A stretch of 64,000 nt of DNA from Jiangella sp. DSM 45060 (lineage in GTDB: Bacteria > Actinomycetota > Actinomycetes > Jiangellales > Jiangellaceae), in contig NZ_LT629771.1 in NCBI RefSeq assembly GCF_900105175.1, positions 6,282,622-6,346,621 of the forward strand, given 5' to 3'. Both the position numbers and the translations under genes were made by a program. The notes beneath the pieces are model-generated. The model had not been told where the DNA came from and searched no databases. It saw only the letters and a program-made list of their open reading frames with translations. Below are positions 1-64,000 of the stretch, piece after piece (the stretch's first letter is position 1; the number at the start of each line of letters is the position of its first letter).

Positions 1-285
1 GTGGTCCTGGCCGCGCAGCGCCCGGGCCGACCCGACCTGCGCGGCCTCCTGGCCCAGCAGGCTGGCCCACAGGCCCAGCTCGCCCTGCCGCTGCAGCGCC
101 ACGGCCTCGCCGTCGACGCGGCGGCCCAGCACGAGATCGCGGTACATGGACCGGACGTCGTCGCCGGTGACGTCGGCGATGAGAGCGTCGTAGCGCTCGT
201 GTGGCACTCGCTGACCCTCGGGGGTGAGCAGCTGGACGAGTTCGGGTTCGGGCGGTGTCGCCCCGGCCGCCGTCTCGACAGTCAT
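1..285 (-). CDS. pdhA: Pyruvate dehydrogenase E1 alpha subunit, N-terminal part (cut by window edge)
   Basis: The first 95 residues of a thiamine-diphosphate-dependent 2-oxoacid dehydrogenase E1 alpha subunit; the rest lies outside the window. The segment from PELVQLLTPEG to LGQEAAQVGSA is typical of actinobacterial PdhA/BkdA-type proteins, with the MYRDLVLGRR helix and the start of the thiamine-binding core. In the complex, E1 decarboxylates pyruvate or branched-chain oxoacids and passes the acyl group to lipoyl-E2. The ATG at 285 is preceded by an AAGGAG Shine-Dalgarno. The beta subunit and E2 would be expected downstream on the minus strand, beyond the edge. Pyruvate versus branched-chain specificity cannot be decided from this fragment. 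Confidence 0.88.
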   Translation of the reverse strand, partial: MTVETAAGATPPEPELVQLLTPEGQRVPHERYDALIADVTGDDVRSMYRDLVLGRRVDGEAVALQRQGELGLWASLLGQEAAQVGSARALRGQDH

Positions 286-627
286 GTGTCTCCTTCACGT
301 CGTCGGCTCCGCAGGATTGCCGCGGGAGCCTGCTCCTCGTGACCACCGGCGGCGGGGTGGGGGCTACGGGTGGGTCCTCGCCTCGCCGCGGTGCATGACC
401 GTGACCGGAGTCACGACCTCCTACCGCCACGGTACCCAGATCCGGGGTCGGACGGGTGCATCGAGGCGGCAGGTGAGGCTCCATCCTGCAGCACCTGGTG
501 CCAGCCTGCCCGCTCGGGATCCCCCGCAGGCTCGTCGTTCCGGACAAACTTCCTCGCCGGGACCCTGCACTGTCCGCACAAGTCCTCCGTCGTCCTCGTA
601 ACCGCGGCCACCGGGCCTGGGACGACG
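286..627. other. Intergenic region between pdhA and the surface-protein terminator
   Basis: About 340 bp with no convincing gene. The short open frames on both strands lack recognisable protein features. It must hold the promoter of pdhA on the minus strand, but I cannot place a clear -35/-10 pair. Confidence 0.5.
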
Positions 628-671
628 CGAAGCCGCGCGGTGCGCCCGTGAGGACGCGCCGCGCGGCTTCG
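628..671 (-). terminator. Hairpin terminator downstream of the LPXTG protein gene
   Basis: Perfect 13-bp arms (CGAAGCCGCGCGG at 628-640 and its complement at 659-671) flank an 18-nt loop, starting 13 bp after the stop codon of the surface-protein gene. There is no long T-tract, as is usual in GC-rich actinomycetes. Confidence 0.7.
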
Positions 672-684
672 GATGTGGCGTGCG

Positions 685-1944
685 TTACTCCGCGGCCCCG
701 GCGAACCGGCGACGGAGCAGGAACGCGGCGCCCGCGACCAGGCCCAGGCCGACCGCCAGCAGCAGCGTCGGCGAGGCGCCGGTGTCCGGCAGGTCCTCGT
801 CCGGCGTCTCGCTCGGGGTCGGGGTCTGGCTCGGCGTCTCCGAGGGGGTCTCGGACGGCGTCTCGCTCGGCGTCTCCGACGGGGTCTCGGACGGCGTCTC
901 GCTCGGCGTCTCCGACGGGGTCTCCGACGGCGTGGGCGTCGGCGTCGGCGTCTCGGTCGGTGCGGCGGTCCAGTCGACCGTGCCCTCGACGTCCAGCTCG
1001 GTCTTCTCCGACTGCGCCAGGATCAGCGACTGGGTGCGGATCTCGTCGGTGTCGCTGACGAACAGCCGGCCGATGTTGAGGTGCGCCTCGGCGTGCAGCC
1101 GGACGGTGCCGTCGCCGGCCTCCGCGTCGGCCGGCACGTCGACGCCGAAGCTGGCGCCGTCGGTCAGCTGGTCGCCCAGCGGCGCGCCGTCGGCGTCGAC
1201 CAGCTCGACGCCCTCGGGCAGCTCGGCCGTGACGTCGACGGTGTCGGCGTTGGTGCTGACGGTGAACGAGCCGATGGTGGTGCCGGCCTCGCCGGACAGC
1301 GCCGACGGGTCCAGCGACAGCGCCGGCGTCGGCTGCTCGCCGATGCCGGTGTTCTCCTCGCCGGTCAGGTACTCGAACAGCGCCCGCACGTCGGCGTCGA
1401 CGTCGTCACCCTCGGGGGTGAAGTCGTCGAGGTTCGGCTGCAGGGCGTCGCTGAACGACCAGACGGCGGCCTGCGTGGCGGTGATCGCCTCGCGCTCGGA
1501 GAGTCCGTCGTTGAACGCCACGACGCCGTTCAAGGCGGACTCGATCTCGGCCGCCGGCACCACCGGGTACGAGTTCTGCAGCACCCAGAGAATGCGGTCG
1601 GCGTTCTCCGTGAACGGTGCGTCCGGGACGGGGTAGGAGTCCCAGGGCACCTCGACCATGTTCAGTTCGGGATCGTCGTTGATGGGGACGTTGACCTCGA
1701 CACAGTAGGTCTTCAGCTGCGCGCCGTCGTCGGCCAGCAGGCCGAGCAGGATGGCCTGGACCGAGCCACCGCCGTGGTTGACGCGGTAGCCCGCGACATT
1801 GCCGTCCGGGTGGATGATCGCCCGGGCCTCGGCGTCGGCCGTCTCGAAGTCGGCAGCCGTTGCGGATGTCGGAAGCAGAACGACCGCGCCCAGCGCGGCC
1901 GCGACGCCGGCGCCTGCGGCGCGCCGGCGGGATTGGGTGGACAA
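685..1944 (-). CDS. LPXTG-anchored thioester-domain (TQXA) surface protein
   Basis: 419-residue cell-wall protein. Residues 1-30 are a signal peptide (SRRR n-region, hydrophobic core, ATA cleavage site). The thioester domain follows: Cys81 in the YCVE motif and Gln158 in the TQAAVW motif are the pair that forms the internal Cys-Gln thioester in this family. A beta-rich domain spans roughly 210-330, then a Pro/Thr/Ser/Glu spacer of SETP repeats, then LPDTG, a hydrophobic helix and an RRR tail, the classic sortase sorting signal. The start is TTG at 1944, the only codon near the good GAAGGAG site; longer reading frames upstream have no signal-peptide logic. Known thioester domains covalently capture host or environmental nucleophiles. 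The ligand here is unknown, and no sortase gene lies nearby. Confidence 0.88.
   Translation of the reverse strand: MSTQSRRRAAGAGVAAALGAVVLLPTSATAADFETADAEARAIIHPDGNVAGYRVNHGGGSVQAILLGLLADDGAQLKTYCVEVNVPINDDPELNMVEVPWDSYPVPDAPFTENADRILWVLQNSYPVVPAAEIESALNGVVAFNDGLSEREAITATQAAVWSFSDALQPNLDDFTPEGDDVDADVRALFEYLTGEENTGIGEQPTPALSLDPSALSGEAGTTIGSFTVSTNADTVDVTAELPEGVELVDADGAPLGDQLTDGASFGVDVPADAEAGDGTVRLHAEAHLNIGRLFVSDTDEIRTQSLILAQSEKTELDVEGTVDWTAAPTETPTPTPTPSETPSETPSETPSETPSETPSETPSETPSETPSQTPTPSETPDEDLPDTGASPTLLLAVGLGLVAGAAFLLRRRFAGAAE
812..965 (-). repeat. Tandem 12-bp-periodic repeats encoding SETP units
   Basis: Degenerate 12-bp units encode about eight SETP copies plus TPTP/QTP variants in the wall-spanning stalk of the surface protein. 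A longer unit is repeated almost exactly, suggesting slippage expansion. Copy number probably varies between strains. Confidence 0.8.
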
Positions 1945-2100
1945 GAGTTCTCCTTCGTGAATGTACGCACTCCCCCGAGAACCGCCGCAGGCTATCGGAT
2001 AACGGAATGAACCGAAAGAACACCCCGCAAGTTGGACATGCGCGGCGCAGCGCCGCATGGCACTGTCGGTGTCGCGCGGAGTCGCATAGGGTCTTGACCC

Positions 2101-2898
2101 GTGCCTGACTTCGACGAAGCGTCGGCCACGCGCCGGGTGTCGCCCGGGCGCCACGACGTCCACATCGACGGGACCTGGTCGGTGGGCGACGTGCCGAACG
2201 GCGGTTACCTGCTGGCCCTGGTCCTGCGCGCCGTCCTGGCCGAGTCGGCGCACCCGCACCCCGTGAGCACCAACGCGCACTTCGTGGCCCCGCCCAGCGG
2301 CGGCCCGGCCCAGGTGCACGTCGACGTCGTGCGCACCGGGCGGACCATCGAGACGCTGCGGGCCACGCTGGTCCAGGACGACGAAGCGCGGGTCGAGGCC
2401 ACGGTCACCACCAGCGCGCTGTCGCGTACGTCGCCGGTCGAGTGGGTCGGCCCGCCGCCGGAGCCGGTGGCGCCGGTCGACGAATGCATCCCGGCGGTCG
2501 TCGACCTCCCCGACGGCACCCACGTCGGCCTGCTCGAACACGTCGACCTGCGGCTGGACCCCCAGACCCTGGGCTGGTTCTCCGGCCGTCCGGCCGGGCA
2601 GCTGTCCATGCGCGGGCACGTCCGGCTGGCCGACGGCAGCCAGCCCGACCCTGTGGTGCTGGCGCTGGCCGTCGACTCCCTGCCGCCGACGGTGTTCGGC
2701 CTGGGCCGCCTGGGCTGGGCGCCCACCGTCCAGCTGTCGCTGCTGACCCGCAGCCTGCCGGCGCCGGGCTGGCTGACGGTGCACCTGCGCGGCCGGCTGG
2801 TCCGCGACGGCTGGTTCGACGAGGAGGCCGAGGTGTACGACGCCGACGGCGCCCTGGTCGCCCAGTCGCGGCAGCTGGCCCGGATCCGGGTGACCTGA
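2101..2898 (+). CDS. Thioesterase family protein (double hotdog, TesB-like)
   Basis: 265-residue cytoplasmic protein with the two-hotdog layout of acyl-CoA thioesterases. The N-terminal half has the WSVGDVPNGGYLLALVLRA motif, and the C-terminal half repeats the fold with a GLGWAPTVQLS strand. Actinobacterial relatives are annotated as TesB-like or 4HBT_3 acyl-CoA thioesterases; the substrate is unknown. The start is GTG at 2101, with a weak ribosome-binding site. The two-component genes begin only 8 bp downstream on the same strand, so co-transcription is likely. Confidence 0.75.
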   Translation: MPDFDEASATRRVSPGRHDVHIDGTWSVGDVPNGGYLLALVLRAVLAESAHPHPVSTNAHFVAPPSGGPAQVHVDVVRTGRTIETLRATLVQDDEARVEATVTTSALSRTSPVEWVGPPPEPVAPVDECIPAVVDLPDGTHVGLLEHVDLRLDPQTLGWFSGRPAGQLSMRGHVRLADGSQPDPVVLALAVDSLPPTVFGLGRLGWAPTVQLSLLTRSLPAPGWLTVHLRGRLVRDGWFDEEAEVYDADGALVAQSRQLARIRVT

Positions 2899-2906
2899 GC
2901 CCGTCC

Positions 2907-4040
2907 ATGACGGCCCCCGACGCCCGGCTGCGCCGCGCCCGGTGGGTGGTGCTGCTCTTCGCGCTGGTCGCGACGGTGTCGACGGCGCTCACCGGCGGCC
3001 TGATCGGGCTCTTCGGCGAGGACGACGCCCGCGTGGCCGCGCTCGGCGCGCTCGGCGTCGCGCTGTTCTGCACCACCCAGGCCGGTGCGGTGTACGCGGT
3101 GCTGACACCGTGGGCGACGGAGACGGCCCGGCACCGGTGGCTGGTCGCGTTCCTGGTCGCCGCGGCGGTGTCGGTGCCGCTGGCCGGCCCGCTCGACGCG
3201 GACGACTGGCAGACGTGGGCGTGGCTGGGCGGTCCGCTGGCCGGGTCGGCGCCGCTGCTGATCGGCCGGGTCGCCGGCACGGCGCTGGCCACCGGCGCCC
3301 TCGGCGTCTCCGCCCTGGTCGGCTGGTGGACCGGCGGCTCGGTGCCGATGTACGTCGGACTCACGCTGATCAACGCGGTCATGGTGGCGGCGCTGTGCGG
3401 CGTGCCGATGTGGCTGTGGGACCTGCTGGTCGAGGCCCGCGAGGGCCGCCTGGCGCAGGCCCGGCTGGCCGCCACCGAGGAGCGGCTGCGGTTCGCCCGC
3501 GACGTGCACGACCTGCTCGGGCACACGCTCTCGGTGATCGCGTTGAAGACGGAGCTGGCGGCCCGGCTGGCCACGACCGACGGCGAGCGCGCCGGACGCG
3601 AGGCGGAGGAGGCGCGGTCGCTGGCGGCGTCGGCGCTGACCGAGATGCGCCAGGTGGTGCACGGCTACCGCACGGTCGACCTCGACGGCCAACTGGACGC
3701 GATCCGGCGGGTGCTGGAGTCCTCCGGGGTCCGCTGCACCGTCACCGGGCCGGAGCGGCCGCTGCCCGAGCCGGTGAGCACCTTGCTGATCCCGGTGCTG
3801 CGCGAGGCGAGCACGAATGTCCTGCGACACAGCCGGGCCCGATGGTGCACGATCGACATCGGCCGGGACGGCGAGGAGGTGCGCATGACGGTGGTCAACG
3901 ACGGCGCGACGGGCGACGGTCCCGACGCGCACAGCTCCGGGCTGCGTGGGCTGGCCGACCGGCTGGCCGAGGCCGGTGGCACGCTGCGCTCCAGCCGGTC
4001 CGGCGACGTGTTCACGCTCGCGGTGGCGGTGCGGCCGTGA
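2907..4040 (+). CDS. Sensor histidine kinase, NarL/DesK type
   Basis: 377 residues. About five or six membrane helices cover residues 12-170. The HisKA_3 dimerisation domain has the phosphoacceptor His201 in FARDVHDLLGHTLSV. The HATPase_c domain covers roughly 285-375, with the N-box in REASTNVLRHS. There is no extracellular sensor domain, so it probably senses a membrane or intramembrane signal, as DesK does. The ATG at 2907 puts the first helix right at the N-terminus. The stop overlaps the GTG of the response-regulator gene, giving translational coupling of the pair. Confidence 0.9.
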   Translation: MTAPDARLRRARWVVLLFALVATVSTALTGGLIGLFGEDDARVAALGALGVALFCTTQAGAVYAVLTPWATETARHRWLVAFLVAAAVSVPLAGPLDADDWQTWAWLGGPLAGSAPLLIGRVAGTALATGALGVSALVGWWTGGSVPMYVGLTLINAVMVAALCGVPMWLWDLLVEAREGRLAQARLAATEERLRFARDVHDLLGHTLSVIALKTELAARLATTDGERAGREAEEARSLAASALTEMRQVVHGYRTVDLDGQLDAIRRVLESSGVRCTVTGPERPLPEPVSTLLIPVLREASTNVLRHSRARWCTIDIGRDGEEVRMTVVNDGATGDGPDAHSSGLRGLADRLAEAGGTLRSSRSGDVFTLAVAVRP

Positions 4041-4642
4041 TCCGGGTGCTGCTGGCTGACGACGAGGAGCTGATCCGCACCGCGGTCGCCGCCCTGCTCG
4101 GCCTCGAACCCGGCCTCGAGGTGGTCGCGCAGGCGCCGGACGGCCGGGCCGCCGTCGACGCCGCTCTGGCGCACCGTCCCGACGTCGTGGTCGCCGACCT
4201 GGAGATGCCGCGGCTGTCCGGCATGGAGGTGGCGGCCGAGCTGGCCACCGCGCTGCCGTCATGCGCCGTCGTCATCCTCACCGGTCACGGGCGGCCGCCG
4301 CACCTGCAGCGGGCCCTGACGGCGGGCGCGAAGGGCTTCCTCCCGAAGGGGTCGCCGGGCGGCACGCTGGCCGACGTCATCCGCCGCGTCCACGGCGGCG
4401 AACGCTACGTCGACCCCGCCCTGGCCGCCGACGCGCTGACGGCGCCGGTCAACCCCCTGACGCCGCGTGAACTGGAGGTGCTCCGGCTGGCCGGCTACGA
4501 CACCCCGGTCGCCGTCATCGCCCGGCGCACCCACCTGTCGCCCGGCACCGTCCGCAACTACGTGGCCGCCGCGGTCGCCAAGCTCGGCGCGTCGAGCCGG
4601 GCCGAGGCCGTGCGCATCGCCGACGAGAACGGCTGGCTCTGA
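4037..4642 (+). CDS. LuxR/NarL-family response regulator
   Basis: 201 residues. The receiver domain (1-120) has acidic residues DD8-9, phosphoacceptor Asp54 in VVVADLEMP and Lys in KGFLPKG. A LuxR-type HTH follows at about 135-195 (LTPRELEVLRL to TVRNYVAAAVAKLG). It is the cognate partner of the kinase just upstream; the GTG at 4037 lies inside the kinase stop. DesR-type pairs often control an adjacent exporter or lipid gene, but here the next gene is on the opposite strand, so the targets are unknown. Confidence 0.92.
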   Translation: MIRVLLADDEELIRTAVAALLGLEPGLEVVAQAPDGRAAVDAALAHRPDVVVADLEMPRLSGMEVAAELATALPSCAVVILTGHGRPPHLQRALTAGAKGFLPKGSPGGTLADVIRRVHGGERYVDPALAADALTAPVNPLTPRELEVLRLAGYDTPVAVIARRTHLSPGTVRNYVAAAVAKLGASSRAEAVRIADENGWL

Positions 4643-4647
4643 GGGCA

Positions 4648-5058
4648 TCACGACGCCAGCAGCGCACGGCACGAGGCGCTGGCCGCGCTCAACGGCCGGA
4701 GGACGAGGCGCACGAGCGCGAGTGGGTTGTCGTCGCCGGCGATGCGGTTGGCACTGAGCTCGCCGCAGGCCAGGCAGCGGTGGATGAGCATCCACTCGCC
4801 GTCGGATCGCGCCGACACCGACAACGCCTCCATGCGGCCCCGGCAGCCGGCGGCCCGGTCGCCCGGGACACGGGCGTCGACGTGCAGGCTGACCAGGCAG
4901 TGGGGGCAATGGTTGCGATGCCCGGTCCCCGGCGCGTCGACCGACACGTCCAGGCGGCAGCCGGCGCACCGGAAGTCGCGGGTGAGGTGCTCGTGCAGCA
5001 CGTCCTTGTGGCGTTGCGGACGCCGGCGTCGAGCCGCCCCGCTGGTGCGGCGCGGCAT
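4648..5058 (-). CDS. RNHCP domain protein (second of a pair)
   Basis: 136 residues. The N-terminus is basic (RRTSGAARRRRPQRHK). It is followed by a zinc-ribbon-like CAGC, the family signature HRNHCPHCL, CRGRM, and a C-terminal IHRCLACG...NRIAGDDNPLAL segment. The paired CxxC motifs suggest zinc binding. RNHCP proteins have no established biochemical role that I know of. The ATG at 5058 follows the stop of its paralogue by one base (TGAGATG), so the two are surely one operon. It differs from the paralogue mainly in the basic extension, which could contact nucleic acid. Confidence 0.8.
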   Translation of the reverse strand: MPRRTSGAARRRRPQRHKDVLHEHLTRDFRCAGCRLDVSVDAPGTGHRNHCPHCLVSLHVDARVPGDRAAGCRGRMEALSVSARSDGEWMLIHRCLACGELSANRIAGDDNPLALVRLVLRPLSAASASCRALLAS

Positions 5059-5059
5059 C

Positions 5060-5368
5060 TCACAGGCTCCCGAACGCTTCGAGCGGGAACGGCGGCTGGG
5101 CGAGCGGACGAACCGCCATGCGCATGAGGACCAGCTGGTTGTCGTCCGCACCGACCGGGTCGGTGGCGAGCTCGTCGCAGCGGACGCAGCGGTGGATGAC
5201 CATCCAGTCGCCGGTGGGCAGCACGGCGATGGCGATCGGCGTCATCCGTCCGCGACAGTCGGTGGCGTGCCGTGCGTGCAGGCAGGACGGGCAGTGCCCG
5301 CGAGGTGTGCCGGCGGGAGTGGCCGCGGACACGGTGAGTCCGCACCACCCGCAGGTGAAGGTGTCCAA
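5060..5368 (-). CDS. RNHCP-like zinc-ribbon protein (first of a pair)
   Basis: 102 residues with the same domain as its neighbour: FTCGWCG, then RGHCPSCL (Gly in place of the usual Asn), CRGRMTPI, and IHRCVRCDELATD...DDNQLVL. All putative zinc-binding cysteines are kept. I chose the TTG start at 5368 because an AAGGAG site sits 8 nt upstream; a longer TTG start at 5407 has no such site. It is probably a duplication of the same ancestral gene as the copy downstream. Function unknown. Confidence 0.75.
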   Translation of the reverse strand: MDTFTCGWCGLTVSAATPAGTPRGHCPSCLHARHATDCRGRMTPIAIAVLPTGDWMVIHRCVRCDELATDPVGADDNQLVLMRMAVRPLAQPPFPLEAFGSL

Positions 5369-5563
5369 GGTGAGTGCTCCTTGCTGAGAGGTCAGGCATG
5401 ACAGCAAGAGCAGGCCGAAACGGCCTCGACGGCTACGAGGTGCGGCGAGGCGCGCTCGGCGCGGGCCGGGACATCAAGACACCCTCTCAGCGACACGGAT
5501 CGCAAGGAACGAGAGTCAGCGTAGGGGCGCGTGTGCCCCGGCCGCCACGGATTTTCCGCGCGC

Positions 5564-6826
5564 CTACCCCAGGACGGTCAGGGTGAGCAGCGCGACGTTG
5601 AGGCTGACCACGACGACGGCGACGCCGGCGGCCAGGACGGTCGTGAGGCGCGAGTTGGCCCAGCGGCCCATGACCGACGACTTCGCGGTGACGGCGACCA
5701 GCGGGATGATCGCGAACGGGATGCCGAACGACAACACCACCTGCGAGAGCACCAGCAGCCACGTCGGCTCGGCACCGGTGGTCAGGATCAGCACCGCCGG
5801 CAGCAGCGTCACCAGCCGCCGGGCCAGCAGCGGGATGCGACGCAGCAGCAGACCCTCCATGATCACGGCGCCGGCGTAGCACCCCACCGACGTCGACGCG
5901 AGGCCGGAGACCAGCAGGCCGACCGCGAACAGCGCACCGATCGCCGTCCCCAGGCCGGACTCGACGGCGGCGTGCGCCCCCGCGATGGTGTCGGTGCCGT
6001 CGACGCCGCGCAGGGAGGCCGCCGCGACCAGCAGCAGCGCGATGTTCACGCTGCCCGCCACCACCATCGCGAGGCCGACGTCGACCCGGGTGGCCGACAG
6101 CAGCCGGCCGACCAGCCCGGGCTCCGGCGTGGCGCCGAACCGGTCGCGGGCCAGAGCCGAGTGCAGGTAGACGACGTGCGGCATGACGGTCGCGCCGAAC
6201 ATGCCGGCCGCCAGCAGCACCGTCTCGGTGCCCTCGAACCGCGGGGCCAGCCCGGACACGATGCCCGATGCCGACGGCGGCTGCACGAACAGCCCGGCCA
6301 CGAACCCGGCCGCGATGACCAGCAGCGCCGTCGTGACGACCCGCTCGAACGCGCGCTGCCCGCGGCCGTTCTGCACCGTCAGCAGCGCCATCGACGCGAC
6401 GCCGGTGATCAGGCCGCCGAGCCACAGCGGCAGGCCGAACAGCAGGTTCAGCGCGATGGCGCCACCGACCACCTCGGCGATGTCGGTGGCCATCGCGACC
6501 ACCTCGGCCTGCAGCCAGTACGCCAGCCGGCCGCCGCGCGGCATGCGGTCGCGCAGCACCTCGGGCAGCGACGACCCGGTGACGACGCCGAGCTTCGCCG
6601 ACAGGTACTGCACCAGCCCGGCCATCGCGGTGGCCAGCACCAGCACCCACACCAGCAGGTAGCCGTAGCCGGAGCCGGCGGACAGGTTGGTCGCGACGTT
6701 GCCGGGATCGACGTAGGCGACCGCCGCCACGAACGCGGGACCGAGCAGGCCCAGTCCCGCGCCGGGCAGCGGCGGCAGTGGCGCGCCGTCGCGGCCCGGC
6801 CGTCGGCGGCGCACCCGTACGTACAT
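5564..6826 (-). CDS. mntH: Nramp-family Mn2+/Fe2+ transporter
   Basis: 420 residues with about eleven membrane helices. The two unwound-helix metal-binding motifs of Nramp are present: AYVDPGNVATN in the first helix and FGATVMPHVVYLHSAL in helix six, where the Met is the residue favouring Mn2+ and Fe2+ over Ca2+. It imports divalent metal with protons. It begins 6 bp after the nrdB stop on the same strand, so it is the third gene of the ribonucleotide reductase operon. That placement suggests it supplies the metal for NrdB. A short GC hairpin (5524-5539) downstream could help end transcription. Confidence 0.92.
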   Translation of the reverse strand: MYVRVRRRRPGRDGAPLPPLPGAGLGLLGPAFVAAVAYVDPGNVATNLSAGSGYGYLLVWVLVLATAMAGLVQYLSAKLGVVTGSSLPEVLRDRMPRGGRLAYWLQAEVVAMATDIAEVVGGAIALNLLFGLPLWLGGLITGVASMALLTVQNGRGQRAFERVVTTALLVIAAGFVAGLFVQPPSASGIVSGLAPRFEGTETVLLAAGMFGATVMPHVVYLHSALARDRFGATPEPGLVGRLLSATRVDVGLAMVVAGSVNIALLLVAAASLRGVDGTDTIAGAHAAVESGLGTAIGALFAVGLLVSGLASTSVGCYAGAVIMEGLLLRRIPLLARRLVTLLPAVLILTTGAEPTWLLVLSQVVLSFGIPFAIIPLVAVTAKSSVMGRWANSRLTTVLAAGVAVVVVSLNVALLTLTVLG

Positions 6827-6832
6827 GAGTCC

Positions 6833-7819
6833 CTATCCTCCGCTCGCGCGAGCGTCGACCTCGTAGCTGGTGTTGATGGACTCGAAGAAGTTCACCAGTT
6901 GCAGCGTGTCGTTGGCAGTCGCCATCCACTTCGCGGGATTGGCGACCTTGTAGTGCGGCTCGAAGCCCAGCTCCTCCAGCCGCCGGTCGGCCAGGTACCT
7001 CACGTACTGGTTGATGTACTCGGCGTTCATCCCCAGGATGCCGGTGGGCAGCAGGTCGCGGTTGTACCGCTCCTCCATCTCGACGCCGTCGATGATCATC
7101 TGCTCGATCTCGGCGGCGAACTCCGGCGTCTGCAGCTCCGGGTTCTCGTCCAGCACGGTGAGGACGAGGTTGATGCCGAACTTCAGGTGCAGGCTCTCGT
7201 CGCGGACGATCCAGTCGATCAGCGACGCGAAGTTGCGCAGCAGGTTCCGCTGCCGGAAGCTCAGCGCCACCATGAACCCGCTGTAGAACCAGATGCCCTC
7301 CAGCACGATGTTGTAGGCGACCAGGTTCCGGACGAAGTCCTGCTTGCCCTCGACGGTGGTGACGTCGAGCGTCTGCTCGGTCATCCGCTTGATGTAGCGG
7401 ACCTCGAACTCCTCCTTCGCCACCATCGACGGGACGGTGAGGTGCGCGGCGTAGGCCTGCTCGCGGTCGATGGGGAACGTCTCGAGGATGTACTCGAAGG
7501 CCATGACGTGGTTGGCCTCCTCCCACATCTGCTTGGCGAGGTAGAGGTGCGCCTCGGCAGCGCTGAGGTACGGGTACACGCCGAACGCGAGTGCCTTGTT
7601 CACCAGCAGCTCGTTCGGGTTGAAGTAGCTCATGAGGAACGTCAGCGCGTGCCGCTCCTCGTCGGACATCTTCCGGAAGTCGGCCATGTCCTCGCCGAGC
7701 TGCACCTCGTGCGGGAACCACGTGTTCGCGACGGCTTGGTTGTACAGCTCGTAGGCCCAGGGGTAGCGGACCGGCTTGAGCAGCAGGCCCTCCTGGATGC
7801 CGGTGCCGAGAATGCTCAT
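6833..7819 (-). CDS. nrdB: Ribonucleotide reductase small subunit, class Ic-like (Phe replaces radical Tyr)
   Basis: 328-residue ferritin-like R2 protein that makes the oxidant for ribonucleotide reduction. The metal ligands can be read directly: Glu70 (NPNELL), Glu101 and His104 (EANH), Glu174 (LEGIWFY), Glu208 and His211 (DESLH). The position of the Tyr radical, four residues after His104, is Phe108, and the first ligand is Glu instead of the usual Asp. Each of these matches the Chlamydia trachomatis class Ic enzyme (E89, E120, H123, F127, E193, E227, H230) with a constant offset of 19. That enzyme uses a Mn/Fe cluster instead of a tyrosyl radical. Adjacency to nrdA argues against an R2-like ligand-binding oxidase. 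Confidence 0.93.
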   Translation of the reverse strand: MSILGTGIQEGLLLKPVRYPWAYELYNQAVANTWFPHEVQLGEDMADFRKMSDEERHALTFLMSYFNPNELLVNKALAFGVYPYLSAAEAHLYLAKQMWEEANHVMAFEYILETFPIDREQAYAAHLTVPSMVAKEEFEVRYIKRMTEQTLDVTTVEGKQDFVRNLVAYNIVLEGIWFYSGFMVALSFRQRNLLRNFASLIDWIVRDESLHLKFGINLVLTVLDENPELQTPEFAAEIEQMIIDGVEMEERYNRDLLPTGILGMNAEYINQYVRYLADRRLEELGFEPHYKVANPAKWMATANDTLQLVNFFESINTSYEVDARASGG

Positions 7820-7832
7820 CGTCGGTTCCCCT

Positions 7833-10334
7833 TCACTGGCAGGACTCGCACTGCAGGCGTTCCTGCGGATCGACCGGGCACGCGTCCGCCGCCGGCTCCG
7901 TCACGACGGGCAGGGCCTGGACCGTTGCGGGCTGGACCGCCGTCCGGGCCGCGCCGAAGCCGCGGCGCTGCCCGCCGGACGAGGCACCGGCGCCGGCCAG
8001 CGACTCGGCCTTGTTCACCCGGACGGTGCTCTGCTCGGCCGTGTGCCGCGGCTTGACGTGCAGGTAGTAGGTGGTCTTGACGCCCTTCGACCACGCCGCC
8101 GAGTAGATGTCGACCATGTCGTCGATGTCGCGCGTCTCGAGGTACATGTTGCGGCTGATCGCCTGGTCGATCCACTTCTGCGCCCGCGCCGCCACCTCGA
8201 TGAACGCGTACGGCGAGAGCTGGAACGAGGTCTGGTAGATCGCCTTGAGGCCGGCCGGGACGGCGTCCAGCGCCGACACGTCGCCCTGCGCGCGCAGCAA
8301 GTCCTCGCGGACGTCCTCCCACAGCCCACGCTCCTTGAGGTCGGCCACCAGGTTGCGGTTGACCTCCAGGAACTTGCCAGAGCTGGTGGCCCGGCTGAAC
8401 AGCTGGGAGAACTGCGGGTCCAGCCCCGGCGTGGTGCCGGCGACCAGGCCGATGGACGCCGTCGGGGCGATGGCCATGAGGGTGGCGTTGCGCATGCCGC
8501 CGCGGACCTTGGCGCGCAGCACGTCCCAGTCGAGCCGGCTGGACCGCGCCACGGTGATCGGCACGCCGCGCTCCCGCTCGGCGCGGTCGACGGTGTCGAT
8601 GGGCACCAGGCCGCGGCTCCAGCCGGAGCCGTCGAAGTTGGCGTACGAGCCGCGCTCACGGGCGAGGTCGGCGCTCTCGTCGATGGCGTGGTAGCTGATG
8701 AACTCCATCAGCCGGTCGATGAGGTCGTAGGCCTGCTCGCTCTCGTACGACCAGCCCAGCCGCTCGACGACGTCGGTGAAGCCCATGACGCCCAGGCCGA
8801 CGGCGCGGTTCAGCTCGTTGGACCGCTCGGACTCGGGCACCGACGAGATGGTGATGTCGATGAGGTTGTCGAGCTGTCGGACGGCCAGCCGGACGCTGTC
8901 GCGCAGCCGGTCCCACTGCCACCCGTCCGGCCCGAGGTGCGCGGACAGGTTGATCGAGGCGAGGTTGCAGACGGAGACGTTGTCGCGATCCTGCGGCAGC
9001 GTGATCTCGGTGCACAGGTTGGACAGGTGGATCGTGCCGGTGTTGTCGTTGAGCGCCCGGTTGTTGATGGTGTCCTTCCACGTCAGCCACGGGTGCGACG
9101 TCGTCTGCAGGGCCACCAGGATGGCCCGGAACTGCTCGCGCGCCTTGATGCGGGTGAACGCGCGCAGCTCGCCGGCCTCGGCCGCCGCGACGTACTCGGC
9201 GTAGCGCCGGCTGAACGCGGCGCCGTACAGCTCCGGCAGGTCCGGCACATCGAGCGGGTCGAACAGGTACCAGTCGTCGTCGTTGGCGACGCGGATCATG
9301 AACTCGTCGGAGATCCAGACCGCCGTGTTGGCGGTGCGGACCCGGCGGTACGGGTCGCCGGCGTTCTGCTTGAGGTCGAGGAACTGCGGGAAGTCGAGGT
9401 GCCAGTTCTCGATGTAGAAGGCCAGCGCGCCGAACTTCTTGCCGCCGCGCGACACCGCCCGCAGCGTGGAGTCGATGGTGTGCATGAACGGGATCGGGCC
9501 GGTCGAGACGGTGTTGTTGCTGCGGATCGGCGAGCCCTCGGCGCGCAGCTTCGTCACCGACAGCCCGATGCCGCCGGTCCCCTTGGTCAGCCACATGACG
9601 TCGCGCACGCTCTTGGCGATGTGCTCGATGTCGTCCTGCATCTCCATGACGAAGCAGTTGGACAGCTGCGAGTACGCCGTACCGGCGTTGACCAGCGTCG
9701 ATCCGGCCGCCAGGTAGTCGAGTCGGGACATCTTCGTGTAGAACCCGATGGCCGCGGACGTGGGGTCGGCCTCGTTCAGCGACAGCCCCATCGCGACCCG
9801 CATCCAGAAGAACTGCGGCACCTCGAGCCGGTGGCCGTCGCGGTCGTTGATCATGTACCGGTTGCTCATGGTGACCACGCCGATGTAGCGCAGCAGGTCG
9901 TCGCGCGCCGGGTCCAGCGCCGCGGCCAGCCGGTCGAGGTCGAAGTGGGTCGCGAGCCGATCGTCGAGGAGCCCGGCGGCCACGCCCTCCGCCACGTAGC
10001 CGGGGAACCTCCGCCGGTGCAGCTCGGCCAGTTGGCCGGCGGACTCGTAGTCGCCGAGGACCCGCTTGTACACCGTCTTCAGCAGCACCCGCGCCGCGAC
10101 GGTGTCGAACGCGGGATCGTCGCGGACGTTCTGCAGGGCCACCTGGACGACGGCTTCGTCGAGCTGCTGGCTGGTGATGCCGTCGAACAGGGTGATCTCG
10201 AGTTCGGACCGCAGCTGGGTGACCCGGGCGACCTGGTTGTCCAGGCCCACGCTGGCGGCCTCGATGGCCCGGGCGATCTTGTAGCCGTCGTACGGCTCGA
10301 CCGACCCGTCGCGCTTGACGACGTTGACGCTCAT
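7833..10334 (-). CDS. nrdA: Ribonucleoside-diphosphate reductase large subunit, class I
   Basis: 833 residues, converting NDPs to dNDPs. An ATP-cone allosteric domain covers about residues 3-95 (VVKRDGSVEPYDGYKI). The catalytic barrel carries the three expected cysteines: LSNCFV and SVCNLASINL form the redox pair, and SNLCTEI holds the thiyl-radical Cys with neighbouring Asn and Glu. The C-terminal tail ends in CESCQ, the CxxC that re-reduces the active site. The ATG at 10334 follows GAGGAGAGAG; the longer open frame upstream lies in the riboswitch leader. nrdB follows after 13 bp. A cobalamin riboswitch and NrdR-like boxes upstream suggest it is off when B12 allows a class II enzyme to work. 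Confidence 0.95.
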   Translation of the reverse strand: MSVNVVKRDGSVEPYDGYKIARAIEAASVGLDNQVARVTQLRSELEITLFDGITSQQLDEAVVQVALQNVRDDPAFDTVAARVLLKTVYKRVLGDYESAGQLAELHRRRFPGYVAEGVAAGLLDDRLATHFDLDRLAAALDPARDDLLRYIGVVTMSNRYMINDRDGHRLEVPQFFWMRVAMGLSLNEADPTSAAIGFYTKMSRLDYLAAGSTLVNAGTAYSQLSNCFVMEMQDDIEHIAKSVRDVMWLTKGTGGIGLSVTKLRAEGSPIRSNNTVSTGPIPFMHTIDSTLRAVSRGGKKFGALAFYIENWHLDFPQFLDLKQNAGDPYRRVRTANTAVWISDEFMIRVANDDDWYLFDPLDVPDLPELYGAAFSRRYAEYVAAAEAGELRAFTRIKAREQFRAILVALQTTSHPWLTWKDTINNRALNDNTGTIHLSNLCTEITLPQDRDNVSVCNLASINLSAHLGPDGWQWDRLRDSVRLAVRQLDNLIDITISSVPESERSNELNRAVGLGVMGFTDVVERLGWSYESEQAYDLIDRLMEFISYHAIDESADLARERGSYANFDGSGWSRGLVPIDTVDRAERERGVPITVARSSRLDWDVLRAKVRGGMRNATLMAIAPTASIGLVAGTTPGLDPQFSQLFSRATSSGKFLEVNRNLVADLKERGLWEDVREDLLRAQGDVSALDAVPAGLKAIYQTSFQLSPYAFIEVAARAQKWIDQAISRNMYLETRDIDDMVDIYSAAWSKGVKTTYYLHVKPRHTAEQSTVRVNKAESLAGAGASSGGQRRGFGAARTAVQPATVQALPVVTEPAADACPVDPQERLQCESCQ

Positions 10335-10514
10335 GCTCTCTCCTCGCGAGCTCGGCTGGCTCGGTCCACGGGCTCGGAGGCCGGGGTCAGGAGAGATGCG
10401 TCGCCGGCACCGCGCCGGGCGCGCCGGTGGCGCGGGCGCGGCGGTGAGTACGTCGCCGTATCGTCCCCTGGCCCCTCCCTCGGGAGCCGCGGACCACCGC
10501 ACGCGTGTGGCGTG

Positions 10515-10718
10515 CGGTGCGCTGGCAGGTCTTCGGACTCACGGGCGCGGAGGGCCACCTGGCGGGTGGTGCTCCTTCTACTGGCCGTCGCTTCCCAGGC
10601 CTCTTCGCGGAGGCCCAGTGCTTCGTTGACGGCGGTCGTTCCCGTTCACCGCTGCGGGGCAGTCCCGGACTCACACCGGGTTCCCTGTTGCCCCCGCCGA
10701 TCTGGCTGACCGGCGGAA
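10515..10718 (-). ncRNA. Cobalamin (adenosylcobalamin) riboswitch controlling nrdAB-mntH
   Basis: Read on the minus strand, the element has the conserved core GGGAACCCGGTGTGAGTCC, then ACTGCCCCGCAGCGGTGA, the GCACTGG and TGGGAAG segments, and the closing GAGTCCGAAGACCTGCC, in the canonical order. It lies about 180 nt upstream of the nrdA start. In Streptomyces coelicolor a B12 riboswitch turns off class Ia nrdABS when the coenzyme is present, so the same logic is likely here. The leader between aptamer and start contains GC-rich inverted repeats that could serve as the expression platform. Confidence 0.92.
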
Positions 10719-10733
10719 CCAGCTGCAACAGCC

Positions 10734-10779
10734 ACACTATCTGGTACTTACACAGATGCAAGTCACCTACATCTAGTGT
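10734..10779 (-). promoter_or_regulatory. Tandem NrdR-like boxes over the nrdA promoter
   Basis: Two 16-bp elements, at 10764-10779 (ACACTAGATGTAGGTG on the minus strand) and 10734-10749 (ending in TAGTGT), resemble the NrdR consensus ACACwATATmTwGTGT. They are 14 bp apart, close to the usual three-helical-turn phasing. A possible promoter (TTGCAT, 16 bp, TAGTGT) lies across them, with its -10 inside the second box, just upstream of the riboswitch. The match is partial, so this is probable rather than certain. Confidence 0.55.
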
Positions 10780-10922
10780 CTCGCCTGCCGGTCGCCCACA
10801 TCGGGACAGATGCCGCGACGACGCTGTCCCGATCCTGCAGCGACATGGCCGAAACTCGCTGTCGCTGCTGCCCGGCGATCCGTCACAATGGGCGCGGTCA
10901 GCACTGTTCGAAGGAGACGCTC

Positions 10923-11888
10923 ATGACGCAGGCCACGGCCCGGCCGGCGATGATCTGGACCGCGCTCGTCGTGGTCTACGTGGTCTGGGGGTCGACATAC
11001 CTCGGCATCCGGGTCGTGGTCGAGGCCGGCATCCCGCCGTTCCTCGGCATGGGCCTGCGCTTCCTGTCCGCCGGGATCCTGATGCTCGGCTACCTGTGGC
11101 TGCGGCACGGCCGGGCCGGGATCCGCATCAGCGGCCGCGAACTGCGCGGAGCCGCCGTCATGGGGCTGCTGCTGCTCGTGCTCGGCAACGCCATGGTGGC
11201 CGTCGCCGAGCAGACGGTCCCCAGCGGCCTGGCCGCGCTCGTCGTCGGGGCGATCTCGCTGTGGTTCGTGCTGCTGCAGGTCGCCGGTGGTCAGCGGCCG
11301 CCCTGGCTCACCTGGGTGGGCGTCCTGGTCGGCCTGGCCGGCGTCGCGGTCATCTGCCTGCCGCGCGGCGGCATCGAGGGCGTCGAGGCGTGGGGCATCG
11401 GCGTCCTGCTGTTCGGCACCATCTCGTGGGCGTTCGGGTCCTACCTCTCCCCCCGGCTGGGGCTGCCGCGCAACGCACTGGTGGCGTCGGGCTACGAGAT
11501 GCTGGCCGGCGGCGTCATGCTGACGATCGTGTCGGCGGCGACCGGAGAGTTCGGCGACCTGCACGCCTCGGCGGTGCCGGCGAAGGGCTGGCTGGCGCTG
11601 GCCTACCTCGTCCTCATGGGGTCGCTGCTCGCGTTCTCGGCCTACGGGTACCTGCTGGCGAACGCACCGCTGTCGCTGATCGGCACCTATGCCTACGTCA
11701 ACCCGGTGGTCGCCGTGATCCTCGGCTGGCTGATCCTCTCCGAGCCGGTGACGTCGATCGTGCTGGTCGGCGGCGCCCTGGTGGTCGGCGGCGTCGTCCT
11801 GGTCGTCAACGGCGAGCGCACGTCGGCCAAGGCGCCGCCCGCCGAGCGCGACCCCGATCTCGCCCCCGACGAGGCGCTGACCCGCTGA
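10923..11888 (+). CDS. EamA/DMT-family permease
   Basis: 321 residues, ten predicted membrane helices in two EamA repeats, beginning with the typical VVVYVVWGSTYLGIRVVVEAGIPPF segment. The drug/metabolite transporter superfamily exports amino acids, nucleosides or other metabolites; the substrate cannot be told here. The ATG at 10923 follows a strong GAAGGAGA site; the upstream extension of the open frame overlaps the nrd control region. It is transcribed divergently from nrdA and ends before a strong terminator. Confidence 0.85.
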   Translation: MTQATARPAMIWTALVVVYVVWGSTYLGIRVVVEAGIPPFLGMGLRFLSAGILMLGYLWLRHGRAGIRISGRELRGAAVMGLLLLVLGNAMVAVAEQTVPSGLAALVVGAISLWFVLLQVAGGQRPPWLTWVGVLVGLAGVAVICLPRGGIEGVEAWGIGVLLFGTISWAFGSYLSPRLGLPRNALVASGYEMLAGGVMLTIVSAATGEFGDLHASAVPAKGWLALAYLVLMGSLLAFSAYGYLLANAPLSLIGTYAYVNPVVAVILGWLILSEPVTSIVLVGGALVVGGVVLVVNGERTSAKAPPAERDPDLAPDEALTR

Positions 11889-11943
11889 CACCGCGGAGCG
11901 GGGCGCGGGCGGACCATGCGGCGAAAACCGCCCCCGGACACGG

Positions 11944-11980
11944 TGAAGGCGTGAGCGACGAGGTGCCGCTCACGCCTTCA
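11944..11980. terminator. Hairpin terminator between the DMT permease and TPR-regulator genes
   Basis: Perfect 14-bp arms (TGAAGGCGTGAGCG at 11944-11957 and its complement at 11967-11980) around a 9-nt loop lie between two convergent genes, so it can serve both. Confidence 0.8.
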
Positions 11981-11997
11981 GGACGTGCGACTGTGCG

Positions 11998-13392
11998 TCA
12001 GGTGCCGGCCAGCTCGCTCACCGCGGTGCCCGACTGCTCGTCCTCGACCAGGCTGGCCCCGGCGTAGGGCACGACCCGCACCGAGCGCAGCGCGCTGTCG
12101 TAGGCGCTCATCGCCTCGTTGACGCGGCCGAGGTCGCGGTAGAGGTCGGCCAGCTCGCGCCAGGCCGCTGCGGCGACCCGGGAGGCGCCCATGGACTCGA
12201 GCATGGACGCCGCCAGCGCGGCCTCGCGGATGCTCTCGTCGAGCTCGCCCTGCGCCCGCAGGATGCGAGCCAGCGTGAGCCGGGCGATGGCACCGCCGAC
12301 CCGCGGCTGGTCGCCGAGCTCGCGCAGCGACGCCTCGACCGACTCGCGGGCTTCGTCGAGCCGAGCCAGCTGCAGCAGCGTCTGCGCCCGGCGGCTGTAG
12401 AAGTTGGCGATGTCGGTGGCGCTGCCGTAGCGCTTGATGTTCTCCTCGACGCCGTCGAGGATCTCGAGCGACCGCTCGGCCTGCGGCTCGCTGCCGTGCA
12501 GCAGCAGGCCGGCGTGCGCCACCCGGAGGCGGGCGAGGTTGCGGACGTCGTCGCCCTCGCCGAACATCGCCAGGGCGCGGTCGACCAGGTTCAGCGCCAG
12601 CGCCAGCTCGCCGCGCGACTCCGCGACCAGCGAGGCGTTCCAGTACGCCGCGCCGCGGGTGTGCGGCGTGCCGATGCGGTCGGCGGCGGACACCAGCTCG
12701 GCCGCCAGCGCCTTGGACCGGACCACGTCGCCGCGGCCGGAGTAGGCGCCGAGGATGGTGCAGCCCAGGCGGATGTACTCGTCGGTGCTCTCGAGCCCGA
12801 GATCGAAGGCCGCGCGCCGGGCCTCTTCGCCGATCTGGATGGCCATGTCGAAGTCGCCGGCGCGGTCGTAGCACCGGGTGAGCGCGATGGCGACGTCGAG
12901 CCAGGACTGGACCGCCGGCGTCTGGCGGGCTTCGTCGGCCAGCTCGCTGAGGATGTCGATGGCGCCCTCGAGGTCGCCCGTGCGCTCGCGTGCCAGCGCC
13001 CGGCCCAGACGGGCGGCGCGGCTCTGCTCGTCGTTCAGACCGGGGTCGCCGACCAGCGTGGTGAACTGCTCGTACGCCTCGTCGGCCCGGCCTTCGCGCA
13101 GCGCCATCTCGGCGCGGCCGAGGGCGAGGCGGGCCTTGGTGCGGACGGAGGCGTCGACGCCGTCGCGCAGGTACTCGACGTCGATGCGCAGCCGCTCGGC
13201 GATGTGGGCGAGCGCGGAGGACGCCGGCTGGCGGCGGCCGCTCTCGACGAGCGAGACGTAACTGGGGGACAGCATGCCCTCGGCGATCTCTGCCTGAGAG
13301 AGGCCGAGCTCCAACCGGCGGGATCGGATACGCTGCCCGACGGGCGTCGGAAGCGGCGCCTCGTCCACTGTTGCTGGCTGGTCTTCTGTCAT
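11998..13392 (-). CDS. XRE-family HTH regulator with C-terminal TPR array (RRNPP-like)
   Basis: 464 residues. An XRE-type HTH at about residues 18-75 (RIRSRRLELGLSQAEIAEG to LVESGRRQPAS) is followed by roughly 370 residues of alpha-helical TPR repeats, with recurring A-x-x-L-x-x-A-L helices. This is the layout of RRNPP receptors, which bind imported short peptides in the TPR concave face. There is no transmembrane segment. The start at 13392 lies within a perfect 12-bp palindrome, and a 40-codon secreted-peptide gene is divergently transcribed 67 bp away. Autoregulation and control of that peptide gene are likely but inferred. It could instead be an actinobacterial orphan regulator without a peptide ligand. 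Confidence 0.8.
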   Translation of the reverse strand: MTEDQPATVDEAPLPTPVGQRIRSRRLELGLSQAEIAEGMLSPSYVSLVESGRRQPASSALAHIAERLRIDVEYLRDGVDASVRTKARLALGRAEMALREGRADEAYEQFTTLVGDPGLNDEQSRAARLGRALARERTGDLEGAIDILSELADEARQTPAVQSWLDVAIALTRCYDRAGDFDMAIQIGEEARRAAFDLGLESTDEYIRLGCTILGAYSGRGDVVRSKALAAELVSAADRIGTPHTRGAAYWNASLVAESRGELALALNLVDRALAMFGEGDDVRNLARLRVAHAGLLLHGSEPQAERSLEILDGVEENIKRYGSATDIANFYSRRAQTLLQLARLDEARESVEASLRELGDQPRVGGAIARLTLARILRAQGELDESIREAALAASMLESMGASRVAAAAWRELADLYRDLGRVNEAMSAYDSALRSVRVVPYAGASLVEDEQSGTAVSELAGT

Positions 13393-13433
13393 GACAGTAT
13401 TGGACTACAGTCAGTCACATTTTGCCAGTCCAA
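13386..13433. promoter_or_regulatory. Divergent operator/promoter region of regulator and peptide gene
   Basis: Two symmetric elements are visible: a perfect palindrome CTGTCATGACAG (13386-13397) over the regulator start codon, and TTGGACT (13400-13406) inverted as AGTCCAA (13427-13433) with a 20-bp spacer. The inner GACTACAGTC is also symmetric. On the minus strand TTGGAC, 18 bp, TGTAGT could be the regulator promoter. The arrangement suits a dimeric HTH protein acting on both genes. Confidence 0.55.
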
Positions 13434-13459
13434 ATGCCGACTTTAGGAGTTCGATCTAG

Positions 13460-13582
13460 ATGGGGCGTGCCAAGCGAGTTCTGGTCGCGGTAGTCGCATC
13501 GTTCGCACTCATGTTCACGGTGTCGTCGCCGGCCGTCGCTGCGCTGGCCCCGGCAGGCAGCCCCGGAGAATTCTGCTGCTGA
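13460..13582 (+). CDS. Small secreted peptide precursor, candidate signal peptide for the TPR regulator
   Basis: A 40-codon gene. It has a basic n-region (GRAKR), a hydrophobic core at residues 7-21, and an AVA cleavage site at 25-27 that would release ALAPAGSPGEFCC, a 13-residue C-terminal peptide with two terminal cysteines. An AGGAG site lies 10 nt before the ATG, and a strong hairpin follows the stop after 17 bp, so it forms a complete transcription unit. It resembles no family I recognise. Its position, divergent from an RRNPP-like receptor, is how pro-peptides of quorum-sensing systems are usually arranged. Expression and processing are inferred; an alternative is a small exported peptide unrelated to the regulator. 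Confidence 0.65.
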   Translation: MGRAKRVLVAVVASFALMFTVSSPAVAALAPAGSPGEFCC

Positions 13583-13599
13583 TGCGGTAGCCACAGACC

Positions 13600-13651
13600 G
13601 CACGGACGGCGTCCGGCGTCTCGCCCCCCGAACGCAGGACGCCGTCCGTGC
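13600..13651. terminator. Strong hairpin terminator after the small peptide gene
   Basis: Perfect 15-bp arms (GCACGGACGGCGTCC at 13600-13614 and its complement at 13637-13651) with a 22-nt loop. It sits between the peptide gene and the convergent aminotransferase gene, and can terminate both. Confidence 0.85.
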
Positions 13652-13693
13652 TTGTTCGCCCTGCAAACAGGGATATGCGTCCTTTGGAAAGCG

Positions 13694-14764
13694 TTAGCCT
13701 GCCCGCCATTCGGCGGCCAGTCGGATCAGCCTGTCATTGGCCTCGCGCTCGGCGATCGTGACCCGGCAGCCGTCGCCGGCGAATGGGCGTACGACCAGCC
13801 CTTCGTCCTCGCAGAAGCGGGCGAAGTCGAGCGTCCGCTCACCCAGCGCCAGCCACACGAAGTTCGCCTCGGTGTGAGGAATCTCCCATCCCTGCGCCGT
13901 CAGCGCGTCGTACACCCGGGTGCGCTCGCCGACCAGCGCCTCGACCCGCTCGAGCAGCTCGGCCTCGCGGGCCAGCGACTCGACGGCGGCCCGCTGGGCG
14001 ATGCCGGACACGCCGAACGGCACCGCGGTCTTGCGCAGCGCGTCGGCGACGTCGTCGTGGGCGATGGCGAACCCGACGCGCAGCCCGGCCAGGCCGTAGG
14101 CCTTCGAGAACGTGCGCAGCACGCACACGTTGCGGTGCTGGCGGTAGAACTCCATGCCGTCGGCGGCGGCGGGGTCGCGGACGAACTCGCGGTACGCCTC
14201 GTCGACCACCACCATGACGTCCTCGGGCACCCGGCGCAGGAACGCGGCCAGCTCGTCGCGCCCGACCACCGGCCCGGTCGGGTTGTTCGGCGTGCACACG
14301 AGCACCAGGCGGGTGCGGTCGGTGATGGCGTCGGCCATGGCGTCGAGGTCGTGCCGCGCGCCCGCGGCCAGCGGCACCTCGATCGCCGTGGCGCCGGAGA
14401 TGCCGACCACGATGGGGTACGCCTCGAACGACCGCCACGCGTAGACCACGTCGTCGCCCTCGGCGGCCGTGGCCTGGATGATCTGCTGCAGCACGCCGAC
14501 GCTGCCGGTGCCGGTGGCGACGTGCTCGGGCGGCACGCCGAAGCGGTCGGCCAGCGCGGCCACCAGCTCGGTGGCGAACAGGTCCGGGTAGCGGTTCAGC
14601 GAGCCGGCCGTGGCCGTGACGGCCTCGAGGACGCCGGGCAGCGGCGGATAGGGATTCTCGTTCGAGGAGATCTTGAACGCCGGCGCCGCGCCCGCGGCCG
14701 GTGCGGCCGGCCGGCCCGGCTTGTAGGACGGCAGACCGTCGAGAGCCTTGCGAATGCGCACCAT
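13694..14764 (-). CDS. Histidinol-phosphate / aromatic aminotransferase
   Basis: 356-residue class I/II PLP aminotransferase of the HisC group. Visible motifs: SSNENPYPP near the N-terminus, TPNNPTG (cofactor binding), [10 protein letters not shown] with the pyridine-binding Asp, [13 protein letters not shown] with the Schiff-base Lys, and a C-terminal [12 protein letters not shown] with the carboxylate-binding Arg. No his genes are adjacent, so this may be the second HisC-like enzyme (aromatic aminotransferase Pat/HisC2) found in many actinobacteria. The two activities cannot be separated by eye. The ATG at 14764 is close to the next, divergent gene. Confidence 0.85.
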
Positions 14765-14818
14765 GTCCGCACGATAGCCGCTCCCGCGGACGGCTCCGGA
14801 TGTGTACGCTCGGCAGCC

Positions 14819-15193
14819 GTGACGTCCTTCATCATCCGCCTGCTCGTCAACGGTTTCGCCCTGTGGGTGGCGACCCGGATCGTCGACGGCGTGACCATCA
14901 GCTCTGACAGCACGTCAAACGAGATCCTGACCTTGCTTGTCGTGGCCCTCATCTTCGGTCTGGTCAACGCGTTCATCAAACCAGTGGTCCAGTTGTTGTC
15001 TCTACCACTGCTGATCTTGACCCTCGGTCTCTTCACGTTGATCGTCAACGCGCTGATGTTCGAGCTGACCTCGTGGATCGCCGACGTCCTCGACGTGCCC
15101 TTCCACGTCGACGACTTCTTCTGGTCGGCCGTGCTCGGCGCGCTGGTGGTCTCGTTCGTCAGCTGGATCCTGAATCTGTTGTTGCCGAACTGA
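14819..15193 (+). CDS. Phage-holin-family / YvlD-type membrane protein
   Basis: 124 residues with four hydrophobic helices, including the family hallmark [27 protein letters not shown] spread over helices two and three, and [15 protein letters not shown] at the C-terminus. Despite the family name, these proteins are common in chromosomes and are not phage lysis genes; one Bacillus homologue is tied to the cell-envelope stress response. The start is GTG at 14819, which gives a hydrophobic N-terminus immediately. Confidence 0.85.
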
Positions 15194-15389
15194 CGAACGG
15201 CTACCCGCGGTCGTCCATCCGTCGTCGCGGCGTGGACCTTAACGCCTACTTGATACGACCCTTCTTCCGCTGGGCCGATGTTTGACGTACCTTTGGCCTA
15301 GCATCCTCTGCACGACGGATAGGCGCCCGTTTCTGCCGGCGCCACGGGGGTTCGTTGTGCCCTGAACTCAGTGTGGGCATGGTGAACAG

Positions 15390-15827
15390 ATGACGATCGG
15401 CTACGGCCCCGTCGGTTCGGTCTTGACCGAGCAACCTCCTTCGGGCCATCAGCGCGCCCGGCACCCGGAGCGCGGCACGTCCGCGTCGCGTCCGGTGCCT
15501 CTCGCGGTCACGACTCCACCGGGATACCCGGAACCCGACTCCAACCGGCACGCGCTGGTGGGCTCGATGGTCTACGAGGTCGTCTACGACGATCCGCACG
15601 GCAACCCCATGCTCGCCTTCGCCGACGGCCAGTGGTTCGACGTCACGTCCTTCGCGCCGCGGCCGGTCTCCGTCCGCCACGCGCTGCGCCGCGACCCCGC
15701 CTGGTCCGGCGCGGTCGTGCAGACGATCTGCCTGTGGATGCGCAGCAACCCCAACCACGAGCGGTCCTTCGATCTGGCCACCGAGCTCGCGTTGGCCGTC
15801 GGGGAGCTCGCGCGCCAGCGCCGCTGA
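15390..15827 (+). CDS. Hypothetical protein
   Basis: 145 residues, not recognised. Residues 1-55 are low-complexity and Pro/Arg-rich. A compact domain follows (VYEVVYDDPHGNPMLAFADGQWFDVTSF, in the middle of the protein) and ends in helices (RSFDLATELALAVGELARQ). There is no signal peptide or membrane helix. The phosphatase gene begins 7 bp after its stop, so it may share an operon with the phosphatase-kinase pair. The ATG at 15390 lacks a clear ribosome-binding site. Confidence 0.65.
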   Translation: MTIGYGPVGSVLTEQPPSGHQRARHPERGTSASRPVPLAVTTPPGYPEPDSNRHALVGSMVYEVVYDDPHGNPMLAFADGQWFDVTSFAPRPVSVRHALRRDPAWSGAVVQTICLWMRSNPNHERSFDLATELALAVGELARQRR

Positions 15828-15834
15828 GGCGCCT

Positions 15835-16377
15835 GTGTCCGTGACGGATCCCAGTACCCCATACCGCGTCTGCGTCGTCTGCGCCGGCAACATCTGCCGG
15901 TCGCCCATCGCCGAGTTCGTGCTGCGCCACCGCCTCGAACAGGCCGGCCTCGGCGACCTCGTCACCGTCGACTCCGCCGGCACCGGCGGCTGGCATGCCG
16001 GCCAGCAGGCCGACCCACGCGCCCTCGCCGCGCTGCACCACCACGGCTACGACGGCAGCGCCCACCGGGCGCGCCAGTTCCGCCGCGAGTGGTTCGCCGA
16101 CGTCGACCTCGTGCTGGCCCTCGACCGCGAGAACTTCGCCGACCTCAGCACGCTGGCCCGCGACGACGACACCCGCGCCAAGGTGCAGCTGCTGCGCAGC
16201 TACGACCCCGACGCCCTGGCCGGCGACGACACCGATGTGCCCGACCCCTACTACGGCGACGACGCCGCGTTCGACCACGTCCTGCTGATGATCGAGCGGG
16301 CCGCCGACGGCTTCGTCGCCGCGGTGCGCGACGAGATCGAGATGGACGCACCGGGTGGTGAGCCCAGTCGACAGTGA
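15835..16377 (+). CDS. Low-molecular-weight phosphatase, probable ketosamine-5-phosphatase
   Basis: 180 residues. The P-loop signature C-A-G-N-I-C-R-S starts at Cys16, the nucleophile, with Arg22; the general-acid Asp lies in VPDPYYGDD. By sequence it is a low-molecular-weight protein-tyrosine-phosphatase. However, bacterial members encoded beside a fructosamine-kinase gene have been shown to dephosphorylate protein-bound ribulosamine 5-phosphate, the step before the kinase acts. Here the kinase gene overlaps it by 23 bp, so that role is the better guess. The GTG at 15835 is used; a second GTG six bases later is also possible. Confidence 0.85.
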   Translation: MSVTDPSTPYRVCVVCAGNICRSPIAEFVLRHRLEQAGLGDLVTVDSAGTGGWHAGQQADPRALAALHHHGYDGSAHRARQFRREWFADVDLVLALDRENFADLSTLARDDDTRAKVQLLRSYDPDALAGDDTDVPDPYYGDDAAFDHVLLMIERAADGFVAAVRDEIEMDAPGGEPSRQ

Positions 16378-17224
16378 GCATCTGCACACGCTGCTGGGCA
16401 CCGCCGTCGAATCGTTCACCCCGGTCGGCGGCGGTTCCATCTGCGAAGCCCGGCGGGCCCGGCTCGGCGACGGCCGCACGGTCTTCGTCAAGACCCGAGC
16501 CGGCGCGCCACCGGGGTTCTTCCCGGCCGAGGCGCGCGGGCTGACGCGGCTGGCGGCGGCCCAGGGCGGCGTCCCCGTCCCGCGGGTGCTCGCCCACGAC
16601 GAGCACTGCCTCGTCCTCGAATGGGTCACGACGGGCGTCCCGTCGGCGGCGGCCGCGGAACGGTTCGGCCGTGCGCTTGCCGCCACGCACCGGCACGGCG
16701 CCGACGTGTTCGGCTCGGCCGACGGCCCCGGCTGGATCGGCAGCCTCGACCTCCCGCACGGGCCTTGGAAGCGCTGGCCGGACCTGTGGGCGTACGGACG
16801 GCTGGAGCCGTACCTGCGCACGGCCCGCAAGGCCGGCGCCGTCGATCGGCGCACCGTCGCCGACGTCGAGAAGGTCATCGCCGATCTCCCCCGGCTGGCC
16901 GGACCGGACGAGCCGCCGGCGCTGGTTCACGGCGACCTCTGGGCCGGCAACGTGCTGTGGACCGAGACCGGCGCGTACCTCGTCGACCCCGCCGCGCACG
17001 GCGGTCATCGCGAGACCGACCTCGCCATGCTGACGCTGTTCGGCCTGCCGCACCTCGACCGTGTGCTCGCCGCCTACGACGAGGCCTGGCCGCTGGCCGC
17101 GGGCTGGCGCGACCGGCTGCCGCTGCACCAGCTGCACCCCGTGCTCGTGCACGCCGTGCTGTTCGGCGGGTCCTACGGCGCCCAGGCCGGCCGGCTGGCC
17201 CGGCAGGCGCTGCGGGCCGGCTGA
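16355..17224 (+). CDS. Fructosamine/ketosamine-3-kinase family protein
   Basis: 289 residues of the FN3K family, related to aminoglycoside phosphotransferases. Visible are the Lys of VFVKTRAGAPPGFFPAE, the catalytic loop LVHGDLWAGNVLW, and the metal-binding AYLVDPAAHGGHRETDLAM. These kinases phosphorylate sugars attached to protein lysines, making the adduct unstable and repairing glycation. The start GTG lies inside the phosphatase gene, indicating translational coupling. Together the two could remove ribulosamine-5-phosphate adducts. Confidence 0.88.
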   Translation: MVSPVDSEHLHTLLGTAVESFTPVGGGSICEARRARLGDGRTVFVKTRAGAPPGFFPAEARGLTRLAAAQGGVPVPRVLAHDEHCLVLEWVTTGVPSAAAAERFGRALAATHRHGADVFGSADGPGWIGSLDLPHGPWKRWPDLWAYGRLEPYLRTARKAGAVDRRTVADVEKVIADLPRLAGPDEPPALVHGDLWAGNVLWTETGAYLVDPAAHGGHRETDLAMLTLFGLPHLDRVLAAYDEAWPLAAGWRDRLPLHQLHPVLVHAVLFGGSYGAQAGRLARQALRAG

Positions 17225-17346
17225 TCCGGGTTCGCCGGGCTTGCCCCTCCTCCTCTGGTCGGACACGCACGTTCCGCAGCGCGAATGAGCTGGCAGCGGC
17301 CGACGACCCGGTAGGTTCGCAGCGACCGACCAACGATCGGGAGATC

Positions 17347-18435
17347 ATGATCACGGCCCAGGGGTTGTACAAACGTTACGGCGCGAAGACCGCCGTCGAT
17401 CATCTGTCGTTCGAGGTGCGGCCCGGCATGGTGACGGGCTTCCTCGGACCCAACGGCGCGGGCAAGTCCACCACCATGCGCCTCATGCTCGACCTCGACA
17501 ACGGCGGCGGCGAGACGCTGTTCGACGGGCGGAAGTTCGGCACCATCGCGCACCCGATGCGCGAGATCGGCGCCGTGCTCGAGTCCAAGGCGTTCCACCC
17601 GACCCGCACCGCCCGCAACCACCTGCGCATGCTGGCGGCGGGCAGCGGCATCGCGTTCCACCGGGTCGACGAAGTGCTCGAGTTCGTCGGCCTCACCGAG
17701 GTGAAGAACAAGAAGCCGAAGAACTTCTCCCTCGGCATGGCGCAGCGGCTGGGCCTGGCGCAGGCGCTGCTCGGCGACCCCCAGACGCTCATCCTCGACG
17801 AGCCCGCCAACGGCCTCGACCCCAGCGGCATCCACTGGCTGCGCACCGTGCTCAAGTCGCTGGCCGACCAGGGCCGGACCATCTTCGTCTCCAGCCACCT
17901 GCTGTCCGAGATGGCGCTGATGGCCGACCAGCTGGTCGTCATCGGCCGCGGGAAGATGATCTACAACGGCGACGTCGACGGCTTCGTCCGCGACTTCACC
18001 CAGTCCAGCGTGCTGGTGCGCAGCCCGCAGGCGGCCCAGCTCGCCGATCTCCTCCGCCGCGTCGACGGCGTCACCGTCGACGACGTGCCCGCGACCGCCC
18101 GGCCGGCGAGCGACGACCCTGCCGGGGTGGCGGCGGCCGCCGCCGCGGGGCCGGCGCCCTCGCCGGCGCTGCGGGTGTCGGGCATCGAGACCGCCGCCGT
18201 GGGCGAGCTGGCCTTCCAGAACACCATCCTGCTGCACGAGCTGACGACCCAGACGGCGTCGCTCGAGACCGCGTTCATCACCGCCACCGGCGCGTCCGAG
18301 GAGTACGTCGCACACGACCTCGGGCCGGCAGGTAGCGCGCCCGGCGCCGCGGAGGTCCCCGCGGCCGGCCCGCCCGCCGCGCCACCCGTCCCGCCGTCCC
18401 AGCCAGGCGACACCACCTCCGGAGGTGCCGCATGA
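17347..18435 (+). CDS. ABC transporter ATP-binding protein with Pro/Ala-rich C-terminal extension
   Basis: 362 residues. The nucleotide-binding domain covers about 1-225: Walker A GPNGAGKSTT, signature NFSLGMAQRLG, Walker B LILDEPANGLDPSG and switch His in FVSSHLL. Residues about 225-305 form a small regulatory domain, and the last 55 or so residues are rich in Pro and Ala with a PPAAPPVPPSQPGD tail. This architecture is common in actinobacterial ABC-2 exporters of unknown substrate. The ATG at 17347 follows a GGGAG site; the stop overlaps the permease ATG. Confidence 0.9.
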   Translation: MITAQGLYKRYGAKTAVDHLSFEVRPGMVTGFLGPNGAGKSTTMRLMLDLDNGGGETLFDGRKFGTIAHPMREIGAVLESKAFHPTRTARNHLRMLAAGSGIAFHRVDEVLEFVGLTEVKNKKPKNFSLGMAQRLGLAQALLGDPQTLILDEPANGLDPSGIHWLRTVLKSLADQGRTIFVSSHLLSEMALMADQLVVIGRGKMIYNGDVDGFVRDFTQSSVLVRSPQAAQLADLLRRVDGVTVDDVPATARPASDDPAGVAAAAAAGPAPSPALRVSGIETAAVGELAFQNTILLHELTTQTASLETAFITATGASEEYVAHDLGPAGSAPGAAEVPAAGPPAAPPVPPSQPGDTTSGGAA

Positions 18436-19208
18436 GCAGCGCCCTGCGCTTCGAGTGGGTGCGGCTTCGCACCCTGCGCTCGACCTACTGGCTGAGCGGC
18501 ATCGGCGTCCTCATCACCGCCGGCGTGGCGTTCATCATCGCCTACGCCACCCGCAACGACCCGCTCGACGACGACATCACCGCCCAGGTGCTCACCGGCG
18601 GCGCCGAGTTCGCCACCTTCATCCCGGTGTTCATGTCGATCATCGGGGTCTTCTCCACCGGCCACGAGTACCGCCACGGCACCATCCAGCCGACGCTCAC
18701 GGCCATCCCGCAACGGTCCCGGCTGCTGCTGGCGAAGATCATCATGGTCAGCATCTGGTCGGCGGTGGTGGTCGCGGTGTCGCTGGTCGTCAACCTCGGC
18801 CTCGGGCTGATCTTCTGGGGCGAGCTGCCGTCCTTCGGCAGCCCGATCGACCAGGTCATCCCCGGCTACTTCGTGCTGGTCATCCTCTACGCCATCTGCG
18901 GTCTGGCGCTGGCCCAGCTGTTCCGCGGCGTGCCCAGCGCCATCGTGGTGCTGCTGGTGACGCCGCTGCTGGTCGAGGGCCTGATCTCCGGGCTGTCGCT
19001 GGTGCCGGCGCTGGACTGGCTGCAGCCGGCGCTGAAGTTCCTGCCGTTCTCGGCCGGGGCCCGGCTGCTGGCCACCAGCCCGTACGAGGCCAACGGCGGA
19101 CCGGAGTTCGACTACCTGAGCCGCTGGGAGTCCGGCGGGGTGTTCGCGGCGTTCGTCGCGATCATCCTGGCCATCGCCTGGTACCTGTTCAAGAAGCGCG
19201 ACGCGTGA
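18432..19208 (+). CDS. ABC-2 type permease
   Basis: 258 residues with six predicted membrane helices and the ABC-2 hallmark FSTGHEYRHGTIQPTLTAIPQRSR in the first cytoplasmic loop. It overlaps the ATPase gene by ATGA, so the two form one exporter. Substrate unknown; relatives act on antibiotics, lipids or sodium. Confidence 0.88.
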   Translation: MSSALRFEWVRLRTLRSTYWLSGIGVLITAGVAFIIAYATRNDPLDDDITAQVLTGGAEFATFIPVFMSIIGVFSTGHEYRHGTIQPTLTAIPQRSRLLLAKIIMVSIWSAVVVAVSLVVNLGLGLIFWGELPSFGSPIDQVIPGYFVLVILYAICGLALAQLFRGVPSAIVVLLVTPLLVEGLISGLSLVPALDWLQPALKFLPFSAGARLLATSPYEANGGPEFDYLSRWESGGVFAAFVAIILAIAWYLFKKRDA

Positions 19209-19226
19209 CGGCCGGCTGCGCCCGGA

Positions 19227-19886
19227 TCAGGACGCGGTGAAGTCGGCGGAGATCCTCGCCGACACCTCGATCCGTTCCGGGCGCAGCGACACCGTGGGAC
19301 CGCCGTGGTCGGCCGACGCGCGGTGGCCGAACTGCACCACACTGGCACCCTCCAGACCCAGCTGATCGTGCGGCCGGAGGCCGGGCTCGTACACGGCGTC
19401 GACACTGGACACGTCCAGGCCGAGCGCGGCGGCGTAGGTGGCCGCCCGCTCCTGCGCGTCGCGCACGGCCTCGGCCCGCACCTCGCGCTCGATCTCGCGG
19501 CGGTGGTCGTCGGTCAGCTCCCAGTCGACGCCGTCGACCACCACGCCGTCGACGGCGCCGGCGTCGGTGACCCAGGTCGACAGCGCGGCGAAGTCGGAGA
19601 ACCGGACCGCCACCCCGGCGGCGGCCACCTGGAACGTCTCGGCGACGTCGGAGTCGCGGCGGTAGCGCTGCACCGTCGACACGTACACCTGGTCGGCCGA
19701 CCACCGCGTGGCCGCGCCCGCCGTGACGTACCGCTCGGCGTCGGCGGCCAGCCGCGCGTGCAGGTCGGCGACGAACGGGACGACGTCGGCCGAGCGGCGC
19801 GCCTCACGGGTGGCGCGCAGGCGGACGGTGCCGCGCTCGGCCGGCACCAGGCGGTGCGCCGTGCCGGCGACGGTGATGGTGACCAT
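19227..19886 (-). CDS. SIMPL-domain protein (DUF541)
   Basis: 219 residues. The SIMPL/DUF541 pattern is present: an N-terminal beta strand (TITVAGTAHRLVPAERGTVRL), the helix-strand SADVVPFVADLHARL, and a C-terminal QERAATYAAALGLDVSSVDAVYEP. Unlike many family members it has no signal peptide, so it is probably cytoplasmic. Function is poorly known. Its ATG lies one base after the stop of the VOC gene (TGAGATG), so the two are co-translated. Confidence 0.75.
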   Translation of the reverse strand: MVTITVAGTAHRLVPAERGTVRLRATREARRSADVVPFVADLHARLAADAERYVTAGAATRWSADQVYVSTVQRYRRDSDVAETFQVAAAGVAVRFSDFAALSTWVTDAGAVDGVVVDGVDWELTDDHRREIEREVRAEAVRDAQERAATYAAALGLDVSSVDAVYEPGLRPHDQLGLEGASVVQFGHRASADHGGPTVSLRPERIEVSARISADFTAS

Positions 19887-19887
19887 C

Positions 19888-20523
19888 TCAGACCGTGACC
19901 TCTCCGTGTGCGGTGCGGAACCGCACCGAGCGCACGCCCGGGCCGCCGTTCGACGGCAGCCAGCGCACGTCGACGTCGTCGAGCGGGTGGTCCTCGGGCT
20001 CGCCCAGCCATGCCGTGACGAAGTGCGGGTCGCCGGCGATGTCGAGGCTGAGCAGCTCGACGTCGTGGCCGCCCTTCGACGGGTGCTCGGCGGCGTCGGA
20101 CTCCCAGTGCACGAAGAACGGCAGCTGCGGGTCGTTCATCAGGCCCATGACGCCGATCTGGCGCCAAACGAGGTCGTAGCCGTCGGGGCGCACCCGGTGG
20201 CCGTCGACGGCGGGCCGGCCCAGCCGCTCCTCGATCGGCGCGAGGTCGTCGACCGCGACGACCCAGCCGAGCCAGCCGCCGCCGGCCTCGGACCGCGCCT
20301 TGACCGCCTGGCCGAACGGCACCTTGTCGACGACGGGGTGGTCGAGCGCCGCCACCACCTCGAGATAGTGCCCGCCGGCCAGCGGCAACACCCGGTTGCG
20401 GGTGCCGAAGCGCGGATGCAGGCCGCCGTCGACGAGGTCGACGCCCAGCTCACCGGCCAGCCGCTGCGCGGTGGCGTCGAGTCCGTCAGGTCCGGCCGCG
20501 TACGAGACGTGATCGAGGCGCAT
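19888..20523 (-). CDS. VOC-superfamily (glyoxalase-like) protein
   Basis: 211 residues, beginning with MRLDHVSYAAGPDGLDATAQRL, the usual first strand and helix of the Glyoxalase_3-like group, and containing GTRNRVLPLAGGHYLEVVA. Such proteins bind a metal and act in lyase, isomerase or resistance reactions; the substrate cannot be named. The start is the ATG at 20523, where homology begins; the upstream open frame is intergenic. It heads a two-gene operon with the SIMPL gene. Confidence 0.78.
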   Translation of the reverse strand: MRLDHVSYAAGPDGLDATAQRLAGELGVDLVDGGLHPRFGTRNRVLPLAGGHYLEVVAALDHPVVDKVPFGQAVKARSEAGGGWLGWVVAVDDLAPIEERLGRPAVDGHRVRPDGYDLVWRQIGVMGLMNDPQLPFFVHWESDAAEHPSKGGHDVELLSLDIAGDPHFVTAWLGEPEDHPLDDVDVRWLPSNGGPGVRSVRFRTAHGEVTV

Positions 20524-20715
20524 CCGTGCATCGTGGCAGTCACCGGACCGGTTTGGCGAGCCGACGCCCTCCGGGCGGCCCGCCGGGTGCGTTAACGTTG
20601 CAGATCGGTGATCATTGCGAATCGGGGAAGATCGGTACGAAGGGTCGCCGGCACGAGTAGACATGATCATGCAGCATCTGTGGCATCGATCCAGCGCACC
20701 TGGAGGCGACTGCGC

Positions 20716-20991
20716 GTGAGCATCGAGATCACCAGGACCGCCCGCAGCTACGCCGCCTACCTGGACGGACTCCGGGTCGGCGAACTCACCTACACCCGCC
20801 GCGACGACGAGATCGTGGCGTTGCACACCGTGGTCGAGGAGGCCGCCGAGGGCAAGGGCGTCGGCGGCGCGCTGGCCCGGGCCCTGCTCGACGACGCCCG
20901 GGAGGGCGACCTAAAGGTCGTGCCGCAATGCCCGTTCGTGGCCGGCTACCTCGACAAGCATCCCGAGTACGCCGACCTGCGAGCCGGTTAG
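20716..20991 (+). CDS. Small GNAT-like N-acetyltransferase (YjdJ type)
   Basis: 91 residues of the short GNAT subgroup: [16 protein letters not shown], then [29 protein letters not shown] (the acetyl-CoA pyrophosphate loop), then [21 protein letters not shown] at the C-terminus. Natural substrates are unknown for most members. The GTG at 20716 follows GGAGG by 9 nt. Its stop overlaps the convergent thiE stop. Confidence 0.82.
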
Positions 20992-21629
20992 CCGAGCGCC
21001 GCTCGCAACCGCCGGGCGGCGGCCTCCGGGTCGTCCGCGGCGGTGATGGCGCGGACGACCACCACCCGGCGGGCGCCCGCGTCGACCACCTCGGCGACAC
21101 TGCGCTCGTCGATGCCGCCGATGGCGAACCACGGCGTGGCCGGCGCCGTGGCGGCCACGGCTCGGACGGTCTCGACGCCGACGGCCGGGCGGCCCTGCTT
21201 GGTGGGCGTCGGCCAGACCGGGCCGACGCAGAAGTAGTCGACGTCGGGGTCGGCCTCGGCCACCGCCGCCTGCTCGGCGGAGTGCGTCGACCGGCCCAGC
21301 AGCACGTCCGGCCCGAGCAGCCGCCGGCTCGCCGCGACCGGGAGGTCCTCCTGGCCGGTGTGCAGGATCGCCGCCCCGGCCAGCTCGGCGAGGTCGGCGC
21401 GGTCGTTGACGGCGACCAGCGCGCCGTGCTCGGCCGCGACGCGCGCCACCAGCGGCTGCAGCTCCAGCTCGGCGCGCGCGTCGAGCGACTTGTCGCGCAG
21501 CTGGATGACGTCGACGCCGCCCGACAGCGCCGCGTGCAGGAACGATTCGAGGTCGCCGCGGTCGCGCCGGGCATCGGTGCACAGGTAGAGCCGGGCGTCG
21601 GCCAGCCGCTGTCTCGGGTCGGGGGTCAC
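20988..21629 (-). CDS. thiE: Thiamine-phosphate synthase
   Basis: 213 residues. It joins hydroxymethylpyrimidine diphosphate and thiazole phosphate to give thiamine phosphate. Key segments: [34 protein letters not shown] with the phosphate-binding residues, [22 protein letters not shown], and [20 protein letters not shown], all as in ThiE. GTG start at 21629. It is divergent from the riboswitch-controlled thiOSG operon, with only 36 bp between its start and the aptamer, so its promoter must lie very close to or within that region. Confidence 0.93.
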
Positions 21630-21665
21630 AGCCGGAGTCTGTCACGGGCGAGGTACGGTGAAAGA

Positions 21666-21747
21666 GCACGGGAGCCCTGACGGCAGGGCTGAGAGGGCCA
21701 GCGGGCCGACCGTCGAACCTGAACTGGGTCATGCCAGCGGAGGGAGC
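21666..21747 (+). ncRNA. TPP riboswitch upstream of thiOSG
   Basis: Contains the conserved CTGAGAGGG pyrimidine-sensor segment (21688-21696) and the ACCTGAACTGGGTCATGCC core followed by GGAGGGAGC. The 3' end includes GGAGGGAG, which is also the only good ribosome-binding site for the thiO GTG at 21751, so ligand binding would directly hide the translation start. Confidence 0.95.
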
Positions 21748-21750
21748 ATC

Positions 21751-22904
21751 GTGAGTGTCGACGTCGCCGTGGTCGGCTGCGGCATCATCGGCGCCGCCGT
21801 CGCGTGGCGGCTGTCGCGGCTCGGCCTGACGGTCGCGTGCCTCGACCCCGCGCCCGGCGACGGTGCCACCCACGCGGCCGCGGGCATGCTGGCCGACGTC
21901 ACCGAGGCCGACTTCGGCGAGGACCACCTGACGGCGCTGAACGTGGCGTCCGCGCGGGCGTGGCCGGAGTTCGCCGCCGAGCTGTCCGACGCCACCGGCG
22001 CCGATCTCGCGTTCCGGCGCACCGGCACGCTGACGGTCGCCTACGACTCCGGCGACCGGCAGCAGCTGCGCCGGCTGCTGACGCTGCGTCGTGGCCTCGG
22101 GCTGCCGGTCGAGGAGATCGCCGTCGACGACGCCCGGCGCATGGAGCCGCTGCTCGGACCGCGGCTGGCCGGCGCCACGTGGACGGCCGACGAGCACCAG
22201 GTCGACCCGCGCCGGGTGCACGCGGCGCTGCTGGCCGTCCTCGCCGACCGGGGCGTGGCGGTCGTCCGCCGCCGGGTCACCGAGCTGAGCCTGACGCCGT
22301 CGGGCGAGGTCGGCGGCGTGGTCGACGACCGCGGCACGCGGCACCGGGCCGGGTCCGTCGTGCTGGCGGCCGGCTGGGCCAGCCGTGAGCTGGCCCGCGC
22401 GCTGCCCGGCCTCGCCGGCGTGCCGACCCGCCCGGTCAAGGGGCAGATCCTGCGGCTCGACGCGTCGGGGCAGCCGGGGTTCACGCTCGGCCGGGTGGTC
22501 CGCGGCTTCGTGCAGGCGCGCGCCGTCTACCTGGTGCCGCGGCCCGGCGGCGAGGTCGTCGTCGGCGCCACCAGCGAGGAGCAGCCCGACGACCGCCAGG
22601 TCACCGCGGGCGGGACGTTCGCCGTCCTGCGCGACGCGCGGGCGCTGGTGCCCGGCATCGACGAGTTGCCGCTGACGGAGCTGACCGCGCGGGCCCGTCC
22701 GGGCAGCCCCGACAACCTCCCGCTGATCGGCGATTCCGGCATACCGGGCCTGCTGCTGGCGACCGGCCACTACCGCAACGGCATCCTGCTCGCGCCGCTC
22801 ACCGCGTCGGCGCTCGCGGCTCGATACGGTGCGGGAACGGTGCCCGAGTGGGCCGCGGCGGCGGATCCGCGCCGGTTCGCCGCGACTGTGACGGGAGGAC
22901 CCAC

Positions 22905-22908
<4 letters not shown>
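21751..22908 (+). CDS. thiO: Glycine oxidase, thiazole branch of thiamine synthesis
   Basis: 385-residue FAD-dependent amine oxidase. An N-terminal Rossmann motif (VAVVGCGIIGAAVAWRLSRLG), THAAAGMLADVTE and the C-terminal GHYRNGILLAPLTA are typical of ThiO. It oxidises glycine to the dehydroglycine needed by ThiG. The GTG at 21751 follows the riboswitch directly; the longer open frame runs back through the aptamer and is not coding. The stop overlaps the thiS ATG. Confidence 0.93.
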
Positions 22909-23916
<1,008 letters not shown>

Positions 23917-23977
23917 CCGTCCCGGGTGCCGGCGTCCGGCTGTCGCCGGTTGATCGTTCCTGGCACGATTCGTCCTC

Positions 23978-24568
23978 ATGGGTCTGATCGACGTCCTCCT
24001 GCTCGACCTCGACGGCGTGGTGCGCCACTACGATCCGGCGGCGACGGAGGCGATCGAGAAGAGATCCGGGCTGCCGCCGGGCAAGCTGTACGAGACGGCG
24101 TTCGAGCCGCGGCTGCTGCAGTCGGTCGTCACCGGCGGCATCACCCGCGCGCAGTGGGTCGACCGCGTCGCCGCCACCATCGGCCCGGTCGCCGCCACCG
24201 CGTGGTCGACGCAGCGCCCGTCCGTCGACCGTCAGGTGCTCGGCATCGTGCGCAAGCTGCGGGTCGCGGGCCTGCGGGTCTGCCTGCTCACCAACGGCAC
24301 CGACCGCGTCGGCGCCGAACTCGCCGAGCTGCGCATCGCCGACGACTTCGACCAGGTGTTCAACTCGGCCGAGATCGGCGTGGCCAAGCCGGACCTGCGG
24401 ATCTTCATGCACGTGCTGCGGGTGCTGGGCGTCGATCGGTCGTCCGTGTTGTTCCTCGACGACGCCGCGCCGAACGTGCGCGGCGCGGCGGCCGTGGGCA
24501 TGCGGGCCCACCTGTTCACGTCGGCGAGCGACCTCACCGACGCCTGCAAGACCTACCGGCTGCTCTGA
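23978..24568 (+). CDS. HAD-superfamily hydrolase
   Basis: 196 residues. Motif I is DLDGVVRHYD (nucleophile Asp), motif II VCLLTNGT, motif III the Lys of GVAKPDLRIF, and motif IV LFLDDAAPNV. It has an alpha-helical cap, as in haloacid dehalogenase/epoxide-hydrolase-like phosphatases. The substrate is unknown; it lies 61 bp after thiG, but the spacing does not prove co-transcription. The last 16 bp overlap the convergent SulP gene. Confidence 0.85.
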   Translation: MGLIDVLLLDLDGVVRHYDPAATEAIEKRSGLPPGKLYETAFEPRLLQSVVTGGITRAQWVDRVAATIGPVAATAWSTQRPSVDRQVLGIVRKLRVAGLRVCLLTNGTDRVGAELAELRIADDFDQVFNSAEIGVAKPDLRIFMHVLRVLGVDRSSVLFLDDAAPNVRGAAAVGMRAHLFTSASDLTDACKTYRLL

Positions 24569-26223
24569 CCCGCCGCGAGCAGGCCGTGCGCGTACCCGAT
24601 CGCCTCCGGCGTCGTCGCGAACACCCGGCCCTGGTCGCGTAGCCGGGAGATGACGCCCAGCCGGTCCAGCGGCCGGGCGTGGCCGCCGCGCAGGCCCGAC
24701 ACCAGCACGACGGCGTGCCGGCGCTCCAGCCGTTCGATCGCGTCCTTGAGCACCAGCGCGCCAGTGGCGTCGATCGTCGTCACCCGCGACATCCGCAGGA
24801 TCACCACCCGCACGTCGGCGACCTCGGACAGTTCCAGCAGGAAGCGGTGCGCGGCGGCGAAGAACAGCGGCCCGTCCAACCGGTACGCGACGACGTGCGA
24901 CATCAGCAGCGCCCGCTCCTCCTCACCGTGGTCGTCCGGGATGTCGTCGTGCAGCGGGACCTCGTCGAGGCGGACGTTGCGGGCGACGGCGCGCAGGGCG
25001 AGCGCGCCGGCCACGACCAGGCCGAGGATGACCGCCTGAACGAGGTCCAGCGCCAGCGTGGCGACCGCGGTCAGCACCAGCACGACGGCGTCGGCGCGGG
25101 TCGCGTGCAGCATCGCCCGCACCGAGCCGACCTCGACCATGCGCACCGCCGTCGCCAGCAGCACCCCGGCGAGGGCGGCCAGCGGGATCCGTCCGACCAC
25201 CGACGCGGCCACGAACACGACGAGTGCCAGCAGCACCGCGTGCGAGAGCGCCGCCAGCCGCGACGCCGCGCCGGAGCGCACGTTGACCGCCGTCCGGGCG
25301 ATGGCCGCCGTCGCCGGGACGCCGCCGAACAGCGGCGCCGCGACGTTGGCCAGGCCCTGGCCGAACAGCTCCTTGTCCGGGTCGTGCCGCTGGCCGACGC
25401 TCATGCCGTCGGCGACGGTGGCCGACAGCAGCGACTCCAGCGCGGCCAGCGCCGCCACCGCGACGGCCGGGGCGAGCAGGCCGGGCAGCATCGCGGGATC
25501 GGCGAAGCCCAGCGACGGCGCCGGCAGCCCGGACGGCAGCGCGCCGATGCGCGCGACGTCGAACGAGGCCAGTTCGGCGACCGCGGTGGCGGCCACGACG
25601 GCGAGCAGCGAGAACGGGACGGACGGCCGCCAGCGCGCGCCGGCCAGCATGAGCGCCGCGACGCCGAGGGCCAGGCCGGCGGCGACCCAGTCGGGCGCGG
25701 CGGCGAAGTCGCGCACCGCCTCGACGGCCACCAGGACGACGCGGTCGCCGTCCGGCACCGGCACCCCGAGCGCGGCCGGCACCTGCTGCAGCGCGATGAC
25801 CGCCGCGATGCCGATGGTGAACCCCTCGACCACCGGCGCCGGCACGTAGGCCATGTACCGTCCGGCCCGCGCGATGGCCAGCGCCACGAGCAGCAGCCCG
25901 GCCAGCAGGCCCACCATCAACACGCCGTCGGCGCCGTGCTGGTGCACGATCGGCACCAGCACCACCGTCATCGCGCCCGTCGGCCCGGAGACCTGCAGGT
26001 TCGAGCCGCCGCACAGCGCCGCGACCGCCCCGGCGACCACCGCCGTCGCGATGCCGGCGGCCGCGCCCAGCCCGGACGAGATGCCGAACCCGAGCGCGAG
26101 CGGCAGCGCCACGATCGCGACGGTGGCGCCGGCCAGCAGGTCGCGCCGGGGCTGACGGCGCATGCTGGTGAGGTCCGCGCGGGTGGGCAGGACCGACCGC
26201 AGCCGGGACCACGCCCGGCTCAT
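24553..26223 (-). CDS. SulP-family anion transporter with STAS domain
   Basis: 556 residues. Some 12-14 membrane helices cover about 25-420, starting with the SulP motif LLAGATVAIVALPLALGFGISSG. A C-terminal STAS domain follows at about 440-550 (DVRVVILRMSRVTTIDATGALVLKDAI). SulP proteins move sulfate, bicarbonate or dicarboxylates; bicarbonate is plausible but not shown. The ATG at 26223 overlaps the stop of the ArsR-type regulator gene, so both are one operon. Confidence 0.9.
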   Translation of the reverse strand: MSRAWSRLRSVLPTRADLTSMRRQPRRDLLAGATVAIVALPLALGFGISSGLGAAAGIATAVVAGAVAALCGGSNLQVSGPTGAMTVVLVPIVHQHGADGVLMVGLLAGLLLVALAIARAGRYMAYVPAPVVEGFTIGIAAVIALQQVPAALGVPVPDGDRVVLVAVEAVRDFAAAPDWVAAGLALGVAALMLAGARWRPSVPFSLLAVVAATAVAELASFDVARIGALPSGLPAPSLGFADPAMLPGLLAPAVAVAALAALESLLSATVADGMSVGQRHDPDKELFGQGLANVAAPLFGGVPATAAIARTAVNVRSGAASRLAALSHAVLLALVVFVAASVVGRIPLAALAGVLLATAVRMVEVGSVRAMLHATRADAVVLVLTAVATLALDLVQAVILGLVVAGALALRAVARNVRLDEVPLHDDIPDDHGEEERALLMSHVVAYRLDGPLFFAAAHRFLLELSEVADVRVVILRMSRVTTIDATGALVLKDAIERLERRHAVVLVSGLRGGHARPLDRLGVISRLRDQGRVFATTPEAIGYAHGLLAAGQSSR

Positions 26224-26573
26224 CGGGCGGCGGCGGCTTCCTCTTCCAGCTCCTGCAGGAGCTCGCGCTGCCCGGCCAGCAGCTCGGTGAGGATGCGGCG
26301 GGCCGCACGCAGCAGGTCGGCGACGTCCGGCCCGGCCATGGCGTACACGACGGTGGAGCCCTCGCGGGTGGACGTGACGATGCCCGAGCGGCGCAGCACC
26401 GCCAGCTGCTGCGACAGGTTCGACGGCTCGACGTCGAGCTCGTCGAGCAGCTCGCGCACCGGCACGGGGCCGTCCTGGAGCAGCTCGAGGACCCGGATGC
26501 GGACGGGGTGGCCGAGCATGCGGAAGAACTCCGCCTTGGCGTGGTGCAGCGGGACCGGCATGAAGTACATCAT
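26220..26573 (-). CDS. ArsR/SmtB-type winged-helix repressor
   Basis: 117 residues with an ArsR fold: HPVRIRVLELLQDGPVPVRELLDELDVEPSNLSQQLAVLRRSGIVTSTREG, split into helices and wing. It has no cysteine, so it cannot use the Cys-based metal or persulfide sensing of many family members; its ligand is unknown. I place the start at the ATG at 26573; a second ATG follows directly, and a TTG 24 bp upstream lies within the palindrome and is less likely. It probably represses its own operon with the SulP gene. Confidence 0.85.
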   Translation of the reverse strand: MMYFMPVPLHHAKAEFFRMLGHPVRIRVLELLQDGPVPVRELLDELDVEPSNLSQQLAVLRRSGIVTSTREGSTVVYAMAGPDVADLLRAARRILTELLAGQRELLQELEEEAAAAR

Positions 26574-26581
26574 CTGCGCAA

Positions 26582-26597
26582 TTGAAGAATTCTTCAA
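26582..26597. promoter_or_regulatory. Perfect 16-bp palindrome, probable ArsR-type operator
   Basis: TTGAAGAATTCTTCAA is a perfect inverted repeat and strikingly AT-rich for this genome, 8 bp upstream of the ArsR-type gene. ArsR proteins bind such imperfect 12-2-12-like palindromes, so autorepression is likely. Confidence 0.7.
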
Positions 26598-26676
26598 ATC
26601 GTGATGTGAGTTCCCGGGCGCTTCGCCGGTCTTCTGTCCCCGCCGTCCGCTACGGTCGTCTCACGAGGTGAGGCCG

Positions 26677-27192
26677 ATGACCGACGCCGATTCGGTGGTG
26701 CCGCTCGAGCGTGTCGTGCCGCCGCTGCATGCGGGCGAGCGTGAGGCTCTGGTCCTGCGCCTCGACTTCCTGCGCGAGACGGTCGTCAACAAGGTGGCCG
26801 GGCTGAGCCTGGCGCAGGCCACCACGGCGCCGGTCCCGCCCAGCACGCTCACCCCGGCCGGCATCGTCCGCCACCTCATGGGCGTCGAGCGGTGGTGGTT
26901 CGCGTTCACCTTCGCGGCGTTACCCGAGGTCACCGACCCCTGGGCCGGCGACGACGGCGGCTTCGAACTCGAACCGGGCGAGACTCTGGCCGCCATCGTC
27001 CGCAGCTACCTCGCCGAGTGCGCCCGCTCCAACGAGCTCATCGCCACCCACACCCTCGACGACGTCGCCCGCCGCGAGGGACACGAGTTCGACCTGCGCT
27101 ACGCCGTCCTGCAACTCGTCGAGGAGACCGCGCGGCACTGCGGCCACCTCGACCTCCTCCGCGAGGCCATCGACGGCACCGTCGGCCAGTGA
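26677..27192 (+). CDS. DinB-family protein (DUF664)
   Basis: 171-residue four-helix-bundle protein. It has the metal-binding His pattern typical of DinB/DUF664: one in TPAGIVRHLMGVERWWF and further His in VEETARHCGHLDLLREAIDG at the C-terminus. Actinobacterial members are often mycothiol-dependent transferases or detoxification enzymes. The ATG at 26677 follows GTGAGG; GTG at 26668 is the alternative start. Confidence 0.85.
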   Translation: MTDADSVVPLERVVPPLHAGEREALVLRLDFLRETVVNKVAGLSLAQATTAPVPPSTLTPAGIVRHLMGVERWWFAFTFAALPEVTDPWAGDDGGFELEPGETLAAIVRSYLAECARSNELIATHTLDDVARREGHEFDLRYAVLQLVEETARHCGHLDLLREAIDGTVGQ

Positions 27193-27199
27193 GGGATCG

Positions 27200-27904
27200 T
27201 CACGCCAGGTCGCCTTCGAGCGGGTAGTGGGCGTGCGGATCGGGGTTCGGTGGACACGCGGGGTCGGGCTCGAGGTGCACCTGGCGCGACCCGTCGCCGG
27301 TGTACCAGAGCAGCACCGTGCCGCCGAGCGGCGGCACCTCGGTGAGCGCGAGCGGGATGGTCTGCCGGTGCTTGCGCGGGCCGGCGGGGGTGTCGAACCG
27401 AGCAGTGAGGATGAACAGCGGCTTCTCGCCGCGGGGGTCGACCTTCTCGCGGAGGGCGATGTGGGTCACGCGCCCGACGGTCTTCGTCCCGGTGGCGCGC
27501 AGCCGCTCGGCCCGCGCCAGACGTCGTGCCGGGGCTCCGGAGCGCCAGTGCGCGCGCACCCAGGCGGCAACCGCGGCCGCGGAGCAGGCGAGCAGGCCGA
27601 CGAGGTGATAACCGGCCAGTTCGGGATGCTGGAACACGAGCACCAGGCAGGCCAGGGCCGCGCCGGCGAACCCGGACGCCGGCAGCCGCCCGGAGCCGTC
27701 TCCCGACGCGATCACCAGATACACGACGGCCCAGAGCCCGGCGTTGGCGAAGACGACGAGCATGACGCTCGCCTCGTCCAGGCCCAGCCACGCCAGAGCA
27801 TCCAGCCGCGCGACCTCCTGCCCGCGCGACGCCAGAGCGAGCGTGCTCCAGACCCCCACTAACGCGGTGACGAGGACCGCCGGACGCAGCATCCGATGCG
27901 TCAT
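27200..27904 (-). CDS. Membrane protein with cytoplasmic beta domain, function unknown
   Basis: 234 residues. Three or four hydrophobic helices (about 8-25, 45-65, 75-95, 100-120) are followed by a basic linker (RRLARAERLRATGTKTVG) and a beta-strand-rich C-terminal domain (VGRVTHIALREKVDPRGEKPLFILTARF to GTVLLWYTGD). The layout resembles DUF3592-type proteins, but I am not sure of the family. It is convergent with the DinB gene, 7 bp apart. Confidence 0.65.
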   Translation of the reverse strand: MTHRMLRPAVLVTALVGVWSTLALASRGQEVARLDALAWLGLDEASVMLVVFANAGLWAVVYLVIASGDGSGRLPASGFAGAALACLVLVFQHPELAGYHLVGLLACSAAAVAAWVRAHWRSGAPARRLARAERLRATGTKTVGRVTHIALREKVDPRGEKPLFILTARFDTPAGPRKHRQTIPLALTEVPPLGGTVLLWYTGDGSRQVHLEPDPACPPNPDPHAHYPLEGDLA

Positions 27905-27973
27905 CCGCGACCACCTCCTCCGCGCCAGGCTAGGGCGGCGTCGGCCGCCTACCGATCACGAGTCAGGGGTGGC

Positions 27974-28711
27974 TCAGTCGACGAGTCTGAGGCGGATGCG
28001 GCGGAAGCCGCGGCCCTTGTTCTCGACCTTGGCCACCTCGACCCGGCCGATCTGGCGGGTCGAGGCGACGTGGGTGCCGCCGTCGGCCTGGAGGTCGAGG
28101 CCGCGGATGTCGACGAGGCGGATGTCCTGGAGGTCGGGCGGCAGCAGGTCGGTCGCCGTCTTGACGATGGGGCCGAGCGCGTAGGCCTCGTCGCGCGGCA
28201 GCACCCGGACGTCGATGACGCGGTCGGCGGCCACCTCGGCGTTGAGCTTCTCCGTCAGGTCGTCCTTGAACCCGGCCGGCACCTCGGCGAGGTCGAAGTC
28301 GAGGCGCGCCTGGCCGGGCTCCATGTTGCCGCCGGTCACCGGCACGCCGAAGTCGCGGGCCATGACGCCGCAGAGCACGTGCAGCCCGGAGTGCGTCCGC
28401 ATGAGCAGGCTGCGCCGCTCGTCGTCGACGGCGCCGCGGACCCGGGTCCCGACCGGCGGCAGCGGGTCGCCCGGCTCGGGGACCAGCCACAGGTCGTCGC
28501 GCGGGCGGACGCCGGCGATGCGGGTGGTGACGCCGCCCCAGAGCAGCACCCCGTGGTCCGGCGGCTGGCCGCCGCCGCCCGGGTAGAACGCGGACCGGTC
28601 GAGGACCAGCCCCTCCTCCGGGTCGCTGGCGAGGACCGTGCAGTCCCACTCCCGCAGCGTCTGGTCGTCCAACTCCAGGCGGTGGGTCCGTCCGTGATGG
28701 TCGTGTCGCAC
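27974..28711 (-). CDS. Alanyl-tRNA editing protein (AlaX type)
   Basis: 245 residues, homologous to the editing domain of alanyl-tRNA synthetase; such proteins remove serine or glycine mischarged on tRNA-Ala. The N-terminal part has AFYPGGGGQPPD. The zinc motif HxxxH is in RTHSGLHVL. The second motif, normally CxxxH, reads DGGTHV, so Asp stands where Cys is common. It lies 28 bp downstream of the dehydrogenase gene on the same strand. Confidence 0.87.
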   Translation of the reverse strand: MRHDHHGRTHRLELDDQTLREWDCTVLASDPEEGLVLDRSAFYPGGGGQPPDHGVLLWGGVTTRIAGVRPRDDLWLVPEPGDPLPPVGTRVRGAVDDERRSLLMRTHSGLHVLCGVMARDFGVPVTGGNMEPGQARLDFDLAEVPAGFKDDLTEKLNAEVAADRVIDVRVLPRDEAYALGPIVKTATDLLPPDLQDIRLVDIRGLDLQADGGTHVASTRQIGRVEVAKVENKGRGFRRIRLRLVD

Positions 28712-28739
28712 CTACGCGAACGTACTCGTGCCCGCGACG

Positions 28740-30206
28740 TCAGGGAAGGCTGATCGCCACGTATTTGGTCTCGAGGTACTCCTCGATCCCCTCGGCGCCG
28801 CCCTCGCGGCCGAACCCGCTGGCCTTGACGCCGCCGAAGGGTGCGGCCGGGTTGGAGACGATGCCGGCGTTGAGACCGACCATGCCGGCTTCGAGCCCTT
28901 CGCTGACCCGCAGCGCCCGCTGCAGGTCGCGGGTGAAGACGTACGCGACCAGCCCGTACTCCGTCGCGTTGGCGCGGGCCACCGCGTCGTCGTCGGTCGA
29001 GAAGGTGGTGACGGGGGCGACCGGGCCGAAGATCTCCTCGGTCAGCAGCCGGGCGTCGTCGGAGACGGAGGCGAGGACGGTGGGCTGGTAGAAGTAGCCG
29101 GCGTCGCCGGTGCGGCCGCCGCCCGTGACGACCTTCGCGCCGCGGTCGACGGCGTCGGCGACCAGCTCCTCGACGGTGCCGCGCTGCTTCTCGCTGACCA
29201 GCGGGCCGACGTCGACGCCGTCGTCGGTGCCGCGGCCGACCCGCAGCGCCGCCATGCGCTCGGCCAGCTTGTCGGTGAACTCGGCGGCGACGGACTCGTG
29301 GACGTGGAAGCGGTTGGCCGCGGTGCACGCCTCGCCGACGTTGCGCATCTTGGCCAGCATGGCGCCGTCGACGGCGGCGTCGAGGTCGGCGTCGGCGAAG
29401 ACGAGGAACGGCGCGTTGCCGCCGAGCTCCATCGAGACGCGCAGCACCTGCTGGGCGGACTGCTCGATCAGCGTGCGCCCGACCGCCGTGGAGCCGGTGA
29501 ACGACAGCTTGCGCAGCCGCGGGTCGCGGATGATCGGCTCGGACACCGCGCCGCTGGACGACGTCGGGATGACGTTGAGGACGCCGTCGGGCAGGCCGGC
29601 GTCGCGCAGGATGCGGGCCAGCGCCAGCATGGACAGCGGCGTCTCGTGCGCCGGCTTGACCACCATGGTGCAGCCGGCCGCGATGGCCGGGGCGATCTTG
29701 CGGGTGCCCATGGCCATCGGGAAGTTCCACGGCGTGATGAAGAACGACGGGCCGACCGGCTGCTTCATGGTGAGTAGCCGGCTGCCGCCCGCGGGCGCGA
29801 CCGAGTAGCCGCCACTGACCCGCACGGCCTCCTCGGAGAACCAGCGCAGGAACTCCGCGGCGTAGGCGATCTCGGCCTTCGACTCCTTGACCGCCTTGCC
29901 CATCTCGAGCGTCATGAGCAGCGCGAGGTCGTCGGACTGCGCGGTGACGGCCTCGAACGCGCGGCGCAGCAGCTCGCCGCGCTCGCGCGGCGGGGTGGCG
30001 GCCCACGACGCCTGTGCCTCGGCGGCCGCGGCCAGCGCCGCCAGGCCGTCGTCGACGGTGGCGTCGGCGACGGTGGTGACGACCTCACCGGTGGACGGGT
30101 CCTCGACGTCGAACCGCTCGCCCGACGACGCGGCCCGCCACTGCCCGCCGATCAGCAGCTCGGTGGGCACCCCGGACACCACGGCACGTTCCCTGTCCGC
30201 ACTCAT
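28740..30206 (-). CDS. gabD: NAD(P)-dependent succinate-semialdehyde dehydrogenase
   Basis: 488-residue aldehyde dehydrogenase. Seen are the NAD-binding ITPWNFPMAM and SFTGSTAVGRTLI, the base Glu in MELGGNAPF and the nucleophile Cys in VGEACTAANRF. The closest families are succinate-semialdehyde and glutarate-semialdehyde dehydrogenases of the GABA shunt; an exact substrate cannot be assigned. I used the ATG at 30206; the longer open frame upstream enters an inverted repeat and is unlikely to be coding. Confidence 0.88.
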   Translation of the reverse strand: MSADRERAVVSGVPTELLIGGQWRAASSGERFDVEDPSTGEVVTTVADATVDDGLAALAAAAEAQASWAATPPRERGELLRRAFEAVTAQSDDLALLMTLEMGKAVKESKAEIAYAAEFLRWFSEEAVRVSGGYSVAPAGGSRLLTMKQPVGPSFFITPWNFPMAMGTRKIAPAIAAGCTMVVKPAHETPLSMLALARILRDAGLPDGVLNVIPTSSSGAVSEPIIRDPRLRKLSFTGSTAVGRTLIEQSAQQVLRVSMELGGNAPFLVFADADLDAAVDGAMLAKMRNVGEACTAANRFHVHESVAAEFTDKLAERMAALRVGRGTDDGVDVGPLVSEKQRGTVEELVADAVDRGAKVVTGGGRTGDAGYFYQPTVLASVSDDARLLTEEIFGPVAPVTTFSTDDDAVARANATEYGLVAYVFTRDLQRALRVSEGLEAGMVGLNAGIVSNPAAPFGGVKASGFGREGGAEGIEEYLETKYVAISLP

Positions 30207-30264
30207 GCCTCCATTCCTACCCCGCCGGCCGTGCCATGTCTGCTCCCCCGGTCCTCGGGCGTCT

Positions 30265-30312
30265 TTGCAATGAGCACCTGTACGCATCGATGCGTATCGG
30301 TGCTCATTGCAA
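30265..30312. repeat. 48-bp near-perfect inverted repeat with nested palindrome
   Basis: The 14-bp outer arms TTGCAATGAGCACC (30265-30278) and its complement (30299-30312) enclose TACGCATCGATGCGTA (30281-30296), itself a perfect palindrome, with two bases on either side. It is AT-richer than its surroundings and ends 3 bp before the subtilase stop codon. It may be the subtilase terminator or a protein-binding site; there is no T-tract. Confidence 0.85.
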
Positions 30313-30315
30313 GCG

Positions 30316-33300
30316 TCAGCGGCCGGGCAGGGTCAGCTCGGGGCCGGGCACGAGGAGGGCCAGGCCGTCGACGTCGAGTTCGGCGCTCAGCGTGTACGTG
30401 CCGCCGGGCAGTCCGGACAGCACGTGCAGGTACCGGACGCCGACCCAGCGCAGGTCGTGCCGGGCCACCTCGGCGCCGGTCGCGTCGCGGACGACGAGGA
30501 CGGCGGCGTCGGCGGGCGCGCCGGGCGCGGACGGACCGTCGAAGGCCAGCGTGACCGGCCGGATCCGGCCGCTGCCGGTGACGGCCCACTCCGGCGCCCA
30601 CCGCTCGACGGCGGCCGGTGCGGACGCGGCCGACTCGCCCGCGGCGTTCGCGGCGACGGCGGTCAGCTCGTTCGGGCCGACGGTGACGGGCACGGCCGCG
30701 CGCCAGCTGCCGTCCGTCGCGGTGACGGCGGTCGCGACCGGCTCGCCGCCGGCCAGCACCGTCACGGTGGACGGCCAGTCGGCGGTGCCGCTCGCCTCGA
30801 CGGTGCCGGTGACGGTGACGGCGGGCGCGGTGAGCGACGGCGTGCCGGGAGCCGTCAGCGTCGCGTCGCGGGCCCAGTCGACGGCGTTGAGCAGCAGCCG
30901 CCCGCCGTCCTCCGTCCAGCCGCGGCCGGGACCGACGGCGCCGGTGACCGCGCTGGCCGACAGCACGACCTCGACGCTGCGGGCGGTGCGCCAGTCGTAC
31001 CCGGCGGCGATCCCGCCGGCCGGCGACGAGAGCGACGCCAGCGGCCGCCCGGCGTACGACGCCAGCGCGCTGTAGTAGCCGCCGTCGGTGATCAGCGTCG
31101 CCGGGTCGGACAGTCCGGCGAACAGGTCGTGCGCCGGGTCGAAGCCGGCGATCGTCACCGGGCCCTCGCCGTAGCCCTGCGCCCCGACGACGACGCGGTC
31201 GGTGTACGCCTCCAGCAGCCGGACACCGCCCTGGCCGACACCCCACGTACCGGTGAAGACGAGGCTGGTCTCGGCCGCGTCGGCCGCGGTCAGCACGCCG
31301 TCGAAGGTCGCGCGGTCCGGCTCGCCGCCGTTCACCACCACCACCTCATAGTCGTCCAGGCTCCCCGCGGCCACGGTCCAGTCCAGCGGCGCCGCCGCCA
31401 CGCCTTCCGAGCGCAGGAAGCCGGTCACCGCGCCGCCGACGTCGCCGAGCACGCCGACGTCCAGCGGCTCCAGCGACACGTCGAGCGTCGCGGTGGCGTC
31501 GGCGGTCACGGTGACGGACGCGGTGGCGGGCAGGTGGCCGGCGGCGGTCACCGTCACGGAGTAGGCGCCTTCGAGCAGTCCGTCGACGGCGTAGGCGCCG
31601 GTGTCGCCGGTGGTCGCGGTCCAGCCGTCCGGCCCGGTCGCGGTGAGGACGGCGCCGGCCAGCGGGTCGCCGTCGGCGGACGTGACGGTGCCGGCGACGC
31701 TCCCCCGCGGCAGCGGCGTCAGCGCGACGTCCAGCGTGACCGTCCCCGACGCCGGGACCTCGACGGTCCGCGTCGCGGGTGCGTACCCGAACGCCTCGAC
31801 CCGGATGGTGTGCGTCCCCGCGGCCAGCCCCAGCACGTACCCGCCGGACGCGTCGGTCGTCGCCGAGACCGCGGCCTCCACCGCCGTCACCGTCGCACCG
31901 CTGACGGGCACGCCGTCCGCCGTCACCACGCCGGTGACCTGGGCCTGTCGCGCCTCGGTCGCCCACGCGACCGCGTTGAGGTAGAGGTCCGCGGCGGCGT
32001 CGGTCCAGCGGTCGCCGGGCCGGCCGTAGGAGCTGGCCGCGAGCCCGCCGAGCAGGATCTCGACGCTGGTCCCTGACGTGAACCGGTACCCGAACGCGTC
32101 GCCCAGCACGGTACCGTCGGCCGCCCGCAGCGACCCCACCGTCGTGCCGCTGTACCCGGACCAGGTCAGGTACTGCTGGTTGCCGCCGGGGTTGACCAGC
32201 AGCGGGACCGGCTCGCCGGGCGCGTACCCGGCGAAGATCGGGTGCGCGGCGGACGGCACGACGTCGACCACCTCGGGCACGAAGTCGTACGCGACGTCGG
32301 CCGGATCGCCGCGCAGGTCCGACAGCGCGCCGATGGCGTACCCGCCCCACTGCCCGGCGTAGATCACCGACACCCCGGCCGCCTCGGCGGCGTCGGCGAC
32401 GGCGCCGAACGCCTCTCGCTCGGAGGTGAGGACGGTGCCGTTGAACACGATCAGCCGGAAGTCGCCGACGCGCTCGGCCAGCCCGGCCAGTTGTGCGCCG
32501 CTGACCTGCTCGACGGCGTACCCCTCGCCCTGCAGCAGCCCGGTGATCGACGACGACAGGTCCTTCACGACGGCGACCGGCAGCGACGCCCGCAGCCGGA
32601 CGTCGACGGTCGCCGTCGCCCCGTCCGGCACCGTGACCGGCCGCTCCGCCGCCTGGAACCCGGCGGCCGTGACCCGCAGCGTCCACGTGTCGGCCGGCAC
32701 GCCGGGCACGGTGAACGTGCCGTCGGCGGCGGTGGTCGTGGCCAGCGGGCTGCCGAGCAACTCGACCTGCGCGCCGCCGACCGCCGCGCCGTCCGGCCCG
32801 ACGACCGTGCCCGCGAGGGTGCCCGCCGGTCTGGCGGCCAGCGCGATCGGCCGGGTCAGCACCTGACCGGCGGCGACGGTGACGGGCGCCTCCGCCGCGA
32901 CGTGCCCGAAGCTCTCCGCGCGCAGCGTCCACGTGCCCGGCGCCAGCGGGACGACGAAGCTGCCGTCGCCGGACCGCGCCGGCACCGTCTCGCCGGTCTC
33001 GGCGACGGTGACGGTGCCGGTCAGTGCCGTGCCAGTGGCGTCGGTCAGGGTGCCGCGCACCTCGGCGCCGAGCCGCTCGCCGTCCAGCGCGTAGCCGAGC
33101 GCGTTGCGCAGCAGCCGCTCCGCCTCCGGCGCCCACGCCAGCCCGGCCTGCGTGCCGTAGGCCGGGTAGCCGTACGAGCTCACCGAGAGCGTGCCGATCA
33201 GCACGTCGACCGCCCGTGCGCCACGGTGCCGGACCCCGGCGAGGCCACCGCCGGACCCGTCGTCACCGCGCACCGTCGCGACCGTCGTGCCGCTGAAGTC

Positions 33301-36300
33301 GTCGAACCAGGAGAACTCCGCGTCCGCCTCCATCAGCGGGAACGTCGCCGGCAGCCCAGCCAGCAGCGGGTGCTCGGGCATTGCGGCGGAGGCCGTGACG
33401 GCGCCGTCGTCGCGTCCCTCCCCTTCGGCGCCCGGGTCGCCGTCGTAGCCGGACAGGTACCGGAACGCGCCGCGGCCGAACTGGTCCAGCCAGATCGCCG
33501 GCACGCTGGCGCGGTTCAGCGCGTCGTCGAACGCGGCCCAGCCCGCGGCGCCGGGGTCGAACCCGGAGAACGAGGCGAAGTTGCCGACCACGAGGTCAAG
33601 GTCACCGACGGCCGCGGTGTCGGCCCAGGTCAGCGCCCGCGGCTCGTAGCCCCAGTAAGTCAGGTACGCGGCCAGCCGGCCCTGGTAGTCGTCCAGCACA
33701 CCGACCGACGGCGACGACCGCAGCTCGGCGTCCCCGGCGGCCTCCCCGCCGACCTCGACCGTCACCTCCACGCGCGTGCGCACGTGCCCGTCGGCGACCA
33801 CCTCGACCTCGTAGTCGCCCGGCTCGACCAGGCCGAGCGCGTACGTGCCGTCGTCGGCGGTCGTGGTGGTCAGCGGCGTGCCGAGCAGCGCGACCGTCGC
33901 GCCGGCGATCGGGTCGCCCAGCGCCGACGGGCCGGTGATGTCCGTCTCGCCGGTGATCCGGCCGCGGATCGTCCCGGTGTCGGCCGGGGTCAGCTCGACG
34001 TCGAGGGCGGTGACGCCGTTGCGGGCGACGGCGACGGCGTGCTCGGCCGGCTTGTAGCCGAACGCGCTGATCCGCAGCGTGTAGTCGCCGGCCTCCAGCG
34101 GGACGACGTACGCGCCGGCGGCGTCGGCGCTCACCGTCCGGCCGGTCTGCGCCACCTCGATCGTGGCCGGCACCGGGACGCCGTCGGCGCCGCGGACGGT
34201 GCCCTCGACGCTGCCCAGCCCGGGCGCGGCGGCCCAGCGCACGGCGTTGACGTAGAGCGCGCGGCCCTCGTCGGTCCAGTCCTCGGCCGGGCTCTGCAGC
34301 ACCGTCGCGGCGAGGCCGGACAGCAACAGGTGGACGCTGCCCGGGGTACGCGCGGTGAACGCGGCGCCGACGCCGCGGTCGCCGCCTTCCTCGGTGACGG
34401 TGTGCGCCAGCGGGGTACCGGAGTAGCCGACGATGGCGGCGCTGTACCGATCGGCGAGCAGGATCTCCGGCTGTGCGGACAGGCCGGCGAACAGCGGGTG
34501 GTCCGGGCGCGTCGGCGCGAACGAGACCAGGCCCTCGCCGCTGATCGGCGTGCTGCCGGCCGGGTCGCCGAGATACTTGCGCAGCAGCCGGGCGCCGCCG
34601 TCGGAGCTGAACCGGTCGTCCGGGAACAGGCCGCTGACCTGCGCGGCGTCCATCGCGTCGAGGAAGCCGAGGAACGTCGCGGCGCCCGGGTCCGGCGGGT
34701 CGTTGAACACGACGAGGTCGAACTCGCCGACGCGGGCGGCGTCGGTGAACGCGATCGGCTCGGCGGCGATCTCCGCGGCGGTGAGCAGCGCGACGATGCC
34801 GTCGCTCCCGTAGTCGCCGATGACGCCGACCCGCGGCGACGGCGCCAGCTCGACGTCCGCGACGGCCTCCTGACCGGCGACGACCTCGACGGCGGCGGTG
34901 GCGGTGAAGTGCCCGGCGGCCGAGACCCGCAGCTCGTACGTCCCGCCCGGCACGTCCGCCAGCGCGTACGTCCCGGCCGCGTCGGTGCTGGTGGTCAGGT
35001 CCGTGCCGGTGACGGCCACCTGCGCGCCCGCGACCGGTGCGCCGTCGCGGCCGCTGGTGACGGTGCCGCGGATCGCGCCGAGCCCGGAGCCGGCCAGCGT
35101 CGCGTCGACGGTGAGCGTGCCGCCCGCGGTGACCGCGACGTTCCGCTCGACGGGTGTGCTGCCGGGCCGGGTGAACCGGACCGTGTGGTCGCCGGGTTCG
35201 AGCAGCAGCCGGTAGCCGCCGTCGGCGGCCGTGGTGGCGTCGTGCCCGCCGGCCGCGACGGTGACGCCCGCGAGCGGGGCGCCGGTCTCGTCGGCGACGG
35301 TGCCGGTGACCAAGCCGAACTCCGCGTCGGCGGCGTAGCGCACCGCATTGTCGAGAATGGTGAACGCGGGCGGCAGCCAGTCGTCGTCCGGGATGCCCCA
35401 GCTGGCGGCCGCGGCCAGCGAGCTGAGCAGCACGTGCGCGCTGCCGGTGCCGCGCGGCGCGTAGCCGATGCCGCCGCCGGCCGCGCCCGTCTCGTCGGTG
35501 TGCAGCTCCGCGACCGTCACGCCGGAGTAGCCGCTGAACGCCGACCACGCCGAGCCCGTGACCAGCAGCTCCGTCCGCTCGCCGAGCGCAAGCCCGGCCG
35601 TCAGCGGGTGCTCCGTGGTCGGCAGCAGCGACACCCGGCCGCTGCCGCTGAGCTCGTCCGGCGCGTCCTGCGGATCGCCGGTGTAGTCGATGAGGTGGTT
35701 GATCGCGCCCCAGCCCAGCGACCACTGGTCCAGCCAGACGACGCTGGTGCCGGCCGTGTCGGTGGCGGCGAGGAACGCGTCGAACGCCTCCTGGCCCGGC
35801 TCGGTGCCGTCGGCGCCGTTCGCCACGACCACCTCGAAGTCGGCCGGCCGCGCGGCGACGTCGGCGTAGTCGGCGGCCTGCGCGGCGAAGCCGAGATCCT
35901 CGAGGACGGCGAGGATGCGGCCGCGGTCGTCGCCGACGACGGCCACCTCGTACTTCGTCAGCGTGAGGTCGGCGGTCGTGGACTGACCGGCGGCGACGGT
36001 GACGCGTTGGCGCAGCGGCGCGTAGCCGGGCAGCTCGGCCGTGACGGTGTAGGTGCCGGCCGCGACGCCGTCGAAGCCGTAGCCGCCGTCGGCGCCGGTG
36101 GTGGTCGGGTCGAGAGGGGTGCCGGCCAGCGTCACGGTGACGCCGGGCAGCGCGGCGCCCGCCTCGTCGCGGACGACACCGCCGACGGCGCCGGTCTCGA
36201 CGGCGGTCAGCGCGGCGTCGATCGTGACGGTGGCGCCGGCGGCCAGCTCGACCGTCTCGGTGTGCGTGCTGAGGCCGTAGGACGCGACGGTGACGGTGTA

Positions 36301-39300
36301 GGTGCCGGGCGGCTCGGTGAGCTCGAACGCGCCGGTGTCCGGGTCGGCCGTCGTCTCGGCGCCGGTCTCCTCGATCCGTACCGTCGCCGCGACCGGCCCG
36401 TCCGGCCCGGTGGCGGTGCCGCGGATGGCGCCGGTCGGATGGAACGCGAACACGGTGCCGCGGACGTCCGCGCTGACCAGCAGTCCACCGGCGTAGGCGG
36501 GCGACGTCGTCACGTTGCCGCCGGCCGGCGCCTCCCAGGCCAGCGCGCCGGTGGCGGCGTCGAGCGCCCAGATGCGGTGGTCCAGCTGCGAGCCGCCGAC
36601 CACGAACCCGTCGTCGGTGACCATGACCGATGCGCTGACCGCGCCCGACACCGCGTACTGCCAGACCTGCTCGCCGGTCTCTCGGTCGTACGCCACGACC
36701 AGCCCGAGGCCGTGCGACCCGGCGATCACCAGGTCGCCGTAGACCGCGGGCGTGCTGCCCTGGCCGTCGCCGTGCGTCGTGGCCTCCCAGAGCAGCGTGC
36801 CGGTGGCCGCGTCGACCGCGAGCAGGCTGCCGCCGCCGTCGCCATCCGTCGTCGGGACGAACACGGTGCCGTCGACGATGCTCGCGCCGCCGATGAAGTA
36901 GTCGCGCTCGCGGGCCAGCGTCCAGCGGAGCGCGCCGGTGGCCGCGTCGAGCGCGATCAGCTCGCCGTCGTCGGCGTTCCCGACGATTGCCAGACCCGCA
37001 CCGACCGCCGGACCGGCGAACACCGAGGTGCCCACGTCGGTGGCCCACAGCTGCTGCCCCGTGGCCGCGTCCAGTGCGAACACGGTGTCCTCGCGGTCCT
37101 GCGACGGGCCGGTGGCCGCGTAGACGACGCCGTCGACGACGCTCGGCGCGGTGTAGACGGTGAGCCGGCCCGGTGTCGGGACCGCCCACCGCTGGGCGCC
37201 GGTCGCCGCGTCCAGCGCGACCAGTCCGCCGTCCAGCCCGCCGCCGGTCACGACGAGGTCGCCGGCCACCGCGGGCGTGCCTCGCAGCGCGTCGCCGGTC
37301 TGGTGCGACCACAGCCGCTCGCCGGTGCCCGCGTCGTAGGCGGACAGCCGGCCGGCGTCGGAGCCGAGGAACACCCGGCCGCCGGAGATGACCGGCGACG
37401 CGAACGTGACGGCGCTGCCCGCGGCGGCGGTCCAGCTCGGCTGCAGCGTCTCGGCCGCCAGGGCGTCGCCGCTCATGCCGCTGCGGGTGGCGTTGTTCTG
37501 GTACTGCGTCCAGCCCGGATCGCTGGGCTGGTCGAGCGCGTCGAGGGCGACGTCGAGGTGGGCGTCGCCGTCGAGCGTCAGCTCCTGGGTGCGCGGCTGG
37601 TGGCCGGCGGCTGTGACCCGCACGGTGTACGTGCCGGCCGCGACGTCGTCGAACCCGAAGCCGCCGTCGGCGCCGGTGGTCGCGGGGTCGAGCGGGGTGC
37701 CGCCGAGCGTGACGCGGGCGTGCGCGACCGGCCCCGCGGGTCCGGTGACGGTTCCCGTGACGGCGTGCGTCGCGGCGGCGTCCAGCCGCGGGTCGAGCGT
37801 CGCCGTTTCGCCGATCGCGACGCTGACCTGCGCCGTCGCCGTCACGTACCCGTACGCCGACGCTGTCACGTCGTGCTCGCCGGCCGCCGTGGGCAGCGCG
37901 TACGTGCCGTCGTCGGCGGTCGTGGTCGTGTCGTCGCCAGCGGTGATCGTGACGCCGCCGAGCGGGTCCCCGTCGCCGTCGGTGACCGTCCCGGCGATCG
38001 TGCCCGAGTAGGCCGCCCGGGTGACCGCGGCGAACGCGTCGACGATGCCGGCGCCGTAGCTGTCGTTCGGCAGGTCGCCCATGTGCGGCTCGGTGCGCGC
38101 GGTGTCCTCGAGCAGCGCGCGGACGTCGTCGATGGTGAGGCCCGGGTTGGCCGACAGCATCAGCGCGACGACGCCGGTGGCGTGCGGCGCGGCCATCGAG
38201 GTGCCGGAGATGGTGTGATAGCCGTCGTCCTCACCGTCCGGGAGGTCCCGCGGCCAGGTCGACCGGATGCCGGCGCCGGGCGCGCTGACCTGTGGTTTCC
38301 GGTACCGCTCGCCGTCCCAGACGGCCGGGCCGCGGCTGGAGAAGCTCGCGACGACGTCGTTGACGTCGGTGGCGCCGATGCCGATGGCGTTCGGGAAGCT
38401 GGCCGGCGAGCCGACCGTGCCCGGCGCCGGGCCGTTGTTGCCGTTGGCGAAGATCGGCACGATGCCGGCCGCCTCCCACGCGGCCACGTCGTCCCAGAAC
38501 GTCGTCGCGCCGCCCGCGTCGGAGCCCCACGAGTTGTTCACGACGTCGGGCGCGGCAGCTGGGTCGCCGCCGGGTGCGAGCATCCACTGGAAGCCGTCGT
38601 GGATGATCGACTCGGTGGTGCTGCCGGAGTCGCGGAAGATCTTCGCCGCGATCCAGGTGGCGCCCGGCGCGACGCCGGTGAGCTCGCCGGGCGCGGTGCC
38701 GACGATGCTGCCGGTGACGTGCGTGCCGTGCCCGCTGCCGTCGCCGGGCGCCGGGTAGTTCTCGCCGGTCGGGACGTACCAGCTCTGTGCAGGGTCGCCG
38801 GTCGTGCCCCGCCACGACGCGCTGAGCGCCGGGTGCCCGCCGTCCGCGCCGCCGTCCATGATCCCGACGACGACGCCCTCGCCACGCACGCCGTACTCGC
38901 CCCAGACATCCGGCGCGTGAATCTTCTCCAGGCTCCAGCTCGGCAGCAGCGGCTCGCCGGGACCGGGCTCGATCGGTTCCTCGAGCGTGATCTCCTCGTC
39001 CAGCTCGATGCTCTGGACGTCGGGGTGGCTCTCCAGCGCGGCCAGTGTCGCGGCGTCGACCGTGGCGGCGATGCCGTTGAAGATCCAGTACGGGGTGACG
39101 GCGGTGGCTCCGCTGCCGGCGAGCAGGTCGAGCACGGCCGGCTGCGTCGCGTCGGCGGTGTCCTGGAGCTCGGTGACGACGGTCTCGGCACGGGCCGCGC
39201 TGGCCTGCTCGGCGACGGCGCGTTCCGCCTCGGGCCCGGTGGAGCGCAGGCCAGCCCGCGCGTCCTGCGCGGCCGCCGTCGCCGCGTCGTCGGCCCGCTC

Positions 39301-39738
39301 GGCGACGGCGGCGAGGTCGGCCTGGTCGCGCAGCCGGATGATCACCGGGACGGTGCCGCCGTCGGCCGCGGCCGAGCGGACGGCCGCCTCGACGCCGGCC
39401 GGTGCCGCGCCATCCCCGTCCGCCGCGCCGTCCCCGCCGACCCCGCTCTCGCCGCCCGCCGCGCTGTCGCCGTTGTCCGGCGCGCTGCTCCCGGGGTCCG
39501 GCGCGCTGCTCCCGGGCGCGGCGTCGTCGTCCAGGCCGGCGCCGAAGCCGGCCGGATCGATCGGCAGGCCGGCGGTCAGGTCGGCCGCGACGCCGTCGGT
39601 CGCGTCGGCGGCCTTCGTGACTGCCGCCCGCACCGGAAGTGATCCGGACGCCGTCGCCGTCGGCGGTGCCACCCCCAGCGCCAGCAGCGGCGCCAGGAGC
39701 AGCGCGGATGAGCGAGCAAGCAGGGTGCGCACTGGCAT
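30316..39738 (-). CDS. Giant secreted subtilisin-like (S8) serine protease with PQQ propeller and five repeated modules
   Basis: 3140 residues. Signal peptide at 1-30; Asp/Gly/Ser-rich linker and I9-like prodomain to about 255. The S8 domain at 285-575 has Asp295 (GIMDGGADG), His337 (GSGHGTH), oxyanion Asn near 402 (NNSWG) and Ser514 (GTSMAAPHA), as in bacillopeptidase F. Then come two carboxypeptidase-regulatory-like domains, a PQQ-type beta propeller at about 740-1100, and five modules of about 370 residues (two regulatory-like domains plus one ThuA-like domain each) to about 2956. The end is an Ig-like domain and a 90-residue C-terminal domain. There is no LPXTG or transmembrane anchor, so it is probably released. 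The ATG at 39738 gives the signal peptide. Protease activity is well supported; the role of the C-terminal array is unknown. Confidence 0.92.
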   Translation of the reverse strand: MPVRTLLARSSALLLAPLLALGVAPPTATASGSLPVRAAVTKAADATDGVAADLTAGLPIDPAGFGAGLDDDAAPGSSAPDPGSSAPDNGDSAAGGESGVGGDGAADGDGAAPAGVEAAVRSAAADGGTVPVIIRLRDQADLAAVAERADDAATAAAQDARAGLRSTGPEAERAVAEQASAARAETVVTELQDTADATQPAVLDLLAGSGATAVTPYWIFNGIAATVDAATLAALESHPDVQSIELDEEITLEEPIEPGPGEPLLPSWSLEKIHAPDVWGEYGVRGEGVVVGIMDGGADGGHPALSASWRGTTGDPAQSWYVPTGENYPAPGDGSGHGTHVTGSIVGTAPGELTGVAPGATWIAAKIFRDSGSTTESIIHDGFQWMLAPGGDPAAAPDVVNNSWGSDAGGATTFWDDVAAWEAAGIVPIFANGNNGPAPGTVGSPASFPNAIGIGATDVNDVVASFSSRGPAVWDGERYRKPQVSAPGAGIRSTWPRDLPDGEDDGYHTISGTSMAAPHATGVVALMLSANPGLTIDDVRALLEDTARTEPHMGDLPNDSYGAGIVDAFAAVTRAAYSGTIAGTVTDGDGDPLGGVTITAGDDTTTTADDGTYALPTAAGEHDVTASAYGYVTATAQVSVAIGETATLDPRLDAAATHAVTGTVTGPAGPVAHARVTLGGTPLDPATTGADGGFGFDDVAAGTYTVRVTAAGHQPRTQELTLDGDAHLDVALDALDQPSDPGWTQYQNNATRSGMSGDALAAETLQPSWTAAAGSAVTFASPVISGGRVFLGSDAGRLSAYDAGTGERLWSHQTGDALRGTPAVAGDLVVTGGGLDGGLVALDAATGAQRWAVPTPGRLTVYTAPSVVDGVVYAATGPSQDREDTVFALDAATGQQLWATDVGTSVFAGPAVGAGLAIVGNADDGELIALDAATGALRWTLARERDYFIGGASIVDGTVFVPTTDGDGGGSLLAVDAATGTLLWEATTHGDGQGSTPAVYGDLVIAGSHGLGLVVAYDRETGEQVWQYAVSGAVSASVMVTDDGFVVGGSQLDHRIWALDAATGALAWEAPAGGNVTTSPAYAGGLLVSADVRGTVFAFHPTGAIRGTATGPDGPVAATVRIEETGAETTADPDTGAFELTEPPGTYTVTVASYGLSTHTETVELAAGATVTIDAALTAVETGAVGGVVRDEAGAALPGVTVTLAGTPLDPTTTGADGGYGFDGVAAGTYTVTAELPGYAPLRQRVTVAAGQSTTADLTLTKYEVAVVGDDRGRILAVLEDLGFAAQAADYADVAARPADFEVVVANGADGTEPGQEAFDAFLAATDTAGTSVVWLDQWSLGWGAINHLIDYTGDPQDAPDELSGSGRVSLLPTTEHPLTAGLALGERTELLVTGSAWSAFSGYSGVTVAELHTDETGAAGGGIGYAPRGTGSAHVLLSSLAAAASWGIPDDDWLPPAFTILDNAVRYAADAEFGLVTGTVADETGAPLAGVTVAAGGHDATTAADGGYRLLLEPGDHTVRFTRPGSTPVERNVAVTAGGTLTVDATLAGSGLGAIRGTVTSGRDGAPVAGAQVAVTGTDLTTSTDAAGTYALADVPGGTYELRVSAAGHFTATAAVEVVAGQEAVADVELAPSPRVGVIGDYGSDGIVALLTAAEIAAEPIAFTDAARVGEFDLVVFNDPPDPGAATFLGFLDAMDAAQVSGLFPDDRFSSDGGARLLRKYLGDPAGSTPISGEGLVSFAPTRPDHPLFAGLSAQPEILLADRYSAAIVGYSGTPLAHTVTEEGGDRGVGAAFTARTPGSVHLLLSGLAATVLQSPAEDWTDEGRALYVNAVRWAAAPGLGSVEGTVRGADGVPVPATIEVAQTGRTVSADAAGAYVVPLEAGDYTLRISAFGYKPAEHAVAVARNGVTALDVELTPADTGTIRGRITGETDITGPSALGDPIAGATVALLGTPLTTTTADDGTYALGLVEPGDYEVEVVADGHVRTRVEVTVEVGGEAAGDAELRSSPSVGVLDDYQGRLAAYLTYWGYEPRALTWADTAAVGDLDLVVGNFASFSGFDPGAAGWAAFDDALNRASVPAIWLDQFGRGAFRYLSGYDGDPGAEGEGRDDGAVTASAAMPEHPLLAGLPATFPLMEADAEFSWFDDFSGTTVATVRGDDGSGGGLAGVRHRGARAVDVLIGTLSVSSYGYPAYGTQAGLAWAPEAERLLRNALGYALDGERLGAEVRGTLTDATGTALTGTVTVAETGETVPARSGDGSFVVPLAPGTWTLRAESFGHVAAEAPVTVAAGQVLTRPIALAARPAGTLAGTVVGPDGAAVGGAQVELLGSPLATTTAADGTFTVPGVPADTWTLRVTAAGFQAAERPVTVPDGATATVDVRLRASLPVAVVKDLSSSITGLLQGEGYAVEQVSGAQLAGLAERVGDFRLIVFNGTVLTSEREAFGAVADAAEAAGVSVIYAGQWGGYAIGALSDLRGDPADVAYDFVPEVVDVVPSAAHPIFAGYAPGEPVPLLVNPGGNQQYLTWSGYSGTTVGSLRAADGTVLGDAFGYRFTSGTSVEILLGGLAASSYGRPGDRWTDAAADLYLNAVAWATEARQAQVTGVVTADGVPVSGATVTAVEAAVSATTDASGGYVLGLAAGTHTIRVEAFGYAPATRTVEVPASGTVTLDVALTPLPRGSVAGTVTSADGDPLAGAVLTATGPDGWTATTGDTGAYAVDGLLEGAYSVTVTAAGHLPATASVTVTADATATLDVSLEPLDVGVLGDVGGAVTGFLRSEGVAAAPLDWTVAAGSLDDYEVVVVNGGEPDRATFDGVLTAADAAETSLVFTGTWGVGQGGVRLLEAYTDRVVVGAQGYGEGPVTIAGFDPAHDLFAGLSDPATLITDGGYYSALASYAGRPLASLSSPAGGIAAGYDWRTARSVEVVLSASAVTGAVGPGRGWTEDGGRLLLNAVDWARDATLTAPGTPSLTAPAVTVTGTVEASGTADWPSTVTVLAGGEPVATAVTATDGSWRAAVPVTVGPNELTAVAANAAGESAASAPAAVERWAPEWAVTGSGRIRPVTLAFDGPSAPGAPADAAVLVVRDATGAEVARHDLRWVGVRYLHVLSGLPGGTYTLSAELDVDGLALLVPGPELTLPGR
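30870..36440 (-). repeat. Five ~1.1-kb repeated coding modules inside the subtilase gene
   Basis: Each module encodes two carboxypeptidase-regulatory-like beta domains (consensus GTVTD-x-DG-x-PLAGVTV) and a ThuA-like domain marked by a (D/N)xxVVxN strand, an HPLxAGL turn and a closing LxLNAVxWA helix. Starts fall near residues 1100, 1470, 1833, 2218 and 2591, a remarkably even spacing. The copies are diverged at sequence level, so the expansion is old. Confidence 0.8.
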
Positions 39739-39887
39739 GGTGACCGCCCTTCACCACGAAGTCAGCACCCGACGGCCCGAACGATCCGGACAATCGGTGC
39801 ATTGTGGTGCGCAACGGTATAGACCAGTTAGGCGCGATGTAAAGACCAGCCGATGACGATCACGTGACCGGTTACTGCCAGTGGCGG

Positions 39888-40850
39888 CTACCCGACAGCG
39901 TGCGCCGCCCGGTACGCCGTCGGCGCGAGACCGGTCTGCCGGCGGAAGTGTTGGCGCAGGTTGGCGGAGGTGCCGAAGCCGGCCGCGCGGGCGATCTCGG
40001 CGACGTCCAGGGCGGTGGTCTCCAGCAGCGCGCGGGCGTGGTCGATGCGTTCGTGGTGCAGCCAGCGCAGCGGCGTGGTGCCGGTCTCGGCGAGGAAGCG
40101 GCGGTGGAAGGTGCTCGGGCTCATCGCGGCCCGGCCGGCCAGCTCGGCGACGGTGAGCGGGCGGTCGAGGTGCGCCGTCGCCCACTCCATCGCGCCGGCC
40201 AGCGTCGCCTCGCCGGGCCGTGGCACCGGCCGCTCGATGAACTGCTGCTGGCCACCCTCGCGGTGCGCCGGGAACACCAGCCGGCGGCTCACGGCACTGG
40301 CGACGGCGGCGCCGTGGTCGGACCGGATGATGTGCAGGCCGAGGTCCATCGCCGCCGCGCTGCCGGCCGCCGTCAGCACCTGGCCGTCGTCGACGAACAG
40401 CACGTTCGGCCGCAGGTCGACGGCCGGGTAGCGGCGGCGGAACCGGTCGGCCCAGCGCCAGTGAGTGGTGACGGTGTGCCCGTCGAGCAGGCCGGCCTCG
40501 GCCAGCGTGAACGCGCCGGTGCAGAAGCTCACCAGGCGCGCGCCCCGGTGCTGGGCCGCGCGCAGCGCCTCGTGCACGTCGGCGCCGAAGCCACGCTCGG
40601 GGTCGGGCCGGTTCGGCGCGATCACGGTGTCGGCCGCCGCGACGTCGTCCAGCGTGCCGGGGCAGCGCATGGTGAACAGGCCCTCGCGGACGTCCAGCTC
40701 GCCGGCGGCCGAGCAGACCACGAAGTCGTACCAGCCGACGTCCAGCTCGGGTCGGCTGATGCCGAACAGCTCCATGCCGACCGCCATCTCCAGCGGGTTG
40801 GCGCCAGGCCCGACGAGCAGTGCGACGCGGTGCGAGAATCCTTGCGGCAT
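39888..40850 (-). CDS. GlxA-type AraC-family transcriptional regulator
   Basis: 320 residues. An N-terminal DJ-1/PfpI-like domain has the SFCTGAFTLAEAGLLDG nucleophile-elbow region at about residues 108-124. A C-terminal AraC HTH pair follows at about 215-315 (LTVAELAGRAAMSPSTFHRRF and VAEIARAAGFGTSANLRQHFRRQTGLAPTAYR). It is divergent from the cupin gene with 51 bp between starts, so it likely controls that gene. Confidence 0.9.
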   Translation of the reverse strand: MPQGFSHRVALLVGPGANPLEMAVGMELFGISRPELDVGWYDFVVCSAAGELDVREGLFTMRCPGTLDDVAAADTVIAPNRPDPERGFGADVHEALRAAQHRGARLVSFCTGAFTLAEAGLLDGHTVTTHWRWADRFRRRYPAVDLRPNVLFVDDGQVLTAAGSAAAMDLGLHIIRSDHGAAVASAVSRRLVFPAHREGGQQQFIERPVPRPGEATLAGAMEWATAHLDRPLTVAELAGRAAMSPSTFHRRFLAETGTTPLRWLHHERIDHARALLETTALDVAEIARAAGFGTSANLRQHFRRQTGLAPTAYRAAHAVG

Positions 40851-40901
40851 ATGCCATTCCTACTACTCGCCGGGCGCCGCCGCAGCAGCCAGGCTGGTGT
40901 C

Positions 40902-41309
40902 ATGACCACATCCGCACCTGTCAGCCTCGACGCCGCCCTCGCCTCGTTCGACGACCTGTGGAGCCCGCGCATCGTCACGCGGGTCAACGACTACGACGTC
41001 CGCATCGCCAAGGTGGCCGGCGAGTTCGTCTGGCACGCGCACGACGACACCGACGAGTTCTTCCTGGTCCTGGACGGCGAGCTGACCATCGCGCTGCGCC
41101 TTCCCGCCGACGGCGGCCGCGAGTCCGCGGTGACCCTGCGCCGCGGCGACGTGTTCGTCGTCCCGCGCGGCACCGAGCACCGCCCGTCGTCGGCCGACGG
41201 CGCGTCGATCCTCATGTTCGAACCGACCGGCACCGTCAACACCGGCGACCACGAGGGCGACGTGCCGGAGCACATCACCCGCACGACCGGGAGCGCGCTG
41301 GCGGGCTAG
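40902..41309 (+). CDS. Cupin-domain protein
   Basis: 135-residue single-cupin protein with metal-binding residues in WHAHDDTDEFFLVLDGEL (His, His, Glu) and a second motif with RGTEHRPSS. Substrate unknown; some homologues are dioxygenases or sugar isomerases. It is divergently transcribed from the GlxA-type regulator, and its stop overlaps the convergent nitroreductase stop. Confidence 0.85.
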   Translation: MTTSAPVSLDAALASFDDLWSPRIVTRVNDYDVRIAKVAGEFVWHAHDDTDEFFLVLDGELTIALRLPADGGRESAVTLRRGDVFVVPRGTEHRPSSADGASILMFEPTGTVNTGDHEGDVPEHITRTTGSALAG

Positions 41310-41959
41310 GACACGAGCGGCTCACCCCAGCGGTCGAGGTAGCTGAGCTCCTCGACCGGCTGGCGGGTGCCGGGCTTGAAGTCGCGCGTCGTGGTGTAGG
41401 CGACGGGGAGCAGCCCGACCTGGGTGACGTCGTCGGGGATGCCGAGGATGCGGGCCGCCTCGGCCTCCTTGACCAGGTGGTACGACGTGAGGGTGGAGCC
41501 GAGGCCGCGGGAGCGCAGCGCCAGCTGGAAGCTCCACACCGCCGGGAAGATGCCGCCGTAGAAGACGGAGTCGGCGGCGTTGGTGCCGTGCGGCCGCCCC
41601 TGCACGCACGGGATGACGAACACCGGCACCCGCTCGATGACGTCCACGAGGTACTGGCCGGACTCGAGGATGCGCTTCATCGGCTGCTCGTCGGCCGCGG
41701 CGCCGGCGGCCTCGCGGCGGCGGCGCATGTACGCGGAGCCGATCTCGCGGAAGATGGCGCCCAGCTGGTGACGCAGCTCCTGGTCGCGCACCACCAGCCA
41801 GCGCCAGCTCTGCGCCGCGCCCGGGGTGGGCGCCTGCACGGCGAGGCGCAGGCACTCGGTGATGACCTCGGGCTCGACCTCGCGGTCGAGGTCGAGCTTG
41901 CGCCGCACCGCGCGCGTGGTGCTGAGCAGATGGTCGGTGACGGCGGTGTCCATGTGCAT
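41306..41959 (-). CDS. Nitroreductase-family FMN-dependent oxidoreductase
   Basis: 217 residues. The FMN-binding RAVRRKLDLDREV and SGAA-like APTPGAAQSWRWLVVRD regions are at the N-terminus, and a GLGSTLTSYHL segment lines the active site. Such flavoproteins reduce nitro groups, quinones or heterocycles with NAD(P)H. No partner genes point to a substrate. Confidence 0.85.
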   Translation of the reverse strand: MHMDTAVTDHLLSTTRAVRRKLDLDREVEPEVITECLRLAVQAPTPGAAQSWRWLVVRDQELRHQLGAIFREIGSAYMRRRREAAGAAADEQPMKRILESGQYLVDVIERVPVFVIPCVQGRPHGTNAADSVFYGGIFPAVWSFQLALRSRGLGSTLTSYHLVKEAEAARILGIPDDVTQVGLLPVAYTTTRDFKPGTRQPVEELSYLDRWGEPLVS

Positions 41960-41979
41960 CTCGATCCCTCCAACACTCT

Positions 41980-42873
41980 CTACGGTTGGACGTCTCGGTC
42001 CGGGATCGTGGCCAGAAACTCCTCGATCGCACCGACCGCGCGCCGTTCCAGGCCGGCTTCCTCGTCCGGATCGGTGGCGAGGAAGCGGGCGTAGCTACGG
42101 GGGCCGATGGCCTCGACATCGGCGAACGCCGTCCGAAGATCGTCAAGCGCAGCTCCGGTCTCGGGTGCGTCGAACGCCGGCCTCTCGGCGAAGGCCGTCG
42201 CGGCCGCGCTGGGGCCGCCCGGCCAGCTCTCGATTAGCCAGACGATGTCGTACGCGTCCTTCTGCTTGTCACGCCCGAGCAGGGCTTGCGTCTTCGCCAC
42301 GACGAAGGCGACAGGGCCGGTGCAGCGAAGGTCGATCGGGACCCGGCCCTTCCCGTCGGGCAGCACGACGTCCCGCCGGAGAAGCTCGACGTCCTCGGTC
42401 AAGATTCCGCCGGCGGCCAGCGACAGCGCGGAGAGGGTGCCACCGAGATTCTGCTTCCCGACGGGATTCTCGGCGGACTTCGGTCGCCAGATCCTTCCGG
42501 CCGGCCGATCGGGTCCGGCTGGGCAGAAGAACTCGACGATCATCGGGACATCGCCGCGGCGCACCCAGCGGAAGGACGCCTCACCCGCCACGAAGCCCAT
42601 CCGCCTGAGGATGGTCTCGATTCGCTCGTAAGTCCCCGTGTCGCCGTCGACGAGTGCGAGGCTCAGGCAGAGGTCGACATCGGCGGTGCCGATGTGCGGT
42701 TCAATCCCGGGATCAAGCACCGGCACAAGCAGGCTTGGCACCAGTCCGCCGATGAGCACGAGGTGCTGTGCGGCGAAACCGGTCGCGCGAACGATGTCCG
42801 CTGCCTGAGCGAGGACGAGATCGGCTGACGCCGGGTCGTACTGCGTGCGGTGACGGCCGTCGGGCTCAGTCAA
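41980..42873 (-). CDS. Nucleotidyltransferase, AbiEii-like toxin
   Basis: 297 residues. The nucleotidyltransferase core shows LVLIGG, then HIGTADVDLCLSLAL with the metal-binding Asp pair, and a later conserved FVVAKTQALLGRDKQKDAYDIVWLI segment with the Lys and Asp typical of AbiEii-like proteins. In type IV systems such toxins add nucleotides to tRNA or other targets. I chose the TTG at 42873 because AAGGAG sits 7 nt upstream and it overlaps the antitoxin gene by 8 bp. The order antitoxin-toxin and the overlap match AbiE operons. Its target and phage-defence role here are inferred. Confidence 0.75.
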   Translation of the reverse strand: MTEPDGRHRTQYDPASADLVLAQAADIVRATGFAAQHLVLIGGLVPSLLVPVLDPGIEPHIGTADVDLCLSLALVDGDTGTYERIETILRRMGFVAGEASFRWVRRGDVPMIVEFFCPAGPDRPAGRIWRPKSAENPVGKQNLGGTLSALSLAAGGILTEDVELLRRDVVLPDGKGRVPIDLRCTGPVAFVVAKTQALLGRDKQKDAYDIVWLIESWPGGPSAAATAFAERPAFDAPETGAALDDLRTAFADVEAIGPRSYARFLATDPDEEAGLERRAVGAIEEFLATIPDRDVQP

Positions 42874-43903
42874 GGGCCTGCTCCTTGAACAGTTCGGCAG
42901 CGTCGGCGGTGCGGCCACCCTGTCGCACCATGTCCAACCAGATGCGCACCCTCGGGGCGACGTGCACTCGGCCGGCGTCCTCACTGCGGTAGGTGCCCAG
43001 CTCGCCGGAGTCGGTCCAGAGCTCAAGATTCATACCTCGCCCGGCCTCGTCCGCGTCGAGCGGTTCCAGGCCGAGAACCGCCAAGGTCTGCGCAGCGCCA
43101 CCTGGGCTGACCCTGACCTGGAGCACCCGAGGACTGGTGAGCACGGCGTGCCCGAGCGCAACGGCGCCACTGGTCGCGGTGAGCGCGTACGTCACCTCCG
43201 CCTCTGAAGCTCGCGCGACGAAACGTTCGATGAGGTCGTCGAACGTACGCGCGTACAGGTAGCCGGCAGCTGCTTCCGGTCGTCGGCGGCCCCGTTCGAC
43301 ACCAGCGAGCCACTCGAGTGTCTCGTCGCGATCCCGGAGGTACCTGCGCATCTTGGGGCCGACGCCCTGAACCCGGACCAGGTGGTTTCGCTCCATGATC
43401 TTCAGCACGTTGTGGGCCTGACCGGTGGACAACGCCGCCTCTTTGGCCAGAACGGAGACACTCCACGGCGCTCCGGGGGCCGACAGCATGGTCTGCACGC
43501 CCCGGATGCTGGCCACCCCGAGCCCGGGCTCCGTCACCCGGTACGAGCGGGTGACCTTCCGGGTTCCGTGATCGACGTGGAAGTAGAGGCCGGGCCAACT
43601 GAGGTGGACTGCCCCCCGTGCGTCGCACCAGGAGAGACCGGCCTGCTCGATGCCGTCCCGCTCAGAGTCACTGAGACTCGCGGCAACGACCAGGCCGACC
43701 GTTCCCGGCTTCGGCCGAAGCTCCTGGAGCTCGAGCCCATTCGGCGTTCGTGGCGGTCGCGCCAGGATGGTGAGGCGGCGTTCGTCGCCATTCAGTTCGA
43801 TTCGCTCGTAGTTTCCGGTGGTCACAACGAACTCAGGAATGCTCGCCAGAGCCGCCCAATAGAGCGGGGGCGACTCCGACGGGAGCTGTACCTTACCCCT
43901 CAC
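42866..43903 (-). CDS. AbiEi-like antitoxin / winged-helix transcription regulator
   Basis: 345 residues. The middle holds a winged HTH at about 150-205 (SVLAKEAALSTGQAHNVLKIMERNHLV), and the flanks form a beta-rich N-terminal part and a larger C-terminal domain, as in AbiEi_2-type antitoxins. It would repress its own operon and neutralise the adjacent toxin. Start GTG at 43903, from context. Base composition looks less GC-rich than the flanks, suggesting transfer. Confidence 0.65.
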   Translation of the reverse strand: MRGKVQLPSESPPLYWAALASIPEFVVTTGNYERIELNGDERRLTILARPPRTPNGLELQELRPKPGTVGLVVAASLSDSERDGIEQAGLSWCDARGAVHLSWPGLYFHVDHGTRKVTRSYRVTEPGLGVASIRGVQTMLSAPGAPWSVSVLAKEAALSTGQAHNVLKIMERNHLVRVQGVGPKMRRYLRDRDETLEWLAGVERGRRRPEAAAGYLYARTFDDLIERFVARASEAEVTYALTATSGAVALGHAVLTSPRVLQVRVSPGGAAQTLAVLGLEPLDADEAGRGMNLELWTDSGELGTYRSEDAGRVHVAPRVRIWLDMVRQGGRTADAAELFKEQALD

Positions 43904-44039
43904 CCAGTCGCACCCTTCACCGAGGAGTGAATGCTGTGCCCGAATGAATGGTAGCCCTGGCGGCTGAGCCGGACAAGTCGCTCCTCAAGCGCGCTACGGG
44001 CGCCGAAGCCTAGGCCGGAAAGCGTCGGCCGGCACAGCG

Positions 44040-47000
44040 CTAGATCCGGCCGTCGGCTGAGGCACCGTCGTCGCCCGGTCTCGTCGCGTGCCCGCCGGTG
44101 GCGTACTCGACCAGGCGGCACAGCGTGTTGATGCCCTGCACCTGGTCGAGGCTGCGGACCGGGGCGCTCAGCAGCGCCGGGCTGCCGACCAGCACGGCCA
44201 GCGACCGAGCCCGCGACACCGCGACGTTGAGGCGGTTGCGGTTGGCGACGAAGTCGACGCCGCGAGGGGCGTCGGCGGCCGAGGACGTGGTGAGGGAGAC
44301 GATGACGACCGGGGCCTCCTGGCCCTGGAACTTGTCGACGGTGCCGACGCGGGCCCGGCCGTCGAGGGCGCCGAGCAGCTGGCCGACCTGCGCGTTGTAG
44401 GGCGCGACCACCAGGAGGTCGTCGGGGCCGAGCGGACGGGTGGAGCCGTCGGCAGCCGTCCAGTGGCGGCCGGTCAGCGACGCGACGAGGTCGGACACCA
44501 CGGCCACCTCGGCGTCGCTGCGCACGGAGCAGCCGGCGTGCTCGACCGGCACCCAGCGCACCCCGGCGCCGGCCAGCTCGCCGGACCCGCCGACCAGCTG
44601 CGCGGACAGCCCCGCCCGCGGCACCAGCAGGGAGTCGTAGGACAGCTCGGACACCGGCGCGCACACGGCGGGATGCATGCGCCACGTGGTGTCGAGGAAC
44701 AGGCCGCGCTCGGGCGGGACGGTGTCGTGCTCGCCCAGCACGTGGTCGAGCGCGGAGACGCCGGCGCCGTCGGGGTGGTTGCCCTTGGCCGGCTGCGGCA
44801 GCTGGCGGGGATCGCCGAGCAGGATGACGGAGCCGGCGGCGGCCCCCGCGGCGACGGTGTTGGCCAGCGAGAACTGCCCCGCTTCGTCGACCACCAGCAC
44901 GTCGACGTGGATGTCGGGGCGGGCGAACAGCCAGCCGGTGCCGGCGACGAGGTTGACGGTACCCGCCGCGACCGCCGCCTCGACGTCGTCGTTGGAGTTC
45001 GTGACGGTGACCGCCGGATGCCGGCTGGCGTTGCCGTCGTCGGCCTTCTGGACGGCCCGGACCAGCCCCGAGCCATCGGCGGCCAGCACGGCGTCGAGCA
45101 GGTGCGTGATGACCCGGTGGCTCAGCGCGGTGATGCCGACCGTCTTTCCTGCCCGCAGCAGTTCGACGACGGCGTGCGAGCCGGCGTAGGTCTTGCCCGC
45201 GCCGGGCGGCCCCTGCACCGGCAGCGCGCCGTGGAGCGCCGGCGCGACCCGGCGCAGCGCGTCGGACCCGGACTCGCCGTCCAGCCGCAGCGGCACCCCG
45301 CCGGCCAGCCTCGGCGCCGCGCCGGCCAGGAGGTCGCGCACGCCGCGGAACGGCCCGTCGCCCGCGAAACCGTGCGCCGCGACCCAGCCGCCGACCCGGA
45401 CCAGCGCCTTCTCCTGCACACCGGCCGGGATGGGCCCGACGTTCAGCACGCCGGTGGGGTGCGGGTGCTCGTTGGCCAGCGCACGCTTGAGGTCGACGTG
45501 GCCGTGTTCGAGGTCGAGCCCGACGACGACGCTCGACCGGCCCTCCTGCCCGGCGTGCTCGACCCGTTCGCCGACCCGGACCCGGCAGTCCTGCACCGGG
45601 ATGGAGTAGCGCCACACGCCGGAGCGCCGCTCGGTGCGCAGCAGCACGGGGTCGGCCAGCCCGCCCAGCGGCGAGACGTCGTCGACCAGTTCGCTGGACG
45701 TGAGCCGCCGCAGCCGGAAGTACTCCCACCACTCCGCCCGCGCCTCGCGCCGGTGCCATTCGAGCAGCCCGGCCAGCAGCGCCCGAGCCCGCTGGTCGGG
45801 GGTGCGCGCGTCGGGGTCGGCGGGGACGTCGTGGAGCAGCCGCTGCTCGACCGCGACCAGCTCGGGGTCGCGTTCCTTCAGGTAGTCGGCTTGGTCGTCG
45901 GCGTCGTCGGGACGGGGGACGACCAGCCCCGCGGCCAGCGCTTCGTCGCGGCGCTCTTCCAGCCAGTCGCGCAACTGCCGGGTGCTGACGCAGTCGTCGC
46001 GGTTGTAGGACTCGATGTCGTCGAGGATGCGTTGGTCGCGCTCGGCCAGCCAGCGCTCGTACTCGACGATGCTGGACCCGGCGTCCTTGACGGCGGCGCC
46101 GGCCCGGCCGTCGGGTGAGTAGAACCGCTCGAGCGCCTTGATGGAGTAGGACTCGGTGCCGATGAGCAGGCCCTGCTTGACGACGGCGTAGAGGTCGACC
46201 AGCCGCTCGCCCCGCAGCAGCGCGTCGACGTCGTCGACCCGGGTGCCGTAGCGCTGCGACAGACGCTTGAGCACGTTGGGCTCGTACGGCGCGTAGTGGT
46301 AGACGTGCATGCCCGGCCGCTGCCGCCAGGCGGCCATGAGGTGGTCGACGACGTGCTCGAACGCGCGCCGTTCGGCGGGTGGGTCGTGCGCCCACCAGGA
46401 GGTGAACCCGTCGCGGGTGTCGGACACGCCCCACAGGTATTCCAGGCCGTGGTCGCCGAAGAACGGGTCGCCCTCGAGGTCGAGGAAGAGGTCGCCGTCG
46501 TCGGGCGCGGGCAGCAGGGCCAGTCCGCGGCGCACCTCGACCGGCGTGATGAGCTCGTACGGCGGCAGCTCCCGCGTGCGCGCGCCGACCTGCAGCCGGG
46601 CCTGGGTGGACAGCTTGCGCCTGGCGCCGGGGCCGACCCGCGTGACGGCGTCGAGCTCGGCCGGCGGCACCGCGGCCAGCTGCTCGACCGTGGTGATGCC
46701 GGCCGAGCGCAGGACGTCGCGCTGGTCGCGGCGCAGGAACGGCACCAGCACGAGGTCGTCGTCGGCCTGCCACCGCTGCGCGCACGGCTCTTTCCACGGG
46801 CAGATGGCGCAGTGGCCGACCCGGATGGGGTAGGTGGGCGGCGGCTCGGCCAGCCACTGCCCGTACCGGCGCATGGCGTGGCGCGCGTAGGCGGCGACGT
46901 CGACGTATGGGACGGCGACCTGCTGGCGGTCGCCGAGGATGACGGTGAGCGTCTGGGGCGGCACGCCCTGCAGTTCTGCCAGCCGCTGGGCGTAGACGGC

Positions 47001-47444
47001 CATCTGCAGCAGCGCGGCCGCCTTGACGTGCCGCGCCAGTTTCGTGTCGGCGATGTCGTAGGACCAGGGGCCCAGATCCGACGGCCGCGAGTCGTTGCGG
47101 ACGAGGAAGTCGGCGTGGCCGCGCCACCGGCCGTCGAAGAAGGTGGCCTGGAAGATGCGGTCGGCGCCGTCCTTCATGGCCGCGAGCGTGCGGTCCTCGG
47201 CGTCGGCCGGGCCGGTGCCGCGCGGGATCTCGACCACCCGGTGCGCCGCCGTCATCTCGGCCAGCACGGCGGCCTCGTGTTCGTCGCCGCGGCGGCGGAC
47301 GACATCGGCGCCGGGGTCGGCGCCGGACGGCCGCGGCCGCTGCCCGAGCGCCACCTCGAGGTTCAGCGTGGTGAGGTGGGCGCACTCCAGGTGGCCCACG
47401 AGGTCGGTGGGGCTCAGGACCAGCCGGCCGTCGGTGACGTACAT
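44040..47444 (-). CDS. TM0106-family RecB-like nuclease fused to a superfamily-1 helicase
   Basis: 1134 residues. The N-terminal RecB/Cas4-like nuclease includes a CAICPWKEPC cysteine cluster (an iron-sulfur pattern). Next is an RNase H-like exonuclease segment (FLDLEGDPFF to YNRDDCVSTRQLRDWL). The C-terminal helicase has Walker A GPPGAGKT near residue 745, Walker B VVDEAGQ, GDPRQLP, TVDKFQGQE and VAVSRAR. Whether it repairs DNA or processes RNA is unknown. The ATG at 47444 has an excellent AGGAGGTG site; an upstream ATG at 47471 is less likely. Confidence 0.88.
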   Translation of the reverse strand: MYVTDGRLVLSPTDLVGHLECAHLTTLNLEVALGQRPRPSGADPGADVVRRRGDEHEAAVLAEMTAAHRVVEIPRGTGPADAEDRTLAAMKDGADRIFQATFFDGRWRGHADFLVRNDSRPSDLGPWSYDIADTKLARHVKAAALLQMAVYAQRLAELQGVPPQTLTVILGDRQQVAVPYVDVAAYARHAMRRYGQWLAEPPPTYPIRVGHCAICPWKEPCAQRWQADDDLVLVPFLRRDQRDVLRSAGITTVEQLAAVPPAELDAVTRVGPGARRKLSTQARLQVGARTRELPPYELITPVEVRRGLALLPAPDDGDLFLDLEGDPFFGDHGLEYLWGVSDTRDGFTSWWAHDPPAERRAFEHVVDHLMAAWRQRPGMHVYHYAPYEPNVLKRLSQRYGTRVDDVDALLRGERLVDLYAVVKQGLLIGTESYSIKALERFYSPDGRAGAAVKDAGSSIVEYERWLAERDQRILDDIESYNRDDCVSTRQLRDWLEERRDEALAAGLVVPRPDDADDQADYLKERDPELVAVEQRLLHDVPADPDARTPDQRARALLAGLLEWHRREARAEWWEYFRLRRLTSSELVDDVSPLGGLADPVLLRTERRSGVWRYSIPVQDCRVRVGERVEHAGQEGRSSVVVGLDLEHGHVDLKRALANEHPHPTGVLNVGPIPAGVQEKALVRVGGWVAAHGFAGDGPFRGVRDLLAGAAPRLAGGVPLRLDGESGSDALRRVAPALHGALPVQGPPGAGKTYAGSHAVVELLRAGKTVGITALSHRVITHLLDAVLAADGSGLVRAVQKADDGNASRHPAVTVTNSNDDVEAAVAAGTVNLVAGTGWLFARPDIHVDVLVVDEAGQFSLANTVAAGAAAGSVILLGDPRQLPQPAKGNHPDGAGVSALDHVLGEHDTVPPERGLFLDTTWRMHPAVCAPVSELSYDSLLVPRAGLSAQLVGGSGELAGAGVRWVPVEHAGCSVRSDAEVAVVSDLVASLTGRHWTAADGSTRPLGPDDLLVVAPYNAQVGQLLGALDGRARVGTVDKFQGQEAPVVIVSLTTSSAADAPRGVDFVANRNRLNVAVSRARSLAVLVGSPALLSAPVRSLDQVQGINTLCRLVEYATGGHATRPGDDGASADGRI

Positions 47445-47508
47445 GGCGCACCTCCTCTCTTCCGGGTCCAAGCCTGCCGTATGCCTCCGACAGAATCGGG
47501 GCGCGACA

Positions 47509-48234
47509 TCACCCGGCGAGCGAACGCACGATCAGAGTGACGGCCGACAGCGTGCACACGGCCATGACCGCCAGCCGCAGCCGTCCGCCGTCGACGAACC
47601 TCCGCAGCGCCGACGCTGCCGCGAACCCCGCCACCAGCGGCGGCGTCAGCCACAGCGCCGGTAGCGTCTGCGTCATCCCCAGCTCCCCGACGACGGTCAG
47701 CGCCACCAGCGAGAAGCCGGCGCCGATCAGGAAGTACACCGCGAGCGTCGAGCGCACCCTGGGCCCCAGCTCGCTCTGGTAGACCAGCGCCAGCGGCGGC
47801 CCGCCGATGGACGTCGCCGTCCCGGAGATGCCCGACACCGTGCCGGCCGCGACCAGCACGCCGCGCCGCATGGGCAGCCGGATCGTCCGCACGGTCAGTG
47901 CCACCGCGAGCAGGATCACCAGCCCGACGGCCACGCTCAGCACCCGCGGCGAGCTGACGGAGACGATCCAGGCGCCCAGCGCGGTGGCGGGCACCCGACC
48001 GAGGAACGCCCAGCGCAGACCCCACCAGTCGACGTGCGACCACTCCCTCGCCAGCGTGAGCACCGGCAGCAGCAGCGAGAGCCAGAGCAGGGTGCCGGGC
48101 ACCAGCTCCGGCGCGAGCAGCGCCGCGACCGGCGCGGCCAGCAGGCCCAGCCCGAGCCCGATCGCGCCCTGGACGGCGGCGCCGAGGAACACGGCGACCG
48201 CGAGCACGATCATCACGTCAACGGGCGGCATCAT
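47509..48234 (-). CDS. TauE/SafE-family sulfite/organosulfonate permease
   Basis: 241 residues, about eight membrane helices in two TauE repeats, with GAIGLGLGLLAAPVAALL at the N-terminal repeat and SGISGTATSIGGPPLALVY in the second. These carry sulfite, sulfoacetate or similar anions. I chose the ATG at 48234, at the CATG shared with the divergent pyrophosphatase gene; a second ATG at 48231 is possible. Confidence 0.82.
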   Translation of the reverse strand: MMPPVDVMIVLAVAVFLGAAVQGAIGLGLGLLAAPVAALLAPELVPGTLLWLSLLLPVLTLAREWSHVDWWGLRWAFLGRVPATALGAWIVSVSSPRVLSVAVGLVILLAVALTVRTIRLPMRRGVLVAAGTVSGISGTATSIGGPPLALVYQSELGPRVRSTLAVYFLIGAGFSLVALTVVGELGMTQTLPALWLTPPLVAGFAAASALRRFVDGGRLRLAVMAVCTLSAVTLIVRSLAG

Positions 48235-48574
48235 GGCCCCCGTGACCGACACCTCGAGCCTGGACGGCCTGCGCGAGCGGCTGCGGCGCTTCGCCGCCGA
48301 CCGTCAGTGGGAGCCGTTCCACACCCCGAAGAACCTCGCGATGGCGCTGGCCGGCGAGGCCGGCGAGCTGCTGGCCGAGTTCCAGTGGCTGACGCCGGAG
48401 GAGTCCGCGGCCGTCGTGACGGCGGACCCGGAGGCGGCCGCGCGGATCCGCTCCGAGCTGGCCGACGTCACCAACTACCTCGTGCACCTGGCGATGGCGC
48501 TGGACGTCGACCTGGTCGCGAACGCCCACCACAAGCTGGACGAGGTGGAGCTGCGCTACCCGCCCGGCCCCTGA
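48233..48574 (+). CDS. MazG-like nucleotide pyrophosphohydrolase (dCTPase/RS21-C6 type)
   Basis: 113 residues. MazG-type metal-binding motif MALAGEAGELLAEFQWLTPEE and later ELADVTNYLVHLAMALDVDL, closest to the RS21-C6/dCTP pyrophosphatase group. It removes noncanonical or excess nucleotides. The ATG at 48233 is possible, as is a GTG at 48242; there is no strong ribosome-binding site. Confidence 0.85.
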   Translation: MAPVTDTSSLDGLRERLRRFAADRQWEPFHTPKNLAMALAGEAGELLAEFQWLTPEESAAVVTADPEAAARIRSELADVTNYLVHLAMALDVDLVANAHHKLDEVELRYPPGP

Positions 48575-48634
48575 CGGCCCGGCCTGGAACGATATTCCGG
48601 GTGGGGACGACGCCCGCGGGGGCATCATGGAGGC

Positions 48635-49141
48635 ATGCCCACCTTCCCGGTGCTCGTCCACGAGTGGCAGTTCGCCTGCTGCGGCGAGCCGTTCGCCGTC
48701 GGCGACCTCGTGCACTGGCGGCTGTCCCTCACCGAGGACGGCGCCTCGCCGGCCGAGGCGGTCGTGACGGTCGACGTCGTGACCGGCGAGCGGGTCGGAA
48801 GCGACGAGCACGGCGACGACGGCACCCTCCTCACCGTCCAGGGCGGACCCGCGGCCGGGGTGACGGCGTTCGGCCCGCCGCGGCCGGCCGGCGCGGCCGT
48901 CAGCCTGACCGGCACGTTCGCCGAGGACCACCACGAACTCGTCCCCGAGTCCGTCCCGCTCACCACGGGCCGCATCACGCGGGTGCGCGAAGCCGTGGTC
49001 GAGTACGTGCGCCGCGACGACGCGCTGGTCCCGGACCCGTCCACGTGGGAACTGCGCGACGTGCGCGGGTTCGCCGACCGCACCCACGGCACGGACAAAC
49101 CCCCGCTGTTCCTGGTCGACCTCCAGAACGCCGGCGTGTGA
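48635..49141 (+). CDS. Hypothetical protein (DUF6578-like)
   Basis: 168 residues, mostly beta strand: VLVHEWQFACCGEPFAVGDLVHWRLSL at the start, then GTFAEDHHE in the middle and a C-terminal RVREAVVEYVRRDD helix. It resembles small actinobacterial DUF6578-type proteins; no function is known. No signal peptide or membrane helix. It ends 2 bp before the stop of the convergent DUF4862-like gene. Confidence 0.68.
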   Translation: MPTFPVLVHEWQFACCGEPFAVGDLVHWRLSLTEDGASPAEAVVTVDVVTGERVGSDEHGDDGTLLTVQGGPAAGVTAFGPPRPAGAAVSLTGTFAEDHHELVPESVPLTTGRITRVREAVVEYVRRDDALVPDPSTWELRDVRGFADRTHGTDKPPLFLVDLQNAGV

Positions 49142-49143
49142 CG

Positions 49144-50094
49144 TCACCCGCGGCGAGCCCGGTCCGCCTCGACGGCCGCGGCGACGATCGCGACGTGCGC
49201 CCGCACGAGGTCGCGGCACTCGGCCGGGGTGGCGTTGCTCGGTGACGTGATCTTCACGCCGACGAGGTCAGGCGCGCCCGCCGCCGCCAGCCAGGCCGCC
49301 ACCTCGTCGGTGGTGAGCAGGCTGGCCGCGGCGTCGGCGGCGACCGGGGCGTCGGACCAGCCGCGGATCGGCAGGTGCAGGTCGGCCCAGGCCGCGCCGT
49401 CGAGGGTGGCGGCGTCGGAGACGCCGGAGAACACCAGCCCGCCGAGCCGTCCCCGCGCCACGACGGCGGCGAGGTGCTCGCGCGGGCCGTCGACGCTGCG
49501 GGTCTCGATGGCCGAACGGGCCCAGTTCAGCACGACGCCCATGCCGCGCTCGTCGGCGACGTCCAGCTCGTCGGCCAGCGACAGGAACCCCTTCGACGGC
49601 GCGTACGTGTCGCTGTGCGCGTCGGAGTGCTCGATCGTCAGCCGCACACCGCCCCAGTCCCAGCTCAGCGCCTCGTCGAGCGAGGACCGGAACGCGTCGG
49701 CGGACGTGTGCGGGTGCCGCGGCGCCGGGTGCAGCTCGACCGCGGTGAACCGCCCGCCCGGCCCTTCGCCGGCCGCGACGACGAACTCGTAGGCGCGGCG
49801 CAACTGCTCCAGTGCCTGCTTGCGGCCATCGTCGTCGGACGACGCGAGCCCCTGCGCCGGCGACCCGCCCAGCGCCATCATCGTGGCCGGGATCATCGTC
49901 AGCACGTGCTCGCTCGCCGGGTCCGTCGCGTGCAGGTAGGCGGTGTCGTTCCAGGGCGAGCCGTTGCCCAGGAACGGCACCTCCAGCCCGTCGACCGCCG
50001 GCACCGCCAGCACGTCGTCGACGAAGCTCCGGAACGGGGTGCCTGCCTCGAGGCCACGGGGGGCCGCCGCGTACGCACCGACGATGAAGGGCAT
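49144..50094 (-). CDS. TIM-barrel-like protein (DUF4862-like)
   Basis: 316 residues; the N-terminus MPFIVGAYAAAP and segments such as FTAVELHPAPRHP, WGGVRLTIEHSDAHS, VVLNWARSAIET and DLVGVKITSPS are spread as in sugar-phosphate-isomerase/epimerase-type TIM barrels. I believe it is a DUF4862 protein, but cannot name a reaction. The ATG at 50094 is chosen because the sequence upstream is intergenic. It is last in a minus-strand run after the zinc oxidoreductase, with an 89-bp gap. Confidence 0.65.
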   Translation of the reverse strand: MPFIVGAYAAAPRGLEAGTPFRSFVDDVLAVPAVDGLEVPFLGNGSPWNDTAYLHATDPASEHVLTMIPATMMALGGSPAQGLASSDDDGRKQALEQLRRAYEFVVAAGEGPGGRFTAVELHPAPRHPHTSADAFRSSLDEALSWDWGGVRLTIEHSDAHSDTYAPSKGFLSLADELDVADERGMGVVLNWARSAIETRSVDGPREHLAAVVARGRLGGLVFSGVSDAATLDGAAWADLHLPIRGWSDAPVAADAAASLLTTDEVAAWLAAAGAPDLVGVKITSPSNATPAECRDLVRAHVAIVAAAVEADRARRG

Positions 50095-50183
50095 GCCGAT
50101 CTCCTCGCTGGCTGTGAACCGAGTCGGGTCGCGTTCAGCGTAGGTCGGGCCGACATGGAACGATATGCCGGGTCGGCATCCGG

Positions 50184-51233
50184 TCACGTGAGGTCGACGA
50201 CCACCTTGCCGATGTGCTCGTCGCGCTCGATGATCAGGTGGCCGTCACCGGTCCGCTCCATCGGCACGGTCGCGTGGACGAGCGGGCGGATACTGGTGCG
50301 GCCCATGAGGCCGACGACGTCGACGAAGTCGTTCCAGCCGCCGAACGGCGCGCCCAGGATCTGCCGGTGTGCCTGGTAGAGCTCGCGGATGCTGAGGTCG
50401 GGCCGGTCGCCGCCCGTCGCTCCGCAGATCACCAGGCGCCCGCCCGTGGCCAGCGACCGGATGGCGTCGGGCCACGTCGGCGCGCCCACGGCGTCGGCGA
50501 CCATGTCGACGCCCTCGCCGCCGGTCCGCTCGCGCACCTCTGCCGACCAGCCCGGGACGCTGCTGTCGACCACCTCGTGGACGTACGGGAGCCCGCCGAG
50601 GTAGCGGGCCTTGTCCGGACTGCGGGTGGCGGCCCAGACCTCGGCGCCGGCCCACGCCGCGAGCTGCATGGCGGCGGTCGAGACGCCGCCGCTGGCGCCG
50701 ACCACGAGCAGCCGCTCGCCCATGCGCAGCCGGCCGGTCGTCATGAGCATGGTCCAGGCGGTGGTGAACGTGGTGGGGACCGCGGCCGCCTCCGTCAGCG
50801 TCAGGCCGGCCGGCACCCGGAGCAGGCTCGTCGGATCGAGGGCGACCAGCTCGCGCTGCACGCCCCACACGTCCTCGCCGAGGATCGCGTACCGCGGGCA
50901 CCTGCTGGTCTCGCCGCGGCGGCAGAACCGGCAGGACCCGCACGACAGGCCGGAGAACACCATGACCTCGTCGCCGGGCGAGAGGTCCGTGCGTGCCGCC
51001 GGGCCCACCGCGACCACGGTGCCGGCGCCCTCGGCGCCCATGACGTGCGGCAGCGCCCGTGGCTGCCGCACGCCCGGCCCGGTGAGCCCCTGGCGGACGA
51101 ACACGTCGAGCCGGTTCAGCCCGGACGCCGCCATGCGCACGACCACCTGGTGCGGGCCGGGCTCCGGCTCGGCGACGTCGCGGACGGCGAGCACCTCGGG
51201 CCCGCCGTAGCGGTCGAGGACGACGGCACGCAT
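50184..51233 (-). CDS. Zinc-dependent alcohol dehydrogenase-like / quinone oxidoreductase
   Basis: 349-residue MDR-family protein. The structural zinc site is complete (CGSCRFCRRGETSRCPRYA), with a Rossmann fold VVGASGGVSTAAMQLAAWAGAEVW. Substrate unknown. It starts 6 bp after the stop of the M19 dipeptidase gene, so the pair is one operon. Confidence 0.87.
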   Translation of the reverse strand: MRAVVLDRYGGPEVLAVRDVAEPEPGPHQVVVRMAASGLNRLDVFVRQGLTGPGVRQPRALPHVMGAEGAGTVVAVGPAARTDLSPGDEVMVFSGLSCGSCRFCRRGETSRCPRYAILGEDVWGVQRELVALDPTSLLRVPAGLTLTEAAAVPTTFTTAWTMLMTTGRLRMGERLLVVGASGGVSTAAMQLAAWAGAEVWAATRSPDKARYLGGLPYVHEVVDSSVPGWSAEVRERTGGEGVDMVADAVGAPTWPDAIRSLATGGRLVICGATGGDRPDLSIRELYQAHRQILGAPFGGWNDFVDVVGLMGRTSIRPLVHATVPMERTGDGHLIIERDEHIGKVVVDLT

Positions 51234-51239
51234 CGGCGC

Positions 51240-52469
51240 TCAGACCCAGATCTCACCGAGTGCACGCATGATGTTGCCGCCCGTGACCGCGATGATGTCC
51301 TCGTCGCTGTAGCCGTGCTTCACCAGCCAGCCGACGATGTTGTGGAAGCACTCCGTCGGGTTCTCCAGGCCGTCGACGTAGGGCATCTTCGGGTAGGACG
51401 GTCCCTTGTGCGCGTCGTGCACGCCGAGGTTCGACGCGAAGACGTCGTGCAGCGTGACGTGGTCGCCGTACAGGGTGTCGGGGCCGAAGGCGACGTGCTC
51501 GATGCCGACCAGCTCGGCGCAGTACTCGAAGTGCTCCATGACCGACTCGATGGAGTGCTCGAGGTGCGCCTGCGTCAGGGTGGTGTGCGGCGCCGCCTCG
51601 ATGCCGATGACGCCGCCGGTCTCGGCGCAGCCGCGGATGACCTCGTCGGGCTTCATGCGCGGCGTCGGCCACAGGGCACGCGCGCCCGCGTGGGTGATCA
51701 GCACCGGCTTGGTCGATGCCGCGAAGGTGTCCATGCAGGTGCGGTCGCCGGAGTGGGAGACGTCGATGGCGATGCCGAGCTTGTTCATGCGCTCCACGGC
51801 CCGGTGGCCGAACACCGTCAGGCCGCCGTCGCCGGCCTCCTTGAGACCGGACCCGAGCGTGTTCGCCTCGGAGTAGGCGATGCCCATCTGGCGCACGCCC
51901 AGGCCGTACAGCAGGTCGACGCGGTCGACCTCGTTCTCGATGGGGGTGGCCGCCTCGAGACACAGGACGATGGCCAGTTGGTCGTTCTCGTGCGCGGAGC
52001 GGATGTCGTCGAGGCCGAGGGCGATGGTGACGTAGTCCTGGTGCGCGATGTCGGACGTGCGCATGCCGATGTCGTAGACGATGTCGTCGAACTTCCAGCC
52101 CGACTTGCTGGTGACGCAGGCCGTGCCGTCCATCATGTTGTCGAAGACGGCCGTCATGCCCGACTGCGACAGGCCGAGGTAGCCGGTGCGCTCGCGGCCG
52201 GTGCGGATGTAGCTGCGCACCTCGTTCATGTCGGCGGGGAAGACCTGCGGGTGGTCGTGCAGGCTGATGATGATGTTGTCCTGGACGAGGCGGCGGGTGC
52301 GCTCCTCCTGCTCGTCGTCGAGCCCGAGCTCGTAGGCCGGCACCCGGCCGAGCTCCGGCGCCAGCGCGAACGCCTCGTAGTCGCGGCCCTCCTCGAGATA
52401 GGAGAAGGATGTGTAGCCGGTGTAGCGGCCGGACCGGTAGGGCGTGGCCGGCTTGACGGTGTCGGTCAT
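51240..52469 (-). CDS. M19-family membrane-dipeptidase-like metallopeptidase
   Basis: 409 residues. The binuclear-zinc residues of renal dipeptidases can be placed in ISLHDHP (HxH variant), LCLEAATP (bridging Glu), DVSHSGD, ITHAGARAL and the final FGPDTLYG Asp. M19 enzymes cleave dipeptides, including D-containing and cyclised products. There is no signal peptide. The fused Lrp gene is 42 bp upstream on the same strand, so both may be under Lrp control. Confidence 0.88.
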   Translation of the reverse strand: MTDTVKPATPYRSGRYTGYTSFSYLEEGRDYEAFALAPELGRVPAYELGLDDEQEERTRRLVQDNIIISLHDHPQVFPADMNEVRSYIRTGRERTGYLGLSQSGMTAVFDNMMDGTACVTSKSGWKFDDIVYDIGMRTSDIAHQDYVTIALGLDDIRSAHENDQLAIVLCLEAATPIENEVDRVDLLYGLGVRQMGIAYSEANTLGSGLKEAGDGGLTVFGHRAVERMNKLGIAIDVSHSGDRTCMDTFAASTKPVLITHAGARALWPTPRMKPDEVIRGCAETGGVIGIEAAPHTTLTQAHLEHSIESVMEHFEYCAELVGIEHVAFGPDTLYGDHVTLHDVFASNLGVHDAHKGPSYPKMPYVDGLENPTECFHNIVGWLVKHGYSDEDIIAVTGGNIMRALGEIWV

Positions 52470-52511
52470 GCGGTTACCTCATCTTGTCTCTCCCGCCCCT
52501 GGCCGCAGGGG

Positions 52512-53567
52512 TCAGCGCGGCACGTACGGAGCGATATCGGGAAGCACGGTCGAGCTGGTCAGGAACCCCCGCTTGGCGATCTGCAGCTCCTGGCCCATCT
52601 CGACCCGGCGGATGCCGGGCAGCGAACCCAGCACCTCGGTGTTGAAGCGGTAGAGGTCGTCGAGGTCGCGCAGCACGAGTTCGCAGGCGAGGTCGCTGTA
52701 GCCCGCCGTGGCGGACAGGTAGCGCACCTCGGGATGCCGGGCGAGCTCGGCCGCGACCTCTTCCAGCCGGGCGTAGTCGACGCCCAGCCAGAGGAACATC
52801 TCGGTCTGGAAGCCCATGGCCTGCGGGTCGACGAAGGTGGCGAACCAGAGCGCGCCGCTCGAGGTCAGGACGTCGAGGCGGCGGCGAGCGGCGGCCTCGC
52901 CGATGCCGACGCGGGCGGCCACCTCGGACATCGACGTGCGGCCGTCGGCGGCGAGGATCTGCACCATCTGCAGGTCGGTGGCGTCGAGCGTCACCCGCCC
53001 GCCGCCGGGCGCCGCGGGCCGCTCGAGGAGTGCGGCGCGGTCGCCGAGGAGACCACGGCTCCAGTCGTAGGACGTCTTGAAGTTGCGCACGACGGTCTCG
53101 GTGCTGGTGTGGGTGATGCCCGGTATCGACCGGAGCTGGTCGACCAGCACGTCGGCGAGGTGCGCCCGGGACCCGACGACGACCTCGAGCACGAGGTCGT
53201 GGGATCCGGTCAGCAGGGCCAGGAACCGCACGTCGGAGCGCATGGCCAGCACGCCGGCGACGGCCGTCGTGGCGCCGACGGCGCACTCGACCTGCATGAG
53301 CACCGGCGTGCCGAGGCCGCACCGCGCGGGGTCGGGCACCGCCGAGACGCACACGACGCGGTTGGCGAGCAGCCGGTTGGCGCGGCGCGACACCGTCGAC
53401 TCGGAGGCGCCGGCCACGGCCGCGATCTGCTGCCAGGTCGCCCGTCCGTTCAGCTGCAGGCACGCGATGATCGCCCGGTCGAGGTCGTCGAGCCGGCCGC
53501 TCCCTGATGACCAAGAAGGCAGCCGACCGGGCAGCCAGGCGGGCGAATCATTCGACATGCCGCTCAT
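52512..53567 (-). CDS. Fused double Lrp/AsnC-family regulator
   Basis: 351 residues with two complete Lrp units: HTH at about 25-75 (ATWQQIAAVAGASESTVSRRANRLL) and sensory domain to 165, then a second HTH at about 190-240 (TSMSEVAARVGIGEAAARRRLDVL) and second sensory domain. A single chain would carry the pseudo-dimer normally made of two subunits. The ATG at 53567 has GAGGAG 11 nt upstream; ATG 53558 is an alternative. It lies divergent from a seven-gene catabolic operon and upstream of the M19 dipeptidase gene, so it probably regulates both in response to an amino acid or related ligand. Confidence 0.88.
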   Translation of the reverse strand: MSGMSNDSPAWLPGRLPSWSSGSGRLDDLDRAIIACLQLNGRATWQQIAAVAGASESTVSRRANRLLANRVVCVSAVPDPARCGLGTPVLMQVECAVGATTAVAGVLAMRSDVRFLALLTGSHDLVLEVVVGSRAHLADVLVDQLRSIPGITHTSTETVVRNFKTSYDWSRGLLGDRAALLERPAAPGGGRVTLDATDLQMVQILAADGRTSMSEVAARVGIGEAAARRRLDVLTSSGALWFATFVDPQAMGFQTEMFLWLGVDYARLEEVAAELARHPEVRYLSATAGYSDLACELVLRDLDDLYRFNTEVLGSLPGIRRVEMGQELQIAKRGFLTSSTVLPDIAPYVPR

Positions 53568-53715
53568 GGTGGCAAAGACTCCTCGGCCGATCAAGCCTTC
53601 ACGCACAGAATTCTGCTCTAGGCGCTCTTCAACGGAGCCAATCGCCCACCAGCCCTTGTCAGATCGACGGAAACTTGCAAAGCTCCCAGGCACACCGCCA
53701 GCGGGAGGAGGATCC

Positions 53716-54837
53716 GTGACCGATCTCGGGACGCACGCTCTCGGCCCCGCCTGGCTCGCCGCCGTCGGCGACGTCGTCGTCCTGGACACTCCCACCGGCG
53801 TCGACCCACGGCTGTCCGGCCTGCTCCGCGCCGCGGAGACCGCCTTCGCGAACGTCGAGTCGCCGCTCACAAATCGCGGCGTCCCGGCCGAGAAGGCCTT
53901 CGTCCACCGCTCCGACCCGGCCCGGGCGGCCGACCTCGCGGCGCTCGGCATCGACGTCGCCACGCTCGCCAACAACCACGTGCTCGACTTCGGCGCCGAG
54001 GGCCTCGACGACACCCTGGCCGCGCTGGACCGGGTGGGCATCGCCGCCGTCGGCGCCGGACGCGACGACACCGCCGCGCGGGCGCCGGTCGTGCGGACGA
54101 CCACCTCGGGACGCGTGGCCCTGCTGGGTCTGTCCGCCGCGCTCCCTCCGGGCTTCGCCGCGGCGCCCGGACATCCCGGCGCGGCGCCGTTGCGCGTCCT
54201 CCAACAGGTGTCGATCGACCCCGTCCTGGCGGCGGAGCAGCCGGGCATGGCGCCGTTCGTGCACACGTCGGCCGTCGCCGCCGATCTCGACGCCGCCTGC
54301 GCGGCGGTCGAAGCGGCCAGAGCGCGGGCCGACCTCGTCGTCGTCGCGGTCCACTGGGGCGTGCCGCACGGGTTCGCGGCGCCGTCCTACGGCCTGCTGG
54401 CGCAATACCAGCGTCCGGCCGGGCACGCCCTGATCGAGGCGGGCGCCCACCTGGTCGTCGGACACCACCCGCACGAACTGCATCCGGTCGAACGCCACCG
54501 CGGCGGGCTGATCGCGTACTCCGTCGGCAACTTCCTGTTCCACGCGTGGTCCGACCTCGCCGGCGAGTTCCCCATGCGGGTGCCGGCGGCGCCGTACCTC
54601 AGCGCGTTCGGGTCCGACGTCACGCTCGACTCGGTGGTCGTCCTCGTCTCCCCGCCCGGCGCCGATGGCCTGACGGTCCGGTTCGTCCCGGCCACCATGG
54701 CCGCCGGCGAACCGGTCCTGGCCACCGGCGATCGCGCCCGCGCGATCGTCGACCGGCTGAGCGACGGCGGCCCCGTCGTCGCCCGGGCCGATGTCCTGCC
54801 CGACACGACGATCGGTGAGGTGCTGCTCGAACCATGA
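53716..54837 (+). CDS. CapA-family metallophosphatase-like protein
   Basis: 373 residues. CapA/PgsA-type features: AVGDVV, FANVESPLTNRG, DVATLANNHVLDFGAEGLDDTLAAL, VVVAVHWGVPH and LVVGHHPHELHPVE then IAYSVGNFLF. CapA relatives act in poly-gamma-glutamate synthesis, but this one lacks a membrane anchor, and nothing else here makes that polymer. Its place at the head of the operon suggests a hydrolytic or phosphatase role on the pathway. The GTG at 53716 follows GGGAGGAGG closely; its stop overlaps the amidohydrolase ATG. Confidence 0.82.
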   Translation: MTDLGTHALGPAWLAAVGDVVVLDTPTGVDPRLSGLLRAAETAFANVESPLTNRGVPAEKAFVHRSDPARAADLAALGIDVATLANNHVLDFGAEGLDDTLAALDRVGIAAVGAGRDDTAARAPVVRTTTSGRVALLGLSAALPPGFAAAPGHPGAAPLRVLQQVSIDPVLAAEQPGMAPFVHTSAVAADLDAACAAVEAARARADLVVVAVHWGVPHGFAAPSYGLLAQYQRPAGHALIEAGAHLVVGHHPHELHPVERHRGGLIAYSVGNFLFHAWSDLAGEFPMRVPAAPYLSAFGSDVTLDSVVVLVSPPGADGLTVRFVPATMAAGEPVLATGDRARAIVDRLSDGGPVVARADVLPDTTIGEVLLEP

Positions 54838-56036
54838 CCGACACGACGTTCTTCCGAGCGGCCGGCGTCTTCGACGCCGTCCGGCCCGGGCTCCGATACG
54901 GGGCCGGCCTGCTGGTGCGCGACGGCCGGGTCGCCGCCGTGGGACCGCCGGACGAGGCGTGCCCGCCCGGCGCGCGGCAGGTCGACCTCGGCGCCGTCTA
55001 CCTCGTGCCCGGGTTCGTCGACGCGCACACCCACGTCACCATCAGGCCGGGCGAGGGCGACCAGCACGGCCAGCTGCAGCGCCCGGCCGCGTGGCAGACC
55101 GTGCGCGGCGTCGACAACCTGCGCCGCATGCTCGCGTCCGGGGTCACGACGGCGCGCATCATGACCGAGGAACACGACATCGACGTGCACTTCAAGGCAG
55201 CCGTCGCCGCTGGTGAGGTGGCCGGGCCACGGCTGCGGGTGGCCGGACGGGGGCTCAGCCCCACCGGCAAGCACGGCAGCGCCGCCGGCGGCGTCGACGG
55301 AGCCGACGGCGCCCGTGCGGCGGTCCGCGCCAACGCCGCGAAGGGTGCCGACCACATCAAGATCTTCACCACCGGCGGCGTGTCCTCGACCGACACCTCG
55401 CTGGAGGAGTCGAACTACTCCGCCGACGAGATCGCCGCGATCGTCGAGACCGCCGCCGAGCTCGGGCTCATGGTGTCCGCGCACGCCCACGGCGGCGCCG
55501 GGGTCGACCTCGCAGCGGCCGCAGGCGTCCGGTCGGTCGAGCACGGCGCCCTGCTGACGGAGCAGAACATCGCCGCTCTGGTGGCCCACGGCACCTGGCT
55601 GGTGCTCACCAACACCATCCTGTTCCACCCCAGCGGCATCGAGCAGGGCGACGCCGCCGAGCCGGCCATCCTGGCCAAGGTCCAGCAGGCTCGCGCGTCC
55701 ATGGAAGAGTCCGTCGACCGCATCCGCGCGGCGGGCCTGCCCATCGCCCTGGGCACCGACTCCATGCACGGCCTGTTCGGCTACGAGCTGCAGTGGCTGG
55801 TGGCGCACGGGTGGAGCCCCGAGGAGGCGCTGCTCGCCGGCACCGTCCGCGGCGCCGAGCTGATGGGCGTCACCGACATCGGGGCGCTCGAGCCCGGGCG
55901 CCGCGCCGACTTCGTCGCGCTGAGACGCGACCCGCTCCAGGACATCGACGCCGTCCGTGAGGTGGCCGGCGTCTACCGCGACGGCCACCTCGTCGTCGAC
56001 GCCGACGGCTTCACCCGCCCGGCACCGTCTTCCTGA
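54834..56036 (+). CDS. Amidohydrolase, prolidase-like
   Basis: 400-residue amidohydrolase-superfamily TIM barrel. Zinc ligands: VDAHTHVTI, the carbamylated Lys in ADHIKIFTTGG, SAHAHGG, VEHGAL and LGTDSMHG. It is closest to the Xaa-Pro dipeptidase/imidazolonepropionase-like group that cleaves N-acyl or prolyl amides. It overlaps the CapA stop (ATGA). Natural substrate unknown, but it fits degradation of a peptide or cyclic amide. Confidence 0.87.
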   Translation: MTDTTFFRAAGVFDAVRPGLRYGAGLLVRDGRVAAVGPPDEACPPGARQVDLGAVYLVPGFVDAHTHVTIRPGEGDQHGQLQRPAAWQTVRGVDNLRRMLASGVTTARIMTEEHDIDVHFKAAVAAGEVAGPRLRVAGRGLSPTGKHGSAAGGVDGADGARAAVRANAAKGADHIKIFTTGGVSSTDTSLEESNYSADEIAAIVETAAELGLMVSAHAHGGAGVDLAAAAGVRSVEHGALLTEQNIAALVAHGTWLVLTNTILFHPSGIEQGDAAEPAILAKVQQARASMEESVDRIRAAGLPIALGTDSMHGLFGYELQWLVAHGWSPEEALLAGTVRGAELMGVTDIGALEPGRRADFVALRRDPLQDIDAVREVAGVYRDGHLVVDADGFTRPAPSS

Positions 56037-56064
56037 CACCGACGCACCCCCGCGAGGAGCAGAC

Positions 56065-56880
56065 ATGACAGCGAACACCGGCGAAAAAACCGCCCGCGAC
56101 CGCACCCGTCGCCTGGCCTATCTCGTCCCCGGCCCGATGCACCGGACCGAGCTCGGCGCCGCCGAACTGGAGCGCCGCCAGCAGAAGCTGCGCGACTGGG
56201 CGTTCCCTGGCACCGAGATCGAGGTCCGCGCCGTCGACCGCGGCCCGGCCTCCATCGAGTCCATGTACGAGGAGTACCTGAGCATCCCCGCCATGGCCGA
56301 GCTGCTGGTCGCCACCGAGGCCGACGGATTCGACGCGGCCATCGTCGGCTGTTTCGGCGACCCCGGCCTCGACGGGCTGCGCGAGATCAGCGACATGCCC
56401 GTGGTCGGGCCGGCCTCGGCGTCCATCGCCCTCGCCACGACGCTCGGCCACCGCTTCAGCTTCGTCACCGTGACCGCCAGCATCGTGCCGGCCCTGCGCC
56501 GCCTGGCGTGGGAGGCCGGCGCCGCCGACGCGCTCGCGTCCGTGCGGTACATCGAGACGTCCGTCCTCGATGTGAACAAGGACCACGGCGCCGCCCTGGG
56601 CCGCATGCTCGAGCAGGGCCGACTGGCGGTCGATCTGGACGGCGCCGACGTCCTCGTGCTCGGGTGCATGAGCATGGGCTTCCTCGACGTCGCGGAGCAG
56701 ATGACCGAGGAGCTCGGCGTCCCGGTCATCAACCCGTCGCGGGCCGGCCTGCACGCCGCGGAGGCCACCGTGGCGCAGGGCCTCACGCACAGCCGGCGCG
56801 CCTACATGACGCCGCCGAAGATCGCGGCCGGCGCGAAACTCGGCGAGCTCTTCGTCAGCGGCGGCGGAGGCCGGCCGTGA
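56065..56880 (+). CDS. Aspartate/glutamate/hydantoin racemase-family protein
   Basis: 271 residues. Both catalytic cysteines of the Asp/Glu racemase superfamily are present, in IVGCFGDPGLD and VLGCMSMGF. The second half resembles hydantoin racemase, which would fit the N-carbamoylase at the end of the operon. A GAGGAG site precedes the ATG at 56065; the stop overlaps the GTG of the next gene. Confidence 0.85.
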   Translation: MTANTGEKTARDRTRRLAYLVPGPMHRTELGAAELERRQQKLRDWAFPGTEIEVRAVDRGPASIESMYEEYLSIPAMAELLVATEADGFDAAIVGCFGDPGLDGLREISDMPVVGPASASIALATTLGHRFSFVTVTASIVPALRRLAWEAGAADALASVRYIETSVLDVNKDHGAALGRMLEQGRLAVDLDGADVLVLGCMSMGFLDVAEQMTEELGVPVINPSRAGLHAAEATVAQGLTHSRRAYMTPPKIAAGAKLGELFVSGGGGRP

Positions 56881-57680
56881 CCCGTCGGGTCGCCCGGCGC
56901 GCCCTCGCGGCCGGCGTCGCCGCCGTCGTGCTGCCGCTGGTCGCGTCGGGGGTCGCGGCCGCGGCACCGGCGCTCGGCGAGGCCACGGCGACGGTCGAGG
57001 TGGACGAGCAGGGAGCGGCACAGGTCGAGCTGACCTACGTCGTCGACGGCGGCGACGGTCCCGACGACACGACGAGCCTGTCGTTCTCGGCGCTCGACTT
57101 CGGCGGTGACGCCGGCCCCGTCGACGACCTCGAGGTCACGTCCGCCGACGGCGAGCAGCTCGAGACGTCCGTCGAGACCGCCGACCTGAAGACCACCGTG
57201 ACGGTGACCCTGGCCGAGCCGCTCGCGGCCGGCGCCGAGACGACGCTGACGCTGCGCTACACCGCGCCCGACGCCGGCGTGGTGGACGGCGACCGGATGA
57301 CCACCGAGGTTCCCGTGCTGGTCTTCGACCTGCCGGCCGCGACGACGGCGCCCGGCGTGTTCGCCGCGACGGTGCGGCTGGCGCCCGGCTACGACTACGT
57401 CGAGGGCTTCCCCGCCAACCCCGAGCGCGTGTCCGCGTCCGACGGTCGCACCGAGGTCTCGTACGAGCTGCCGGCGGCGCCGTCGCTGCTGCGCTCGGTC
57501 GCGACCACGGGCGACGCACCGCTGCTGACGCTGGGCGGCTGGGTGAACCTGGCGCTGTTCCTGACCCTGCTGGCCGGCGGCGCCGCCCTGGCCCTCTCCT
57601 TCACCCGCGGACGGGCCCGCGCGGCCGAGGAGCGCGACGACGCCGCGCCCGCCACCGAGCCCGCCGGACGGAGGCACTGA
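56877..57680 (+). CDS. Secreted or membrane-anchored beta-rich protein of the symporter operon
   Basis: 267 residues. Signal peptide at about 1-33 (RRVARRALAAGVAAVVLPL); mature part of beta strands with many Asp/Thr (EATATVEVDEQGAAQVELTYVV); a single membrane helix at about 225-245; Arg-rich cytoplasmic tail. It looks like an exported domain held by a C-terminal helix. I recognise no family. It overlaps the racemase stop and ends at the start of a 46-residue membrane protein (TGATG), just before the symporter gene. Confidence 0.72.
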   Translation: MTRRVARRALAAGVAAVVLPLVASGVAAAAPALGEATATVEVDEQGAAQVELTYVVDGGDGPDDTTSLSFSALDFGGDAGPVDDLEVTSADGEQLETSVETADLKTTVTVTLAEPLAAGAETTLTLRYTAPDAGVVDGDRMTTEVPVLVFDLPAATTAPGVFAATVRLAPGYDYVEGFPANPERVSASDGRTEVSYELPAAPSLLRSVATTGDAPLLTLGGWVNLALFLTLLAGGAALALSFTRGRARAAEERDDAAPATEPAGRRH

Positions 57681-57820
57681 TGTCGATCTTCGAGGCCGGC
57701 TTCGTCTTCTGGGGCTACCTGGCCATCTACATCGTCCTCACCCTCGCCTACTTCGGCTGGATGGCCGCGCTCAACCGCCGCGAGTCACGGCGGATCCGCG
57801 ACCACCGCGAGAACGGATGA
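57680..57820 (+). CDS. Small single-helix membrane protein (46 aa), probable symporter accessory
   Basis: 46 residues, too short for most gene finders. A hydrophobic helix runs from about residue 7 to 30 (FVFWGYLAIYIVLTLAYFGW), followed by a basic tail (NRRESRRIRDHRENG), which puts the C-terminus inside. It begins within the upstream stop (TGATG) and ends 4 bp before the symporter ATG. Placement suggests a small subunit of the sodium:solute symporter, like those found beside some SSS genes. Translation is inferred from the tight spacing. Confidence 0.75.
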   Translation: MSIFEAGFVFWGYLAIYIVLTLAYFGWMAALNRRESRRIRDHRENG

Positions 57821-57824
57821 CGCC

Positions 57825-59279
57825 ATGACCGAATGGGTCGTACTCCTCGGTTACCTCGTCCTGACGCTCGCCCTCGGCTACTTCGGGCTGCGCATGACGA
57901 AGAACGACGAGGACTTCTACATCGCCGGCGGCGGGCTGGGCTGGGCCGTCGGAGGCGCGAGCATCGCCGCCACCCAGATGAGCTCCGGACTGTTCATCGG
58001 CACCATCGGCATCATGTACGCGGTCGGATGGTCGTTCGCCTGGGTGGTGTTCGTCTTCCCGCTCGCCTACTGGATCATGGTCGCGGTCATCGCGCCGCGC
58101 TTCACCCGGCAGCGCAAGATCTCGCTGCCCGACTTCATCGAGGCCCGCTACTACAGCCGGGGCGCGCGCGTCATCGCGGCACTGATCATCCTGGTCGCCT
58201 TCGTCGTGTACATCTCGGCGCAGGTCATCGCCGGCGGGCTGATCGCCAACGCGCTGTTCGGCGTCTCCGTGAAGGCCGGGATGGTCGGCTTCACGGTGGT
58301 GGTGCTGGCCTACACCGCCATCGGCGGCATGTTCGCCGTCGTCTACACCGACTTCCTCCAGATGATGATCATGATCGTCGGCGCCGCGGCGGCCATCCCG
58401 ATGGTGCTCGGCCAGACGGGCGGGCTGAACTCCATGCTCGCCCTCGTCGACAGCGCCAATCCGGTCACGTTCACCTGGGACGGCATGGCGCCGTCGCTGC
58501 TGCTGACACTGTCGTTGGCGTTCTTCCTCGGCGCGGTGGCCCGGCCGGAACAGCTGGTCCGCTTCTACGCGATGAAGGACATGGCGACCATCCGCAAGGG
58601 CATCGGCTTCGTCATCGTCCTCGTCGGACTCGCCCACACGCTGGTGTTCGTGCTCGCGCTGGGCAGCCGGACCCTCTTCCCGGCGCTCAGCACCGCCGAC
58701 CAGGCGATGCCGGTGCTCGCCGTGCACGCGCTGCCGGTCTTCCTGGGCACGCTGCTGCTGGTCGCGGTGGCCTCGGCCATGATGTCCACCATCTCGTCCG
58801 TCCTGCTGGTCGCGGGCACGGCGCTGTCGCACGACATCTACGGCGTCATCCGGCCGGGCGGGTCGCCGCAGCGGCGCGTGCTCATCGGGCGCATCGGCAC
58901 CGTCGCCGTGGGCATCGTGCCCATGGTCATGGTGCTCACCGGCTTCGGCGCCGGCGAGCTGGTGCAGTTCATCGTGGCACTGTTCAGCGCGCTCATGGGC
59001 GCCGTGTTCCTGGTGCCGGTGGTGGCCGGAGTGCTGTGGCGGCGCGCCACCCGCGAGGGCGCCATCGCGGCCATGATCGGCGGGCTGGCCGGCACGGTGG
59101 GCTGGCGGCAGTGGGGCGACATCGGCTCCATCGACCCGGTCGTGCCCGGCTTCGCCGCCTCGCTGGTGCTCATGGTGGTCGTCAGCCTGCTCACGGCACC
59201 GCCTCCGGCCAGCGCCACCGACCCGTACTTCAGCGACGACGTGCCGGAACCGGCGGTCGAGGCCCGGGGGCAGGCGTGA
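57825..59279 (+). CDS. Sodium:solute symporter (SSS family)
   Basis: 484 residues with about 13 membrane helices in the LeuT-like fold. The N-terminal YLVLTLALGYFGLRMTKNDEDFYIAGGG and the later GGMFAVVYTDFLQMMIMIVG are the signature SSS segments. It imports a Na+-coupled organic solute, presumably the substrate of the surrounding hydrolases. Starts 4 bp after the small membrane protein and overlaps the GTG of the hydrolase. Confidence 0.92.
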   Translation: MTEWVVLLGYLVLTLALGYFGLRMTKNDEDFYIAGGGLGWAVGGASIAATQMSSGLFIGTIGIMYAVGWSFAWVVFVFPLAYWIMVAVIAPRFTRQRKISLPDFIEARYYSRGARVIAALIILVAFVVYISAQVIAGGLIANALFGVSVKAGMVGFTVVVLAYTAIGGMFAVVYTDFLQMMIMIVGAAAAIPMVLGQTGGLNSMLALVDSANPVTFTWDGMAPSLLLTLSLAFFLGAVARPEQLVRFYAMKDMATIRKGIGFVIVLVGLAHTLVFVLALGSRTLFPALSTADQAMPVLAVHALPVFLGTLLLVAVASAMMSTISSVLLVAGTALSHDIYGVIRPGGSPQRRVLIGRIGTVAVGIVPMVMVLTGFGAGELVQFIVALFSALMGAVFLVPVVAGVLWRRATREGAIAAMIGGLAGTVGWRQWGDIGSIDPVVPGFAASLVLMVVVSLLTAPPPASATDPYFSDDVPEPAVEARGQA

Positions 59280-60523
59280 GCGCGGACGAGTTGCGGGTCG
59301 ACGGCGCGCGCCTGCGCCAGACGCTGGAGACCCTGGCCACCTTCGGCGCCGAGCCGTCCGGCGGCGTGAGCCGCACCAGCTTCTCCCCCGCCGACACCGC
59401 GGCGCGGGAGTGGCTGCGCGACCAGTGCGAGACGTCCGGCCTGCGGCTGCGGACCGACGGCATCGGCAACGTCTTCGTGACGGTGCCGGCGCCGGACGCA
59501 CCGGACGCCGCGCCGGTCTGGACCGGCTCGCACATCGACAGCGTGCCCGACGGCGGGCGCTTCGACGGCGCGCTGGGCAGCATGGCGGCGCTCGAGGTCG
59601 CCCGCCGGCTGGCGGAGTCGCGGCTGCCGTTGCGCCGTCCGGTCGAGATGGTGGTGTTCGCCGACGAGGAGGGCTGCTACCACCATCTGCTCGGCTCCAC
59701 CGCCCTCGTGCGGTCCTATGCCCCCGACGAGCTGGAGCGGCTGCGTGGCCGCGACGGCGACCGGCTGGTCGACGCGCTCCGGGCCGCCGGCCGCGACGTC
59801 GCCGCGGCCACCCGGACGGCGATTCCGTCCGGGTCCGTCCATGCCTTCGTCGAGCTGCACATCGAACAGGGCGCCGTCCTCGAGTCGGCCGGCGTGGACA
59901 TCGGCGTCGTCACGTCGATCGTCGGGATGGGCGGTGGCTCGCTGGAGTTCACCGGCCGGGCCGACCACGCCGGCACCACCCCGATGACGATGCGGCGCGA
60001 CCCGCTGCGCGGAGCCGGGCAGTTCCTGGCCGGGCTGCCGGACGTGACCGCGTCGATCAGCGACACCGCCGTCGCGACGTGCGGGATCATCGCCGTCGAG
60101 CCCGGCGGCGCCAACGTCGTCCCGTCCGTCGCCCGGCTGCAGCTGGACTTCCGCGACGTGCGGCGCTCGTCCATCGAGGCCCTGGAACAGGCGCTGGTCG
60201 ACGCCGCTCGGCGCGCTGCCGCTGCCCATGGCCTGGAGGTCCGGTACACCCGCGACAGCATCACCGACCCCGCGCCACTCGACCCGCGCGTCCAGGACTT
60301 GATCGAGTCGGTGGCCTCGGCCCTGGGGCGCACGACGATGCGGCTGCCGTCCGGCGCCGGCCACGACTCGCAGAACCTGAGCCGGCTCGCACCGACCGGG
60401 ATGATCTTCATCCCGAGCACCGGCGGGCGCAGCCACTCGCCGGCCGAGCACAGCAGCTGGGAGGACGTCGAGCGCGGAGCCGACGTCCTGCTACGGACCG
60501 TCGCCACCCTCGCGACCGAGTGA
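59276..60523 (+). CDS. M20-family N-carbamoyl-L-amino-acid hydrolase / allantoate amidohydrolase
   Basis: 415 residues. Metal ligands of the family: GSHIDSVPDGGRFDGALG, ADEEGC, the bridging HIEQGAVLE, and the C-terminal GAGHDSQN and RSHSPAEHSS. These enzymes hydrolyse the N-carbamoyl bond, releasing ammonia and CO2. With the racemase-like gene, this completes a hydantoin-type pathway, but no dihydropyrimidinase/hydantoinase gene is visible; the prolidase-like amidohydrolase may take that place. The GTG overlaps the symporter stop. Confidence 0.88.
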   Translation: MSADELRVDGARLRQTLETLATFGAEPSGGVSRTSFSPADTAAREWLRDQCETSGLRLRTDGIGNVFVTVPAPDAPDAAPVWTGSHIDSVPDGGRFDGALGSMAALEVARRLAESRLPLRRPVEMVVFADEEGCYHHLLGSTALVRSYAPDELERLRGRDGDRLVDALRAAGRDVAAATRTAIPSGSVHAFVELHIEQGAVLESAGVDIGVVTSIVGMGGGSLEFTGRADHAGTTPMTMRRDPLRGAGQFLAGLPDVTASISDTAVATCGIIAVEPGGANVVPSVARLQLDFRDVRRSSIEALEQALVDAARRAAAAHGLEVRYTRDSITDPAPLDPRVQDLIESVASALGRTTMRLPSGAGHDSQNLSRLAPTGMIFIPSTGGRSHSPAEHSSWEDVERGADVLLRTVATLATE

Positions 60524-60529
60524 CGGGGG

Positions 60530-61888
60530 TCAGCGGCGCCGAGCGGCGAGCAGGCCGAGGACGAACAGGACGACCGCGACGCCGGTGATCAGCAGTCCGA
60601 CGTCGTGCAGGCCGCCGGTCGACAGGTTCTGTTCGAGGATGACGCCGAGGACGCTCGTCGCCGCGATGGCGCCCAGGTAGCGGAAGGTCTGGAACAGGCC
60701 GGCCGACGCGCCCATCCGCCCGGCCGGCGCGGCCGCGTAGAGCGCCGTCTGCAGGCTGAGGTTGGTGACGCCGTTCGGCACGCCGAGCAGGACGGCGATG
60801 CCGAGCAGCAGCATGACGGAGGTGTCGTCGCCGAGCAGTTGTAGCGCCGACGCCGCGACCACCAGCAGGCCGAGCCCGAGCAGCCGCGGCCCGGTCGACC
60901 CGTGCCGCCGGATCGCCCGCGCCGTGACCGGCGTGACCAGCATGCTGAGCAGCGTCGTCGGCAGCACCAGCAGGCCCACCGTCGCGGGATCGAAGCCGCG
61001 GACCTGCTCCAGCCAGATCGGCATGCCGAAGAAGATGCAGTAGAAGACCAGGTTGATGCCGCCCTGCTGGGCGAGGACGCTGCGCAGCGCACGGTTCGCG
61101 ACCAGCCCGCGCACGTCGAGGAACGGCTCGGCCACCGACCGTTCCCGCCACACCAGCAGCACCCCCAAGGCGACGACGACCGGCGCGAGCCACCACAGCG
61201 GCCGGTCCGCCAGCGACAGCACGCCGAAGATCAGCGCCACCAGCGCGCCGCTGAACAGCGCGATCCCGGGCAGGTCCAGCTCGCGCAGCCCGATCCGCGG
61301 ACCCCGTTCGACCGGCACGCCGGCCAGCACGCGCACCGCCAGCACGATCCCGGCCAGCGTCACCGGCACGTTGACCAGGAACACCGCCTCCCACCCCGCG
61401 ACGGCGACCAGCAGCCCGCCGAGCACCGGGCCGAGCGCCGCGCTCCCCGACGCGGCGACCGACAGGACGGCGAGCGCGCGAGCGGGCGGCCCGGCGCCCT
61501 CGCCGCCGGCGGAGCGCACCAGGATCAGCGCCGACGGGTACGCCGTCGACGTCGCGGCCGCCTGAACCAGCCGGACCACCAGCAGCCAGCCGAAGTCCGG
61601 CGCGAGCGGCGCCAGCGCCGACGCCGCGGCCATCAGCACCAGCCCGCCGATGAACAGCCGCCGCGCGCCGAGCTGGTCGGCCAGCCGTCCCATCAGCGGC
61701 TGGCACACCGCGGCGACCACGTAGAACCCGGACGCCAGCCAGGTCGACGTCGCGATACTGACGCCGAAGTCGCGCTGCAGGCTGACCAGGGCGACCGCGA
61801 TCATCGACGAGTTCAGCGGGTTCAACACGGTGCCCAGCGACAGCGTGAGCAGCAGCCGGTTGGAGACGCCTCCGGGTCGCTGCGTCAT
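60530..61888 (-). CDS. MFS transporter, DHA-type drug exporter
   Basis: 452 residues, 12 or 14 membrane helices. The N-terminal LSLGTVLNPLNSSMIAVAL (a DHA2-type opening) and the antiporter motif GPVLGGLLVAVAGW are clear. Probably exports a drug or metabolite. The ATG at 61888 overlaps the stop of the second MFS gene (ATGA); its own stop is 6 bp from the convergent hydrolase gene. Confidence 0.88.
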   Translation of the reverse strand: MTQRPGGVSNRLLLTLSLGTVLNPLNSSMIAVALVSLQRDFGVSIATSTWLASGFYVVAAVCQPLMGRLADQLGARRLFIGGLVLMAAASALAPLAPDFGWLLVVRLVQAAATSTAYPSALILVRSAGGEGAGPPARALAVLSVAASGSAALGPVLGGLLVAVAGWEAVFLVNVPVTLAGIVLAVRVLAGVPVERGPRIGLRELDLPGIALFSGALVALIFGVLSLADRPLWWLAPVVVALGVLLVWRERSVAEPFLDVRGLVANRALRSVLAQQGGINLVFYCIFFGMPIWLEQVRGFDPATVGLLVLPTTLLSMLVTPVTARAIRRHGSTGPRLLGLGLLVVAASALQLLGDDTSVMLLLGIAVLLGVPNGVTNLSLQTALYAAAPAGRMGASAGLFQTFRYLGAIAATSVLGVILEQNLSTGGLHDVGLLITGVAVVLFVLGLLAARRR

Positions 61889-63075
61889 GACACGGCGCCG
61901 TTCCGGGGCACCCAGCGGGCCATCAGCGCCGCCGCGACGAAGGCGACGGCCCCGGCGGTCGCGATCGCGGCGCCCAGCGTCGCCGCCGCCGTCACCACGC
62001 TCACCAGCACCGGCCCGACGCCGTTGCCGACGTCGGCGAACAGCCGCCACGCCCCCAGGAACGTCGCGCGGCTGACGTCAGGCGAGACGTCCGAGCCGAT
62101 CGTCATGATGATGCCGCTGCCCAGCCCGTTGCCGAACCCCATCAGCAGCGCCACCGCCGTGTACGTGCCGACGCCGCCGGTCAGCGGCAGCAGCACCAGC
62201 GAGAGGCCGAGCAGCAGCATCGACGGGACGACGATCCAGCGGCGGCCGAGGCGGTCCATCGCGTAGCCGGCCGGGTAGAAGATCAGCATCTCCACCGCGC
62301 CCGAGAGGCCGAACAACAGGCTCACCGTCGCGGGGTCCAGGCCGAGGTGCTCGCCCCACAACGGGATCGCCACCTGTCTCGACGCCCGCGCCGCCCCCAC
62401 CAGCAAGGCCCCGACGCCCAGCGTCCGCAGCACCGGCAGATGCCGGCGGATGACCCGGGCCGTGTTGTCCGGCTGCTGCGGCGCGGCCCGCTCCCTGGCG
62501 CCGGCGGCCGGTGGTTCGGGCACCACCACCAGCACGATCGCCGCCGCGACCGCGACCACCACGTGCACCCAGTACGCACCGTCGAGGCCCAGCCGGCTCA
62601 TCGCCGCCGCGCCCAGGAACGGGCCCGCGAACAGCCCGATTCGCTGCATCCCCCCGAGCGTCGACAACGCCCGGCCACGCAACTCGAACGGGATCGCCTC
62701 CGTGACATACGCATGCCTGGCCAGCCCGAACACCGACGACGAGATGCCGATCAGCACCACCGCCGCCGCCAGCACGAAGACGGACGGCGCCAGCAGGCAG
62801 GCGGTGAGCGCGGCCAGCACGACGGCGAGCGCGAACAGCATCGCGCGCCGCTCCCCCAGCCGGACCGCGAGCATCCCCGCCGGCAGGTCGCCCACGATCT
62901 TGCCGACGCCCAGCAGCGCCACCACGAGCCCGGCCGTCGCCACCGAACCGCCCAGGTCCCGCGCCGACAGCGGGATCACCGGGGCGATCGCGCCCTGCCC
63001 GATGCCGAACAGGAGCGACGGGAGATATACCGACGGACCGATCGACCAGAGGCCGGTTTTCGGGCCCGCCGTCAA
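61885..63075 (-). CDS. MFS transporter
   Basis: 396 residues, 12 membrane helices. Loop motifs include DLPAGMLAVRLGERRAM and a 6-7 loop RRHLPVLRTLGVGALL. Starts at TTG 63075 after a weak GGGAACGG site; no in-frame ATG gives the first helix. It overlaps the next MFS gene by four bases, so the two are translated together. They may be exporters for related substrates, but not subunits of one transporter. Confidence 0.85.
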   Translation of the reverse strand: MTAGPKTGLWSIGPSVYLPSLLFGIGQGAIAPVIPLSARDLGGSVATAGLVVALLGVGKIVGDLPAGMLAVRLGERRAMLFALAVVLAALTACLLAPSVFVLAAAVVLIGISSSVFGLARHAYVTEAIPFELRGRALSTLGGMQRIGLFAGPFLGAAAMSRLGLDGAYWVHVVVAVAAAIVLVVVPEPPAAGARERAAPQQPDNTARVIRRHLPVLRTLGVGALLVGAARASRQVAIPLWGEHLGLDPATVSLLFGLSGAVEMLIFYPAGYAMDRLGRRWIVVPSMLLLGLSLVLLPLTGGVGTYTAVALLMGFGNGLGSGIIMTIGSDVSPDVSRATFLGAWRLFADVGNGVGPVLVSVVTAAATLGAAIATAGAVAFVAAALMARWVPRNGAVS

Positions 63076-63503
63076 CGCCGTTCCCGCACGACGGCAGCCT
63101 CCCCCGGCCGCCGGGCCGCCAGCTGGCCGCGCTGCTGATCGGCGCCCGAACGCCCTCCGCGCCGCTCGACCGCCGCCGGCCCGGCATCTAGGATCACCGG
63201 CCGCCCGGACGCCGCCACCCGCCCGCGCCGCGGATCGGCGCCCGAACGCCGACCGCCTCCGTCAACGCCCGCCGGCCCGGCCGCATCGTCGTCGCCCGAT
63301 CGCACCGTCCTCCTCCGCCTCGCCGGACCCGGCGCCAGGGGCGCCACCGGCCGCACCCGAACCGCGCGCCGCGCCGCCGCAGGCGTTCTGTCCGGGGGTC
63401 GTCGTACGGTCCACTCGCTCTGGTCGACCTGCTCGGTCTTTGGGGGTGCGGGCAGGTCGGCCGGAGTCCAGCCTCAGTGGATACAGTAGCCGGACGGCCG
63501 GCC
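63076..63503. other. Intergenic region with imperfect repeat
   Basis: 428 bp without a convincing gene. GATCGGCGCCCGAACGCC occurs at 63137-63154 and again at 63233-63250, each followed within 30 bp by a CCGCCGGCCCGGC-like element. A GCCGGACGGCCGGC hairpin lies just after the AAA+ gene stop. The region must hold the promoter of the MFS pair, but none is clear. Confidence 0.5.
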
Positions 63504-64000
63504 TCAGACGTACAGGCCAGCACCCGTCGCCGGGGCCCAGGTGCCGTCGCCGGCGTTGCGCCGCAGCGTCGCCGTCGTCACCTCGTCGCCGTCGGCCAGA
63601 ACCGAGCGCCGCACCAGTTCGCGCAGGTCAGCGCCCGACGCGCCATCGGTGCCGTCGGCGATCGCGTCGACCTCGACCGCCGCCGCCAGCGGCCCCAGGT
63701 AGCGCCGCAGGATCGCCCGTCGCTGCGTACCGTCCGGCAGCGGCAGCTCCACCGTCCGGTCGAACCGGGCGGCCCGCACCGCGGCGTCGTCGAGCACGCG
63801 CGGATCGTTCGTCGTCGCGACCGTGACGACGCCCTGGTGCCGGCTCATCGCGCCGTCCAACGCGGCGAGGAACCCGTGCAGCCCGAGGTCGTTGCCGTAG
63901 CGCCGGCGCCCGATGACGAGGTCGAGATCCTCGAGCACGACCAGCGCCGGCGAGAGCCGGGTCAGCTCCTCATAGACCGCCTCGATGGCGTCGGCGATGC
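63504..64000 (-). CDS. AAA+ ATPase, C-terminal part (cut by window edge)
   Basis: 165 residues in the window. The Walker B region (LVVLEDLDLVIG), sensor-1 TTNDPRVLDDAAVRAARFDRTVELPLPD with the arginine-finger-like RxxRFD, and the C-terminal lid ILRRYLG to GASGADLRELVRRSVLADGDE are clear. The Walker A lies beyond the edge. It is a CDC48/FtsH-like AAA family member whose role cannot be told from this part. Confidence 0.85.
   Translation of the reverse strand, partial: IADAIEAVYEELTRLSPALVVLEDLDLVIGRRRYGNDLGLHGFLAALDGAMSRHQGVVTVATTNDPRVLDDAAVRAARFDRTVELPLPDGTQRRAILRRYLGPLAAAVEVDAIADGTDGASGADLRELVRRSVLADGDEVTTATLRRNAGDGTWAPATGAGLYV

What the first reader, a model, noticed from the sequence alone, without database searches (positions are those of the whole stretch)
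11998..13651. RRNPP-like XRE-TPR regulator divergent from a 40-codon secreted peptide gene: candidate peptide quorum-sensing system
A cytoplasmic HTH-TPR protein, the fold of peptide receptors such as PlcR and PrgX, sits 67 bp from a divergent tiny gene with its own ribosome-binding site and terminator. The gene has a signal peptide and an AVA site that would free the 13-residue ALAPAGSPGEFCC, with two terminal cysteines. I know of no described actinobacterial system with this peptide. The layout is seen directly; the signalling role is inference from the RRNPP family.
Basis: partly seen in the sequence, partly recalled or inferred. Interest (0 to 1): 0.85.

Follow-up and report, generated by a model that had tools for sequence, protein, structure and literature searches.

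The report
Actinobacterial peptide-pheromone receptor and gene pair
A tiny secreted-peptide gene and the regulator gene beside it form a conserved pair in many families of actinobacteria, and they look like a bacterial chemical-language system of a kind described so far mainly in Firmicutes such as bacilli and streptococci.

Summary
In a Jiangella genome a 464-residue XRE-TPR regulator (11998-13392, -) lies 67 bp from a divergent 40-codon gene (13460-13582, +) encoding a signal-like sequence plus ALAPAGSPGEFCC. All 20 Jiangellaceae loci with readable upstream DNA carry the small gene; its frame is under purifying selection. Of 110 related receptors scanned automatically, 62 have an adjacent small signal-peptide gene with a Cys-Cys tail and 11 one with a Trp/Pro tail; 32 have none. 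The gene can be divergent, co-directional or convergent. Distal control DNA (577 kb) held no Cys-Cys case. In one other genus the precursor holds 1-4 copies of GNWPDP[MV] in all 31 loci read. In four close relatives the DNA-binding end is identical, the TPR region diverges and the tail is replaced except for CC. An operator-like motif occurs once per genome, beside the pair, in 10 of 10 Jiangellaceae. Best reading: an intracellular-receptor peptide pheromone system like the RRNPP systems of Firmicutes, widespread in Actinomycetota and not seen in the literature listings searched. Export, maturation, import, binding and output are inferred; no structure could be predicted.

The parts
11998..13392 (-). 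XRE-TPR regulator, 464 aa: HTH at residues 22-75, TPR matches between 94 and 436; proposed cytoplasmic pheromone receptor
   Evidence: profile of 64 relatives matches PlcR (2qfc_A) at 4.7e-17
13460..13582 (+). 40-codon propeptide gene MGRAKRVLVAVVASFALMFTVSSPAVAALAPAGSPGEFCC
   Evidence: conserved in 20 of 20 Jiangellaceae loci; pN/pS 0.34
13460..13540 (+). signal sequence (codons 1-27), cleavage after AVA proposed by eye
   Evidence: sequence inspection; hydrophobicity rule; no dedicated predictor run
13541..13579 (+). tail ALAPAGSPGEFCC, containing the candidate pheromone
   Evidence: tail changes fast among relatives apart from CC
13574..13579 (+). terminal Cys-Cys codons
   Evidence: CC ends 56 of the 62 CC-type peptides; the other 6 have CC within the last 8 residues
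13393..13459 (.). shared 67-bp intergenic region; promoters of both genes inferred
   Evidence: alignment of 20 loci; no sigma-70 consensus found
13400..13417 (+). operator-like motif TTGGACTACAGTCAGTCA (imperfect palindrome GACT-N6-AGTC)
   Evidence: once per genome in 10 of 10 Jiangellaceae genomes at up to 2 mismatches, always beside the receptor; once in the window at up to 3
13445..13449 (+). Shine-Dalgarno AGGAG of the small gene
   Evidence: a GG(A/G)G-type stretch stands there in the aligned relatives
13600..13651 (+). strong hairpin after the small gene, possible two-way terminator, no U tract
   Evidence: z -5.24; not a consensus terminator
13694..14764 (-). convergent neighbour, histidinol-phosphate-transaminase-like aminotransferase; not part of the system
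10776..11888 (+). neighbour on the other side, EamA-family transporter (ORF as listed; the true start may lie further in); not part of the system

Best explanation
The two genes are a peptide-pheromone pair. The small gene makes a propeptide that is exported by its signal sequence and cut outside. A short C-terminal piece (here within SPGEFCC) is taken back in by an oligopeptide permease and binds the TPR domain of the XRE regulator. That changes the regulator's hold on the operator between the two genes, so the pheromone controls its own production. Shown: a real, selected small gene; association with the regulator in many families and in different orientations; a fast-changing tail with a fixed CC or Trp/Pro core; tandem core repeats in some precursors; a frozen DNA-binding end with a diverging TPR region; one strong operator-like site per genome. 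Inferred: export, cleavage, import, binding, the sign of regulation and the final output. The design is that of the RRNPP systems of Firmicutes, found here across Actinomycetota.
For: Small gene in 20 of 20 readable Jiangellaceae loci. 110 receptors scanned within 500 bp: CC 62, Trp/Pro 11 (Trp-Pro adjacent in 7 of the 11), other 5, none 32; the CC gene picked is divergent in 47, convergent downstream in 12, co-directional upstream in 3. Controls: 30 CC hits by the strict rule in 61 kb of near flanks of 69 loci against 0 in 349 kb of distal flanks; in 577 kb of distal flanks 113 signal-like small ORFs, 0 with CC, 3 with WP, 1 with a repeat. One genus: receptor in 81 of 81 genomes searched, and the 29 further loci returned (the best-scoring) all have a precursor with 1-4 GNWPDP[MV] units and variable linkers. 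Some Streptomyces relatives carry repeated DIEWP, IDWP or IGWP units. Four f17 receptors: 0 of the first 85 ungapped columns vary against 88 of the other 344 (Fisher 6e-10); over codons 1-110 pS 0.29 and pN 0.00; tail identity 9-18% beside TPR identity 80-94%. One genome (G157) has three receptors with tails NSQWCC, NDRTWCC and SDPHWCCG. One operator-like site per genome in 10 of 10 and 8 of 8 genomes of two lineages. PlcR is the only chain among the 60 shown that is matched over both HTH and TPR. No neighbour gene family spans the lineages. The host genome has 43 oligopeptide-binding-protein (SBP_bac_5) matches, 42 over the cut-off, a few being pieces of one gene.
Against: No experiment and no structure: the prediction job was interrupted and the tool then switched off. 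32 of 110 receptors had no detected small gene; this fraction is too low, because of 105 places outside the family listed (my count from the listing) I took 69 and left out 36, many of them in clades where the gene is missing. A paralogous f17 clade and a Streptomyces/Micromonosporaceae clade lack it as a whole, and three f17 orthologues (L107, L110, L112) lack it too. Of 29 Streptomyces-genus loci read, 23 show no WP tail. The operator-like motif occurs once per genome, so no regulon or output is visible. The tail's pN/pS in the f17 set is 1.15, high but no proof of positive selection. A CC terminus is not a known feature of RRNPP pheromones (recalled). No family that I recognise as RRNPP-specific was hit in Pfam.
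Confidence: 0.78

Rival explanations
1. The peptide is an effector, not a signal: a secreted antimicrobial or a metal- or redox-active Cys-Cys peptide whose gene is controlled by the neighbouring XRE-TPR regulator, which senses something else.
For: The single operator-like site per genome means the small gene is the only visible target. CC is a plausible metal or redox ligand. CopC- and CopD-like genes follow the receptor in all 4 f17 regions examined (named by eye).
Against: CC tails and Trp/Pro tails occur within one well-supported f17 clade of receptors, and the CopC/CopD-like genes stand beside both kinds. Tandem core repeats with free linkers, and frozen HTH plus diverging TPR plus replaced tail, are what ligand specificity predicts. 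No family of maturation or immunity genes recurs across the 33 regions compared.
Confidence: 0.11
2. The propeptide acts only inside its own cell: the receptor senses unexported or retained propeptide and so reports on Sec export or the cell envelope; there is no communication between cells.
For: All comparative evidence here holds whether or not the peptide returns from outside; signal sequences are better conserved than tails in the f17 set.
Against: Different tails in closely related strains and in one genome with three receptors are expected for private signals between cells and hard to explain for a self-monitor; tandem repeats suggest processing.
Confidence: 0.08
3. Chance: a spurious ORF in GC-rich DNA beside an ordinary XRE regulator.
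For: Short ORFs abound in this DNA (one search lists 73 of at least 30 aa over 10 kb).
Against: Conservation, codon-position selection and the distal controls.
Confidence: 0.01

Closest known systems
RRNPP(A) quorum-sensing systems of Firmicutes, nearest PlcR-PapR, ComR-ComS and Rgg-SHP
   Same: Cytoplasmic HTH-plus-TPR regulator next to a small gene for an exported propeptide; variable C-terminal tail; tandem pheromone repeats, as reported for some Phr propeptides (PMC11343458, passages seen); profile match to PlcR.
   Different: Host is Actinomycetota; tail core is Cys-Cys or Trp/Pro; the receptor is longer (464 aa here, 293 in the PlcR chain) and hits no Pfam family that I recognise as RRNPP-specific.
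NsdA-family TPR regulators of actinomycetes (NCBIfam NF053720)
   Same: TPR regulator; weak similarity, 33.2 bits.
   Different: Below the family cut-off of 75 bits; no peptide partner known to me (recalled).
BldK-imported oligopeptide signal (Bld261) of Streptomyces coelicolor
   Same: An imported extracellular oligopeptide controlling actinomycete behaviour (PMC11303876, passages seen).
   Different: Its gene and intracellular receptor are, as far as I recall, not identified; I have no evidence that it belongs to this family.

Membership tests
RRNPP(A) peptide quorum-sensing systems | N-terminal HTH and C-terminal TPR repeats in one regulator | tested here: met
   HTH_3 at 22-75 (37.6 bits, cut-off 23); TPR_12, TPR_19, TPR_16, TPR_14, TPR_2 and TPR_8 over their cut-offs, other TPR models below theirs
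RRNPP(A) peptide quorum-sensing systems | adjacent small propeptide gene with an export signal | tested here: met
   20 of 20 readable Jiangellaceae loci; CC or Trp/Pro type beside 73 of 110 receptors; signal judged by a hydrophobicity rule only
RRNPP(A) peptide quorum-sensing systems | sequence homology to RRNPP receptors beyond generic HTH and TPR | tested here: inconclusive
   PlcR 4.7e-17 over profile 2-238, 63.4 bits in the best stretch, against about 45 bits for the best HTH-only chains; no model that I recognise as RRNPP-specific among 18 Pfam hits
RRNPP(A) peptide quorum-sensing systems | peptide and receptor diversify together (pherotypes) | tested here: met
   peptide class clusters on the receptor tree, CC 13 changes against 36.3 shuffled, W 6 against 18.5 (shuffles only show clustering)
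RRNPP(A) peptide quorum-sensing systems | RRNPP receptor fold (superhelical TPR with a peptide groove) | not tested
   structure job interrupted, then tool switched off
RRNPP(A) peptide quorum-sensing systems | mature peptide is exported, re-imported and binds the TPR domain | not testable with these tools
   only the presence of SBP_bac_5 proteins in the host genome was checked
NsdA-family TPR regulators | score over the NCBIfam cut-off (75 bits) | tested here: not met
   33.2 bits

The most novel reading that the evidence does not exclude
Actinomycetota have their own phylum-wide peptide language: one ancestral Trp-Pro/Cys-Cys pheromone core (seen together in tails such as APWPHCC, APWPPCC, NWPKCC and DWPGMCC) that has split into Cys-Cys and Trp/Pro dialects, read by XRE-TPR receptors, with tandem-repeat precursors in some lineages, and with the terminal Cys pair possibly a vicinal disulfide that makes the signal redox-dependent (oxidised outside, reduced inside).
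Probability: 0.6. Interest if true: 0.93.

Novelty: new variant of a known kind. Interest (0 to 1): 0.86.

Why it matters
In the passages read here, peptide pheromones with cytoplasmic receptors are treated as a trait of Firmicutes, while signals of Actinomycetota are described as typically small molecules made by enzymes (PMC10075063). A peptide-receptor family present in Jiangella, Kitasatospora, Streptomyces, Nonomuraea, a Nocardioidaceae MAG, Hamadaea and several unnamed families would give antibiotic-producing bacteria a second signalling code that can be read from the genome. It would offer testable candidates where an imported peptide signal is known but its gene and receptor are not (BldK/Bld261; the second half recalled), and synthetic peptides as possible switches for silent gene clusters: one plasmid copy lies beside an NRPS-type gene and one near a BTAD-domain regulator gene.

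Tried and rejected
Metal or redox effector: considered because of CC and the CopC/CopD-like neighbours in f17; set lower because CC and Trp/Pro tails occur within the same receptor clade. Attenuator or riboswitch: no Rfam match at gathering scores in 11000-15000. Mobile or phage origin: one viral contig hit over the HTH only (not examined further), one unannotated phage record at 36% identity over 62% of the query, 16 records of the plasmid collection; I did not test on which kind of replicon the other copies lie. Conserved co-regulated gene: none across families; the widest neighbour family touched 11 of 33 regions at scattered distances. Regulon by operator search: only the own site; half-sites were not searched because they are too short. 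Structure prediction: not obtained. Literature search for repeat and tail strings: 0 papers. My first upstream scan read minus-strand loci in the wrong direction and was replaced. A first Fisher test used a wrong table and a cut chosen after the fact; one search replaces it with a cut at column 85. In the tree (quick method, with long-branch warnings) I set labels by hand: L119 as W although its tail LGPLNNAE has no Trp, because it sits with the W rows; L150 as CC (its CC gene is seen but was not picked); L146, L155 and L157 as none; the 14 rows added were labelled from that output. I kept 8 of 20 Jiangellaceae rows and only rows of at least 330 aa. Of the 44 named loci, 21 went into; 15 Jiangellaceae duplicates, one duplicate of L108 and 7 partial or HTH-only ones were left out.

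Full report
What is there. The window is a Jiangella chromosome (G000:C1:6282622-6346621); the genus is named because same-genus loci share contig lengths with Jiangella records (for example 117633 and 145335). At 11998-13392 (-) lies a 464-aa regulator with an HTH_3 domain at residues 22-75 and TPR repeats behind it. At 13460-13582 (+), 67 bp away, a 40-codon ORF encodes a signal-like sequence followed by ALAPAGSPGEFCC. A strong hairpin follows, without a U tract. Flanking genes are an EamA transporter and a HisC-like aminotransferase.

Is the small gene real? One search covered 60 genomes. Of the 22 members of the family among them (the window's genome included) 21 have a receptor match of 56-100% identity; the 22nd, an 81%-complete genome, has none. 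In 20 of the 21 loci the upstream DNA is readable and all 20 carry a divergent short ORF ending in CC; the last is cut by a contig end. In 8 aligned Jiangella copies pN/pS is 0.34 in frame and 1.55 and 2.09 in the shifted frames. A strict rule finds it as the only small signal-like ORF in the window.

How far does it go? A profile search of 393 genomes of the class found 93 with a match at 1e-20 or better. A scan of a named genome collection gave 44 loci. I scanned 110 receptors (20 Jiangellaceae; 21 of the 44 named loci; 69 of 105 non-family places, the latter counted by hand) for small ORFs with a signal-like start within 500 bp: 62 have a CC tail, 11 a Trp/Pro tail, 5 another tail, 32 none. 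By source: Jiangellaceae 20 CC; named 9 CC and 12 none; unnamed 33 CC, 11 Trp/Pro, 5 other, 20 none. The 36 places left out lie largely in clades where the gene is missing, so the share of 'none' is understated. 56 of the 62 CC peptides end exactly in CC; the residue before is Trp, Tyr, Phe or Met in 34 of 56. In the Trp/Pro group Trp and Pro are adjacent in 7 of 11 and 2-3 residues apart in 4. The CC gene picked is divergent (47), convergent downstream (12) or co-directional upstream (3), so the association and not the layout is conserved. For two Jiangella loci (L004, L010) the scan picked a second CC gene downstream; the divergent one is present too. Control DNA more than 1 kb from the receptors, 577 kb in all and partly from related genomes, had 113 signal-like small ORFs: 0 with CC in the last 6 residues, 3 with WP in the last 16, 1 with a spurious repeat.

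Other classes of the phylum. Of 296 genomes drawn from the phylum 31 have a match at 1e-40, 8 of them from the window's own class. Of 27 loci scanned with a laxer rule, 8 have a flagged CC or WP tail on a 30-40-aa ORF upstream: GFPWPK, ANWPHVP, APWPPCC, AGWPKH, AGWPRH, APWPHCC, PFPGCCG and PTWPHC; the other 19 do not. Tails with both Trp-Pro and Cys-Cys, here and in 8 of the 62 CC peptides (among them six Phytoactinopolyspora-type [DNSQ]WPxMCC tails), join the two types.

Tandem pheromone-like repeats. In one genus of another family (f3) 81 of 81 genomes searched carry a related receptor. L102, L111 and the 29 further loci returned, the best-scoring ones, all have a divergent signal-peptide ORF with 1 to 4 copies of GNWPDP[MV] and changing linkers; the other genomes' small genes were not read. 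Among 199 Streptomyces-genus genomes 36 have a related receptor. L159 has two DIEWP units. Of 29 further loci scanned, 6 show DIEWP, IDWP or IGWP units, repeated in L205, L208, L209 and L217 and single at the end in L232 and L233; the other 23 show none.

Receptor and peptide diversify together. In four f17 receptors none of the first 85 ungapped columns varies and 88 of the other 344 do (Fisher 6e-10; the first change is at column 112). Synonymous change is similar in both parts (pS 0.29 in codons 1-110, 0.33 beyond) while pN is 0.00 and 0.08. Outside the CC, tails are 9-18% identical beside signal sequences of 68-87% and TPR regions of 80-94%; tail pN is 0.61, pN/pS 1.15, which is high but no proof of positive selection. 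Not every set is so extreme: within Phytoactinopolyspora tails are 36-91% identical, and in the Jiangella rows compared 9-73%. CC and Trp/Pro types sit side by side in one f17 clade. On a quick tree of 109 receptors the labels need 13 (CC) and 6 (W) changes against 36.3 and 18.5 for shuffled labels, 0 of 500 as low; this shows clustering only, and some labels were set by hand (see Tried and rejected). One genome holds three receptors with three different tails. This is the pattern of pherotypes.

Operator. The intergenic region is strongly conserved in the family. TTGSACTACAGNNAGTCA at up to 2 mismatches occurs once in each of 10 genomes, each time beside the receptor; the reversed control pattern occurs 2 to 5 times per genome. 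A different conserved motif in the f3 genus also occurs once in each of 8 genomes, control 0. The likely direct target is therefore the pair itself: an autoregulatory loop. What else it controls is not visible; no neighbour family spans the 33 regions compared.

Relation to known systems. A profile of 64 receptors hits PlcR (2qfc_A) at 4.7e-17 over HTH and TPR, the only one of the 60 chains shown (of 177 matched) that is matched over both. No Pfam family that I recognise as RRNPP-specific was hit, and NsdA is below its cut-off. So it works like an RRNPP system, but membership by homology is undecided. Papers: PMC10075063 (passages) places peptide systems in Bacillota and small molecules in Actinomycetota; PMC9765709 (term search only, no occurrence of the terms asked); PMC12700828 (passages) and PMC11343458 (passages) treat Bacillota; PMC11303876 (passages) describes BldK and the Bld261 peptide. 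The nine literature searches listed no paper that, by its title or the start of its abstract, reports such a system in Actinomycetota. Three listings were capped (25 of 87, 25 of 167 and 25 of 61 papers), and the library holds open-licence papers only, so absence from print is not shown.

Plasmid collection. 16 records match at 87-91% coverage. I read 7 of them: Nonomuraea gerenzanensis (an 11.85-Mb record, so probably the chromosome) has a divergent tail TGDAGCC, and Streptomyces sp. ADI95-16 an annotated hypothetical protein ending TKDIPLCC downstream of the receptor; the other 5 show no clear peptide.

Against. At least 32 of 110 receptors lack a detected peptide gene; some form clades of their own, two sit at contig ends (L049, L103) and three f17 orthologues look like losses (L107, L110, L112). 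Signal sequences were judged by a hydrophobicity rule. No structure, binding or expression evidence exists here. The role of the Cys pair is unknown.

Noticed in passing
L004, L008, L009, L010 (downstream of the receptor): Four Jiangella loci have a second CC signal-peptide gene convergent with the receptor (tails GGSDFCC, GGSDFCC, GGSDYCC, GGSLYCC), so one receptor is flanked by two peptide genes.
   Followed up: partly
L157, L288, L294, L295 (upstream, divergent): Streptomyces relatives carry a divergent small signal-peptide ORF with a shared AAL-x-x-A-A-x-x-G-P-like stretch and neither CC nor Trp-Pro; possibly a third dialect.
   Followed up: no
L249, L250, L251, L252: In f17 the gene after the receptor looks CopC-like and the next CopD-like (by eye), beside both CC and Trp/Pro types.
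   Followed up: no
L145, L149, L151: A conserved 52-aa membrane-type small protein lies about 650-670 bp upstream of f17 paralogous receptors that lack a signal-peptide gene.
   Followed up: no
L264 (NZ_CP108601.1) and L263 (NZ_CP033582.1): Plasmid copies of the receptor lie beside an amino acid adenylation (NRPS-type) gene (L264) and near a BTAD-domain regulator gene (L263).
   Followed up: no
L049 and L103: A MAG labelled Spirochaetaceae carries a receptor identical (branch length 0) to that of an actinomycete genome; the label is probably wrong.
   Followed up: no
L266 (NZ_LT559118.1): The 11.85-Mb Nonomuraea gerenzanensis record in the plasmid collection is called a plasmid but is probably the chromosome.
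   Followed up: no
L269 (MT836207.1): An unverified, unannotated phage record from human faeces encodes a partial receptor relative (36% identity over 62% of the query) near its end; no signal-peptide ORF was found beside it.
   Followed up: partly
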